DNA from: Candidatus Nomurabacteria bacterium
Lineage (GTDB): Bacteria > Patescibacteriota > Minisyncoccia > Phycocordibacterales > UBA9973
Direction: 5' to 3'
DNA length: 45,582 nucleotides
NCBI GenBank assembly: GCA_026395915.1
Contig: JAPLXU010000014.1
Span: 1 to 45,582 of the forward strand
The notes beneath the pieces were generated by a model. It was given only the letters and a program-made list of their open reading frames with translations. It did no database searches and was not told the origin of the DNA. Of the stretch, positions 1 through 45,582 are shown piece by piece. Made by a program: the position numbers and the translations under genes. The first letter of the stretch is position 1, and the number at the start of each line of letters is the position of its first letter.

Positions 1-184
1 CAAAGACATTGTGAGGATACACAGAGGCATCTCCACTTCTCTTTTAAGGAAAGTATTGAGTTCCATTTTCTTGGTTTCAACTATCGCTCCGAAAAATCGA
101 AAACAAATTTAAAAAGCCACGGTTTATGTACCTTATGCCGACATTTTTGATAATAAAAAAGATGTTGATCGTTTTGTCGAAAGC

Positions 185-754
185 GTGCGTGAATTTAATC
201 AAGTCGAGACAATTACAAGTTTATCTAACTTAAGAAAAACTAATCAGATAGCGCCTAAAGCGCTATCTGAGAATCCGCTTGTTTCTATTGTTACCTGTTG
301 TTTAAATCCAAATCATTTTCATTTTATTTTTAAGCAATTAGTTGATGGCGGAATAGCTAAATTCATGCAAAAATTGCAGGCTGGGTACACTTCTTATTTT
401 AATGTAAAAAATTCTCGCACAGGATCTCTTTTTCAAGGAACTTTTAAGTCAAATCTTATTAGTAATGAAAATTACTTTAATAAAATCCTTGGATATACAA
501 ATAAAAATTATCAGATTCATAGTATTCCAAAAAATAAAATGGATCTTGTTTTTGCAAGCGATCATGAATATGAAAATAATAATTTCAGAATTGTTTCAAA
601 AGAAGAAGGAAAAAGAATTTTAGATATTTTGGGCGGTAATAAAAATTTCAAAAAACATTGCGATGAAATTGTTTCGATTATAAGAGAGGAAAGAGGCAAG
701 GTTTCTCTTTTAGAAGAAGATATCTTACCAGATAGCGCTTTAGGCGCTATCTGA
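185..754 (+). CDS. REP-associated (Y1, IS200-like) tyrosine transposase, 5' end degenerate
   Basis: The product carries the Y1 HUH-transposase core: NPNHFHFIF is the His-x-His metal motif (about residue 38) and AGYTSYFN, about 30 residues later, holds the likely nucleophilic tyrosine, followed by the family's RTGSLFQGTFK segment. Such RAYT proteins move or process short palindromes. The reading frame is open upstream only to 113, where a stop lies, and contains VYVPYADIFDNKKD, a decayed form of the usual N-terminal strand. No ATG is available, so the GTG start is a default and the gene is probably 5'-truncated or frameshifted. Two copies of a 10-11 bp-armed palindrome lie inside the gene, at 244-270 (encoding QIAPKALS) and 729-753 (encoding the last residues). 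The class is clear; activity is doubtful. Confidence 0.75.
   Translation: MREFNQVETITSLSNLRKTNQIAPKALSENPLVSIVTCCLNPNHFHFIFKQLVDGGIAKFMQKLQAGYTSYFNVKNSRTGSLFQGTFKSNLISNENYFNKILGYTNKNYQIHSIPKNKMDLVFASDHEYENNNFRIVSKEEGKRILDILGGNKNFKKHCDEIVSIIREERGKVSLLEEDILPDSALGAI
244..270. repeat. Palindrome family A, copy 1 (in transposase gene)
   Basis: Perfect inverted repeat with 11-bp arms (TCAGATAGCGC / GCGCTATCTGA) around loop CTAAA. It is read in frame as QIAPKALS between the N-terminal helix and the HUH strand of the transposase. Confidence 0.9.
729..753. repeat. Palindrome family A, copy 2 (3' end of transposase gene)
   Basis: Arms CAGATAGCGC / GCGCTATCTG around loop TTTAG, the reverse complement of the copy-1 loop, so the two copies flank the catalytic core in opposite orientation. 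It encodes the C-terminal SALGAI and ends one base before the end of the stop codon. Confidence 0.9.
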
Positions 755-769
755 GAACTAGTTGTCATT

Positions 770-797
770 TTGTTTTTTATTGCTTTTGTATTAAAAT
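770..797 (+). promoter_or_regulatory. Putative promoter of the 804 gene
   Basis: TTGTTT (770-775), a 16-nt spacer and TAAAAT (792-797). Six bases (agaaac) separate the -10 box from ATG 804, so the transcript would start at or next to the start codon. Confidence 0.5.
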
Positions 798-803
798 AGA
801 AAC

Positions 804-2189
804 ATGTCTGAGTTTTTAGAGGCTATTGAGAAAGGGATAATAAAATATTGGAAATGGCTCGTGCTTTTAATTATCATCTACTTTTTGTGGAGATACGATT
901 TGTTGTACGGTCTTTTTGTGCATATTCTGTTTCCATTGATTGGTGTAGTCTTGCTCGGCAAGGTTGCTTGGATTTTATGGGTTCATTACATCCAGCAAGA
1001 TTTTATTTCCGGCATTGATTTTGTTCTCTTGGAGATCATACCTCCGCGCGATGTATTGCGCAGTCCGAAAGCTATGGAGCTTTTTCTCACGAACGCTCTA
1101 TACCATTGGAGTAACAAAGGAGGCAAGGAAGAGTATTGGCAAGGAGCAGTTTGGTTCTGGTTTTCTTTGGAAATCGTGTCTATCGAGGGACAAGTGCATT
1201 TTTATATTCGCACACCGACGCGCGTCCGAGGTCTGATCGAGACCCAAATGTACGCGCAATATCCGCAGGCGCAAATAAAAGAGGTGGAAGACTACACTCT
1301 CGCGGTTGATGAAATAAGCCCAAAGAGTGCTTGGAACGGCTGGGGATGTGAATTCAAATTAGACAGACATTTTGCTTATCCACTTAAAACTTATACCGAT
1401 TTCGGATTGGATAAAGATCCTAAAGAGGAATTCAAAGTTGATCCTATCTCTCCAGTGGTGGAGCTTTTCGGTTCGCTTCAAAAAGGAGAACAAATGTGGG
1501 CGCAGATTATAATCACGCCTTCTAAAAGGTTGTATCACACTCATGGCACCTGGTTCAAGCATCATGACTGGGTGGCAGAGGCAAGAGTTGAAGTAGAAAA
1601 ATTGTTGAAAAGATTTACTCGTACCAACCCAAATCCATTCCATAAGGATGATCCAAGCAAGGCTTCTGTCGAAATGCGTGTTCCGGCGTTTTTGGATGGC
1701 ACGGTTAAAGGGATGAGCGCAAAAACTTCGAAAGTCGGTTTTGAAACTGGCATTCGGGTTTATTACGTTGCAAAAAAGGAGGCTTGGAATATGAGCAACA
1801 GGAGAAATCTTCGTCTTATTTGGCGCCAGTACGCAAAACCAGATTCCAATCAATTGAATCGTCACAATTCAACGCAGGGAGATGCTTTTGGCGGGGTGTT
1901 CACGATTTCCTCTAAATCAGTTATGATTTTAGCAAACAGAATGCTCAAGGAATACAGAGAACGCGCTTTCTTCCATGATTCTCTTCGTCAAAAGATTTTT
2001 TCCAAACGCACTATTCCTTGGCCACTTTCCAGTATGTTTCATCCGGTGTATTTTCACGAACTGACTTATGTTTTGAATGTGGAGGAGATCGCGACAATGT
2101 GGCACTTCCCAGGTCAGATTTTGAAGGTTCCTACTTTGGAACGTATCGAATCAAAGGAAGCTTCTCCGCCTACAAATTTGCCGACATAA
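804..2189 (+). CDS. Membrane-anchored conserved protein of unknown function
   Basis: The 461-residue product begins with a short charged segment and two hydrophobic helices (about residues 18-35 and 38-60). A long soluble part of mixed alpha/beta character follows, with many Trp and Tyr (WSNKGGKEEYWQGAVWFWFSLEI) and a C-terminal region containing RTIPWPLSSMFHPVYFHELTYV. There is no recognisable catalytic motif. The N-terminal anchors without a cleavable signal place it in the membrane, probably with a cytoplasmic soluble part. From memory, similar proteins occur in Parcubacteria near VirD4/HerA-like ATPases, but no such ATPase is adjacent here. The next gene, mltG, starts 4 nt after the stop, so the two are probably co-transcribed. 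Confidence 0.7.
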   Translation: MSEFLEAIEKGIIKYWKWLVLLIIIYFLWRYDLLYGLFVHILFPLIGVVLLGKVAWILWVHYIQQDFISGIDFVLLEIIPPRDVLRSPKAMELFLTNALYHWSNKGGKEEYWQGAVWFWFSLEIVSIEGQVHFYIRTPTRVRGLIETQMYAQYPQAQIKEVEDYTLAVDEISPKSAWNGWGCEFKLDRHFAYPLKTYTDFGLDKDPKEEFKVDPISPVVELFGSLQKGEQMWAQIIITPSKRLYHTHGTWFKHHDWVAEARVEVEKLLKRFTRTNPNPFHKDDPSKASVEMRVPAFLDGTVKGMSAKTSKVGFETGIRVYYVAKKEAWNMSNRRNLRLIWRQYAKPDSNQLNRHNSTQGDAFGGVFTISSKSVMILANRMLKEYRERAFFHDSLRQKIFSKRTIPWPLSSMFHPVYFHELTYVLNVEEIATMWHFPGQILKVPTLERIESKEASPPTNLPT

Positions 2190-2193
2190 AATC

Positions 2194-3084
2194 ATGGATT
2201 TCTTTTCTGACAACAAACGAGCATTCAGTGTAGTTGCGCTTTTTGCGTTATTTTGTCTTTTCTTTTACTTTTTTATTTCTCCACCGTCAAATTTTCCAGC
2301 AGGAACAGTTGTAAAAATAGGATACGGAAACGGCTTGCGGAATGTGTCCTTAAAATTAAAAAATGAACACGTTATTCGTTCGCGTCTGGTATTCGAAGCC
2401 CTGATAATAATTTTTGGCGGAGAAAAACGGGCTGTATCGTCAAATTATTATTTTGAAAATAAACTGTCGGTTTGGGAAGTCGCGCGAAGAATATCAAAGG
2501 GCGAGAGCCATCTAGCGCCCATCGCTGTCACTATTCCAGAAGGATTTAACACGGCAGAGATTGCCGGCGCTTTCGCCATAAAGTTGGCAGATTTCAACAA
2601 AGATAATTTTCTTTTTAAAACAAAAAATTTAGAAGGAAGTCTCTTCCCTGATACTTATTTTTTCCTTACGACTGACAATGAGGTGGATGTAATAAAATCT
2701 ATGAGCGAGAATTTTGACAAAAAAATACTGACACTCAGGTCGGAAATAACTCTCTCTGGTAAAACTGAAAAAGAAATTTTGACAATGGCTTCGATAATCG
2801 AAGCAGAAGCGAAAGGAGACGCAGACAGAGGATTCATTTCTGGAATTTTATGGAAGAGGCTGTCTATCGGCATGCCTCTCCAAGTTGATTCCGCGCCTGA
2901 AACTTATAAAACGAAAGGGCTTCCGAAAAATCCTATCAACAATCCCGGTCTCGAAGCTATAAAAGCTGCCATTCATCCGCAAAGTTCGCCTTATCTTTAT
3001 TATCTTCACGACAAAGAAGGTGTCATCCACTATGCAAAATCATTCGCCGAACATAGGCGAAATGTGCTAAAGTATTTGCCATAA
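2194..3084 (+). CDS. mltG: Endolytic murein transglycosylase MltG (YceG-like)
   Basis: MltG cleaves nascent glycan strands in the periplasm and sets their length. The 296-residue product has an N-terminal transmembrane helix (about 12-32, AFSVVALFALFCLFFYFF). A LysM-like stretch follows, then the YceG catalytic domain with the family signature ASIIEAEAKGDADRGFISGI, whose Glu pair includes the catalytic residue, and the C-terminal LPKNPINNPGLEAIKAAIHP block typical of the family. Length is slightly under the E. coli enzyme (340). The gene follows the 804 gene by 4 nt, and its stop overlaps the mnmA start by one base, indicating an operon with translational coupling. It implies that this organism builds peptidoglycan. 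Confidence 0.93.
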   Translation: MDFFSDNKRAFSVVALFALFCLFFYFFISPPSNFPAGTVVKIGYGNGLRNVSLKLKNEHVIRSRLVFEALIIIFGGEKRAVSSNYYFENKLSVWEVARRISKGESHLAPIAVTIPEGFNTAEIAGAFAIKLADFNKDNFLFKTKNLEGSLFPDTYFFLTTDNEVDVIKSMSENFDKKILTLRSEITLSGKTEKEILTMASIIEAEAKGDADRGFISGILWKRLSIGMPLQVDSAPETYKTKGLPKNPINNPGLEAIKAAIHPQSSPYLYYLHDKEGVIHYAKSFAEHRRNVLKYLP

Positions 3085-4283
3085 TGAAAAAGAAGATTGT
3101 TTTTGTTGGAATATCCGGAGGAGTGGATTCTGCTGTTTCAGCGGCGCTTCTCCAAAAAGAGGGCCACGAAGTTGTCGGAGTTTTCATCAAGACTTGGCAT
3201 CCAGATTTCTTAGTTTGTAACGAGGAAGAAGAACGACACGACGCTATGCGTGTGGCAGCCCATTTGAATATTCCGTTTTTAACTTTTAACTTCGAAGATG
3301 TTTATAAAAAAGAAGTTGCGGATTATATGATTCACGAATATAAAATGGGACGGACACCGAATCCCGACGTTATGTGCAACAAAGAAGTGAAATTCGGCGC
3401 GTTCCTCAAAAAAGCGCTCGCCATGGGCGCTGATTATGTCGCGACTGGGCACTACGCCCGCTTAGAGCGGGCAAGTAGAAAGTTGCAAGTTCTTAAAGTT
3501 TGTAAAGGCAAAAAACTTTATAAACTTGATGAACTTTATAAACTTTTAACTGGGTGCGATAGCACTAAGGATCAGAGCTATTTTTTGTGGACATTGAAGC
3601 AGGAACAATTGCGAAAGATTTTATTTCCAGTTGGACATCTAAAAAAGACCGAGGTTCGCAAGTTGGCGAAAAAGTTTCATTTGCCTGTAGCAGAGAAAAA
3701 AGATAGTCAGGGCATCTGCTTTTTGGGTGACATAGATTTGAAAGGATTTTTGAAGCATTACATAAAGCCAAAAAAAGGAAAAGTTTACAACGCGGAAGGA
3801 AAAGAAATAGGTTTTCATGAAGGAGCTGTTTTCAACACGCTCGGAGAGCGACACGGTTTTACTATCACGAAAAAGAATCCGAATGACGGCGCGTATTATG
3901 TCGTCGGCAAAGATATTAATAAAAATATTTTATTTGTGTCGCAAAAATCTCCCCTCCTTGTTTCTGCAAGGTCTTGCCTTGCAGAAAGGGGGAGTAAATT
4001 AAAATTCACCTCACCCCGACCCTCTCCTTGTCAAGGAGAGGGGGTAGTAATACGACTTGAAGACGTGAATTGGATTTCTGAAAACTACCCGCTAGAAACC
4101 AAAAGCTATACCTGCCAGGTTCGCTATCACGGAGAATTTTTGCCGTGCAAAATAAAAGCCGAAGGTCCTGAGCGTAGTCGAAGGGCAGAAGTTATTTTTG
4201 AAAAACCAGTTTTGGTGGCTTCGGGCCAGTCTTGTGTTATCTATGATGGAGATGTCTGTCTCGGCGGGGGAGTTGTGATGTAA
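3084..4283 (+). CDS. mnmA: tRNA-specific 2-thiouridylase MnmA, with several repeat-derived inserts
   Basis: MnmA thiolates U34 of Lys, Glu and Gln tRNAs. The PP-loop SGGVDSAVSAALL is at residues 9-21. The catalytic-cysteine segments are PDVMCNKEVKFG and DSQGICFLG, and KDQSYFLW precedes the tRNA-binding part. The protein is 399 residues, about 30-40 longer than usual. The excess falls in repetitive DNA: an AAACTTTATAAACTT-like tract near residues 130-155, a palindrome at 3951-3991 (SARSCLAERGS), a palindrome at 4008-4044 (SPRPSPCQGEG) and a GAGCGTAGTCGAAGGG element near 4168-4187 (GPERSRRAE). All keep the frame and lie outside catalytic motifs. The start overlaps the mltG stop. Confidence 0.95.
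   Translation: MKKKIVFVGISGGVDSAVSAALLQKEGHEVVGVFIKTWHPDFLVCNEEEERHDAMRVAAHLNIPFLTFNFEDVYKKEVADYMIHEYKMGRTPNPDVMCNKEVKFGAFLKKALAMGADYVATGHYARLERASRKLQVLKVCKGKKLYKLDELYKLLTGCDSTKDQSYFLWTLKQEQLRKILFPVGHLKKTEVRKLAKKFHLPVAEKKDSQGICFLGDIDLKGFLKHYIKPKKGKVYNAEGKEIGFHEGAVFNTLGERHGFTITKKNPNDGAYYVVGKDINKNILFVSQKSPLLVSARSCLAERGSKLKFTSPRPSPCQGEGVVIRLEDVNWISENYPLETKSYTCQVRYHGEFLPCKIKAEGPERSRRAEVIFEKPVLVASGQSCVIYDGDVCLGGGVVM
3951..3991. repeat. In-frame palindrome within mnmA
   Basis: TTTCTGCAAG (3961-3970) and CTTGCAGAAA (3978-3987) form a perfect 10-bp stem, with outer CCCC/GGGG. It encodes the non-conserved stretch LLVSARSCLAERGS. Confidence 0.8.
4008..4044. repeat. Palindrome family D, copy 1 (in mnmA)
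   Basis: CCCTCTCCTTG / CAAGGAGAGGG (4020-4030, 4032-4042) preceded by TCACCTCACCCC. The same unit, reverse-complemented, lies between two genes at 15664-15710. Here it is translated in frame as SPRPSPCQGEG. Confidence 0.85.
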
Positions 4284-4315
4284 TTTACTGCCTTCTCTTT
4301 TTTTATTTTTCATTA

Positions 4316-4321
4316 TATACT
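4316..4321 (+). promoter_or_regulatory. -10 box for the MgtC-like gene, leaderless arrangement
   Basis: TATACT followed by 6 nt (gtatct) and then ATG 4328. No Shine-Dalgarno sequence is present. Confidence 0.5.
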
Positions 4322-4327
4322 GTATCT

Positions 4328-4798
4328 ATGACACAATTTTTTACACAAAATAGCGATATCATTTTAAAACTAGTCGTTGCGGTTCTGCTCGGGATTTTAA
4401 TCGGCGGGGAGAGGCTCTTGGTGCACAAAGACGCTGGCATGAAGACTCATGCTCTCGTTTCTCTCGGTTCAGCAGTTTTTATAATTATTTCTGAAATGAT
4501 AGCTCTTAAATATGGGAATGGTAATCTTGATCCAACTAGAATTGCTTCACAAATAATTGTCGGCATAGGATTCTTGGGCGCTGGTTCAATCATATTTCAA
4601 GGCAACAGGTTGCTCGGTTTGACGACGGCAGGCGGGCTTTGGGTGACGGCTGGCATAGGTATGGCCGCCGGATTTGGGTTTTACAGCTTGGCAACGATCA
4701 CGACTATTCTCGTGCTTCTCGTTCTTATCGTGGTGAATGTGTTCGAGAAGCCTATTAGAAGAATTTCTGACAACATAGATAAAATTGACATGAGCTAG
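4328..4798 (+). CDS. MgtC/SapB-family membrane protein
   Basis: The 156-residue protein has four predicted transmembrane helices and the MgtC N-terminal-domain signatures: LGILIGGERLLVHKDAGMKTHALVSLGSA (about 21-49), RIASQIIVGIGFLGAGSIIF (about 76-95) and LTTAGGLWVTAGIGMAAGFG (about 102-121). The family includes the Salmonella MgtC virulence and Mg-starvation factor, but most members have unproven function. Only the N-terminal membrane domain is present, without the ACT-like C-terminal domain of longer members. It stands alone with its own -10 box. No Mg-responsive leader is visible upstream. Confidence 0.9.
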   Translation: MTQFFTQNSDIILKLVVAVLLGILIGGERLLVHKDAGMKTHALVSLGSAVFIIISEMIALKYGNGNLDPTRIASQIIVGIGFLGAGSIIFQGNRLLGLTTAGGLWVTAGIGMAAGFGFYSLATITTILVLLVLIVVNVFEKPIRRISDNIDKIDMS

Positions 4799-4819
4799 CG
4801 CGCAGATCTATGAGATGAA

Positions 4820-4939
4820 ATCCCGTTAGAAGCCGCGGTCGCAGTTTAATACATACTAATGTTGATAAGAAACATAAAATTTAATAATATAACTAAACAG
4901 GATAACGGTTTTCTGACCGCGACCTGCTTCTAACGGGAT
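4820..4939 (+). promoter_or_regulatory. Long inverted repeat reaching into the alaS start codon
   Basis: ATCCCGTTAGAAGC (4820-4833) is the perfect reverse complement of GCTTCTAACGGGAT (4926-4939), whose last two bases are the A and T of the alaS ATG. A second pairing, CGCGGTC (4834-4840) with GACCGCG (4915-4921), extends the stem. The structure encloses a possible 24-codon ORF (4859-4933). It could be a regulatory leader or a mobile palindromic element; neither is proven. Confidence 0.55.
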
Positions 4940-6602
4940 GAAATCAGATGAAATTCGGTCAAGATTTTTAAAATTTTTTTCCGCCAGAGGCGGATCCGCC
5001 TTGGGCGGAGAAGGACATAAAATAATTCCTTCAGCTTCGCTTGTTCCCGGGGACCCTTCAGTTTTGTTCACTACTGCCGGTATGCAACAGTTCAAACCGT
5101 ATTATACAAATCCCGGCAATGCGGATAAAGATTTTGGAAGCAGAAATATTGTTACTGTGCAGAAATGTATTCGCACTGGTGACATAGACGAAGTGGGTGA
5201 TGCTACGCATCTGACCTTTTTTGAAATGCTTGGGAATTTTTCATTTGGCGGTTACGGCAGACGTGAAGCTATAACTTATGCTTATGATTTCATCACCAAA
5301 GAGCTCGGATTGAAAATTTCCTATGTGACTGTTTATAAAGGCGAAGGAGTGGTGCCAAAAGATGAGGAATCAAAAAATATTTGGAAAGAACTGGATTCTG
5401 ATCTTGAAATTAGGGAGGACGGCAAGGATGTTTTTTGGGGACCGACGGGGGACTCAGGTCCATGTGGACCGACAACTGAAATTTATTGTAAGAATGCAGA
5501 TGGACAAGATGTGGAAATTTGGAATATAGTTTTTAATGAATATTTTTGCGAAGGTTCTCGAGAAAAACTAGATCGAGGCGAAGCCAATCTAAAAAAATTA
5601 GATATATTAGGTATCGATACTGGTATGGGACTGGAGCGATTGCTCGCGACTGTGCAGAACAAAAAAAGTGTTTACGAAACAGATGTTTTTAATAATGAAA
5701 AAACCAAAGATGAACGAATCATTGCCGATCATATCAAAGCCTCTCTTTTTATAATTGCAGACGGGGTGGAACCTTCGAATACTGGCAGAGGGTATGTATT
5801 GAGAAGATTGATAAGACGAGCCGTCAGATTTTCTAAAGAACCCTTAACAGGACAAATAAAGAAAATAAAAAAAGTTTACAATGGAATGTATGCTCTTGAT
5901 GACAAGGGCGAGATTGAAAGAGAGGAAAATAAATTCAGGGAAACTCTCGAGCGTGGCATGAAAGAATTTGAAAAAGGTATTGATCCATTTGTTCTGGCTA
6001 CAACATATGGTTTTCCGATTGAATTGACGCTAGAACTTTCAAAAGAAAAAAATATCAAAGTCGATCTAGAAGATTTCAATAAAAAAATGGCCGAACATCA
6101 AAAACTTTCACAAACAGCTTCCGCTGGCATGTTCAAGGGTGGGCTCACTGATGCCGGAGAAGAAACAACAAGATTGCATACAGCTACGCATTTATTAAAT
6201 GCCGCGCTTCGGCTCGTGCTCGGCAATCATGTCACGCAGAAGGGAAGCAATATCACCAAAGAGCGTTTGCGTTTTGATTTCACACATCCGCAAAAAATGA
6301 CTGAAGAAGAAAAGAAAAGAGTCGAGGAAATTGTGAATGATAAAATTGCTGAAGAATTGCCTGTTGGTTTTGTGGAAATGCCAAAAATCGAGGCAGAAAA
6401 GATCGCCGTGCATTCTTTTAACGAAAAATACGGCGATATTGTGAAGGTTTATTCGATAGGAGACGAGAAAACTGGGTATTTCAGCAAAGAATTCTGTGGT
6501 GGTCCGCATGTTTCAAACACAAGCGAATTGGGTAAATTTAAAATTTTGAAAGAAGAAGCGGTGGCGCAAGGCGTGAGGCGTATAAAAGCCGTGCTCATAT
6601 AG
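4938..6602 (+). CDS. alaS: Alanyl-tRNA synthetase, short form lacking the C-Ala domain
   Basis: The enzyme charges tRNA-Ala. The N-terminal class II catalytic domain is clear (TTAGMQQFKPYY, GDATHLTFFEMLGNFSFGGYG, WGPTGDSGPCGPTTEIY, GIDTGMGLERLLA). The tRNA-recognition part has NTGRGYVLRRLIRRAVR. The editing domain keeps both zinc-ligand motifs, HTATHLLNAAL and CGGPHVSN. At 554 residues it ends right after the editing domain, while typical bacterial AlaRS are near 870 and have DHHA1/C-Ala; the protein terminates in QGVRRIKAVLI with a normal stop, so this is a natural short form. A 30-bp palindrome (4980-5009) adds SARGGSALGG after the first helix, in place of the usual short FF-KxxGH link. Confidence 0.95.
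   Translation: MKSDEIRSRFLKFFSARGGSALGGEGHKIIPSASLVPGDPSVLFTTAGMQQFKPYYTNPGNADKDFGSRNIVTVQKCIRTGDIDEVGDATHLTFFEMLGNFSFGGYGRREAITYAYDFITKELGLKISYVTVYKGEGVVPKDEESKNIWKELDSDLEIREDGKDVFWGPTGDSGPCGPTTEIYCKNADGQDVEIWNIVFNEYFCEGSREKLDRGEANLKKLDILGIDTGMGLERLLATVQNKKSVYETDVFNNEKTKDERIIADHIKASLFIIADGVEPSNTGRGYVLRRLIRRAVRFSKEPLTGQIKKIKKVYNGMYALDDKGEIEREENKFRETLERGMKEFEKGIDPFVLATTYGFPIELTLELSKEKNIKVDLEDFNKKMAEHQKLSQTASAGMFKGGLTDAGEETTRLHTATHLLNAALRLVLGNHVTQKGSNITKERLRFDFTHPQKMTEEEKKRVEEIVNDKIAEELPVGFVEMPKIEAEKIAVHSFNEKYGDIVKVYSIGDEKTGYFSKEFCGGPHVSNTSELGKFKILKEEAVAQGVRRIKAVLI
4980..5009. repeat. Palindrome family B, copy 1 (in alaS)
   Basis: A 30-bp unit of alternating TCCGCC and GGCGGA hexamers separated by AGA and TTG, exactly ten codons (SARGGSALGG, residues 15-24 of AlaRS). 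Same unit at 26596-26625 and 38140-38169. Confidence 0.92.
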
Positions 6603-6610
6603 TTTACTTG

Positions 6611-6619
6611 TGTTATAAT
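6611..6619 (+). promoter_or_regulatory. Extended -10 box (TGTTATAAT) for the 6627 gene
   Basis: TG-T-TATAAT ends 7 nt before ATG 6627, consistent with a leaderless transcript. Confidence 0.6.
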
Positions 6620-6626
6620 TTATTGG

Positions 6627-7844
6627 ATGGGAATTTTTTGGGAAAATAAAAAAGAGGGCGAGTTGATTTTGGTTTTTCATATTGGATCTTCCTTTGTCGG
6701 AGGGGCGTTTTTTTTGACGCAAAAATCCGGAATTCCGAAAATTGTTTTTTCCATTCGCGAACCGATTGCTCTTGAAGAAAATATCGAGGCTGACCGATTT
6801 TTATCTTTGACGATGAAATCTTTGGAAATCGTCGTTCACCGAATCCATAAGGCTGGTATCGGCGCTCCGAAAGAAATTTTCTGCGTTCTCTCCTCACTCT
6901 GGCATGTTTCGCAAACCAGAATCATAAAACTCGAAAAAAATACGCCGTTTTTGTTTACCGAAAAATTAGCTCTGGAGTTGATTAAAAAAGAGCAGACTCT
7001 GTTTGAAGAAGAGTATTCGGCAAAATATTCACATCCCGGCGTCAAAACTCGCTTAATCGAACTGAAAAATATAAAAGTTATGTTAAACGGCTACGAAACG
7101 CCGAAACCGCTCAATCAAAAAGGTAGCGATCTCGAGATGACCGTTTTTATCGGAATGAGTGATGAGGAAATTTTAGGAAAGATTGAAAAGACAATCATGG
7201 AACATTTTTCTTTTAAAAAAATAAATTTTTCTTCTTTCACTTTTTCTTCTTTTGCTGTAGTTCGCGATATGCATATGCGCGGAGGTGATTTTCTTCTGAT
7301 TAGTGTCGGTGGAGAAGCGACAAGCATTTCTATGGTGAAGAAAAATATATTGCATGAATCAATTTGTTTTCCTCTTGGTCTCAATTTCATAACGCGCCAA
7401 GTTGCGTCGCTCTCGGGCTCTTCGCTTGATGAAGCGGAATCCCTCGTGTCTCTTTTCAAAGACGGTCATGCGACGAAACCTGTAGAAAAAAAGATTAGTC
7501 CGATTATCGACAAATCAAAAGCAGAATGGCTTCACAAATTTCAAGAATCCCTAGCCAATCTTTCAAATGACATTTCTGTCCCCGCGACTATTTATCTCGT
7601 TGTGGACAAGGAGATGGCCGATTTCTTTTCAGAAACAATTAAAAGTGAGCAATTCAATCAATACACTCTGACTGAATCAAAATTCGATGTGATCTTTTTG
7701 GGCGCAAAAGTTCTCCATGAATTGGCCCAGTTCGAAGAAGATGCCATACGTGATCCGTTTTTGGTTATTGATTCCATTTATATCAATCGATTTATAACCA
7801 ACCCTGCCAATCCCACAAAACGTGGGGAAATTGCGCGAATATAA
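6627..7844 (+). CDS. FtsA/PilM-like actin-fold protein
   Basis: The 405-residue product looks like an actin-like ATPase of the FtsA/PilM group. It has an N-terminal phosphate-1-like strand (LILVFHIGSSFVGGAFF, about 12-28), a second-domain strand DFLLISVGGEATSISMV (about 219-235) matching phosphate 2, and ICFPLGLNFITRQVA, as seen in PilM/FtsA before the second adenosine region. The insert between them would correspond to the SHS2-like (1C) domain. No transmembrane segment is visible. The next gene encodes a membrane-anchored surface protein whose start overlaps this stop region, similar to PilM with PilN/PilO partners. Family assignment is by pattern only; which process it serves (pilus or division) is open. 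Confidence 0.6.
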   Translation: MGIFWENKKEGELILVFHIGSSFVGGAFFLTQKSGIPKIVFSIREPIALEENIEADRFLSLTMKSLEIVVHRIHKAGIGAPKEIFCVLSSLWHVSQTRIIKLEKNTPFLFTEKLALELIKKEQTLFEEEYSAKYSHPGVKTRLIELKNIKVMLNGYETPKPLNQKGSDLEMTVFIGMSDEEILGKIEKTIMEHFSFKKINFSSFTFSSFAVVRDMHMRGGDFLLISVGGEATSISMVKKNILHESICFPLGLNFITRQVASLSGSSLDEAESLVSLFKDGHATKPVEKKISPIIDKSKAEWLHKFQESLANLSNDISVPATIYLVVDKEMADFFSETIKSEQFNQYTLTESKFDVIFLGAKVLHELAQFEEDAIRDPFLVIDSIYINRFITNPANPTKRGEIARI

Positions 7845-7848
7845 TTTT

Positions 7849-9093
7849 ATGTCAAAAAAAATATTGCAAGATATAAAAGTGAAACATGTTCGGAGTGTGG
7901 TTAGGACACAGTCAGAAGTAGTTCGAGCTAAAGAGCCAAGGGATCAAAATATAAAGAGAAAAAGTTCCCGATATACGCTTTGGTTTGTGGCGATTGTGTC
8001 CGTTACTTTTTTGTTTTTTGCTTTTTCAAATCTATTTTTGAGGGCGGCTGTCACAATTAATCCGAAAACAAGTGATGTGGTTTTAAATGAGAATCTGTCT
8101 GCAAACAAGGATTCGAGCGCCGATGGTTTGTCTTTTGATATTGTCAGCATAGCAGGTGAGGAAAGTAGAACCATTAAAGCTAATAGCCAAAAGGATGTTT
8201 CAGAAAAGGCTACAGGTGTTGTTCTGATTTATAATGCTTACAGCGTTTCTCCTCAACCTCTCGCCATAGATACTCGGCTTCTCGGTTCGAATGGAAAAAT
8301 TTATAAAACACTGACAAAGACAACCGTGCCGGGAATTGACAAGAAAGGAATTCCGGGATCGGTCGAAGTGAAAATTTACGCGAGCGTGAGTGGAGTGGAA
8401 TACAACAGCGCTCCGCTCGACTTTAGTGTTTTAGGTTTCAAAGGAACCTCGAAGTATTTAAAAATTTACGCCAGATCCAAAGGTGAAATTACTGGCGGAT
8501 TCGTTGGAAAAGCGCCAGCTGTCTCTGACGCTGAAAAGGCGACCGCCATTAGTGGTTTAAAAATCTCCCTTCAAGCAAAACTTCTTACACAAGCTATAGC
8601 CCAAACTCCAAACGGCTTCATTTTATTCAAAAACGCGATTTTTTTTAATACAGATGATTCAAATATTTCCTCGACATACAATTCTGATGGCAGTATGACC
8701 ATGACACTAAAAGGATCTCTCGATGGCATTCTGTTTAACGAGCAAAAACTGACAAAGAAAATTACCGAGGACAATATTGATAAATATGACGGCAGTGATG
8801 TCTATATTCCAAACATACATGCTTTGATTTTTTCGATGTCTACTTCAGGAGTTTTACTGAAAGATGCGCCAAATATAAATTTTAATTTGTCCGGTTCGGC
8901 AAAAATAGTTTGGAAACTTGATGAAAGCAAGCTGATCACTGACCTTTTAGGAAAGTCAAAAAAAGATTTCAGCCAGATATTATTGCAATATCCGAATATT
9001 GATTCTGCTGATTTAACGATTAGTCCGTTTTGGAAAACGTCTCTGCCCGACAAGTCCAAAAATATAAAAGTGATTATAAATTATCCGAATTGA
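7849..9093 (+). CDS. Membrane-anchored surface protein, baseplate-J-like repeats
   Basis: A basic cytoplasmic tail of about 50 residues precedes one transmembrane helix (TLWFVAIVSVTFLFFAFSNLFL, about residues 44-65). About 340 residues of predicted beta-rich extracellular sequence follow. The stretch KATGVVLIYNAYS...TVPGIDKKGIPGSVEVKIYA...GEITGGFVG resembles proteins that Parcubacteria annotations often call baseplate J-like; this is from memory and not an aligned result. I prefer ATG 7849 to the upstream GTG 7822, because 7822 lies inside the preceding gene and ATG 7849 begins a basic N-terminus. The topology suggests an envelope-spanning partner of the actin-like protein encoded upstream. 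Function is unknown. Confidence 0.6.
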   Translation: MSKKILQDIKVKHVRSVVRTQSEVVRAKEPRDQNIKRKSSRYTLWFVAIVSVTFLFFAFSNLFLRAAVTINPKTSDVVLNENLSANKDSSADGLSFDIVSIAGEESRTIKANSQKDVSEKATGVVLIYNAYSVSPQPLAIDTRLLGSNGKIYKTLTKTTVPGIDKKGIPGSVEVKIYASVSGVEYNSAPLDFSVLGFKGTSKYLKIYARSKGEITGGFVGKAPAVSDAEKATAISGLKISLQAKLLTQAIAQTPNGFILFKNAIFFNTDDSNISSTYNSDGSMTMTLKGSLDGILFNEQKLTKKITEDNIDKYDGSDVYIPNIHALIFSMSTSGVLLKDAPNINFNLSGSAKIVWKLDESKLITDLLGKSKKDFSQILLQYPNIDSADLTISPFWKTSLPDKSKNIKVIINYPN

Positions 9094-9118
9094 CTTTAAC
9101 TTCTAATTTTATTATAGT
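9090..9118 (+). promoter_or_regulatory. Promoter of infA
   Basis: TTGACT (9090-9095), 17-nt spacer, TATAGT (9113-9118). It is the best consensus promoter in the left half. The predicted start is about 5-6 nt before ATG 9131, so the leader is nearly absent. Confidence 0.65.
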
Positions 9119-9130
9119 TGTATCCTATAC

Positions 9131-9388
9131 ATGAGTGACTTTAAAAAAGAAAAATTGTTGACGGCGAAAGGAGTAGTGACTGAAGCTTTACCTTCCACTT
9201 TGTTTAGAGTGAAAATTTCCTCTCATCTTCCGACAGGAAGCGAAGACAAAGCCGAGGATGATAAAGAGATTTTGGCGTATCTTTCTGGGAAAATGCGTAT
9301 GCATAGAATAAAAGTTTTGATTGGAGATTCCGTCGAGGTTGTGCTCGATCCTTATGGTGGAAAAGGAAGAATAATTAAGAGATTATAG
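9131..9388 (+). CDS. infA: Translation initiation factor IF-1
   Basis: IF-1 binds the 30S A site during initiation. The OB-fold signature is visible as AKGVVTEALPSTLFRVKI, LAYLSGKMRMHRIKVLIGDSVEVVLDPY and the terminal GRIIKRL. The protein is 85 residues against about 72 usually. The excess is an acidic loop, LPTGSEDKAEDDKE (about residues 36-49), between strands 2 and 3, where the normal loop is short. The position upstream of rpmJ-rpsM-rpsK matches the conserved bacterial order. Confidence 0.93.
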   Translation: MSDFKKEKLLTAKGVVTEALPSTLFRVKISSHLPTGSEDKAEDDKEILAYLSGKMRMHRIKVLIGDSVEVVLDPYGGKGRIIKRL

Positions 9389-9441
9389 TGAAGTTGCAAT
9401 GAGGTTGTACTTTGCTTGTAATTTTTATTGAAATGGTGTAC

Positions 9442-9447
9442 TATAGT
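9442..9447 (+). promoter_or_regulatory. Putative -10 box of the ribosomal operon, with about 90-nt leader
   Basis: TATAGT sits between infA and rpmJ; no good -35 box is spaced properly. Downstream, GCCA-gtcaa-TGGC (9452-9464) followed by a T-run gives a weak hairpin, and the leader is otherwise A/T-rich. Whether this leader binds a ribosomal protein cannot be told. Confidence 0.35.
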
Positions 9448-9541
9448 AATTGCCAGTCAATGGCGGTTTTTTAAAAAAGAAAATGTTGAAAAATAAGGGT
9501 TTTTTCCTTGTTTTTTCTTTCGTTAAAAATCTTTTAAATAA

Positions 9542-9652
9542 ATGAAAATAAAATCAGCTGTAAAAAAAATTTGTGATAATTGCAAAATGGTCAGACGCCA
9601 AAGGCATTTGAGAGTGACTTGTTCTAACCCCAAGCACAAACAAAAACAATAA
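9542..9652 (+). CDS. rpmJ: Ribosomal protein bL36
   Basis: A 36-residue protein starting [19 protein letters not shown]. It has the zinc-binding form of bL36: C11-x2-C14 and C27 with a histidine at residue 32 (CSNPKHK). It is too short for common ORF cut-offs and is easily missed. It lies between infA and rpsM, its conserved place, and ends 4 nt before the rpsM start. Confidence 0.95.
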
Positions 9653-9656
9653 TTTT

Positions 9657-10037
9657 ATGAGAATACTTGGAATCACAGTGCCAGATGAAAAGAGACTTGA
9701 GATTGGTTTAACCTGCTTTTATGGCATTGGTATTTCACGAGCTAGAAAGATTTTGGATCAAGTTGGAATAGATCGTGGCAAGCGCGCGAAAGATTTGACT
9801 TTGGATGAAGAAAACAAGATTCGTCTTGTGATTGAGAAAATTCCAATCGAAGGAAATTTGAAAAGAGAGATATCGGCAAACATAAAAAGATTGAAGGATA
9901 TTAAAAGTTATAGAGGCATCCGTCACATAAAAAGATTGCCAGTCCGAGGTCAAAGGACCAAGACAAATTCCAGAACTGTCCGAGGCAATGTGCGAAAGAC
10001 GATGGCTTCAGGTAAGAGAAAAGAAAGCAAGACATAA
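9657..10037 (+). CDS. rpsM: Ribosomal protein uS13
   Basis: A 126-residue protein of the 30S head. It shows the typical RILGITVPDEKRLEIGLTCFYGIG start, the helix-two-turn-helix region and the basic C-terminal tail with RGQRTKTNSRTVRG. The start ATG has no Shine-Dalgarno sequence (aacaataatttt precedes). First large gene of the alpha-operon order rpsM-rpsK-rpsD-rpoA-rplQ. Confidence 0.97.
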   Translation: MRILGITVPDEKRLEIGLTCFYGIGISRARKILDQVGIDRGKRAKDLTLDEENKIRLVIEKIPIEGNLKREISANIKRLKDIKSYRGIRHIKRLPVRGQRTKTNSRTVRGNVRKTMASGKRKESKT

Positions 10038-10042
10038 TTTTT

Positions 10043-10492
10043 ATGGCAATAGATAAAAAAACAAAAGAAATAAAGAAGGCTGAACCCGAGAAAGAGATCG
10101 TCAAGGATGCGGAAGAAAAGAAGGTTTCAAAAACGCCTAAAAAGAAAGTAGTTTCAGGTATTCTTTCGATTGATGCAACCTTCAATAACACAAAAGTGCT
10201 TTTTACGGATAAGATGGGCAACACTTTATTTTGGTCAAGCGCGGGAAGTTTAGGTTTCAAAGGAGCAAAAAAGGGGACACCGTTCGCAGCTTCAAAAGTT
10301 GGCGATGTGATAGGAAGCAAGGCTGCAGTTCTAGGAGTAAAAGACGCGAGTGTTGTAGTTTTAGGAGTTGGGTCTGGTCGAGAGCCGGCAATTAGAGCAT
10401 TTATGGCTCATGGGATTGAGATAACTTCAATCAGCGATGCGACACCAGTACCTCACAACGGGCCACAAGCTAAAAAACCACGAAGAGTTTAA
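10043..10492 (+). CDS. rpsK: Ribosomal protein uS11 with Lys-rich N-terminal extension
   Basis: The uS11 core runs from about residue 39 (SGILSIDATFNNT) through GFKGAKKGTPFAA to the C-terminal SISDATPVPHNG and PRRV tail. The first 38 residues form a Lys/Glu-rich extension not present in E. coli S11 (129 residues). It may be a disordered RNA-binding tail, or the real start may lie further in, although no in-frame ATG is seen there. The gap from rpsM is 5 nt. Confidence 0.96.
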   Translation: MAIDKKTKEIKKAEPEKEIVKDAEEKKVSKTPKKKVVSGILSIDATFNNTKVLFTDKMGNTLFWSSAGSLGFKGAKKGTPFAASKVGDVIGSKAAVLGVKDASVVVLGVGSGREPAIRAFMAHGIEITSISDATPVPHNGPQAKKPRRV

Positions 10493-10502
10493 TTAAAAAA
10501 AT

Positions 10503-11108
10503 ATGATAAGCAAACCAAAATTTAAAATTTGTAGAAGGTTGGGTCCCGGAGTTTATGACAAATGTCAGACTGCCAAGTTTTCAGCTACGACCGGTAAAAT
10601 GGCTCTAGCTGGAGCTCGTCGCCCGAAAGCTTTGACGGAATATGGCACTCAGCTTGTCGAAAAGCAGAAAATACGTTTTTCTTATGGCATAACAGAACGC
10701 CAACTTTCAAATTATGTAAAAAAGGCTTCTCTAGTGAAAGGCGTTGGCACAGTCGAGAAACTTTTCGAAGAACTAGAATTTCGTCTTGATAATGCGGTCT
10801 ACAGAATGGGTCTCGCTCCTAGCCGTCGCGCCGCGAGACAAATGGTTTCTCATGGCCATTTTATTGTTAACGGAAAAAGAATTACTATTCCTTCTTTTGA
10901 ACTAAGATTTGGAGATATTATAAAAATTCGCGAAGGTTCGAAAGTCAAGAAAATTTTTACCAACTTGTCAGAAAGAATCAAAGATTACAAATCTCCGTCT
11001 TGGATAATATTTGACGCAGGCACCACAGAAGGTCGCATTTTAGATAAGCCAAAAAACACAGAAGGTTTCATAGACCTTAACGCTGTGTTGGAGTTTTATA
11101 GCAGGTAA
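10503..11108 (+). CDS. rpsD: Ribosomal protein uS4
   Basis: A primary 16S rRNA binder of 201 residues. It has the N-terminal KICRRLGPGVYDKC segment, the S4 RNA-binding domain (LDNAVYRMGLAPSRRAARQMVSHGHFIVNGKRI, about 97-129) and the usual C-terminus ending NAVLEFYSR. The zinc-type Cys cluster of some uS4 proteins is not complete. It belongs to the alpha operon, 10 nt after rpsK. Confidence 0.97.
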   Translation: MISKPKFKICRRLGPGVYDKCQTAKFSATTGKMALAGARRPKALTEYGTQLVEKQKIRFSYGITERQLSNYVKKASLVKGVGTVEKLFEELEFRLDNAVYRMGLAPSRRAARQMVSHGHFIVNGKRITIPSFELRFGDIIKIREGSKVKKIFTNLSERIKDYKSPSWIIFDAGTTEGRILDKPKNTEGFIDLNAVLEFYSR

Positions 11109-11163
11109 CATTATTAATAGTATTTGGCCTCATTGGCTGAAATGCCCTTGAAGCAAAAAAATT

Positions 11164-12150
11164 ATGTCTGAATATAAAATAGTTATGCCTTCCAAGCCTC
11201 GTATTGTTTTGGAAGAAGCAAATAAGGGAGTGTATGAAATAGACGGTTTGTATCCTGGGTATGGGCACACACTAGGAAACAGCTTAAGGAGGATTGTTCT
11301 CTCCTCGCTTCCTGGCGCGAGTATCACTTCTATCAAGATCGAAGGTGTGAATCATGAATTTCAGACGCTTGATGGAATAAAAGAAGATGTTATCGTGATG
11401 ATTTTGAATTTGAAAAAGGTGCGTTTCAAGATGATTTCAGATGAACCTCAGACAGTGACACTTTCTATCAAAGGTCCAAAAGAAGTTACAGCTGCAAATA
11501 TAAAAACAGGCGGGCAAGTGGAAATTTTGAATCCAGAACTTCACATCGTAGAAGTCACTGGCAAAATAAATTTGAATATTGAGATGAAGATTGAAAAAGG
11601 TCTCGGATTTATTCCTAAGGAAATTTTTCAGAAAGACAAAGTGGATGTTGGCACAATTGCGGTTGATGCTATTTTCAGTCCTATTCGCCGAGTTTCGTAT
11701 GAAGTTGAAAATATGCGTGTTGGTGACAAGATTAATCATAATCGTCTAAGGATCTCAATTGAAACAGATGGCACGTTGACACCTCGTGAAGCGCTTTCGC
11801 AATCAATCATCATTATGATCAATCAATTGAAAGCGATTGTTGATTTTAAGGAGCCGGAAGAAGTAAAAGTTGTGAAAGAAATATCAAAAGATAATGACAA
11901 GGCTGAAAAAATGAATGACGAAGAAGAAAAAAAAGAACCTGATTTCGCTGACGTTTTGAAAACTAGAACTGATAGTTTAGAACTTTCCACTCGAACATTA
12001 AATGCGCTTACTTCCGCAAACATTCGCACACTTGGCGGGCTTGCAAGAAAGAAAAGAGAAGACTTGCTTGAAATCGAAGGAATCGGCGAGAAAGGAATTA
12101 CTGAAATAAAAAAAGTGCTCGGCAAATTCGGGCTTAATTTGAAAGAATAA
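11164..12150 (+). CDS. rpoA: RNA polymerase alpha subunit
   Basis: A 328-residue alpha subunit of standard length. The N-terminal dimerisation domain has YPGYGHTLGNSLRRIVLSSLPGA and MRVGDKINHNRLRISIETDGT. An acidic/lysine linker follows (about 240-265). The C-terminal DNA-binding domain has two helix-hairpin-helix motifs (LSTRTLNALTSANIRTLGGLA and IEGIGEKGITEIKKVLGKFGL), so UP-element contacts are possible. It sits between rpsD and rplQ, as in most bacteria; rplQ starts 3 nt after the stop. Confidence 0.98.
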   Translation: MSEYKIVMPSKPRIVLEEANKGVYEIDGLYPGYGHTLGNSLRRIVLSSLPGASITSIKIEGVNHEFQTLDGIKEDVIVMILNLKKVRFKMISDEPQTVTLSIKGPKEVTAANIKTGGQVEILNPELHIVEVTGKINLNIEMKIEKGLGFIPKEIFQKDKVDVGTIAVDAIFSPIRRVSYEVENMRVGDKINHNRLRISIETDGTLTPREALSQSIIIMINQLKAIVDFKEPEEVKVVKEISKDNDKAEKMNDEEEKKEPDFADVLKTRTDSLELSTRTLNALTSANIRTLGGLARKKREDLLEIEGIGEKGITEIKKVLGKFGLNLKE

Positions 12151-12153
12151 TAT

Positions 12154-12507
12154 ATGAGACACGGAAATAATAAAAGAAAATTTGGCAGAGTTAGAAAAGT
12201 CAGGAAGGCCTTGGTCAATTCTTTGGCGCTCAATTTGATTGTGCGTGGAAAAATAAGAACTACCGAACCGAAGGCAAAAGAATTAAGACCGTTTATTGAA
12301 AAGCTTGTGACGAGCGCAAAAAATGGCGATGCTTCCACCCGCCGATTGATAATTTCCAAACTTTCGAACCGACGTCCAGAGATCAAGAAACTTTTCGAAG
12401 TAATTGCGCCGAAATACGCGGACAGAAAAGGTGGCTACACGAGAGTTTTGAAATTGGGCGCCAGAAAGTCGGATGGCGCAAAAATGGCTATTATAGAATT
12501 TGTGTAA
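12154..12507 (+). CDS. rplQ: Ribosomal protein bL17
   Basis: A 117-residue bL17 near the polypeptide exit. Recognised by the start MRHGNNKRKFGRV, LVNSLALNLIVRGKIRTTEPKAKELRPFIEKLVT, and the C-terminal GGYTRVLKLGARKSDGAKMAIIEFV. It is last in the classical alpha-operon set, here continuing into rplM-rpsI 14 nt later. Confidence 0.97.
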   Translation: MRHGNNKRKFGRVRKVRKALVNSLALNLIVRGKIRTTEPKAKELRPFIEKLVTSAKNGDASTRRLIISKLSNRRPEIKKLFEVIAPKYADRKGGYTRVLKLGARKSDGAKMAIIEFV

Positions 12508-12521
12508 TTTGAGAAACAAAA

Positions 12522-12902
12522 ATGACAACAAAAGAAGCAAAAACAATTAAAAAGACAGATATCAAGATGATAGACGCAAGCGAGCGAACTTTAGGCAGAG
12601 TCGCGTCAGAAGCGGCGATGTCCTTAATGGGCAAGACTAAAGCGAGCTTTGAGAGAAATAAGTATTCCGGTTTACCTGTGAAGATTATCAATGCTTCTAA
12701 GCTTCGAATTACTCCAAAGAAATTAGAAAGTATTTACCATACGAGATATTCCGGTATTCCCGGAGGATTGCGTGTCGTGAAAGGCGTTGAGACAATGGAA
12801 AAATTGGGATTGAAAGAATTGATAAGACTCGCGACTTTTCAAATGTTGCCTTCAAATAAATTGCGAAGAAAAATGATACAACAGTTAACAATAATTGATT
12901 AA
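12522..12902 (+). CDS. rplM: Ribosomal protein uL13, compact
   Basis: uL13 is an early 50S assembly protein. It has IDASERTLGRVASEAAMSLMGK, the YHTRYSGIPGGLRVVKG signature and the MLPSNKLRRKMIQQL C-terminal helix. It is 126 residues against about 142 in E. coli; the loop after GKTKASF is shortened. rplM-rpsI is the conserved pair, here fused to the alpha operon. The start follows aatttgagaaacaaaa without a clear ribosome binding site. Confidence 0.95.
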   Translation: MTTKEAKTIKKTDIKMIDASERTLGRVASEAAMSLMGKTKASFERNKYSGLPVKIINASKLRITPKKLESIYHTRYSGIPGGLRVVKGVETMEKLGLKELIRLATFQMLPSNKLRRKMIQQLTIID

Positions 12903-12911
12903 TTATTTATT

Positions 12912-13331
12912 ATGGATAAAGATAAAACAACAGAAAAATATATTGAAGCAATAGGAAGAAGAAAAACTTCGACCGCGCGGGTGCGTATTTTGGAATCCAG
13001 CAAAGCGAATTTTGTTGTGAATGAAAAAGACGCAAAAGAATATTTTAAAACAGAAGGGGAACGACGTTTGATTTTAGACCCAATGGTAAAAGGCTTGCCA
13101 ACTGGTTCAGGTAAAAAGTGGAGCGTTGAGGTCCACGTGAAGGGCGGAGGAGTTCACAGTCAAGCAGAAGCTATTCGCCATGGACTTTCTCGAGCCCTTG
13201 CCATATTCAATCCTGAGACGAGAGGTAGTCTTAAAGATTTAGGATTTCTAAAACGCGATCCGAGAGCCAAAGAACGCAGAAAGTTCGGCTTGAAGAAAGC
13301 CCGCAAAGCTCCGCAGTGGAGCAAACGATAA
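12912..13331 (+). CDS. rpsI: Ribosomal protein uS9
   Basis: A 139-residue uS9, whose C-terminal tail reaches the P-site tRNA. Seen in YIEAIGRRKTSTARVRI, VHVKGGGVHSQAEAIRHGLSRAL and the tail ERRKFGLKKARKAPQWSKR, ending in the invariant SKR. It is the last gene before a strong intrinsic terminator at 13335-13364. Confidence 0.97.
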   Translation: MDKDKTTEKYIEAIGRRKTSTARVRILESSKANFVVNEKDAKEYFKTEGERRLILDPMVKGLPTGSGKKWSVEVHVKGGGVHSQAEAIRHGLSRALAIFNPETRGSLKDLGFLKRDPRAKERRKFGLKKARKAPQWSKR

Positions 13332-13334
13332 AAT

Positions 13335-13364
13335 AAAAAATCCCCTTTCCGAAGGGGATTTTTT
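13335..13364 (+). terminator. Intrinsic terminator of the ribosomal operon
   Basis: Stem ATCCCCTT / AAGGGGAT around TCCG (13340-13359), A-tract before and six T after. Placed 4 nt after the rpsI stop and just before the grpE promoter. Confidence 0.9.
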
Positions 13365-13365
13365 A

Positions 13366-13374
13366 TGCTAAAAT
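13366..13374 (+). promoter_or_regulatory. Extended -10 box (TGCTAAAAT) for grpE
   Basis: It ends 6 nt before ATG 13381 and overlaps the end of the terminator, implying a leaderless grpE message. No HrcA-type CIRCE operator is visible. Confidence 0.6.
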
Positions 13375-13380
13375 GGGAGC

Positions 13381-14010
13381 ATGTCAGACGAACCTGCCCG
13401 CAATGCTTCGCCTAGCGATGCAGGCGGGGAAATTAAAAAGGAAAATATGGATTCATCAGAGGATAAAACCGAGGTTTTAGAGTTCGAATTCAATGAAGAT
13501 GGCGAGGAGGATTTAAAAAAGACCTTGAAGAAATTCAGGGCAGATTTGAAAGCTTGCCAAAAAGAAAAAGAAGAATATCTGACAGGCTGGCAAAAAGAGC
13601 GGGCTGATTTTGCTAATTACAAAAAAGCAGAAGACGATCGAAAAATTATGCTCTCCGAATCGATTCGAGAAAGGATTTTGACTAAATTTTTGACGGTAAC
13701 TGATAGTTTCAATATGGCTTTTGCGAACAAAGAATCTTGGGGGAAGGTAGACGAAAATTGGCGAAAGGGTGTGGAATATATTTACGGACAGATGAATACT
13801 ATTTTTGAAGAATATGGAGTAAAATCTATTGGCGAAATCGGAGAGGTTTTTGATCCGAATATCCATCAATCTATGGAATTGGTTCCGACAGAAAAAAAGG
13901 AACTCGATCATACAGTTTCACAAATAATACAAAAAGGATACAAACTTGGTGAGCGTGTCTTGCGTCCAGCAAGAGTAAATGTGTATGAGTACAAAGAGCC
14001 CCAAAAATAA
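13381..14010 (+). CDS. grpE: Nucleotide exchange factor GrpE
   Basis: GrpE releases ADP from DnaK. An acidic N-terminus and long helix (FRADLKACQKEKEEYLTGWQKERADFANYKK, about 56-86) precede the C-terminal beta-wing domain, GVKSIGEIGEVFDPNIHQSMELV...KGYKLGERVLRPARVNV. The first residues, PARNASPSDAGGE, are encoded by a palindromic repeat (13393-13429) that recurs in other genes, so the N-terminus is repeat-derived. The 3' end overlaps the first Cys-rich paralogue by about 30 nt in another frame. dnaK and dnaJ lie further along, separated by Cys-rich paralogues and ATPases. Confidence 0.94.
   Translation: MSDEPARNASPSDAGGEIKKENMDSSEDKTEVLEFEFNEDGEEDLKKTLKKFRADLKACQKEKEEYLTGWQKERADFANYKKAEDDRKIMLSESIRERILTKFLTVTDSFNMAFANKESWGKVDENWRKGVEYIYGQMNTIFEEYGVKSIGEIGEVFDPNIHQSMELVPTEKKELDHTVSQIIQKGYKLGERVLRPARVNVYEYKEPQK
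13393..13429. repeat. Palindrome family C, copy 1 (5' end of grpE)
   Basis: CCTGCCCGCAATGCT ... GATGCAGGCGGGG with nested complementary parts (CCTGC/GCAGG, GCT/AGC). Read in frame as PARNASPSDAGG. Related units at 26305-26341, 30328-30408 and 37956-37995. Confidence 0.8.
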
Positions 14011-15652
14011 AATTTGTACAGATTGCAAAGATGAATTCATAATAGATTCGGGTGATTTGCTTTTGTATGAAAAAGTTGAGTTGAAAATTCCTACACAGTG
14101 TTTTTTCTGTCGGCTTAAACAATATTCCGCTTTTTGGCCGTTTGGAAAATTTCGCAAAGGTGTCTCTGATTTGTCGGGAGAAAGTTTAATAACCGTTTTG
14201 CCCAATAATCCTAGATATCCTATTTATAAATCTCATGAATGGTGGAGCGATGATTGGGATCCAATATCTTTCGGACAAGATTATAATTCTAACAGGTCGT
14301 TCTTTGATCAACTGAAAGAACTGCAAGAAAAAGTCCCGCGTCCACATCAGGTCGGGAAAGATAACCTGAATTGTGATTGGTGCGATGATGTTTGGCATTC
14401 CAAAAATTGTTATCTGACTCGTTCTGTCTTTAAATGTGAAAATTTGAGTTATGGATATAGAGTGATAGATTGCAAAGATTCTTTTGATATCGCGCTTTCT
14501 TTTAATTTACAGAATTGTTATGACTGTCTTGCTTGTCATAATTCTTTCAATTTGAGTTTTTCCGAAAATTCCAAGGATTGTATTGATTCCTATTTTCTTT
14601 TTGATTGCCGAAATTGTCAGAATTGTTTTATGTGTTGGAACTTGCGTAATAAAAAATACTGCATTAGAAACAAACAGTATTCAAAAGAGGAGTACGAAAG
14701 TGAATTAAAAAAGATCAAACTTGATTTATATAAAAATATAGAAATTTTAAAAACAGAATTTGAAACTATATTAAAAGAGGAGGCGGTGCATCGCGAGAAT
14801 TTTAATTTAAAAACTACCAATTCGATTGGAAATTATCTAACTAATTGCGACAAATGCGTAAATGTTTTTTCTTTTGAAGATTCACAAAACTGTCGTAATC
14901 AACTTCGGGGTTTAGGTAACAAGGATTGCATAGATGGAATGGGTATATTTGGCAAGGTGGAAATGTCGGGTAATAATAGTTGCGTTCTTGATTCATACAA
15001 CGTAAAACATTCATCTTGGTCTTCTGGAAGATATTCGGAATATCTGGATATTTGTGACGAAGTGGAATATTGTTTCGGTTGTATCGGTTTGCATAAGAAA
15101 AAATATTGTATTTTAAACAAACAATACGAGAAAGAAGAATATGAAATATTGAAAAATAAAATTATTGCTGACATGGAAAAAAGAGGAGAATACGGAAAGT
15201 TTTTACCGTACAACATGGGATTGTGCGGATACAATTTGTCCACTGCCATACTTTATTTCCCTGAAGTAAGGAAAGAATTTGTTTTAGAACGTGGTGGCTA
15301 TTGGTCGGAGGAAGATTTGTCGCAAACAAACGGAATTTCTTCGTTAGATTTACCAGATAGTATTTTTGACACGGAATCGGATATTTCGAAACAGGCTTTA
15401 ATTTGTCCTGAAACAAAATACAGATTTAATATTTCTGAAGCTGAATATGAATTTCATAAAAGAAAAAATTTTGCTTTACCGCGATTGCATTTTGATTTAA
15501 GAATGCTTAAAAAAGCCCAAAAAACTGCAGTATTGAGAAGCTATCCATATAGATGCGTTTATTGTGAAAGCGACATAACAGCATATTATCCGCCTGAGTG
15601 GGGATACAAGAAAATCGCCTGCGAGGGGTGTTATAAGCAAAATATAGCGTGA
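13979..15652 (+). CDS. Cys-rich multi-zinc-ribbon protein, paralogue 1 (most divergent)
   Basis: This 557-residue protein is the first of seven paralogues. The N-terminal module has C13-x2-C16 and C41-x2-C44 with LLLYEKVELKIPTQCFFCR between. The first Cys-rich block ends in NCFMCWNLRNKKYCIRNKQYSKEEY and the second in YCFGCIGLHKKKYCILNKQYEKEEY, showing internal duplication. The C-terminal module is partly lost: the second CxxC of the zf-A copy reads HFDLR. The last pair is CVYC...CEGC, and the end is CYKQNIA instead of CYQQEVY. ATG 13985 (MSTKSPKNK) is an equally likely start. It overlaps grpE and is probably co-transcribed with it. There is no signal peptide, so it is likely cytoplasmic. Function unknown. 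Confidence 0.85.
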   Translation: MCMSTKSPKNKICTDCKDEFIIDSGDLLLYEKVELKIPTQCFFCRLKQYSAFWPFGKFRKGVSDLSGESLITVLPNNPRYPIYKSHEWWSDDWDPISFGQDYNSNRSFFDQLKELQEKVPRPHQVGKDNLNCDWCDDVWHSKNCYLTRSVFKCENLSYGYRVIDCKDSFDIALSFNLQNCYDCLACHNSFNLSFSENSKDCIDSYFLFDCRNCQNCFMCWNLRNKKYCIRNKQYSKEEYESELKKIKLDLYKNIEILKTEFETILKEEAVHRENFNLKTTNSIGNYLTNCDKCVNVFSFEDSQNCRNQLRGLGNKDCIDGMGIFGKVEMSGNNSCVLDSYNVKHSSWSSGRYSEYLDICDEVEYCFGCIGLHKKKYCILNKQYEKEEYEILKNKIIADMEKRGEYGKFLPYNMGLCGYNLSTAILYFPEVRKEFVLERGGYWSEEDLSQTNGISSLDLPDSIFDTESDISKQALICPETKYRFNISEAEYEFHKRKNFALPRLHFDLRMLKKAQKTAVLRSYPYRCVYCESDITAYYPPEWGYKKIACEGCYKQNIA

Positions 15653-15663
15653 CCTCTTCCCAA

Positions 15664-15710
15664 CCCCTCTCCTTGTCAAGGAGAGGGGAAAGCAAGGGGT
15701 GAGGTGAATT
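15664..15710. repeat. Palindrome family D, copy 2 (intergenic)
   Basis: CCCCTCTCCTTG / CAAGGAGAGGGG (15664-15688), then aaagcaaGGGGTGAGGTGAATT, the reverse complement of the flank seen in mnmA at 4005-4020. It fills the gap between paralogues 1 and 2. Confidence 0.85.
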
Positions 15711-15711
15711 T

Positions 15712-17454
15712 ATGGAATACAAAAATGAAAAAAGAATATGCCAGAAATGCAAAAAAGACTTCACGATAGAAGCTGACGATTTTGATTATTACGAAAAGAT
15801 TTCATCCTCTTGTGGCGGAAAAGTTCCTCCGCCGACTTGGTGTCCAGAATGTAGACAACAACGTCGTTACGCTTGGAGAAATGAGAGAACTTTATACAGG
15901 AGAAATTGTGATCTCTGTGGAAAAAGCACAGTGACTATCTATTCGCCGAACAAGCCTTTCAAAGTCTATTGCAATTCTTGCTGGTGGGGAGACGGATGGG
16001 ACATAACTTCATACGGGCGAGATTTTGATTTTTCTAGACCGTTTTTTGAGCAGTTTTCCGAACTTCAACACGAAGTGCCTCGCATGGCGCTTTTAAACAA
16101 GAACAGTGTTAATTCAGAATATACAAACCATTCTGCCGATAATAAAAATGTCTATCTTTCTTTTATAGTTTTCGACAGTGAAAATGTTATGTACAGCAAT
16201 TGGGTTGTGAAGTCTCTCGATTGCATGGATTGCACTTATATTTTAGAAAAAGGAGAGCGTCTTTATGAAACCATTGATTCCAGATCTTGCTATCAATGTC
16301 AGTACAGTTCTTTTTTGAAAGATTGTTCAAACTGCTATTATTGTTACGATTGCCATGGATGCAATGAATGTTTTATGTCATCCAACCTCCGCAACCAAAG
16401 CTACGTTTTCAAGAATAAAAAATATACAAGAGAAGAATATCTGAAAAAGATGAAAGACTATGATTTTTCCTCTTTTGTAGTTAGGCAAGGTTTGGAAAAA
16501 GAATTTCAAGATTTTGTTGAACAAGACGTTATACATCGTTATGTGATAAGCGAAAGGAACATCAACTCTGTAGGATCAGTAATCTACGATTGTAAAAATC
16601 TAACTAATTGTTTTGATGTTGATAAAGGAGAAAATTGCAAATATATTTTTTCAGGCACCGATATAAAAGACTGTGTAGATTGTTATCATTTTGGATTCAA
16701 CACAGAGCTTTGTTATGAGTGCCATGCTTGCACAAGGACTTCCAATTGCCATTTTTGCCACCTTTGTTACGACAATATGAATTTAATGTATTGCGACACC
16801 TGCCAAAATAGCCAGAATCTTTTCGGCTGTGTTTCCGTCAAGAAAGGCGAGTATATGATTTTCAATAAAAAATATTCCAAAGCGGACTATCAAGCGCTGA
16901 AAGAAAAAATTATCGAGCACATGCAAAAGACAGGTGAGTATGGCGAATTTTTCCCGCCTCAGATAGCGCCTGTCTATTACAACGAAACGCGAGGAAGTTT
17001 TTATATGCCGATGACGAAAGAAGAAGTCTTAGAGAAGGGCTGGCAATGGGAGGATAATGTTCCGGGAACTTTTGGCAAAGAAACTATTTCAAGCGCTTCT
17101 ATTCCGGATAAGATCGAAGACGTGCCGGACGATTATTTAAGTGAAATTTTCTCTTGCGTAAAATGCTCAAAAAATTACAATATCACCAGAAACGAGCTCC
17201 TTTTTTATCGAAAAGAAAAAATTCCATTTCCGAGAAAATGCCCGGATTGTCGTTATAAAAGAAGGTTCAATTTGCGTCCAGTGAGAAAACTCTGGCATCG
17301 AAAATGTATGTGCGATGGAACGAAAAGCTCACCACAAGCAAAGAATCATCTCAATCACAGTGGACCTTGCCAAACCGAATTTGAAACATGCTACGCGCCA
17401 GATCGTCCCGAAAAAGTGTATTGCGAAAAATGTTATCAGCAAGAAGTGTATTGA
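15712..17454 (+). CDS. Cys-rich multi-zinc-ribbon protein, paralogue 2
   Basis: The 580-residue protein has about 43 cysteines. Order: zf-A (CQKC...WCPEC, residues 10-48), zf-B with the full set CDLC-x17-CNSC (about 66-90) containing IYSPNKPFKVYC, the WWGDGWD / FDFSRPFFEQF segment, then two Cys-rich blocks of DCSNC/CYYC-type turns. A C-terminal zf-A copy (CVKC...NELLFYRKEKIPFPRKCPDCR) and a zf-B copy ending YAPDRPEKVYCEKCYQQEVY follow. A six-residue insert, SSSCGG, lies before KVPPP where paralogues 3, 5, 6 and 7 have none; its GGCGGA end suggests a decayed family B repeat. No signal peptide. Function unknown. Confidence 0.88.
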   Translation: MEYKNEKRICQKCKKDFTIEADDFDYYEKISSSCGGKVPPPTWCPECRQQRRYAWRNERTLYRRNCDLCGKSTVTIYSPNKPFKVYCNSCWWGDGWDITSYGRDFDFSRPFFEQFSELQHEVPRMALLNKNSVNSEYTNHSADNKNVYLSFIVFDSENVMYSNWVVKSLDCMDCTYILEKGERLYETIDSRSCYQCQYSSFLKDCSNCYYCYDCHGCNECFMSSNLRNQSYVFKNKKYTREEYLKKMKDYDFSSFVVRQGLEKEFQDFVEQDVIHRYVISERNINSVGSVIYDCKNLTNCFDVDKGENCKYIFSGTDIKDCVDCYHFGFNTELCYECHACTRTSNCHFCHLCYDNMNLMYCDTCQNSQNLFGCVSVKKGEYMIFNKKYSKADYQALKEKIIEHMQKTGEYGEFFPPQIAPVYYNETRGSFYMPMTKEEVLEKGWQWEDNVPGTFGKETISSASIPDKIEDVPDDYLSEIFSCVKCSKNYNITRNELLFYRKEKIPFPRKCPDCRYKRRFNLRPVRKLWHRKCMCDGTKSSPQAKNHLNHSGPCQTEFETCYAPDRPEKVYCEKCYQQEVY

Positions 17455-17493
17455 AAGGTACCGTTTTTTGCGATAGCAGAATTTGGTACCTTT
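17454..17493 (+). promoter_or_regulatory. Loop-invariant hairpin (GCGATAGC), copy 1
   Basis: AAAGGTACC (17454-17462) and GGTACCTTT (17485-17493) pair around a loop holding GCGATAGC (17470-17477). It starts two bases after the last base of the TGA stop's T of paralogue 2 and ends 13 nt before the ATG of paralogue 3. The GGTACC arm contains the TTG that could be mistaken for a start. Confidence 0.75.
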
Positions 17494-17506
17494 TATAAAA
17501 AAAATT

Positions 17507-19258
17507 ATGAAAAGCGAAATCAAAAATTGCCAAAACTGCAAAAAAGACTTCACGATAGAACCGGATGATTTTGGATTTTATGAAAAAATAAAAGTCCCTC
17601 CGCCGACTTTTTGTCCAGATTGCAGATTACAACGTAGAATGTCTTGGCGCAACGATTGGCGTTTGTTCAAGAAAAAAGATATAAGGACAGGCGAAAAAAT
17701 TTTCTCATTTTTTCCTGAAGAAAGCCCTGTAAAAATTTTTGATCGAGATTTTTGGATTTCTGACGCTTGGAATGGAACAGAATATGGCAAAGAATATGAT
17801 TTCTCTCGACCTTTCTTTGTTCAATTTAAAGAACTACTTTATTCAGTACCTTTACCTGCCCATTCTATGATCAACATAGTGAATTCTCACTATTGTACTA
17901 ATGCTAATAATATTAAAGGCTGTTACTTGGTTAGAGGAGCATCTTATACGGAAGATTCTGCCTATTTAATTTGGGATCAAGAGTCTAAACAATGCCTCGA
18001 TAGCCATATAACAAGCAAATGCGAATTAAGTTATGGGAATGTTAACACTATTGCTTGCTATCGAACATTTTTTTCTGTCGATTGTGAAAGTTGTCAAGAA
18101 ATAATTCTATGTAAGGATTGTGTTGGGTGCAATAGTTGTTTTGGTTCGGTGAGTCTGCGCAATAAATCATATTGTATTTTTAATGAACAATATAGTAGAG
18201 AAGAATATCTAAAGAAAATTATTGAATTTAATTTGGGTTCAGAAAAATCTTTTCAGGTATTAAAAAGTGAAGCGCATGAACGTTGGATTAAATATCCACA
18301 AAAATATATTCATGGCCGTCATAATGCGAATGTTTCTGGAGATTATATTTATGAGTCAAAAAATGCTCAAGATTGCTATCGTGCGATAAACGTTGAAGAT
18401 GGAAAATATATTCAAAATATTTTAACTGGTCCTGTAAGAGATTGCTACGATTATTCTAATTATGGCGACAACGTAGAAATGATATATGAATCTTTGGTGA
18501 TAGGAGATGGAATGTCAAATGTTAAATTTTCCACTCAAGCTGTTAGAAATGGCAAAAATCTCACTTATTGCGTGTTTTGTTTTCCATCCTGTTCAGATCT
18601 GTTTGGTTGTATTTCACTTTGCAATAAAAAATATTGTATTTTAAACAAACAATATACGAAAGAAGAATATGAAGAATTAGTTCCAAAAATTATAAAACAC
18701 ATGAATGAAACGCCCTTCATTGATCAAAAAGGGAGAGTTTTTAGATATGGCGAATTCTTCCCGTCAGAATTTTCACCTTTTTCTTATCAAACAACTGCTG
18801 CTTGTGAGTTTTTCCCACTTAGTAAAGCCGAGGCGCAAGAAAAAGGCTTTGTGTGGTATGAGCCAAAAAAGCAAAATTATACAATTACTTTGGAAAACAA
18901 AAATATCCCAGACAATATCAAAGATGTTGATGAAAGTATTTTTGATCAAGTTATCGAATGCGCTCATCGAGGAACTTGCGGGCACGAATGTACGGGGGCT
19001 TTTCGTGTAATTAAGATGGAATTAGATTTTTTGAAAAGGATGAATATTCCGTTACCTCGCCTTTGCACAAATTGTCGTCATTTTGGAAGACTTTCCTTGA
19101 GAAATCCACCAAAATTTTATAATCGAGTGTGTATGTGTGAACAAGAGAATCATTTTCACGGAAAAGAAAGATGCGTTGTAGAGTTTAAGACCAGCTACGC
19201 GCCCGATCGTCCAGAAAAAGTGTATTGCGAAAAATGTTATCAGCAAGAGGTATATTAA
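17507..19258 (+). CDS. Cys-rich multi-zinc-ribbon protein, paralogue 3
   Basis: The 583-residue protein (from ATG 17507; the upstream TTG 17483 lies in a hairpin arm) has zf-A CQNCKKDFTIEPDDFGFYEK...CPDCR. The N-terminal zf-B is degenerate, with no CxxC but the scaffold PVKIFDRDFWISDAWN. Two Cys-rich blocks each end in the (N/C)L-N-KKYCI-N-QY signature, and a GEFFPSEFSPFSYQ linker follows. The C-terminal zf-A copy is FRVIKMELDFLKRMNIPLPRLCTNCRH, and a longer zf-B copy with CMC...H...C ends in CEKCYQQEVY. Middle cysteines are fewer than in paralogue 2. The 3' end coincides with the left arm of a large inverted repeat. Function unknown. Confidence 0.87.
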   Translation: MKSEIKNCQNCKKDFTIEPDDFGFYEKIKVPPPTFCPDCRLQRRMSWRNDWRLFKKKDIRTGEKIFSFFPEESPVKIFDRDFWISDAWNGTEYGKEYDFSRPFFVQFKELLYSVPLPAHSMINIVNSHYCTNANNIKGCYLVRGASYTEDSAYLIWDQESKQCLDSHITSKCELSYGNVNTIACYRTFFSVDCESCQEIILCKDCVGCNSCFGSVSLRNKSYCIFNEQYSREEYLKKIIEFNLGSEKSFQVLKSEAHERWIKYPQKYIHGRHNANVSGDYIYESKNAQDCYRAINVEDGKYIQNILTGPVRDCYDYSNYGDNVEMIYESLVIGDGMSNVKFSTQAVRNGKNLTYCVFCFPSCSDLFGCISLCNKKYCILNKQYTKEEYEELVPKIIKHMNETPFIDQKGRVFRYGEFFPSEFSPFSYQTTAACEFFPLSKAEAQEKGFVWYEPKKQNYTITLENKNIPDNIKDVDESIFDQVIECAHRGTCGHECTGAFRVIKMELDFLKRMNIPLPRLCTNCRHFGRLSLRNPPKFYNRVCMCEQENHFHGKERCVVEFKTSYAPDRPEKVYCEKCYQQEVY

Positions 19259-19373
19259 GCACTTTTGGAAATAAACTTTTTTTCGGTACAGATTTTTTGA
19301 AGCTTAAAAAATCCTGAAGTTCTCGGCTCGTCAGCCTCGAAACCCCTTCAAAAAGTTATTTCCAAAAGTGCTT
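19257..19373. repeat. 117-bp inverted-repeat element between convergent genes
   Basis: AAGCACTTTTGGAAATAA (19257-19274) is the perfect reverse complement of 19356-19373; a bulged A then lets CTTTTT/AAAAAG extend the stem. Inside, GATTTTTT-gaagctt-AAAAAATC forms a second hairpin and GGCT-cgtca-GCC a third. The arms overlap the stop codons of paralogue 3 and of the PaaX-like gene. It may be a bidirectional terminator or a non-autonomous mobile element. Confidence 0.7.
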
Positions 19374-19917
19374 ATTTCCCAAAAGTCTCAAATAGAAATT
19401 TTTTCGTTTCTTCGTCCACGAATTGCGTTACTATGATCATCATCTCTGCAGTCAGTCCTAAATCTTTTTTTATATTTGTGAATAGATGCTCAAAAGGGAA
19501 AGGGGAGATCCATGCGGAATTTTTGAGACATACGAAGCCAGCTTTTTTGAGAAGATAACGCAGACTTTCTCGTTCACTTTTTCTATTTTCAGGAAGGTCG
19601 AGCAGGATGATTCTCCAAAATCCATCCCACGAAGTATTCACGAGAGTCGTATCACTGTCGAGCAAGAGGCTGTGCATTTTTTTTCTTCCCAACTTCGTCA
19701 ATCGAGCGTACTCGTTTTGTGGAGATGCTATTTGCTCTATTAGACCAGACTCCTTAAGTCCTTTCAAAGAGCGTGTGATGGCGTAATTATCACGAGATAG
19801 CGCTTTAGGCGCTATCTGAGTGCCTAAAGCGCTGTCTCGAATTTCAGGCAGAGAAATAGCTGTTTTTTTACCTAAAATCTTCAGTATTTTGTCCGAATAA
19901 TTAACTTTTCTTGACAT
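19372..19917 (-). CDS. PaaX-like transcriptional regulator with in-frame repeat insertion
   Basis: The 181-residue protein has an N-terminal winged-helix region (SDKILKILGKKTAISLPEIR, NYAITRSLKGLKESGLIEQ, ARLTKLGRKKM). The C-terminal domain reads WDGFWRIILLDLPENRKSERESLRYLLKKAGFVCLKNSAWISPFPFE, which matches the PaaX C-terminal (Cas2-like ferredoxin fold) part. Such proteins repress catabolic operons in some bacteria; the target here is unknown. A family A palindrome (19794-19838) inserts SALGTQIAPKALS between the first two helices of the winged helix, which probably affects DNA binding. It is convergent to the Cys-rich genes and divergent from the A+T-rich block. No CRISPR array is nearby, so a Cas2 role is not supported. 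Confidence 0.7.
   Translation of the reverse strand: MSRKVNYSDKILKILGKKTAISLPEIRDSALGTQIAPKALSRDNYAITRSLKGLKESGLIEQIASPQNEYARLTKLGRKKMHSLLLDSDTTLVNTSWDGFWRIILLDLPENRKSERESLRYLLKKAGFVCLKNSAWISPFPFEHLFTNIKKDLGLTAEMMIIVTQFVDEETKKFLFETFGK
19794..19838. repeat. Palindrome family A, copies 3 and partial 4 (in PaaX-like gene)
   Basis: AGATAGCGC-TTTAG-GCGCTATCT (19795-19817) is followed by GAGTGC-CTAAA-GCGCTGTCTC, a second unit with truncated left arm and one changed base. The compound element is translated in frame on the minus strand. Confidence 0.88.
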
Positions 19918-20040
19918 ACCTATATATTATAATATATACTGTTTTTTGACAAGTATTTCGTGACCACTAAAAACTTGCTAAAAATAACAGGTAGGTATAT
20001 AATGCCTTTAGTATCATTATTAAATAAATTTAATTTATAA

Positions 20041-20508
20041 ATGTGGGATTTTATTTTTAAAGCTGGGGCAATTGCAGGCATAGTTGGACTAATACCATCC
20101 ATAGCCGCTTTTTTCCAAGCAAAAGGTGCAAAAGAAGCCGCTCAAATGGCTGGTGGTGTTGTTACACTCCAAAAAATAAACTACGATATTTTAGAAATAA
20201 TGCATACATGTGGTTTGGAATATGAAATTAAAATGCCTGAGGTAAATAATAAATATGGTGATATCAATAGTCGTGTAATGATTATAGTTGAAACTTTAGA
20301 TAATCCAATATATAAAGAGATATTTGATAATATAAAAAATGATTTACAAGCTACATATAATGAAATACAAAGCTCTGTTGATCCTGAAGAATTAAAAATT
20401 CCAGGCTTTCAGTATAATAGATTTATTAGTCTATTTAATCAATTAAAAGGTGCACTAGGTAGATTAAAAGGAAAAATAGATAAAGAATTATTAAAAAATA
20501 ATAAATAA
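20041..20508 (+). CDS. Hypothetical protein, N-terminal membrane or amphipathic helix
   Basis: A 155-residue protein with no family I recognise. Residues 1-25 (MWDFIFKAGAIAGIVGLIPSI) form one hydrophobic helix, followed by AAFFQAKGAKEAAQMAGGVV and an alpha-helical, acidic/lysine-rich soluble part. It is the first gene of an A+T-rich four-gene block with 1-21 nt gaps. Two bases separate its stop codon from the next start, so it is probably translated with the next gene. The base composition (many TTA, ATA, AAT codons) differs visibly from the flanking dnaK. Confidence 0.65.
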   Translation: MWDFIFKAGAIAGIVGLIPSIAAFFQAKGAKEAAQMAGGVVTLQKINYDILEIMHTCGLEYEIKMPEVNNKYGDINSRVMIIVETLDNPIYKEIFDNIKNDLQATYNEIQSSVDPEELKIPGFQYNRFISLFNQLKGALGRLKGKIDKELLKNNK

Positions 20509-20509
20509 C

Positions 20510-20881
20510 ATGAACAACGAAAAAATTTTAGAACAAATTAATCAGCTTAGGAAAAAGACATCAGAAAGGAAAATTACATGGAAATTTGTAAATCCAATCC
20601 TTGTGCGATGGGTAAGAGAGGATAGTGGGAAAAATTTTACTGTGACTCTTCAGACGATGCAAATGGCAACTATTGTGAGACCAGGGCAACCAACAACATC
20701 AGTAAACAAAAATTATGTGTTAACTATTCAATCTACTAACCCGAGTGAAGTTTTACTTCAAGTCAATACGGCATTATATCCTTTACTAAAAGAACCACTT
20801 GAGCAACTTTTCAATGAGGCGATGGCCGTATCGAAAGATACATCTGCTGAAGTAATTGATAAATTATTAAAAAATTTATAA
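20510..20881 (+). CDS. Hypothetical soluble protein
   Basis: A 123-residue protein not recognised. An N-terminal helix (NNEKILEQINQLRKKTSERK) leads to a beta-rich centre (WVREDSGKNFTVTLQTMQMATIV, NYVLTIQSTNPSEVLLQVN) and a C-terminal helical part. It has no cysteines, signal or membrane segment. It is the second gene of the A+T-rich block, tightly packed with its neighbours, so probably part of the same functional unit. Confidence 0.6.
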   Translation: MNNEKILEQINQLRKKTSERKITWKFVNPILVRWVREDSGKNFTVTLQTMQMATIVRPGQPTTSVNKNYVLTIQSTNPSEVLLQVNTALYPLLKEPLEQLFNEAMAVSKDTSAEVIDKLLKNL

Positions 20882-20888
20882 AAATATT

Positions 20889-21248
20889 ATGTATATACCA
20901 ATATTAATTTTAATACTAGGAATTTACATTTTCTTTAAATACAAATCTGATAAAGAACAGGATAATGAGAAGCTTGATAACAATGATTCATTCAGGAACT
21001 CTGAATATAATAATCCAGAATATTGGAAAGATTTAAAACGAGAAAGAGAAGAGGAGATTAAAGAGGAAGAGGAAAATAAAAAAACAAAAGAAGATGAGAT
21101 AAGTAAAGACCCACCAGTTTTTGAAACAAAAGACTCGTTAGTAATAACTTGTGGAAAATGTAAGAAACAGGAATTAGTTAATCGAAATCAAGGAGCTTCA
21201 GAGTTTAAATGCTCAAAATATCATAGAGTTTCAAAAATATTAACTTAA
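20889..21248 (+). CDS. Hypothetical membrane-anchored protein with C-terminal zinc-ribbon half
   Basis: The 119-residue product has an N-terminal transmembrane helix (IPILILILGIYIFF, about 3-17). A strongly charged Glu/Lys-rich linker follows (about 20-80), then a short Cys motif CGKCKKQELVNRNQGASEFKC near the C-terminus. Only three Cys plus a nearby His (KYHRVS) are available, so a zinc knuckle is possible but not certain. Third gene of the A+T-rich block. Confidence 0.6.
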   Translation: MYIPILILILGIYIFFKYKSDKEQDNEKLDNNDSFRNSEYNNPEYWKDLKREREEEIKEEEENKKTKEDEISKDPPVFETKDSLVITCGKCKKQELVNRNQGASEFKCSKYHRVSKILT

Positions 21249-21269
21249 TTATTAATTAATAAAATAAAA

Positions 21270-21692
21270 ATGTTTAACAAATTAAAAGAAAAACAATTAA
21301 TTAAATGTACTAAAGACGAAATAAATCGTTTCCAACAGTTTGAATTCAAAATTAATGAACAAGTTGATAATTTATTAATTTTGATTAGTACAGGAGGACT
21401 TGTTTTTAGTTCAAATTTAATTCAACACCTAGATTACAGTTTATCGATGTTTAAATGGTCTTGGGTAATATTAGTTTTTGCGATTTTATTTTCTCTTACA
21501 AATAGAATAATTACATCAGAAAAAACATCTTTATACTTAGGAAAATTTTATAAAGCTGATCTTGAAAATAAAAATAACATTGAAGTACCAAAAATACTTT
21601 CTGTTATTGAATTATTTTTTTATTTTGGCTCATGCTTCCTAGTATTTTTAGGAATTATTTTATTGTCTTTAAGTTTTGTTATTAAATTATAA
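21270..21692 (+). CDS. Hypothetical small multi-spanning membrane protein
   Basis: A 140-residue protein with about three to four hydrophobic helices: LLILISTGGLVFSSNLI (about 35-51), WSWVILVFAILFSLTNRII (about 64-82) and two packed in IELFFYFGSCFLVFLGIILLSLSF (about 112-136). A charged N-terminal helix of 30 residues precedes them. The layout recalls small 2-4 TM effector proteins of some defence modules, but no homology is claimed. Last gene of the A+T-rich block; dnaK starts 22 nt later with its own -10 box. Confidence 0.6.
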   Translation: MFNKLKEKQLIKCTKDEINRFQQFEFKINEQVDNLLILISTGGLVFSSNLIQHLDYSLSMFKWSWVILVFAILFSLTNRIITSEKTSLYLGKFYKADLENKNNIEVPKILSVIELFFYFGSCFLVFLGIILLSLSFVIKL

Positions 21693-21702
21693 GAATTAAT
21701 TT

Positions 21703-21708
21703 TAAAAT
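21703..21708 (+). promoter_or_regulatory. -10 box (TAAAAT) for dnaK, leaderless arrangement
   Basis: Six bases (aaatat) lie between this box and ATG 21715. No CIRCE-type operator is seen. Confidence 0.5.
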
Positions 21709-21714
21709 AAATAT

Positions 21715-23613
21715 ATGAAAATAATTGGAATAGATTTGGGTACAACAAATTCGGCGGTCGCTATCATCGAAGGAGGCGCGCCGAAAATTATCGAAAATAT
21801 TGAAGGCAATCGCACGACGCCTTCCGTGGTGGCGACTGCAAAAAATGGCGATCGCATTGTAGGACTTTTAGCAAAGAGACAAGCTATAACAAATCCGGAG
21901 AATACGATTGCGGAAATCAAGCGCTTCATGGGGCATCGTTTTGATAGTCCGGAAGTGCAAAAAGATAAAGCTACAGCGGCTTTCAAGATTGAAGTTGCCG
22001 ATGGTGGCGGAGTAAAAGTTAAAATGACGGATAAATTCTACCGACCAGAAGAAATTTCTGCGATGATTTTGCAAAAAATTAAAACTGATGTGGAAGCAAA
22101 GCTTGGAGAAAAAATAACTGAAGCTGTTATCACTGTGCCTGCATATTTTAATGATGCGCAAAGAAAGGCAACGAAAGACGCTGGAGCGATTGCCGGACTC
22201 GATGTAAAAAGAATTATCAACGAACCGACGGCTGCAGCCTTGGCGTATGGTTTTGATAAAAAGAAAAATGAAAAAATAGTAGTTTACGATTTCGGAGGTG
22301 GAACTTTTGATGTGTCTGTGCTTGAAATAGGCGGTGATGTCATAGAAGTGAAGTCCATTGATGGAGACAGTCATATGGGTGGAGGCGATATTGATAGAAA
22401 AATAGTCAGATGGATCGCCGAAGAATACAAAAAAGAATCCGGCATTGATGTGACCAAAGATCCACTAGCGCACCAGAGACTTCGAGAAGCAGCGGAAAAA
22501 GCTAAACACGAACTTTCCACGACGATGGAGGCGGAAATAAATATTCCATTCATCACTTCGGACGCGGGAGGACCGAAGCACCTGCTTATGAAGATGTCTC
22601 GCGCCACGTTGGAATCGCTCACCAAAGATTTGATTGATCGTTCTATTGAAATAACAAAGAGAGCTCTCGCGGCGTCTCCATTCAAAATGAATGAAATAAA
22701 TGAAATTATCATGGTTGGCGGACAGACTAGAATGCCGGCGATTGTTGCCGCAGTGAAAAATCTTTTCGGCAAAGAGCCGAACATGTCAATCAATCCAGAC
22801 GAAGTTGTGGCGCTCGGCGCGGCTGTGCAGGCTGGCGTCCTCGCTGGAGACGTGCGAGACGTGCTTTTGCTCGACGTTATTCCTCTTTCTCTCGGTATTG
22901 AAACGCTCGGCGGAGTGGCGACAAAATTAATTGATAGAAATACAACTATTCCATCTTCAAAGTCTCAAATATTTTCTACAGCAGCCGACAACCAAACTTC
23001 CGTGGAAATTCATATCGTGCAAGGTGAACGCCCGATGGCTTCCGACAACAAATCTCTCGGCCGATTTATCTTGGACGGGATTCCACCAGCACCTCGAGGC
23101 ATGCCTCAGGTCGAAGTCTCTTTCGATATTGACGCGAATGGAATCTTGAATGTGGCGGCGAAAGACAAGGCTTCCGGCAAAACTCAATCCATAAAAATAG
23201 AAGCAAGCTCTGGACTCAAAGACGAAGATATCAAAAAGATGCAGAAAGACGCGGAACTGCATGCCGAAGAAGACAAAAAGAAGAAAGATGTTGTGGATGT
23301 GAAAAATACCGCGGAGATGATTATCTACACTGCCGAAAAAGCGCTGAAAGATAATGATGCCAAAATCCCTAAAGAATTAAAAGACAGCGTCAATGGTAAA
23401 ATCACCGCGCTTAGAGGCGTAAAAGATGGCACCGACGCGGAAGCGATCAAAAAGGCGACCGAAGAGCTTTCTGTCGAAATGTCCAAGATAGGGGAAGCGA
23501 TGGCGAAAGCTGGAGCGACTCCTCCTCCAGCTGGAACTCCGGAAGAGCAAAGCGCGGAAGTCAAAGATGCCGAGTTCAAGGAAAGCAAAGATGGCGACGC
23601 GCCGAAGAAATAA
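21715..23613 (+). CDS. dnaK: Chaperone DnaK (Hsp70)
   Basis: Full-length Hsp70 of 632 residues. The nucleotide-binding domain starts [15 protein letters not shown] and has [47 protein letters not shown] and [13 protein letters not shown]. The linker and substrate-binding domain follow from [19 protein letters not shown], then a helical lid. The C-terminus ends in an acidic/lysine tail without an EEVD-like motif. It works with the GrpE (13381) and DnaJ (32583) encoded in this window. It is flanked by the A+T-rich block and by two small genes leading to ATPase 1. A strong terminator follows. Confidence 0.99.
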
Positions 23614-23624
23614 TTCTTAAAAAC

Positions 23625-23655
23625 AAAAAACCTCTCAAGTTGGGAGGTTTTTTGT
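23625..23655 (+). terminator. Intrinsic terminator after dnaK
   Basis: CCTCTC / GGGAGG stem (one G-T pair) around aagtt, flanked by A- and T-runs. Confidence 0.88.
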
Positions 23656-23667
23656 TTTGTGTATTTT

Positions 23668-23676
23668 TGTTATAAT
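23668..23676 (+). promoter_or_regulatory. Extended -10 box (TGTTATAAT) for the 23683 gene
   Basis: Ends 6 nt before ATG 23683; leaderless arrangement. This supports ATG 23683 over the upstream GTG 23659. Confidence 0.6.
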
Positions 23677-23682
23677 AAACCA

Positions 23683-23970
23683 ATGCCCGAAGAGAATGAA
23701 AAAGAAATAAGTTTGGATATCTTGGAGCATATTGAAAATTTATCTAATCAGGTAAATAAGAATATGGCTTCCCGCACGAAAGGCGTTTTTAGGAGATACC
23801 CTGTCACCTTCGGACTTCTGATAGTCTTTGGCGCGATCGCAGTTCACGAAGGATTGAAAGGATTGATGCTAGAATACGGTTTACTCGATATAAGTCCTTG
23901 GTACCTGGTCGTGACCGGACTTGTGATTCTCACTATTACTGGAACTTTATATAAAAAACTAGAAAAATAA
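23683..23970 (+). CDS. Hypothetical two-helix membrane protein
   Basis: A 95-residue protein: an acidic N-terminal helix, then YPVTFGLLIVFGAIAVHEGLKGL (about 39-61) and SPWYLVVTGLVILTITGTLY (about 70-89) as transmembrane segments, with a Lys-rich end. Not recognised. Four bases separate it from the small zinc protein that follows, and ATPase 1 lies next, so the three may act together at the membrane. Confidence 0.65.
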   Translation: MPEENEKEISLDILEHIENLSNQVNKNMASRTKGVFRRYPVTFGLLIVFGAIAVHEGLKGLMLEYGLLDISPWYLVVTGLVILTITGTLYKKLEK

Positions 23971-23974
23971 ATTT

Positions 23975-24178
23975 ATGCCTTACGACATACAAAAACATTT
24001 ATCTTCTAAGCATTGCACAGTTTGCCACGGCGAGGGAGATGGATTCAAGTGTCCAAAATGCGGATACACCACGACTCAATTTGATCCCTTGCATTTCAAC
24101 AAATGCAAAGATAAATCAATGGTGCAAGTGAAATGCAAAAAATGCGGAGAAGCGGAAAGCAACTGCAAATGCGCGTAG
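23975..24178 (+). CDS. Small zinc-ribbon protein
   Basis: A 67-residue protein with nine cysteines: CTVC (14-17), CPKC (26-29), C45, CKKC (54-57) and C64/C66 at the tail. It reads as two adjacent zinc knuckles, with HFNKCK between. No catalytic motif. It sits immediately before ATPase 1 in a cluster already rich in zinc proteins. Function unknown. Confidence 0.7.
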   Translation: MPYDIQKHLSSKHCTVCHGEGDGFKCPKCGYTTTQFDPLHFNKCKDKSMVQVKCKKCGEAESNCKCA

Positions 24179-24235
24179 TTTCTGCATTCCTCGAAGCTCC
24201 CATGCCGAGGGCTTTTAGTTTTTCAAGTTTTATTG

Positions 24236-24241
24236 TAAAAT
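24236..24241 (+). promoter_or_regulatory. -10 box (TAAAAT) for ATPase 1
   Basis: Eight bases before ATG 24250. The preceding CCTCG...CGAGG with a T-rich tail (24190-24225) may be a weak terminator for the small zinc gene. Confidence 0.45.
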
Positions 24242-24249
24242 AGCGGTAT

Positions 24250-26466
24250 ATGGATTCACCCGAAATACCTATAAATAAAGACCTGACGTATCTCGGCATT
24301 ACAACCTACCGGGACAAGAATCAACTTTTTGGCATAAAGCGCAAGGATAGGCGCCAGCATGTTTATATTCTCGGAAAGTCCGGTACCGGTAAATCAGCTC
24401 TCATGTTCAACATGATTATCCAGAATATCAAAAACGGCGAAGGCGTTTGTGTGGTTGATCCGCACGGTGAGCTGGTGGAAGGAGTGCTTTCTTCCATTCC
24501 GCAACATCGCATGAAGGACATAATTTATTTTAATCCGGCTGATGCGAATTATCATATCGGTTTCAATGTTTTGGAATTGATTGATCCGCAATATAAGCAT
24601 CTCGTAGCTTCCGGTCTCATGGGAATTTTTACGAAAATTTGGGCGAACGCTTGGAGCGCCCGAATGGAATATATTTTGAACAACGCAATCTTGGCCTTGC
24701 TCGATACTCCGGGGACGACGCTCCTCGGAATTCCCAGAATGCTTGTCGACAAAGATTATCGCCAAAAAATAATTTCCAATTTGAAAGATCCGGTCATCAA
24801 AGCTTTCTGGGTTCATGAATACGAGGACTGGCAAGATAAATTCCGAAACGAAGCTATTGCGCCGATTCAAAACAAAGTCGGGCAGTTTCTTTCTACTTCC
24901 ATCATCCGAAACGTCGTCGGTCAGTCTAAGAGCACAATCAACATTTTTGACATAATGAACGAAGGGAAAATTTTCTTGGTCAATGTGTCAAAGGGGCGCA
25001 TCGGTGAAGACAACTCCGCGCTTTTGGGAGGTATGATTATCACCAAGATCCAGCTTGCCGCCATGGAACGCGTGCGTATTCCGGAAGAGTCCCGCAAAGA
25101 TTTTTATTTATATGTCGACGAATTCCAAAATTTTGTGACGGACGCCTTTGCCGGCATTTTGTCCGAGGCTAGAAAATACAGGTTGAATCTGACTGTGGCG
25201 CACCAGTATACTGCTCAACTCATTTCTGATAAAAGTTCAGCGGTGCGTGATGCTGTCTTCGGCAACGTCGGGACGATGATAGTCTTTAGAGTGGGTTCAG
25301 ATGACGCAGAATTTCTTGAGAGCGAATTTGATCCGGAATTCACTCCGCAGGATATCGTGAACTTACCAAACTATAAAGTTTATTTGAAATTGATGATAGA
25401 CGGTGTGACCTCTCGTCCTTTTTCAGCAAAGACTTTGCCACCGATGGTAAAGTCTGGCAATAAACAAATCGAAGAAGAGGTGATTAATTCTTCTCGCGCG
25501 CTTTATTGTCGAACAAAAGAAGTTGTGGAAAGGGAAATCAATGATTGGAGCGGAATGTCGCTTGGTAATGATAGCGATCGTGGGAGCAGTAGCTTAGAAA
25601 AATTTCCAGCTATTTGTTCGCTCTGCAAAAAAGAAACGACTGTGCCATTCAAACCCGACCCAGGCAGGACAGTTTATTGCAAGGACTGCATAGCGAGAAT
25701 AAAATCTGGAGAAGTTAAAGTTGAGAGAGATTCTGAAAATCAAATCAAGCACGATGAGTCTACCTTTTTTAAACCCCTGTCGGACTTGGGCATAGAGTTT
25801 GAACGAAAAGACAGGGCTATTCTTGAAGGAGAAGATAGATATCTTGAACGAGAAACTGGACACCATTTAGATAAACCACCTGTTTTACCTTCAAAGCCTT
25901 CTGCTTCAACGGGTAGACCTAGTATATTTGGAGCTTTCAAAAAAGTTTTTACTAAGACAGTTTCGTCAGTTCCCGCGAAAGCAAAAATTTCTGCGCAACC
26001 TGTCAAGCCTGTTAGCGTCAGCAGGGGAAATACAGCTCTAAAAGAAGCCTTGAATAAAGTTATTCCAAAACCTCAACCAAAAGAACAAAAAGTTGAAGAA
26101 TCAAAAGCTAGTAGCGAAATATCGTTGGAAACGCTAAAAGCTCCAGTTTCTCCCCGCACTGATGAAACACAAGCAAATAAAAAGCCTGCGTCTTCAAAAG
26201 ATCGCGCGGCAAGTTCCGAAGATATGAATAAGTTGAAAAATTTAATTTCCACGGCTACAGCGGGAAAAACTGAAAAAATCAAAAAAGAAGAAGAGACCAC
26301 CACCCCTGCCCGAAATGCTACGCAAAACGTTGCAGGCGGGCCGGCTAAAGCCACCCCTCCTCCAAAAGCCACGCCAAAGGACGGGCAAGGAGGGGATGAT
26401 ATGGCGATTCCCAAAAAGTCCACGAAAGAAGTTCCTGAACATATTCTCCGAAAGATTTTAGAGTAA
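24250..26466 (+). CDS. VirD4/TraG-like DNA-translocating ATPase with internal zinc ribbon (ATPase 1)
   Basis: The 738-residue protein has Walker A GKSGTGKS (42-49), the CVVDPHGELVEGVL strand, Walker B YLYVDE (286-291) and the NLTVAHQY motif (313-320), as in VirD4/TraG coupling proteins and HerA-like ATPases. No N-terminal transmembrane helices are visible, unlike VirD4. After the ATPase domain comes a zinc ribbon, C456-x2-C459-x17-C477-x2-C480, with PFKPDPGRTVYC. Its spacing and core equal the zf-B module of the Cys-rich paralogues. The last 230 residues are low-complexity (Pro/Lys/Ser) and contain a family C repeat (PARNATQNVAGGPA). Paralogue 4 follows directly. Probably DNA or protein translocation; the substrate is unknown. 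Confidence 0.85.
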   Translation: MDSPEIPINKDLTYLGITTYRDKNQLFGIKRKDRRQHVYILGKSGTGKSALMFNMIIQNIKNGEGVCVVDPHGELVEGVLSSIPQHRMKDIIYFNPADANYHIGFNVLELIDPQYKHLVASGLMGIFTKIWANAWSARMEYILNNAILALLDTPGTTLLGIPRMLVDKDYRQKIISNLKDPVIKAFWVHEYEDWQDKFRNEAIAPIQNKVGQFLSTSIIRNVVGQSKSTINIFDIMNEGKIFLVNVSKGRIGEDNSALLGGMIITKIQLAAMERVRIPEESRKDFYLYVDEFQNFVTDAFAGILSEARKYRLNLTVAHQYTAQLISDKSSAVRDAVFGNVGTMIVFRVGSDDAEFLESEFDPEFTPQDIVNLPNYKVYLKLMIDGVTSRPFSAKTLPPMVKSGNKQIEEEVINSSRALYCRTKEVVEREINDWSGMSLGNDSDRGSSSLEKFPAICSLCKKETTVPFKPDPGRTVYCKDCIARIKSGEVKVERDSENQIKHDESTFFKPLSDLGIEFERKDRAILEGEDRYLERETGHHLDKPPVLPSKPSASTGRPSIFGAFKKVFTKTVSSVPAKAKISAQPVKPVSVSRGNTALKEALNKVIPKPQPKEQKVEESKASSEISLETLKAPVSPRTDETQANKKPASSKDRAASSEDMNKLKNLISTATAGKTEKIKKEEETTTPARNATQNVAGGPAKATPPPKATPKDGQGGDDMAIPKKSTKEVPEHILRKILE
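26305..26341. repeat. Palindrome family C, copy 2 (in ATPase 1 tail)
   Basis: CCTGCCCGAAATGCT ... GTTGCAGGCGGGC, translated in frame as PARNATQNVAGGP in the disordered C-terminal tail; compare PARNASPSDAGG in GrpE. Confidence 0.8.
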
Positions 26467-26475
26467 GTTTGGGCT

Positions 26476-26509
26476 ATACTCAAACTTAGCGATAGCAGAA
26501 TTTGAGTAT
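26476..26509 (+). promoter_or_regulatory. Loop-invariant hairpin (GCGATAGC), copy 2
   Basis: ATACTCAAA (26476-26484) pairs with TTTGAGTAT (26501-26509) around a loop with GCGATAGC (26489-26496). The stem differs completely from copy 1, yet the loop is the same. Ends 11 nt before ATG 26521. Confidence 0.75.
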
Positions 26510-26520
26510 TGATAGAAAAA

Positions 26521-28212
26521 ATGAAACAAAATTGCAAAAAGTGTAAACATAATTTCACCTTAGACCAAGACGATCTTTCTTTCTACGAAAAGATGTCCGC
26601 CAAAGGCGGATCCGCCTCTGGAGGAAAAGTCCCTCCGCCAAAAGTCTGTCCCGACTGTCGTTTCAAAATGCGAGCGCTATTTAGAAATGAGACAACATTA
26701 TATTCTGGACGCAAATGCGCTTTGTGCGGAAAGAGAGTTGTGACGATGTATAATCCGAAATCGCCTTATATTATTTATTGCTATGATTGTTTTTACTCGG
26801 ACAAGTGGGATGCTAGAGATTACGCTATGGATTATGATGAAGGCCGATCCTTTTTGGAACAAGTGAAGGAATTTATGATTAAAGTTCCCAGGATTAATTT
26901 AGCTATTTCTCCGAGCGAAGGTCAGAATATTAATACTGAATATGCAAATTCTGCAAGTGGTTGCAAAAACTGTTATATGATTTTCAATTCCAGCCCATGT
27001 GAAAATACTCTTTATTCAAAAGGTTTAAAAAATTCTAGAGATTGCTCCGATTTATATTTTGGCAAAGATATCGAGCAGTGTTATGAATGTGTGAATGTTC
27101 ACCAATCTTCAAAAATCATTTGGGGTCAGAATATAAATGGCTCTGTGGATTCTTATTTTATTTTGAATTGCAGAAATCTCATGAACTGTTTCGGTTGTGT
27201 TAATTTAAACAGCAAGTCACACTATTTTTTAAATAAACCGATGGCTCCCAATGAATACAAAAATAAAGTCAATGAGATAATGGGCAGTTATGAAAAGATG
27301 CAAAAATTCTTGGAAGAATTTAAAAAATTTGTTTTGAATTTTCCTATGCGAGAGAACAATAACATTAAGACTATCAATTCTACTGGAGATTATTTATTTG
27401 GTTGCAAAAATGTTAAAGATTCTTTTGAGGCTACCAACGCAGAAGATTCCAAATACTTATTTTATTCAAAAGAGGCTAAAGATTCTATAGGTACTATCGG
27501 CTATGGCACTCAGTCGGAAAGGTTGCTTGAAACAGTGTCTACTGGTCATTCGAGTAATATCATTGGTTCTTTCTTCACGCATTTTTCGCAAGATATTTTA
27601 TATGGATATATGATCAGAAACTGTCAAAACTGCATAGCTTGCGACGGATTGAAAAACGGTCAATACTGCATCCTCAACAAACAATACACTAAAGAAGATT
27701 ACGAGAGATTAAAAGAGAAAATCATTAACGAGCTAAAAGAAAAAGATCTATACGGATTAATGATGCCTCCAGAGCTTGCTCCCTTTGCCTACAATGAAAG
27801 CATAGCTCAAGATAACTTCCCATTAACCAAAGAAGAAGTCATCTCTCAAGGTTTCAGATGGGAAGATGATATTCAAAAGACAGAAGGCAAGGAGACAATG
27901 AAGCCAGAAGACATTCCAGATCATATTAAAGATGTTAAAGACTCCATAACCGATGAAATCCTAAAATGCGTCTCTTGCAACAGAAACTACAAGATTATCA
28001 ATCAAGAACTCTCTTTCTATCGTAAAATGAACATTCCAATACCAAGAAGATGCTTCTACTGCAGGCATCAAGACCGCATTACTCGTCGAGGACCTTATAA
28101 ATTCTGGAGTCGCAACTGTGACAAATGCAAGAAAGAAATCATGACAAATTATGCACCCGATAGACCGGAGATTATCTACTGTGAGAAATGTTATCAGCAA
28201 GAGGTGTATTAG
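26521..28212 (+). CDS. Cys-rich multi-zinc-ribbon protein, paralogue 4
   Basis: The 563-residue protein (ATG 26521; the upstream TTG overlaps the hairpin arm) has zf-A CKKC...CPDC and a complete N-terminal zf-B, CALC-x17-CYDC (MYNPKSPYIIYC). Two Cys-rich blocks carry the signatures NCFGCVNLNSKSHYFLNK and NCIACDGLKNGQYCILNKQY. A C-terminal zf-A copy (CVSC...CFYC) and a compact zf-B, CDKC-x17-CEKC, precede the end CYQQEVY. Compared with paralogues 3, 5, 6 and 7, ten residues (SAKGGSASGG, 26596-26625) are inserted between FYEK(I/M) and KVPPP by a family B palindrome. It follows ATPase 1, which has the same zf-B. Function unknown. Confidence 0.88.
   Translation: MKQNCKKCKHNFTLDQDDLSFYEKMSAKGGSASGGKVPPPKVCPDCRFKMRALFRNETTLYSGRKCALCGKRVVTMYNPKSPYIIYCYDCFYSDKWDARDYAMDYDEGRSFLEQVKEFMIKVPRINLAISPSEGQNINTEYANSASGCKNCYMIFNSSPCENTLYSKGLKNSRDCSDLYFGKDIEQCYECVNVHQSSKIIWGQNINGSVDSYFILNCRNLMNCFGCVNLNSKSHYFLNKPMAPNEYKNKVNEIMGSYEKMQKFLEEFKKFVLNFPMRENNNIKTINSTGDYLFGCKNVKDSFEATNAEDSKYLFYSKEAKDSIGTIGYGTQSERLLETVSTGHSSNIIGSFFTHFSQDILYGYMIRNCQNCIACDGLKNGQYCILNKQYTKEDYERLKEKIINELKEKDLYGLMMPPELAPFAYNESIAQDNFPLTKEEVISQGFRWEDDIQKTEGKETMKPEDIPDHIKDVKDSITDEILKCVSCNRNYKIINQELSFYRKMNIPIPRRCFYCRHQDRITRRGPYKFWSRNCDKCKKEIMTNYAPDRPEIIYCEKCYQQEVY
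26596..26625. repeat. Palindrome family B, copy 2 (in paralogue 4)
   Basis: TCCGCC-aaa-GGCGGATCCGCC-tct-GGAGGA, 30 bp and ten codons, encoding SAKGGSASGG. The insertion point is exact because the other paralogues read straight through. Confidence 0.93.
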
Positions 28213-28336
28213 TTTACATATTTTATTATTGTTATAAACATAACAGATTATTGTTTTTTAAATAAATTATCAATAAATTTCATAATTTCTTTTCAATTTT
28301 GTAAACTTATGAAATAATTGATGTATCAGAAAGAAC

Positions 28337-30088
28337 ATGAAAAACGAAACAAAAAATTGTCAAAACTGTAAGAAAGACTTTGTGATTGAGCAGGAAGATT
28401 TTTCGTTCTATGAAAAAATAAAAGTTCCGCCTCCGACTTTTTGTCCGGAATGCCGAACGGTCAGGAGACTTTGTTGGCGCAATGAGATGTCACTTTTTAA
28501 AATAAAATGCGATGCTCCTGGGCATGACGAAATGCTTATATCTTTTTTGCATCCTGAAGAAAAACTTGTCGTGTATGACTCCAGCGCTTGGTGGAGTGAC
28601 AGCTGGGACGCGCTTTCATATGGCAAGGAATATGATTTTTCAAAACCTTTCTTTGAGCAATGGAAGAATTTGAGAGATAATATTCCACTTCAAGCGCTTT
28701 CAAATATTCATGCCACAAATAGCGACTATTGCAACGTTGCGGAAGAAAGCAGGGAAAGCTACATGTGTTCAGGATCTTGGAAAATAGAGAGAACTTTTTA
28801 CTCAAACAGAATTTCAGAAACAAAAGATTCTGGAGATTTGTATGTGGTTTTTCGTTCCGAGCTTTGTTACGATGATGTAATTTGCTCGGATAGCTATCAT
28901 TTGCTTTATTCTTTTAATTGCAAAAGTTGTGTGGATTCATACTTTTTATACGATTGCATAGGTTGTATGAACTGTTTTGGTTGTAGTAATCTGCGTAGCA
29001 AGTCGCATTGCATGTGGAATGAACAACTCTCAAGAGAAGAATACAATCGCCGATTAGCGGAATATGATTTGAAAGATTACAAAACTATTTTAGAGCTTAA
29101 GAAAAAATTCAGAGAAATGTATATGAAATCGTTGCACCGTTTTGCTGTTCAGATAAAAGTGGTAAATTCGACGGGTGACAATTTAGAAGGTACAAAAAAT
29201 TGCAAAATTTTTTTTGACGCGACTCAAAAAATTGAAGATGCAAAATATTCTCATTGGTTAAAGGAGAATGTAAAAGATGCTTATGATTCTGGACCGGGGA
29301 TAGGTCAGGCCGAGCTTATTTATGAAGTATTTGATACCGGAGTTGGCAATTTTTGCAATCTTTTCACGAGCGTAGTTTACAGCTCGAATGATGTCGAGTA
29401 TTCTTTCAATTGCCACGGTTGCTCAAATCTTTTCGGTTGTATCGGCGTGCGAAATAAAAAATATTGCATTTTGAATAGGGAATACACAAAGGAGGAATAT
29501 GAAAAATTAGTTCCAAAGATCAAGAAACAAATGGAAGAAGTGCCTTATATAGACAAGAGAGGGATCATTTACAAATACGGCGAATTTTTTCCGGCGGAAT
29601 TTTCCACATTTTGTTATAACGAAACTCAAGCGCAAGATTATTTTCCAATTTCAAAAGAGCAGGCGATGAAAATGGGTTACAGATGGCGTGACAGAAAGAA
29701 GAATGAATATCAGACAACTATTGAATCAAAAGATCTTCCCGACAGCTTGGACGACGTTGACGATTCCATTACAAAAGAAATTATCGGATGCGAGAATAAG
29801 GAGAAGCAAAGCAATTATTGTAGAGGCGCGTATAAAATAACGATAGATGAATTGAATTTATATCGAAAACTTGGAGTGCCTTTGCCTAGGTTATGTTTTT
29901 TCTGTCGACACGAAAATAGATTGAAAATGCGCAATCCGATGAAACTTTGGCACAGGCAGTGCATGTGCGATAGAATGGGCCATTTACATGGAGAAGAAAA
30001 ATGCGAGGTAGGATTCAAGACCAGTTATGCTCCTGATAGACCGGAGATAGTTTATTGCGAGAAATGTTATCAGCAAGAAGTTTATTAG
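28337..30088 (+). CDS. Cys-rich multi-zinc-ribbon protein, paralogue 5
   Basis: The 583-residue protein starts MKNETKNCQNCKKDFVIEQ. zf-A is complete (CQNC...CPEC). The N-terminal zf-B has lost its second CxxC (LVVYDSSAWWSDSWD). Block 1 ends CMNCFGCSNLRSKSHCMWNEQ and block 2 CSNLFGCIGVRNKKYCILNREY. The YGEFFPAEFSTFCYNET linker, a zf-A copy (ELNLYRKLGVPLPRLCFFCRH) and a CMC...H...C zf-B variant ending YAPDRPEIVYCEKCYQQEVY follow. A 124-nt A+T-rich spacer with short inverted repeats (AGTTTACA 28211-28218 / TGTAAACT 28300-28307) precedes it. The 3' end overlaps convergent rsmE by 4 nt. Function unknown. Confidence 0.88.
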   Translation: MKNETKNCQNCKKDFVIEQEDFSFYEKIKVPPPTFCPECRTVRRLCWRNEMSLFKIKCDAPGHDEMLISFLHPEEKLVVYDSSAWWSDSWDALSYGKEYDFSKPFFEQWKNLRDNIPLQALSNIHATNSDYCNVAEESRESYMCSGSWKIERTFYSNRISETKDSGDLYVVFRSELCYDDVICSDSYHLLYSFNCKSCVDSYFLYDCIGCMNCFGCSNLRSKSHCMWNEQLSREEYNRRLAEYDLKDYKTILELKKKFREMYMKSLHRFAVQIKVVNSTGDNLEGTKNCKIFFDATQKIEDAKYSHWLKENVKDAYDSGPGIGQAELIYEVFDTGVGNFCNLFTSVVYSSNDVEYSFNCHGCSNLFGCIGVRNKKYCILNREYTKEEYEKLVPKIKKQMEEVPYIDKRGIIYKYGEFFPAEFSTFCYNETQAQDYFPISKEQAMKMGYRWRDRKKNEYQTTIESKDLPDSLDDVDDSITKEIIGCENKEKQSNYCRGAYKITIDELNLYRKLGVPLPRLCFFCRHENRLKMRNPMKLWHRQCMCDRMGHLHGEEKCEVGFKTSYAPDRPEIVYCEKCYQQEVY

Positions 30089-30882
30089 ATTCCTTTTGAC
30101 GTTCTATACGTCGCTATGATGGCTGCGGTTTCTCCTCGCAAGACGAGTGAGCCGAGAGATGCAGGAGTATAGCCGGCTTCCGTCGCTTCTTTTATTTCTT
30201 TTTCTGTAAATCCGCCTTCTGGACCGATGAAGATGCTTATATTTTCCGCATTTTTGTCTGGCTCATAACATTCACTTTTTGACGAAACTCCATTTTTCAC
30301 AAAAAACGGTGTGAAAATTATTTTTTCCCCGCCTGCCTGCCCGACACGCTGTTGCGAGTCATGCGGGCGGGCATCAGCTACGCTGGAAGCATTGCGGGCA
30401 GGTTGACTCCCTGCGCCATCAATGAGAGCTTCCTTGAATTTCATGATAGTGGACAAGATGGGCACGACGCCTCGGCCAGATTGCTCGCTCGCTTCGATCA
30501 TTATTTTTTCCAAACGTGAAAAATTTAGTCCGGTTTTTATAGTACGTTCGGTAATTATCGGAATGATTCGATGAACTCCGGCTTCGACGGTTTTCTGCAC
30601 TGCCAGTTCAAAATTTTCCTTTTTTAATATCGCCAAATACAGATTAACTTTTCTTTTTGCCTTTTCCGCTTTTTGCACAGTGTCTATAATGCCTGTAATT
30701 TTTTCATCGTATATTGAATCTAAAGTAACTTCTGCCTCTTCACCTTTGCCATTAGATAAGATTACTTTCTCTCCCTTCTTAAGTTTCAAAACAGCCTTTA
30801 TTTGCTTGATTATTTTAACATCGGTAATTTCTACCTCCTTTTTTGAAAAGTCGTATTCACCTATGAATCTATGCACCTTCAT
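30085..30882 (-). CDS. rsmE: 16S rRNA m3U1498 methyltransferase RsmE, with repeat insert
   Basis: RsmE methylates U1498 of 16S rRNA through a SPOUT-fold, knotted domain. The N-terminal PUA-like part is MKVHRFIGEY...VLKLKKGEKVILSNGKGEE. The family motifs HRIIPIITERT, EASEQSGRGVVPIL, ISIFIGPEGGFTEKEI and SLGSLVLRGETAAIIA are all present. An insert of roughly 25 residues between FKEALI and IIFTPFF (30328-30408) comes from a compound GC-rich palindrome encoding PARNASSVADARP...GQAGG. The SAM-binding C-terminal knot is intact. Its -10 box, TATCAT, lies 7 nt before the ATG. Confidence 0.94.
   Translation of the reverse strand: MKVHRFIGEYDFSKKEVEITDVKIIKQIKAVLKLKKGEKVILSNGKGEEAEVTLDSIYDEKITGIIDTVQKAEKAKRKVNLYLAILKKENFELAVQKTVEAGVHRIIPIITERTIKTGLNFSRLEKIMIEASEQSGRGVVPILSTIMKFKEALIDGAGSQPARNASSVADARPHDSQQRVGQAGGEKIIFTPFFVKNGVSSKSECYEPDKNAENISIFIGPEGGFTEKEIKEATEAGYTPASLGSLVLRGETAAIIATYRTSKGI
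30328..30408. repeat. Palindrome family C, compound copy (in rsmE)
   Basis: Two CCTGCCCG/CGGGC-type units back to back, encoding on the minus strand PARNASSVADARP and a following Gly/Gln stretch. Part of the same family as the GrpE and ATPase 1 inserts. Confidence 0.8.
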
Positions 30883-30889
30883 ATTGGGT

Positions 30890-30895
30890 ATGATA
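30890..30895 (-). promoter_or_regulatory. -10 box (TATCAT) for rsmE, leaderless arrangement
   Basis: On the minus strand, TATCAT then 7 nt (acccaat) then ATG. It shares the 64-nt divergent region with the promoter of ATPase 2. Confidence 0.5.
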
Positions 30896-30926
30896 CACTT
30901 TTAGTATTGAGTAATCAACAAATAAC

Positions 30927-30935
30927 TGCTAAAAT
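30927..30935 (+). promoter_or_regulatory. Extended -10 box (TGCTAAAAT) for ATPase 2
   Basis: Ends 11 nt before ATG 30947, giving a leader of about 5 nt. Confidence 0.5.
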
Positions 30936-30946
30936 AAAGTAACTAT

Positions 30947-32521
30947 ATGCCAAAGCCGAATCGAGTACAAATAATCAAATACGGACCACCACCACCAGAA
31001 TTGCCTGTCTTCGGCAAAGTTAAACCCGAGGACGTTTCTTTCATTGGGCGAACGAACTATGTGGCTTCTCTCGAGGAGAAGAAATTCATTTTTGGCATCA
31101 AGCGAATAGACCGTAGACGTCACCTTTATATTATTGGAAAGTCCGGCGTGGGCAAGACCAAGCTTCTCGAGTTGATGCTTCGCCAAGATATCACCTATAA
31201 ACACGGACTTTGTCTGATCGATCCGCACGGCGACGTCATAGACGCTATGCTTGATTATATTCCAAAAGAACGTATCGACGACGTTTGCATCATAGACCCG
31301 ACCGATCTCGAATTTCCCGCTTCTTTCAATCCGCTCGCGAATGTCGATCCGCTTTTCAAATTTCAATTAACTCAAGGGCTCATCGAAGTTTTCCAAAAGC
31401 AGTTCGGCGCAAACTGGACGCCCCGCCTCGAACACGTTTTCCGTTTCACTTGTCTCGCCTTGCTCGACTATCCGCACGCCACAATGAGGGGAATGATCTC
31501 TATGCTAACCGACAGAAATTATAGACAGAAGGTGGTGGAATATATCACGGACGACATGGTCAAAAGATTCTTCGCTATCGAATTCGCCGACTGGTCGGAA
31601 AAGTTCGATACAGACGCTATCATTCCTTTGGTCAACAAATTAGGACAATTTCTCTCCGATCCGCTCTTGCGCAACATCTTCGGCCAAAAGGAAAACAAAA
31701 TAGATATCAGCAAGTTGATGAACGACGAGAAGATAATTCTTATCAATCTTTCCAAGGGCCGTCTCGGCGAAGAAAACTCATCATTTCTCGGTTCTATCTT
31801 TTTGACTAAAATTAAACAGGCTGGAATGGAGCGCGCCAGCATTCCGGAATCAGAGCGTAAAGATTTTTATTTGTACGTGGACGAGTTTCAGAATGTTGTC
31901 ACCCAGACTTTTGAAAACATTTTGTCAGAAGCTCGAAAGTACGGTTTGAATTTGACTATAGCGCATCAATATGTCGGCCAGATTATCACTAAAGTTCATC
32001 AGGCTGTGCTCGGTAACTGCGGTAGCATTATCACTTTCCGTGTCGGTGGTGAGGACGCTGTAAAAATGAAACCAGAGTTCGCTCCGCTTTTCGATGTCAA
32101 AGACATGATCAACCTCGCTGTCGGTGAAATCTATGTGAAGATGACTATCGATGGAGAATCTTATGATCCATTTTCGGCCGAGACTCTTCGAGTTCTTCCT
32201 CCGACGCATCCTTCGAATAGAAAAGAAATTATCGACGAATCTCGCAGAAAGTATTCGATACCAAAAGATGCCGCTGCAAAACTCATTGCCGAAGAAGAAG
32301 CGACAATAATCCGAAGCGCAGAAGAAAAAGCAATAATCGAAGGCAGGGCCAAGAGAAAAGAAAAAGAGAAAAATGGAAAAAATGGAGAAGAGACAGGAGA
32401 AGCAGAAGAAACAGAAAATGAAGAAGAAGCTCCAGTATCCGAAGAGGCTGTTGCCCCCGAGGCAAGCGTTATGAAAGGTAAAAAAACAAAAGCTTCGGGA
32501 GAAGCTGAACCTATGATCTAA
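30947..32521 (+). CDS. VirD4/TraG-like DNA-translocating ATPase (ATPase 2)
   Basis: The 524-residue paralogue of ATPase 1 shares the order FIGRTNY...FGIKRIDRRRHLYIIGKSGVGKT (Walker A 64-71), LIDPHGDVIDAML, Walker B YLYVDE (308-313), QNVVTQTFENILSEARKYGLNLTIAHQY. It lacks the zinc ribbon; instead the ATPase core runs into a Lys/Glu-rich coiled or disordered tail (about 440-524). No transmembrane helix is visible. dnaJ follows 61 nt later and then two Cys-rich paralogues, mirroring the ATPase 1 neighbourhood. The two ATPases may form one hexameric machine or serve different substrates. Confidence 0.85.
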   Translation: MPKPNRVQIIKYGPPPPELPVFGKVKPEDVSFIGRTNYVASLEEKKFIFGIKRIDRRRHLYIIGKSGVGKTKLLELMLRQDITYKHGLCLIDPHGDVIDAMLDYIPKERIDDVCIIDPTDLEFPASFNPLANVDPLFKFQLTQGLIEVFQKQFGANWTPRLEHVFRFTCLALLDYPHATMRGMISMLTDRNYRQKVVEYITDDMVKRFFAIEFADWSEKFDTDAIIPLVNKLGQFLSDPLLRNIFGQKENKIDISKLMNDEKIILINLSKGRLGEENSSFLGSIFLTKIKQAGMERASIPESERKDFYLYVDEFQNVVTQTFENILSEARKYGLNLTIAHQYVGQIITKVHQAVLGNCGSIITFRVGGEDAVKMKPEFAPLFDVKDMINLAVGEIYVKMTIDGESYDPFSAETLRVLPPTHPSNRKEIIDESRRKYSIPKDAAAKLIAEEEATIIRSAEEKAIIEGRAKRKEKEKNGKNGEETGEAEETENEEEAPVSEEAVAPEASVMKGKKTKASGEAEPMI

Positions 32522-32561
32522 CACCTCATATTAAAACTTTGCAAAAAGTTTAATTACGAGG

Positions 32562-32567
32562 TATAAT
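32562..32567 (+). promoter_or_regulatory. -10 box (TATAAT) for dnaJ
   Basis: Consensus box 15 nt before ATG 32583, with TTTGCA about 18 nt upstream as possible -35. Confidence 0.55.
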
Positions 32568-32582
32568 AGGCAAATAAACCTT

Positions 32583-33680
32583 ATGAATAAAGACTATTAT
32601 GAAATTTTAGGTGTGAATAAAGGCGCCTCCAAAGACGAAATCAAGAAAGCTTTTTACAAGTTGGCGCAAAAATATCATCCCGACAAAAAGGGTGGCAATG
32701 AAGCAAAGTTCAAGCAAGCGAACGAGGCTTACCAGGTTCTTTCTGACGATGCGAAGCGTTCGAAATACGATCAGTTTGGATCTGGTTTTGAAAATATGGG
32801 AGGCCCATCAAGCGGAGGCTATGGCAGTTCTCAAGGTTTCGGCGGTTTTGATTTTTCTGGTTTTCAAAATGGTAACGGAGCTGATTTTGATTTTGGAAAT
32901 TTAAATGACATTTTCAGCGATTTCTTTGGAGGTGGTGGCGGAGCGAGAACGCAAGCTCGCCGTGGCAGGGACATATCCACCGAAATACAAATTTCTTTTT
33001 CCGATTCAATTTTTGGCGTTAATCGAAAAGTTTTGATTACTAAAACTTCTTCGTGTCTCACTTGTCATGGTTCTGGCGCGAAAGTCGGTTCTTCAATGGT
33101 GACTTGCAAGACCTGCAATGGTCAGGGAAGAATTCGCGAATCAAAAAGAACAATTTTCGGCAACATTGCAAGTACAAAAGTCTGCGAGGTTTGTCTCGGC
33201 TCTGGCGAAGCTCCGAAAGAAATTTGTGAGACGTGTCATGGCAAAGGCGTGCTTCGTCGAGAAGAGGAAGTCTCGATTGTCATTCCTTCCGGTATTCGCG
33301 ATGGAGAAATGGTTCGAATGTCGGGCTATGGAGAAGCGATTTCTAAAGGGACAGCAGGCGATCTCTATGTGAAAATAAATGTGGCTCCACATCCGTTATT
33401 TAAACGCGATGGGAGTAATCTCGTGATGAACTTGGATTTGAAACTTTCAGACGCGCTTCTTGGGCTCGAATATCCTATCCAAACTCTCGATGGAGAAATC
33501 AAAGTTACTATTCCGGAAGGTGTAAGCGTAAACGAGATCCTCAGAGTGCGAGGCAAAGGCGTGCCTATTTCAAAGAGCAAGAGAGGGGACTTGTTGATAA
33601 AATTAAACATCAAACTTCCGGAAAAACTTTCTCGTCATTCTCGCGAACTTATAGAAGAGCTCAAAAAAGAGGGGATCTAG
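32583..33680 (+). CDS. dnaJ: Chaperone DnaJ (type I Hsp40)
   Basis: DnaJ stimulates DnaK and delivers clients. It has a J domain with HPD at residues 32-34, a Gly/Phe region (about 77-120), four CxxCxGxG repeats ([32 protein letters not shown]), and C-terminal beta domains ending [13 protein letters not shown]. Length 365 is normal. All eight zinc-ligand cysteines are present. It lies between ATPase 2 and Cys-rich paralogues 6 and 7; its stop is followed within 5 nt by a GCGATAGC hairpin. Confidence 0.98.
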
Positions 33681-33684
33681 ACCT

Positions 33685-33718
33685 ATACTCAAATTTAGCG
33701 ATAGCATAAAATGAGTAT
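33685..33718 (+). promoter_or_regulatory. Loop-invariant hairpin (GCGATAGC), copy 3
   Basis: ATACTCA (33685-33691) pairs with TGAGTAT (33712-33718) around GCGATAGC (33698-33705). Ends 11 nt before ATG 33730, the same spacing as copy 2 to paralogue 4. Confidence 0.72.
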
Positions 33719-33729
33719 TGACAGAAAAA

Positions 33730-35442
33730 ATGGATAAAAAAAGTGAAAAAAGAATATGCCAAAACTGTAAGAAAAATTTTACGATAGAGCCGGATGATTT
33801 TTTGTTTTATGAAAAGATAAAAGTCCCACCACCGACTTTTTGTCCGGAGTGCCGTTTCTTAAGAAGATTTGCCACCATGAATGACAGAATTTTTTATAAA
33901 CGCACATGCGACTTAACAAAAAAAGAGATTTTCAGTATATTTCCTGAAGGAACGACGTTTCCGGTCTATGAAACAGACGCTTGGTATTCTGACAAATGGG
34001 ATCCTTATCAATATGGCATGGATTATGATTTTTCTCGCCTATTTTTTGAGCAATTTAAAGAGCTTGAGAATAAAGTACCTCACTTGGCTCTCACAAAACA
34101 AGGAATGTCGGTTAATAGTCCATACACTCACAGAGTTCACGATATGAAAAATTGCTACATGATTTGTCGAGCCACGAAATGTGAAGACTCTTTCTATTCT
34201 TACACCGTAGAATACATAACTGATTCTTCTGATTGCATTTGGACTGATCGATCTGAGCTTTGTTACGAATGCATAACTTGTAAAAATTGTTACAACACAA
34301 GATTTTCCCAAGACAGCAATAATTGCAGAGATTCATCTTTTCTTTACGCGTGTCGCAATTGTTCAAACTGCGTCGGTTGTGTAAATTTAGTCAATAAACA
34401 ATTTTATATATGGAATCAGCCATTCACAAAAGAGGAATATTTTGAGAAAATAAAAGAACTCAGATTAAATACTTTTTCTGGTTTAACTGAAATTGAAAAA
34501 GAGTTTAATGAATTTAGAAAAAAATTTCCGCAAAAAGCTATAGTTTCTATAAAATCTAATGATGTTTCCGGTAATTGGTTTTCAAATTGTAAAAATGTTC
34601 ATAATTCTTTTGATTGTGTTAATGTTAAAGACGGCAAATATCTCTTTTCTGTTTTTGACGCGCAAGATTGCATGGATTATTTCGAATGGGGCGATAAATC
34701 AGAACTAATATACGAATCTGCGAATTGTGGTATTAATTCTTCTAGATTGTCTTTCTGTCTACAATGCTGGATGGGTGCTCACGATCTTTTGTATTGTGAT
34801 TCTTGCCCAAGTTCAAGATATTGTTTCGGATGTATCGGTTTAAAAAAAGGGGAATATTCTATTTTAAATAAAAGATATACAAAAGAAGAATACGATGCGC
34901 TTATTCCAAAAATCATTGAACATATGAAAGAAATGCCATACGTAGATAACAGGGGAATGGAATATAAATTCGGCGAGCATTTTCCAGGTTCGTTGTTTAG
35001 TTTTGCCTATAATGAAACTATCGCCTATGATTTTTTCCCAATGACAGAAGAGGAGGTTGTTAAGAAAGGTTATACATGGAAAGAGCGAAAAAGGAAAAAT
35101 TACAAGACTACCATAGATAGCTCGTCGTTGCCGGAGACAATAGGTGAAGTTGATGATACGATATTAGATGAAATAATAAATTGTGCTGAGAAAGATAGCC
35201 AGTATTCTGTGGGTGCCTACCGTATTACATCAGGTGAATTGGCATTTTATAGAAGGATGGATCTTCCGCTCCCTCGTGTCTGCTTTGATGTGCGTCACAT
35301 GCGTCGTGTTGCCAAGCGCCCGCCTTTTAAAATAATTAAACGTAATTGTGAAAAATGCAATATTGAAGTAGAAACTGTCTATAATGAATCATACGCGCCA
35401 ATTATTTATTGTGAGAAATGTTACCAGCAAGAGGTGTATTGA
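33730..35442 (+). CDS. Cys-rich multi-zinc-ribbon protein, paralogue 6
   Basis: The 570-residue protein (ATG 33730; the TTG 33718 lies in a hairpin arm) has zf-A CQNCKKNFTIEPDDFLFYEK...CPECR. Its degenerate N-terminal zf-B keeps one Cys (CDLTKKEIFSIFP). In block 1, LCYECITCKNCYN and NNCRDSSFLYACRNCSNCVGC show the repeat rhythm well. Block 2 ends RYCFGCIGLKKGEYSILNKRY. The C-terminal zf-A copy has CAEK and CFDVRH, so its second CxxC is broken; the final zf-B, CEKC-x17-CEKC, is intact and ends CYQQEVY. It follows dnaJ by 49 nt. Function unknown. Confidence 0.88.
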   Translation: MDKKSEKRICQNCKKNFTIEPDDFLFYEKIKVPPPTFCPECRFLRRFATMNDRIFYKRTCDLTKKEIFSIFPEGTTFPVYETDAWYSDKWDPYQYGMDYDFSRLFFEQFKELENKVPHLALTKQGMSVNSPYTHRVHDMKNCYMICRATKCEDSFYSYTVEYITDSSDCIWTDRSELCYECITCKNCYNTRFSQDSNNCRDSSFLYACRNCSNCVGCVNLVNKQFYIWNQPFTKEEYFEKIKELRLNTFSGLTEIEKEFNEFRKKFPQKAIVSIKSNDVSGNWFSNCKNVHNSFDCVNVKDGKYLFSVFDAQDCMDYFEWGDKSELIYESANCGINSSRLSFCLQCWMGAHDLLYCDSCPSSRYCFGCIGLKKGEYSILNKRYTKEEYDALIPKIIEHMKEMPYVDNRGMEYKFGEHFPGSLFSFAYNETIAYDFFPMTEEEVVKKGYTWKERKRKNYKTTIDSSSLPETIGEVDDTILDEIINCAEKDSQYSVGAYRITSGELAFYRRMDLPLPRVCFDVRHMRRVAKRPPFKIIKRNCEKCNIEVETVYNESYAPIIYCEKCYQQEVY

Positions 35443-35448
35443 GTAAGT

Positions 35449-35471
35449 TGAGCAAGGGGAGTCCTTGCTCA
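35449..35471. repeat. Hairpin family H2, copy 1
   Basis: TGAGCAAGG-ggagt-CCTTGCTCA, 7 nt after the stop of paralogue 6, with imperfect outer pairing AGTAAG / CTTTACT. Identical core at 37282-37304. Confidence 0.85.
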
Positions 35472-35499
35472 GACTTTACTAAACTAAAGTGAAAAAGTT

Positions 35500-37284
35500 A
35501 TGGAACACAAAAGCGAGAACAAAATATGCCAAAACTGCAAAAAAGACTTTACGATCGAGCCGGACGATTTTGGATTTTACGAAAAAATAAAAGTTCCGCC
35601 ACCGACTTTTTGTTGGCAATGTAGAGCCATACGCAGAATGGCTTTCCGGAATATGCGTCATTTTTTTTCTAGAACTTGTGATGCGACAGGTGCAAAAATA
35701 TTTACTTTTATTCCGCAAGGTGATCCAAAACCAGTGTATAGCAATGATTATTGGCGGAGCGATAAATGGAACCCTTTAGACTACGGCAGAGATTATGATT
35801 TCTCTCGACCATTTTTTGAGCAGATGCGTGATCTTTATAATGCTTTGCCATATGGAATAATGTGGTCTATGGAAATGGTGAATAGTGATTATAGCGTTTC
35901 TGCTTTTTCAAAAAATTGTTATTTATGTTTTGACTCAGGCTATGATGAAGATAGCGCTAATAATGTGACTGTGCTTTATAGCAAGCAATGTTTTGACGGA
36001 TTGAATATGAAGGATTGTGAACTGTGTTATTACTGTCTCAATACAAACCAATCATTTAAAACTTTTTTTTCAAGAGATTGTACCTCGTGCGTTGAGGTTT
36101 GGTTTAGTCAGGATTGTGTCGGATGTATAAATTGTTTTGGTTGTAGTGGTTTACGAAATAAAAGTTATTATATTTTTAATGAAGCATATGATAAAGAATC
36201 GTATAAAATTAAACTAGCAGAGATGGAGCTTGATTCTTGGTCTGGCATCAAAAAAGCCAGAGAATTTGCAGAAAATTTTTGGAAGAAATCTCCAGTAAAA
36301 TATCAACATAGTATAAGAGTGACCAATAGCACAGGTGATTATATTTATAATGGCGCAGAGTTAGTTAACTGCTTTTTTGTTGGAAATGCAAAAAATATGA
36401 GACATTGTCAAAGTGTAATTTATCCTCCCAATATTGATGGCATGGATGTGACTTCCAGTGAAGGATCGGAATTGTCGTATGAAATAGGATCTTGTGGCAA
36501 TGGAGCATACAAATGCGTTGCAATAATAGAATCTGTCAGTGTCAGCGAGGGATCTTATTTAATAAACTGTCGCAATGTTTCAAACGTCTTTGGTTGTGTT
36601 GCTTTAAGGAGTAAAAATTATTGTATTCTAAATAAACAATATACGAAGGAAGAATATGAAATTTTGGTAGAAAAAATTAAAAAACACATGGATGAAATGC
36701 CGTATATTGATGCAAAGGGGCGTATCTATCGCTTTGGAGAGTTTTTTCCTTTTGATATGGCTTCACATGGCTATAATCAATCACAAGCCTTTGATTATTT
36801 TCCAGTTACTGAAAAAGAAGCAAAAGAAAAAGGATATCGTTGGATGAAACCCGAAACGAGAAATTATGCTATTACCAAAAAGGCGAGTGATCTTCCAGAT
36901 AGTATTGAAAAAGTTTCAGATTTGATTCTTGAAGAAATAATACAATGCGAACACAACGAATTAGGAAAACATCCTTTTGAATGTGATGTGGATTGTGCCA
37001 CAGCTTTTCGAATCACAAAACAAGAACTTGATTTCTATCGTCAGATGAATATACCTCTACCAAGACTTTGTTTCAATTGCAGGCATATTGACAGAATTAA
37101 ATGGCGAAATTCGCCAGTGTTATATCATCGTCAATGCATGTGTGGTTCGGCAGGCTCACCACAAGTGACAGGTCAACATTTTCATGGCACAGAAAAATGC
37201 ACTGTTGAGTTTGAAACAAGTTATTCGCTAAACAGGCCGGAGATTGTTTATTGTGAACGTTGTTACCAACAGGAAGTGTATTGA
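35500..37284 (+). CDS. Cys-rich multi-zinc-ribbon protein, paralogue 7
   Basis: The longest paralogue (594 residues). zf-A is CQNC...CWQC. The N-terminal zf-B is degenerate (CDATGAKIFTFIPQG with no second pair). Block 1 has DCTSCVEVWFSQDCVGCINCFGCSGLRNKSYYIFN. Block 2 is poorer in Cys (SVSEGSYLINCRNVSNVFGCVALRSKNYCILNKQY). The C-terminal zf-A copy has LDFYRQMNIPLPRLCFNCRH, and the zf-B variant CMCG...H...C ends YSLNRPEIVYCERCYQQEVY. The stop TGA is the start of an H2 hairpin. Function unknown. Confidence 0.88.
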   Translation: MEHKSENKICQNCKKDFTIEPDDFGFYEKIKVPPPTFCWQCRAIRRMAFRNMRHFFSRTCDATGAKIFTFIPQGDPKPVYSNDYWRSDKWNPLDYGRDYDFSRPFFEQMRDLYNALPYGIMWSMEMVNSDYSVSAFSKNCYLCFDSGYDEDSANNVTVLYSKQCFDGLNMKDCELCYYCLNTNQSFKTFFSRDCTSCVEVWFSQDCVGCINCFGCSGLRNKSYYIFNEAYDKESYKIKLAEMELDSWSGIKKAREFAENFWKKSPVKYQHSIRVTNSTGDYIYNGAELVNCFFVGNAKNMRHCQSVIYPPNIDGMDVTSSEGSELSYEIGSCGNGAYKCVAIIESVSVSEGSYLINCRNVSNVFGCVALRSKNYCILNKQYTKEEYEILVEKIKKHMDEMPYIDAKGRIYRFGEFFPFDMASHGYNQSQAFDYFPVTEKEAKEKGYRWMKPETRNYAITKKASDLPDSIEKVSDLILEEIIQCEHNELGKHPFECDVDCATAFRITKQELDFYRQMNIPLPRLCFNCRHIDRIKWRNSPVLYHRQCMCGSAGSPQVTGQHFHGTEKCTVEFETSYSLNRPEIVYCERCYQQEVY

Positions 37285-37304
37285 GCAAGGGGAGTCCTTG
37301 CTCA
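37282..37304. repeat. Hairpin family H2, copy 2
   Basis: The same 23-bp palindrome as at 35449-35471; it begins with the TGA stop of paralogue 7. Confidence 0.85.
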
Positions 37305-37307
37305 GGT

Positions 37308-37343
37308 AGGTACCGTTTTCTGCGATAGCAGGGTTTGGTACCT
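37308..37343 (+). promoter_or_regulatory. Loop-invariant hairpin (GCGATAGC), copy 4
   Basis: AGGTACC and GGTACCT pair around an inner CTGC-GATA-GCAG hairpin. Ends 18 nt before ATG 37362. This copy precedes a membrane protein gene, not a zinc paralogue. Confidence 0.72.
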
Positions 37344-37361
37344 TTAGCGAAGAAAAATTTT

Positions 37362-37946
37362 ATGCTACCAGAACAAATAATTTACATAGGAATTCTCATA
37401 AACGTGGTTTTGTCTCTTTGGTATATTAAGAGCATTATTTGGGGGAATACTAAACCCAACTTGGTCTCTTGGTCAATTTGGATGCTTGCTCCGTTTGCCG
37501 GATTTTTTTTGCAGATCAAAGCTGGCGCAGGTATTTCTGCTTCGGGTGTATTTTTAGCCGGCTTTTTTCCTCTTTTGACTGTTATCGTTTGTTTGTTCAG
37601 AAAAAATAGTTACTGGAAAATTAATTCGTTCGATGTATTGTGTGGTTGTCTTTCTATTTTTACTTTGGTAGTTTATATATTAACCAATAATGTAGGCTTT
37701 TCAATAATTTTTGCGATATTAAGCGATGCTTTGGCTTTCATTCCGACCTTTGTTAAATCATGGAAGTTTCCAGAAACTGAAAATAGCTCGACCTATATCG
37801 GCGGGCTGACAAACAATTTTTTATCCTTAATGATTCTAAAAAATTGGACTTTTTCGATATATTCTTTTCCACTCTACCTTGTATTGGCCAACATAGTCGA
37901 AGTCAGTTTTGTTTACAGGAAAAAATTTTTAAAATCTAAATCTTAG
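37362..37946 (+). CDS. Polytopic membrane protein, PQ-loop-like
   Basis: A 194-residue protein with about seven hydrophobic helices. Two similar halves each contain a polar loop with proline near a helix: SIIWGNTKPNLVSWSIWM in the first and DALAFIPTFVKSWKFPE in the second. This resembles the PQ-loop/SemiSWEET arrangement, but I cannot confirm the family. ATG 37362 is preferred because the upstream TTG (37335) lies in the hairpin. It follows the last Cys-rich gene and is convergent with cysS. Confidence 0.6.
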   Translation: MLPEQIIYIGILINVVLSLWYIKSIIWGNTKPNLVSWSIWMLAPFAGFFLQIKAGAGISASGVFLAGFFPLLTVIVCLFRKNSYWKINSFDVLCGCLSIFTLVVYILTNNVGFSIIFAILSDALAFIPTFVKSWKFPETENSSTYIGGLTNNFLSLMILKNWTFSIYSFPLYLVLANIVEVSFVYRKKFLKSKS

Positions 37947-37955
37947 AAACTTTCT

Positions 37956-37995
37956 CCTGCCCGCAGTGCTTTCAGCTCAGCTGATGCAGGCGGGG
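37956..37995. repeat. Palindrome family C, copy at the cysS 3' end
   Basis: CCTGCCCGCAGTGCTTTCAG ... TGATGCAGGCGGGG with CAGCTCAGCTG in the centre. It supplies the last CysS residues (LHQLS) and its stop codon on the minus strand. Confidence 0.78.
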
Positions 37996-39375
37996 TCCCT
38001 CAGCTGTGTCTTTCACTTCATAACCTAGAGAATTTATTTCCTTTCGAAGTTCATCGGATTTTTTGAAATCTTTGTTTTTGCGTGCCTTTTCGCGTTCTTC
38101 AACTAATTTTTGTATATTTATTGGAAGAGGTTTATTTTCTCCGCCAGAGGCGGATCCGCCTTTGGCGGAAAATCCAAGCCCAAGCACTTTGTCAAAATCA
38201 AGGACAGTTGCTTTTTTGTCGGCGTCAGACATATTTTCATCTTTCAAAACATCCCACAGGAGTGACAATGCTCTCGGAGTGTCCAAATCGTCTTCCATGA
38301 ACTCTTTAAATTTATTTTGATATTCCTGATGAATATTCCCCACATTATTGCCTAAATTTTGATACAAATTATAGAGTCGTTTGAGCGCTGTCTCCGCGCC
38401 CTCCAAGGCTTCCCAGTTGAAGTTTATTTTTGTGCGATAATGAGCCATCAAAAGTAAAAATCTATAGGTTATCGGATTGATATTTTTTTCAATGATACTA
38501 TTTAATGTCAAGAAACTTCCATCAGATTTAGCTATTTTTGCGCCAGCCACGCCAACATGTTCGTTGTGCATCCAAAATCTTGCGGAAGGTTTTTTACCAG
38601 TGGCGCATTCGGTTTGCGCGATTTCGTTTGTATGGTGTACAGGAACATGATCAATACCGCCGGTATGAATGTCGAATTGTTCACCCAAAAATTTCATGCT
38701 CATCGCCGAACATTCAATATGCCAGCCGGGAAAACCTTGACCCCAAGAGGAAGGGAAGCCAATTTTTTTATCAAATTTCCACAATGCGAAATCTTCCGGA
38801 TTTTTTTTCTCAGAATTTTCAGCAATCCTACTTTTGGATTCTTTTGAAGATGAAACACACCCTCTTAATATTCCATAGTCAGGCATTTTCGAAATATCAA
38901 AATAAATTCCGTCGCTGGTTTTGTATATGTAACCTTTTTCTTCAAGTTTTTTTATCAGTTTTGTATCCTCTTTTATGTAATCGCTCGCGAAGTACATACC
39001 GTCTGGCATTTTGATATTTAATTTTTTCAAATCATCCTTAAATTTTTCCGCGTAGAATTCAGCCAGCTCTCGCATATTTTTGAGAGTAAGTTCCTTGCCT
39101 TCGCGCAAAAGTCCCTTCGTCATTTTATCTTCGCCAGAATCAGCATCGCTCGTCAAATGGCCGATATCTGTGATATTCATTACTTGCTTTAGCTTAAAAC
39201 CTTCATATCTGATAGTCCGGCACAAAATGTCGGTAAAAACATAAGCGCGCAAGTTGCCGATATGAGCATAATCATAAACTGTTGGTCCACAGGAATACAT
39301 TCGAACCTCCTTTTTATCAATCGGAATAAAAAGTTCTTTTTCTCGGCTCAGAGTGTTGTAAAATTTTAAAGCCAT
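37972..39375 (-). CDS. cysS: Cysteinyl-tRNA synthetase, with two repeat-derived segments
   Basis: CysRS charges tRNA-Cys. The HIGH region is CGPTVYDYAHIGNLRAYVF (about 29-47). Zinc ligands include Cys29 and the CSAMSMKFLG...HTGGIDHVPVHHTNE block. The KMSKS loop is KIAKSDGSF, a weakened variant. The protein is 467 residues. A family B palindrome (38140-38169) inserts SAKGGSASGG after LGLGF near residue 405, in the C-terminal helical domain. A family C palindrome provides the final residues and stop. The gene starts 1 nt after the AI-2E-like gene stops, so they form an operon. Confidence 0.96.
   Translation of the reverse strand: MALKFYNTLSREKELFIPIDKKEVRMYSCGPTVYDYAHIGNLRAYVFTDILCRTIRYEGFKLKQVMNITDIGHLTSDADSGEDKMTKGLLREGKELTLKNMRELAEFYAEKFKDDLKKLNIKMPDGMYFASDYIKEDTKLIKKLEEKGYIYKTSDGIYFDISKMPDYGILRGCVSSSKESKSRIAENSEKKNPEDFALWKFDKKIGFPSSWGQGFPGWHIECSAMSMKFLGEQFDIHTGGIDHVPVHHTNEIAQTECATGKKPSARFWMHNEHVGVAGAKIAKSDGSFLTLNSIIEKNINPITYRFLLLMAHYRTKINFNWEALEGAETALKRLYNLYQNLGNNVGNIHQEYQNKFKEFMEDDLDTPRALSLLWDVLKDENMSDADKKATVLDFDKVLGLGFSAKGGSASGGENKPLPINIQKLVEEREKARKNKDFKKSDELRKEINSLGYEVKDTAEGPRLHQLS
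38140..38169. repeat. Palindrome family B, copy 3 (in cysS)
   Basis: TCCGCC-aga-GGCGGATCCGCC-ttt-GGCGGA. Ten codons on the minus strand (SAKGGSASGG). The peptide is identical to that in paralogue 4 although the genes are unrelated. Confidence 0.93.
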
Positions 39376-39376
39376 T

Positions 39377-40384
39377 TTATTGAAATTCGTTTCTATATAT
39401 TTCAGTTAAAGTGTAGAGTAAGCTCACAGCGAGCGGACCTATCAAAATGCCGACAGGACCCAAAAGGGAAATACCACCCAAGACGGAAAAGAGAATAAGA
39501 AACGGTGGGATGTTTATTTTATGTCCGACGATATACGGATTTAACAAATTGTCGCCCATGCCCACAACCAACACTGCCCATATCAAGAAGCCTATCGCGA
39601 GTCCCGTATGTCCTGTCATGAAAAGAAAAATCACGGCTGGGACGGAGACAACTGCAGTTCCGAGAGGCGGTATAATCGCGGCTACTCCGGCAACTACAGC
39701 CCACAAGGCTCCATTTGGCACTTGAAAAATCGTAAGGCCTATACCCATCAATGTCCCTTGAATAAAGGCGATCAATAAGTATCCTTTTACCACGCCGTTA
39801 ATGGTTCTCGAGAGCTTGGCTAATATTTTTTCGTCATCGGTATTGGAAAGAGGGCTCAACTTAAGAAAAGTCTTTTTCCAACTTTCTCCGTCTTTCAAAA
39901 AATAAAAAATAGTCAGAAGCAACAAGATAAATGAAAACACTGCCGTTATAGTGGTGTTGAAAATGTTTGCGATGTTATCTGTCAAGAATGAAACGAAAGT
40001 TGAAACCGTGTCTTTGGTGTTGATAGCTGCGCCGTTTGGCAAAATCTGATTGATTTTATCTCCTATTGTATCCAGAAAAGGTATAGCGCTTCCGTTATTT
40101 ATGACAGAATGATAGAGGTCTTGAGATTGATTAAAGACTATAGTGCCGACACCAAAAAGCGGAATGCAAAGGACGATAATGAAGAATAATAAAGTTAAAA
40201 AAGCAGCGAGAGAATTTGGTAAACGACTTTTTTTCAGCCAGAGATACACAGGGTATAAAACTATCGACAAAGAAGCTCCTAAAACGAGCACTACCCAGAA
40301 AGGTCGGAAAATAAAAAAGGCAAAAACGAAGGTGGCGAATAAAAGCGCGAAGAAAAAGTATCTCTCTAAAGTTTTTGGTTGCAT
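39377..40384 (-). CDS. AI-2E (PerM/YdiK) family transporter
   Basis: A polytopic membrane protein of 335 residues from ATG 40384. It has N-terminal helices (YFFFALLFATFVFAFFIF; FWVVLVLGASLSIVLYPVYLWLKK), a soluble middle (about 90-180), and the family hallmark C-terminal part: GYLLIAFIQGTLMGIGLTIF, LWAVVAGVAAIIPPLGTAVV and GDNLLNPYIVGHKINIPPFLILFSVLGGISLLGPVGILIGPL. Substrates of this family vary and cannot be told here. ATG 40384 is preferred over 40459 because the extended -10 box lies directly before it. cysS follows in the same operon. Confidence 0.92.
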   Translation of the reverse strand: MQPKTLERYFFFALLFATFVFAFFIFRPFWVVLVLGASLSIVLYPVYLWLKKSRLPNSLAAFLTLLFFIIVLCIPLFGVGTIVFNQSQDLYHSVINNGSAIPFLDTIGDKINQILPNGAAINTKDTVSTFVSFLTDNIANIFNTTITAVFSFILLLLTIFYFLKDGESWKKTFLKLSPLSNTDDEKILAKLSRTINGVVKGYLLIAFIQGTLMGIGLTIFQVPNGALWAVVAGVAAIIPPLGTAVVSVPAVIFLFMTGHTGLAIGFLIWAVLVVGMGDNLLNPYIVGHKINIPPFLILFSVLGGISLLGPVGILIGPLAVSLLYTLTEIYRNEFQ

Positions 40385-40390
40385 AAGGGT

Positions 40391-40399
40391 ATTATAGCA
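40391..40399 (-). promoter_or_regulatory. Extended -10 box (TGCTATAAT), leaderless start of the AI-2E gene
   Basis: On the minus strand the box ends 6 nt before ATG 40384. It rules out the longer ORF start at 40459, which lies upstream of the box. Confidence 0.65.
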
Positions 40400-40458
40400 A
40401 AGACTATGCCTCATTCCAAGCTTGCTTTGGCACGGGGTTGCATTTTCATGAAATTTCA

Positions 40459-40464
40459 TATAAT
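40459..40464 (+). promoter_or_regulatory. -10 box (TATAAT) for rplU
   Basis: Nine bases before ATG 40474, so the leader is 0-3 nt. It excludes the upstream in-frame ATG at 40438. Confidence 0.6.
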
Positions 40465-40473
40465 ATACATTCC

Positions 40474-40791
40474 ATGGAATTTGCAGTCATACAAACAGGC
40501 GGGAAGCAGTACAAGGTCTCCGAAGGGAGCCTTGTTTCTATTGAAAAAATAATTGGTGAGTATAAAAAAGGGGATAAGTTGTCTTTTGATAAAGTTTTGC
40601 TGGTTGATGACGGAAAGAACACGACGATAGGCACTCCTTACATAACTGGCGCAAAAGTTGACGCGGAAATCGTGGAAATCGGCAGATCTCGCAAAGTCAT
40701 GGTTATAAAATACAAGCAAAAGTCTCGCTATCTCCGAAGGAACGGTCATCGTCAGCCATTTTTCAAAGTTAAAATCATTTCGATAAAATAA
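40474..40791 (+). CDS. rplU: Ribosomal protein bL21
   Basis: A 105-residue bL21 starting MEFAVIQTGGKQYKVSEGS. VKVMVIKYKQKSRYLRRNGHRQPFFKV-like residues in the C-terminal part bind 23S rRNA. rpmA (bL27), the usual partner, does not follow; a small hypothetical gene does. The start is fixed by the -10 box. Confidence 0.97.
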   Translation: MEFAVIQTGGKQYKVSEGSLVSIEKIIGEYKKGDKLSFDKVLLVDDGKNTTIGTPYITGAKVDAEIVEIGRSRKVMVIKYKQKSRYLRRNGHRQPFFKVKIISIK

Positions 40792-40836
40792 AATTACTAA
40801 GGTTGTCTTATTAATTATTTCTTTTAACAAAAAGTC

Positions 40837-41076
40837 ATGCCAGAAGGATTAGTAATCAATAAAAAAGAAGATGTTGATGTTGGTGGTGTTACTGATTTTG
40901 AAAAAAGAAAAATCGATGATTTTTTAACGGCTCTTAGGGGGATTAATATTGCTAGTCCTACCAAAAGAGAAGGAGAAGCCCTTTTCGCTTTTTTAGTTAG
41001 TAAACTAGATGCTAACCATTTAGATGCATTAGATAAACTTCGCAAAGCTATTAATCAGAGAAACGAAACAAAATAG
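40837..41076 (+). CDS. Small hypothetical protein
   Basis: A 79-residue acidic/basic helical protein (TDFEKRKIDDFLTALRGINIASPTKREGEALFAFLVSKLDANHLDALDKLRKAINQ). No recognised motif, signal or membrane segment. It lies 45 nt after rplU and could share its transcript. Coding character is plausible: well-formed start and normal amino-acid mix. Confidence 0.5.
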   Translation: MPEGLVINKKEDVDVGGVTDFEKRKIDDFLTALRGINIASPTKREGEALFAFLVSKLDANHLDALDKLRKAINQRNETK

Positions 41077-41119
41077 AAGTTTTCTATGTATTACTAGTGA
41101 TAGTAGAAATTAAATATTT

Positions 41120-41815
41120 TTAGCACGTTTTATCGAGTTTAAGCTCAGTTCCGGATTTTTTGAATAAATATATGAGATATTCTGCGACAGATTTTACTTC
41201 TTTGTATGCTTTTTTGTGACCCTTGTTTTTCAAAACTTCAAGTAATCTACGAGCATTCTTGATAAAGCTACGATTTAAAATTTTATTAATCAGGTCAGAA
41301 TTAATTTTGTGATCATTTCCAAAAACTACACCAAAATGATTTCCTTGAACATTGTCAATAAATTTACAAACTAAAACATTAATATCTTCTGTTTCGTTGT
41401 AATTTTCGAAATCATCAAAATTTTTGAGTAAAGTTTTTAAGGTTTTTGCTGGTATTTTACCTGCCATTTTAATTATTTCCTGTCTTTCAGTGTGCTGTTT
41501 ATTTTTACCTCTGCCTTGGATTTGTAATGTTTGAGACACATCCCCGGCAAAAATTTCACCCAAATCGTGTCCCCATAAAATTTCATAAATCTTTTCTGAA
41601 TCAACTAATTTACTTAGATTGGGGCAAATCCTTTTAAGGTTAAACCAAAAACCCATACAAGCAAGTTCGTGCGCTAAAATTGATTCTCTCTTTTTATTTT
41701 TAATCATATTCCTCATATGGGGTGTCCCTTTCCATCGGTATTCCCAATTTCCAAGATACACATTTTTCATAAATGTATAAGTTGCTTCTATGTCCTTTTT
41801 ATTTTTTGATGACAT
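41120..41815 (-). CDS. HD-domain hydrolase (YfbR-like)
   Basis: A 231-residue protein with the HD phosphohydrolase ligands in order: RESILAHELACMGFW (His about 49), ILWGHDLGEIFAGDVSQ (His-Asp about 83-84) and a later Asp in LVCKFIDNVQGN. The RESxxxHE and HDLGE pattern resembles 5'-deoxynucleotidase YfbR and related HD_3 proteins, which hydrolyse dNMPs. Substrate is not provable from sequence. It lies 19 nt downstream of recR on the same strand. Confidence 0.75.
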   Translation of the reverse strand: MSSKNKKDIEATYTFMKNVYLGNWEYRWKGTPHMRNMIKNKKRESILAHELACMGFWFNLKRICPNLSKLVDSEKIYEILWGHDLGEIFAGDVSQTLQIQGRGKNKQHTERQEIIKMAGKIPAKTLKTLLKNFDDFENYNETEDINVLVCKFIDNVQGNHFGVVFGNDHKINSDLINKILNRSFIKNARRLLEVLKNKGHKKAYKEVKSVAEYLIYLFKKSGTELKLDKTC

Positions 41816-41834
41816 ATATTTCCAATCAATTTTT

Positions 41835-42446
41835 TTACTGTCTATTTTTTAGAGCGTTTTTGAGAGTGTCGTTGTCCGAATATTCCAGCTCGGTGCCGGT
41901 TGAGAGGCCTTTACCCAAGGAAGAAACTTTAATATTCAATTTTTCAGCAATATCTTTGAGTTGATTTCGGACATAGGAATCCGTGTGATCGCCTTGCGGG
42001 CTTAACGAAAAAGCGAGAATTACTTCTTTCAATCCGTTTTCTTTCGATATTTTTTGTTTCAATTCTTCAATTCGAATTCGGCTCTTAGTATTTTTTTCGA
42101 CGATAGGTACCAGCCCGCCCAAGATAAAATATTTGCCATTATAGATTCTGCTTTTTTTTACGGATTCCAGATCTGAATCTTTTTCCACGATCATCAGGAT
42201 TGAAGAATCCACGTTTGTGTTAGCGCAAATGTCGCACAGCTTTTCACCTTTTTTGCTTAAAATGAAAAATCGAAAACATTCTTTGCATTGTGCAACCTCT
42301 TTTTTCAATTCTATTATCAAGCTGGATAAATTTTCATTGTAACCAGGAGTTCTCGACATTAGAAAATAGACAAAACGTTTCGCTTGTCTTTCTCCGATGC
42401 CGGGGAATTCTTTAAAAATTTCAGTTAATTTTTCTATGATGTCCAT
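41835..42446 (-). CDS. recR: Recombination mediator RecR
   Basis: RecR works with RecO (and RecF) to load RecA on gaps. The 203-residue protein shows the N-terminal helix-hairpin-helix (LTEIFKEFPGIGERQAKRFVYFL), a four-Cys zinc finger (CKECFRFFILSKKGEKLCDIC) and a Toprim domain (SILMIVEKDSDLESV...YFILGGLVPIVEKN). The C-terminal Walker-like segment GLSTGTELEYSD is typical, since family members have GxPxGxxLEYxD. Standard length. Confidence 0.96.
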   Translation of the reverse strand: MDIIEKLTEIFKEFPGIGERQAKRFVYFLMSRTPGYNENLSSLIIELKKEVAQCKECFRFFILSKKGEKLCDICANTNVDSSILMIVEKDSDLESVKKSRIYNGKYFILGGLVPIVEKNTKSRIRIEELKQKISKENGLKEVILAFSLSPQGDHTDSYVRNQLKDIAEKLNIKVSSLGKGLSTGTELEYSDNDTLKNALKNRQ

Positions 42447-42460
42447 ATTGATTATTTGTT

Positions 42461-42552
42461 ATGAATTTCCCAAAGAACAATTTTTGAAAATACGCCCTCG
42501 AGGTCATAAGGACAGGGAACCCACTTTTCTTAAAATTGTTTTTGGAAAATTC
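42461..42552. repeat. 92-bp imperfect inverted repeat between dnaB and recR
   Basis: TGAATTTCCCAAAGAACAAT (42461-42480, continuing TTT) pairs with 42531-42552 with one mismatch and one bulge. The centre holds CCCTCGAGG and ACAGGG. Its terminal TTCCAAAA-like core resembles the arms of the 19257-19373 element. Could be a terminator for dnaB or a small mobile element. Confidence 0.6.
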
Positions 42553-42558
42553 ATTCTA

Positions 42559-43974
42559 TTAAAATTCATCCAAATCTCCTTTGGTCTTTGCCGGAGCGAA
42601 TTCGCTAATACTGCTTTTTTCGAGAGATTGGAATGTTGTGGTTTTTTCGTCGAAGTAAAGGTCGATTTTTCCAGTCGGACCATTTCGATGCTTCTCGATT
42701 AAAATTTCGGCGATATTTGTTTTCTCTGATTCTTCTTTGCCTTTATCGTCTCTGTGAATAAACATTACCACATCGGCATCTTGTTCGATAGATCCGGAAT
42801 CGCGAAGGTCTGAAAGTCTAGGTTTGCCGCCACGAGATTCCACGGCGCGAGAGAGTTGGGAAAGCGCCAATACTGGCACGTCTAATTCTTTCGCCAAACT
42901 CTTGAGCGATCGGCTTATTTCTGTCACTTGGTTGACCATGCTATCGTAGTTTTTAGATGTTGACATTAATTGTAAATAGTCGACTACGATGAGATCGAGC
43001 CCTTTTTCCGCTTTTAGTCTGCGAGAGAGAGCTTTCATTCTGACTATGGAATTTCCCGGTTGATCGTCAATGTAGATTTTAGCTTTTGCGAGTTTGTCGA
43101 GTGAATCTCGAAGCTGAGAAAATTCTTTATCGGAAGATAAACGACCTGTGCGTAGGTTCCAAGCGTTCACTCGGCTTTCGGCAGAGAGCATTCTGTCCAC
43201 AAGTTGTTGCGAGGACATTTCCAAAGAAAATATCACCACTGATTTTCCGTGAGTTGTGGAAGCCATACGGGCAATGTCGAGCGCGAGAGTGGTTTTACCC
43301 ATACTTGGTCTTGCGGCGAGAATTATCAAGTCTGACTTTTGGAATCCTGAAAGCATATTGTCCAAATCTTTGAAGCCAGTCGGCAGTCCGCGTAACATTC
43401 CTTTGTGTTCGTGTAATTTTTCCAGACGTTCCCATGCTTCCGGCAGAGCGTCTTTCAAGTTTACAAATTTTTGATTTTTTGGAGAAGAGACCACGTTGAA
43501 AATTTTCTTTTCCGCCATATCAAGTATGTCGTCCATCTGGTCGTCGCCTTCTTCAAACGCAAGTTCGGATACATAGTCTGCAGCTTCAATCAAATTTCGA
43601 AGAACATATTTCTTCTGTACGATGTCTGCGTAGTGTTTGATGTTTGTGGAAGAGGGGACAGCGTTGACTATCTCGGCGAGGTAAACATTTCCTCCCACAC
43701 TGTCCAATAATTTTTGTTCGCCAAGTTTTGTGGAGAGCGACAACATATCTATCGGCTCATTTTTCAAAAATAGATCAAGCATCGCTTGGAAAATCTTTTT
43801 GTGTTTTTCAACGTAAAAAGAATCAGGAGATACCATGTCCTCTACCTCATGTATCGCGTTTTTCCTGAGCATTATAGAACCTAAAACCGCTTGTTCTGAT
43901 TCGATGCTCTGTGGTGGGATGCGCACGCTTTTTTTTGTAATATTTTTTGATGCTTTCGGTGACGTTTTTTCCAT
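42559..43974 (-). CDS. dnaB: Replicative DNA helicase DnaB
   Basis: The 471-residue hexameric helicase has the DnaB N-terminal domain (PPQSIESEQAVLGSIMLRKNAI...). The RecA-like core has Walker A ILAARPSMGKTTLALDIA, VVIFSLEMSSQQLVDRML, Walker B DLIVVDYLQLM, PVLALSQLSRAVESR and the DLRDSGSIEQDADVVMFIHR block. The C-terminal EKHRNGPTGKIDLYFD is complete. No intein, a common insertion in dnaB, is present. Confidence 0.98.
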   Translation of the reverse strand: MEKTSPKASKNITKKSVRIPPQSIESEQAVLGSIMLRKNAIHEVEDMVSPDSFYVEKHKKIFQAMLDLFLKNEPIDMLSLSTKLGEQKLLDSVGGNVYLAEIVNAVPSSTNIKHYADIVQKKYVLRNLIEAADYVSELAFEEGDDQMDDILDMAEKKIFNVVSSPKNQKFVNLKDALPEAWERLEKLHEHKGMLRGLPTGFKDLDNMLSGFQKSDLIILAARPSMGKTTLALDIARMASTTHGKSVVIFSLEMSSQQLVDRMLSAESRVNAWNLRTGRLSSDKEFSQLRDSLDKLAKAKIYIDDQPGNSIVRMKALSRRLKAEKGLDLIVVDYLQLMSTSKNYDSMVNQVTEISRSLKSLAKELDVPVLALSQLSRAVESRGGKPRLSDLRDSGSIEQDADVVMFIHRDDKGKEESEKTNIAEILIEKHRNGPTGKIDLYFDEKTTTFQSLEKSSISEFAPAKTKGDLDEF

Positions 43975-43980
43975 AGGGTC

Positions 43981-43989
43981 ATTCTAGCA
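43981..43989 (-). promoter_or_regulatory. Extended -10 box (TGCTAGAAT), leaderless start of dnaB
   Basis: Ends 6 nt before the dnaB ATG on the minus strand. Confidence 0.6.
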
Positions 43990-44059
43990 CGGTAAAAAAA
44001 ATGTCAAAGCAAAAAAGTGCGTAAAGATGTTATTAAGATGTGGAGAAATATTTTTAATA

Positions 44060-44068
44060 TGATAATAT
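44060..44068 (+). promoter_or_regulatory. Extended -10 box (TGATAATAT) for trpS
   Basis: Ends 6 nt before ATG 44075. The 100-nt divergent region between dnaB and trpS thus holds two back-to-back leaderless promoters. Confidence 0.5.
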
Positions 44069-44074
44069 ATAAAC

Positions 44075-45022
44075 ATGTCAAAAAAGATATTTTTATCAGG
44101 CGTCCAGCCTTCAGGTAAACCCCATATCGGCAATTATTTCGGAGCAATGAAGCAGTTCGTTGATCTGCAGAATGAATATGACGGCTACGCTTTTATAGCT
44201 GATTATCACGCTTTGCATTCTCTTAGAAATCCAAAAGAAATGAATGAAAATATAAAAAGCGTTTTGCTTGATTATTTAGCGATTGGTCTTGATCCAAAGA
44301 AAGTTACCTTTTTCAAACAAAGCGATATCTCGGAACATACCGAGCTCGCTTGGATTTTTGATACTATCACAACCATGCCATTTTTGATGAGAGCGCATGC
44401 TTTCAAAGATGCGGAAGCGAAAAATAAGGAAATCGATGTGGGTACATTCAATTATCCAGTTTTGATGGCGGCGGATATTTTACTTTATGGTCCGGATGTT
44501 GTGCCTGTGGGCGCTGATCAAAAACAGCACGTGGAGATAGCTCGCGACATTGCGGAAAAATTTAATCATATCTATGGAGAGACTTTTAAATTGCCGGAAC
44601 CTATGATTTTGAAAAATATGGCAATCGTTCCTGGCACAGATGGACGCAAGATGTCCAAGAGCTACGGCAACACGATTCCGCTTTTTGCCGAATACGAAGA
44701 AATAAAAAAAGCTGTGATGAGTATTGTTACTGATTCGGGTGAAGGAATTCCAAAAAATGTCTACGCGATACACAATCTGCTTCGTCCGGCGACCGAACTT
44801 GATCCGATTTACAAAAGCAAGACAGGCAAGTATAAAGAATTGAAAGAATTACTAATAGAAGATTTGGAAAAATTTATAGCGCCACTCCGTGAAAGACGAA
44901 AAGAATTTGAAAAAGATATTCCGAAAGCGTTAGCGATCCTAAAAGCAGGTGGAGAAAAAGCCCAAAAAGTCGCTTCAAAAAAAATGGAAGAAGTGCGTGA
45001 AAAAATTGGGGTTAAATTATAA
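44075..45022 (+). CDS. trpS: Tryptophanyl-tRNA synthetase
   Basis: A class I synthetase of 315 residues. The HIGH-type motif is PSGKPHIGNYFGAMKQFV (about 11-28), ADYHALHS and NYPVLMAADILLYGPDVVPVGADQKQHVE form the active site, and KMSKS is present as GRKMSKSYGNTIPLF. The C-terminal helical anticodon region is complete. The neighbouring promoter shows an extended -10 directly before the ATG. Confidence 0.97.
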   Translation: MSKKIFLSGVQPSGKPHIGNYFGAMKQFVDLQNEYDGYAFIADYHALHSLRNPKEMNENIKSVLLDYLAIGLDPKKVTFFKQSDISEHTELAWIFDTITTMPFLMRAHAFKDAEAKNKEIDVGTFNYPVLMAADILLYGPDVVPVGADQKQHVEIARDIAEKFNHIYGETFKLPEPMILKNMAIVPGTDGRKMSKSYGNTIPLFAEYEEIKKAVMSIVTDSGEGIPKNVYAIHNLLRPATELDPIYKSKTGKYKELKELLIEDLEKFIAPLRERRKEFEKDIPKALAILKAGGEKAQKVASKKMEEVREKIGVKL

Positions 45023-45024
45023 TT

Positions 45025-45052
45025 TTGCATTTTTATGACAAGATGCTACACT
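45025..45052 (+). promoter_or_regulatory. Promoter TTGCAT-N16-TACACT (TGC-extended)
   Basis: The -10 TACACT (45047-45052) with upstream TGC follows immediately after trpS. A GTG codon lies 6 nt after the box, matching the leaderless spacing used elsewhere. Confidence 0.55.
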
Positions 45053-45058
45053 ATGTTC

Positions 45059-45136
45059 GTGAATAAAAACATACAGGCAAATAGTTTCTTCTTTTTCAGC
45101 TTTACTAAATTTAGAAGGCTGATATTTGCGCTGTAA
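45059..45136 (+). CDS. Possible Phe-rich leader peptide
   Basis: Starting at GTG 45059, exactly 6 nt after a -10 box, an ORF of 25 codons contains seven Phe, including SFFFFSF (45083-45103). It is followed 29 nt after its stop by a terminator-like hairpin. This is the layout of an amino-acid attenuator peptide. In A+T-rich DNA, Phe-rich reading frames occur by chance, so this is tentative. Confidence 0.3.
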   Translation: MNKNIQANSFFFFSFTKFRRLIFAL

Positions 45137-45165
45137 AAAATCTCTTAAGAAAAACTTACAACTCA

Positions 45166-45203
45166 AACACCAGCCCTCTAAAGCTGGTGTTTTGTTTAGA
45201 GGG
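45166..45203 (+). promoter_or_regulatory. Terminator hairpin with competing pairing (attenuator-like)
   Basis: AACACCAGC (45166-45174) pairs with GCTGGTGTT (45183-45191), followed by a T-rich tail: an intrinsic terminator. Its loop CCCTCTAAA (45174-45182) is perfectly complementary to TTTAGAGGG (45195-45203), allowing a pseudoknot or an alternative hairpin. Upstream, GGCTG (45117-45121) could pair with CAGCC (45171-45175) as an antiterminator. Confidence 0.55.
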
Positions 45204-45239
45204 TGTGGATTTGTACAAAAATCTAACGAAAGGCAAGTT

Positions 45240-45488
45240 GTGGCAAAAGTAAAAAAGAAAAAACAATCAAAATCGGTAGAACCTCTCAAATTCAAACTTA
45301 TTGGGAAGTTTAAGACTGGACGTGGAGTAGAAATTGAGGAAGGAACAGTGGGTACTGTAATTCCTCATGTCCCTAGAGATTGGGTGGAACCATCCCTGAG
45401 TCCACTACACTGTTGTGTTAGGCTCGCAATTCCATGCAAGCCTGGACAGATCGTGATCTCACGTCAGTTGGTTGTGCCGGCGGTTTAA
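45240..45488 (+). CDS. Hypothetical small basic protein
   Basis: An 82-residue protein from GTG 45240. A Lys-rich N-terminus (AKVKKKKQSK) is followed by a beta-rich part: FKLIGKFKTGRGVEIEEGTVGTVIPHVP, HCCVRLAIPCKPGQIVISRQLVVP. One of the few genes here with a Shine-Dalgarno-like AAAGG 6-8 nt upstream. The longer frame from TTG 45126 would run through the terminator hairpin and is less likely. Codon use is more GC-balanced than in its neighbours. Not recognised; it may be regulated by the upstream leader. Confidence 0.5.
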   Translation: MAKVKKKKQSKSVEPLKFKLIGKFKTGRGVEIEEGTVGTVIPHVPRDWVEPSLSPLHCCVRLAIPCKPGQIVISRQLVVPAV

Positions 45489-45522
45489 GGAGCTAAAACA
45501 TCGCGCTTGGCTCAGCGCATTT

Positions 45523-45554
45523 CGGCGAACGTTCTCCCTTGAGAACGTTCGCCG
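45523..45554 (+). terminator. Perfect 14-bp hairpin after the last gene
   Basis: CGGCGAACGTTCTC / GAGAACGTTCGCCG around CCTT, followed by a pyrimidine-rich ctttctatttct. Probably an intrinsic terminator; as a perfect palindrome it could also be a mobile repeat. Confidence 0.65.
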
Positions 45555-45582
45555 CTTTCTATTTCTAGAATTTTATGATAAA

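Follow-up and report, generated by a model that had tools for sequence, protein, structure and literature searches.

Positions 45025–45204 of the window, the 45,582-nt stretch of DNA analyzed here, very probably comprise a ribosome-mediated transcription attenuator in which a Phe-rich leader peptide acts as the sensor. The window corresponds to bases 1–45582 of contig C6 (80.6 kb) in an 812-kb genome of Candidatus Nomurabacteria and, as judged by sequence comparison, the region is a conserved element of these bacteria and not a chance product of A+T-rich DNA. On the same basis, it belongs to an RNA family of ultrasmall bacteria that as yet has no name; its members share a single RNA frame, with predicted sensor codons that vary along with the gene that follows.

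The element follows trpS (44075–45022, named by family match). Its promoter, on the forward strand like all features below, consists of TTGCAT (45025–45030), a 16-nt spacer and an extended -10, TGC-TACACT (45044–45052). This is followed by the predicted leader ORF (45059–45136), which starts with GTG, ends with TAA at 45134–45136 and has 25 codons, MNKNIQANSFFFFSFTKFRRLIFAL*. Seven of these encode Phe, and the four consecutive ones, TTC TTC TTT TTC at 45086–45097 (FFFF), are the putative sensor codons. The promoter and the ORF with its Phe run had been proposed in the preliminary description and both are confirmed by the sequence, as are the pairing pieces that it listed: TCAGC (45096–45100), GCTGA (45118–45122), GGCTG (45117–45121), CAGCC (45171–45175), AACACCAGC (45166–45174) and GCTGGTGTT (45183–45191).

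TCAGC is segment 1, which pairs with 45118–45122 in minimum-energy folds. The 1:2 stem is longer than was described, as an outer arm, TACAGGCAAATA at 45072–45083, also pairs with 45123–45135. Segment 2 (TAGAAGGCTG, 45112–45121) lies within the leader ORF and has either segment 1 or segment 3 as its partner. Segment 3 (CAGCCCTCTA, 45171–45180) can pair with segment 2, forming the antiterminator, or, via its 5′ part, with segment 4, forming the terminator. The 3:4 terminator hairpin (45166–45197) uses AACACCAGC and GCTGGTGTT as its arms and ends in an interrupted U-rich tract, TTTTGTTT (45190–45197), with CACCAGC as the terminator stem. In addition, the 3:4 loop (45174–45182, CCCTCTAAA) is complementary to 45195–45203 (TTTAGAGGG), and this pairing can produce an alternative hairpin or pseudoknot. 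By eye, a similar second hairpin, employing the 3′ arm of the terminator, can be made out in several further copies. The first gene downstream is an 82-aa ORF with a GTG start (45240–45488); a strong intrinsic terminator found by the terminator scan (45523–45554) closes the unit before aspS, which was named by family match and starts ~30 nt past the window end. A generic consensus scan called neither the window promoter nor the 3:4 terminator, because its thresholds are stricter.

BLAST located the element in 33 of 80 same-genus genomes of Candidatus Nomurabacteria, often more than once per genome and sometimes in tandem. The matches mostly cover part of 45045–45215 and mostly occur without the 82-aa gene; 27 of 28 element-bearing stretches belong to records named Candidatus Nomurabacteria or other Paceibacterota/Patescibacteria. 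From 52 raw same-genus copies, 50 were aligned, leaving out a chance match in a coding gene (L053) and a copy at a contig end (L046). A covariance model, R1, was built from these 50 copies blind to the genes nearby. With a threshold of E ≤ 0.01, it has matches in 69 of the 147 genomes of the family, from 12 of 24 genera; with E ≤ 0.001, it reaches 35 of 397 genomes at the order level, from 22 of 179 genera. At the phylum level eight of 379 genomes are matched, including four from outside the order. Because the 2:3 arms are near-palindromic, match counts per genome include some mirror hits on the opposite strand; a leader is lacking in a few matches with low scores. At the order level 20 loci were used; L176–L179, which have no convincing leader, and about ten further listed places fall outside this set, while L155, L159 and L161 repeat earlier places. 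The readings of leaders and targets given below exclude the four phylum-level matches beyond the order.

All 49 same-genus copies that could be parsed have a predicted leader ORF bounded by a start and a stop codon (the start is probably wrong in L024, and longer than likely in L015 and L023). The distance from the -10 hexamer to the start codon is exactly 6 nt in 36 of 48 copies, and no Shine-Dalgarno-like sequence precedes the start in any of 48 same-genus copies or 16 distant leaders. Judging by this spacing and the lack of a ribosome-binding sequence, the leader transcript is probably leaderless, starting at or adjoining the GTG. Ahead of segment 2, a run of at least three equal residues occurs in 24 of the 49 leaders, compared to 4.9 ± 2.0 for shuffled peptides (maximum 12 in 2000 trials). 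The residue is Phe in 16, Leu in seven, Ser in two and Met in one. Conservation of the Phe run, which had been put forward as a check, thus holds in part: FFF or longer is found in 16 of 49 leaders, while the 33 without it carry LLL, MMM, CC and so on.

In the relatives found by the RNA alone, the sensor codons match the pathway of the gene behind them. Leaders with FFFF accompany a PheRS-like gene (first in L154, second in L153), prephenate dehydratase (L142, L143) and DAHP synthase (L160, 446.9 bits), and an FFYFYPLY leader occurs with aroA (L139). Similarly, PVPP or similar leaders are found with proB (L114) and proC (L146, L148, L151 and, more weakly, L127), HH before hisG (L162), VVV before valS (L157), III..III before citramalate synthase (L174) and a Met-rich leader before a SAM hydroxide adenosyltransferase-like gene (L175), which is the second gene in L132. 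Scores of the PheRS-like and prephenate dehydratase genes fall short of the NCBIfam cut-offs, with Pfam PDT above its cut-off in L143 and below it in the L142 fragment; the valS of L157 is cut by the locus end and also scores below cut-off.

The match between residue and gene was evaluated by label permutation over the 12 loci with a gene assignable to a named family, including these genes with sub-cut-off scores (an earlier version had 16), and none of 200000 permutations reached the observed value. With eight less redundant loci 31 of 200000 did so, and with one locus per amino acid 310 of 200000, which is about the best possible with six. Outside the 12 are three loci with Pro leaders and proB or proC-like genes (L114, L126, L127), and L139 (aroA), L131, L168, L007 and L132, whose leaders do not test a single residue or whose named gene comes second. 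Met targets labelled by eye in L171 and L172 were not confirmed by Pfam and are likewise outside the test. There are also misfits: an FFFF leader before a small ORF and then alaS (L168), an FFF leader before a gene that by eye is aminotransferase-like (L007), the small-protein loci of one genus whose leaders contain Phe and mostly Trp (L115, L116, L122, L125, L129, L134, L136), and the window copy, whose first gene is an orphan.

These data bear on a broader explanation, namely that the element senses any slowing of a ribosome on a leaderless transcript, so that the runs of Phe, Leu, Cys and Met are hydrophobic or U-rich filler. It would account for the variation of residues among same-genus copies of one architecture, and for the first genes of that genus being mostly orphan small ORFs. 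However, equal-residue runs exceed those of shuffled peptides and, in the relatives, the residue follows the pathway, and a general sensor is therefore unlikely.

Several features of these loci are described here in their own right. The PheRS-like gene (1619–2812 in L154 and 1980–3098 in L153; genomes G441 and G461) encodes a single chain with a PheT-like C-terminus, and its best NCBIfam match, below cut-off, is 'PheS-related mystery ligase'. The two genomes yielded no full-length pheT, and mainly its C-terminal part is present. Trp, Tyr or His leaders precede homologous proteins of 373–436 aa in L156, L163 and L170 (L156 is 45% identical to L163 and 30% to L170; no Pfam match for L163 or L170). 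Related small proteins lie behind aromatic-rich leaders in L115, L116, L119, L122, L129 and L145, with Trp in all of these leaders except that of L119, and several of the proteins have a GHSAN...CxCG...H pattern. Finally, leaders with Cys pairs or several Cys occur in L024, L025, L043, L045, L048 and L051, and behind all six a small ORF starting with Met-Cys can be read by eye, although other starts are possible.

The end of the leader peptide raises a second alternative. Leaders with stall motifs are known and, in arrest leaders such as MsrDL and ErmCL, a short hydrophobic end lies near the stop codon. The window leader shares such an end, RRLIFAL*. As with erm or msrD type leaders, a small molecule or an antibiotic could cause this end to arrest the ribosome on the stop codon. 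A similar end, with the stop at +21 relative to segment 2, is found in 35 of 49 same-genus leaders. In contrast, the remaining 14 are read in other frames, with stops at +7 (10 copies), -1 (two) and -3 (two) and ends of LEG*, LEV*, LED*, IEG*, FI*, LI* or LSLK*, and leaders in other genera end in VAGFCV* or LKVDFC*. The stops thus use all three frames while always remaining within -3 to +21 of segment 2, and it follows that what is conserved is the RNA and not the peptide, whose end arises as a by-product. At the RNA level, the conservation is explained by segment 2 together with the outer 1:2 arm. Unlike in MsrDL and ErmCL, the C-terminal residues are not preserved at the peptide level; an arrest mechanism built on the RRLIFAL end was consequently dropped, given three reading frames on the same RNA, and is very unlikely.

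The attenuator reading requires two exclusive helices, and both of them covary over the 50 same-genus copies. In the window, helix 2:3 joins 45113–45121 to 45171–45179 and helix 3:4 joins 45166–45174 to 45183–45191; they are mutually exclusive because both use bases 45171–45174. In the 50-copy alignment, 93.3% of the cells of helix 2:3 are paired, compared to 89.1 ± 0.5 in shuffles, with 19 doubly changed cells versus 5.9 ± 1.7. For helix 3:4 the values are 84.1% versus 79.1 ± 0.6 and 22 versus 4.8 ± 2.1. None of 500 shuffles matched either helix on paired or doubly changed cells, and slid versions of the helices were 26–56% paired. One pair of helix 2:3, columns 19:84, is missing in 12 of the 50 copies. 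As for the third helix, the minimum-energy structure of the leader ORF is the 1:2 hairpin. Compared to dinucleotide shuffles, the leader region has a mean z of -2.0 in 48 copies, with 39 below -1 and the window copy at -3.5. The conservation of exclusive pairings in relatives, which the preliminary description had named as a check, is hence borne out for 2:3 and 3:4.

R1 includes helix 2:3 and not 3:4, and because of this, counts of 2:3 in distant R1 matches would be biased. The 3:4 region has a mean z of -4.8 in 58 more distant copies, a set that leaves out L113 and L152, two of 40 lower-scoring family matches, here and in the terminator counts. A terminator rule was applied that asks for a stem of at least 6, at least 4 G-C and at least 5 T in 8. 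It is satisfied in 38 of 50 same-genus copies (0.2 expected) and 50 of 58 more distant ones (0.1 expected). The window copy passes this rule and fails the stricter one of the generic scan, and the earlier claim of a terminator hairpin after the ORF is upheld. Counting T residues after the fold end was given up in favor of the rule, as the folds overran the terminator and were uninformative.

It could be argued that the hairpin is a constitutive terminator or an mRNA-stability structure with no switch, or that the whole is a repeat or mobile element. There are several matches per genome, some in tandem (counts that include mirror hits), and the ORF behind the element turns over rapidly. Covariation of two exclusive helices argues against this, as does the finding that no copy occurs in viral contigs, phages or plasmids, and the idea is highly improbable. 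Chance in A+T-rich DNA, which had been raised as a real alternative and to which the U-rich region and Phe run might lend themselves, has a negligible probability given the presence of the element in 33 of 80 genomes, its conservation across species and the shuffling controls beaten by both the helices and the leader folding.

A CRISPR array of 26 repeats was observed at 5914–7757 of L065 (JALHNX010000047.1, titled as a Pyrinomonadaceae MAG). Its terminal spacer (34 nt), which adjoins a degenerate repeat, agrees with the attenuator core at 28 of 28 positions in the window and in many Nomurabacteria copies, and at best at 30 of 31; the other 23 spacers have no clear match among the collected loci. 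Given that viral contigs, phages and plasmids contain no copy of the element, the spacer seems to reflect immunity of an acidobacterium to chromosomal DNA of Patescibacteria. Alternatively, the presence of the array in this MAG may reflect misbinning.

The genes behind the element are a different matter from its form. The preliminary description had likened it to the pheL/pheM leaders, and this holds for the 1:2/2:3/3:4 arrangement, the Phe run and the relatives before Phe genes; it does not hold for the presumed target, which in the window is an orphan ORF. The refuting case named there, downstream genes unrelated to Phe or translation, applies to the first gene, the 82-aa ORF, whose product has no match in Pfam or NCBIfam; it is followed by the strong terminator and then aspS. 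In the 147 genomes of the family, the 82-aa protein has a single homologue (G014, 51%), and differences between the two ORFs by codon position are 16/11/24 over 38 codons. The pheS and pheT of the window genome are on contig C14, not behind the attenuator, and inspection by eye of the 300 nt upstream of pheS revealed no such leader. All 12 same-genus copies that precede aspS (recognized by eye, and HMM-named only in the genome of the window) keep at least two Phe ahead of segment 2.

Throughout the genus, first genes behind the element are mostly orphan small ORFs with fast turnover. A regulon of a single small-protein family was rejected, as most first ORFs were unrelated in an all-against-all comparison. 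The small groups that did emerge are the window with L006; L005, L019, L022 and L026; L021 with L153; and L115, L116, L119, L122, L129 and L145. The ORF picker used here favored starts with Shine-Dalgarno-like sequences, and for some copies, the window's included, chose internal starts or other frames. Among the 50 same-genus copies, 16 have a further motif, TTGTTCTTT, 45–175 nt past the leader stop, compared to 1.0% of background windows; it often adjoins a Shine-Dalgarno sequence. It resembles a boxA, an idea that was set aside since the window copy lacks the motif and the 16S leader of G000 has only similar, not identical, sequences.

From this layout, we infer ribosome stalling and the direction of the response, as follows. 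Transcription would start at or adjoining the GTG, and a ribosome would load onto the leaderless 5′ end. When charged tRNA-Phe is plentiful, the ribosome would reach the stop codon and cover segment 2, so that the 3:4 terminator (45166–45197) forms and the 82-aa gene, by its position the presumed target, is not transcribed. When tRNA-Phe is short, the ribosome would stall on FFFF over segment 1, leaving segment 2 free to pair with segment 3, which would block the terminator and allow the gene to be read. With no ribosome, the 1:2 hairpin would form and 3:4 could follow. That Phe is the signal of the window copy is likely, on account of its own FFFF run and its close relatives. The most likely general role of the 82-aa protein would be to help a genome-reduced cell that lives by scavenging respond when Phe or aromatic amino acids run short.

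The pheL and pheM leaders are Phe-rich leader attenuators. With pheL-pheA and pheM-pheST (Rfam Phe_leader), the element shares a Phe-rich leader ORF, exclusive 1:2/2:3/3:4 pairings and an intrinsic terminator, and relatives of its RNA likewise precede PheRS-like and prephenate dehydratase genes. It differs in its predicted leaderless start and orphan 82-aa first gene, and in an RNA frame that also serves Pro, Met, His, Val and Ile leaders. The window scored 18.9 bits (E 1.6) against Phe_leader RF01859, whose cut-off is 55; no Rfam family reached its cut-off in the window, and only tRNAs did so in 20 loci of relatives. A leaderless leader peptide is known from trpL of Sinorhizobium, which has its start codon at the transcription start, as is predicted here; the present element belongs to another phylum, has another sequence and represents a whole family with several specificities. 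In the trp/his-type model, regulatory codons lie in region I and II:III competes with III:IV (PMC1183508), an arrangement shared with the window. What differs here is one conserved scaffold with exchanged codons and a leader without a Shine-Dalgarno sequence. Leader-peptide attenuation was reported for Proteobacteria and Actinobacteria, then Firmicutes, according to PMC2965389, and among the titles and abstract openings listed by literature searches there was no described case in Patescibacteria. The mechanism is already known, and the novelty lies in the phylum, the family-wide leaderless start, a scaffold shared by leaders with exchanged codons, and targets that are orphans.

To our knowledge, almost nothing is known of gene regulation in Patescibacteria. 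Leader codons would offer a direct, testable readout of the amino acid to which each orphan small gene answers, in organisms that are hard to culture, and a swappable scaffold would be a natural series for studying how sensor specificity changes. Taken as a whole, it is a tentative proposal, somewhat short of even odds, that a homologous leaderless scaffold has been repeatedly retuned in Patescibacteria by swaps of sensor codons only (Phe, Pro, Met, His, Val, Ile and perhaps Leu, Cys and Trp), and that in Nomurabacteria it became detached from biosynthesis genes and now controls fast-changing small proteins, each answering a shortage of a single host-derived amino acid. If true, this would amount to a riboregulatory network for nutrient sensing in cells with almost no amino acid synthesis of their own.
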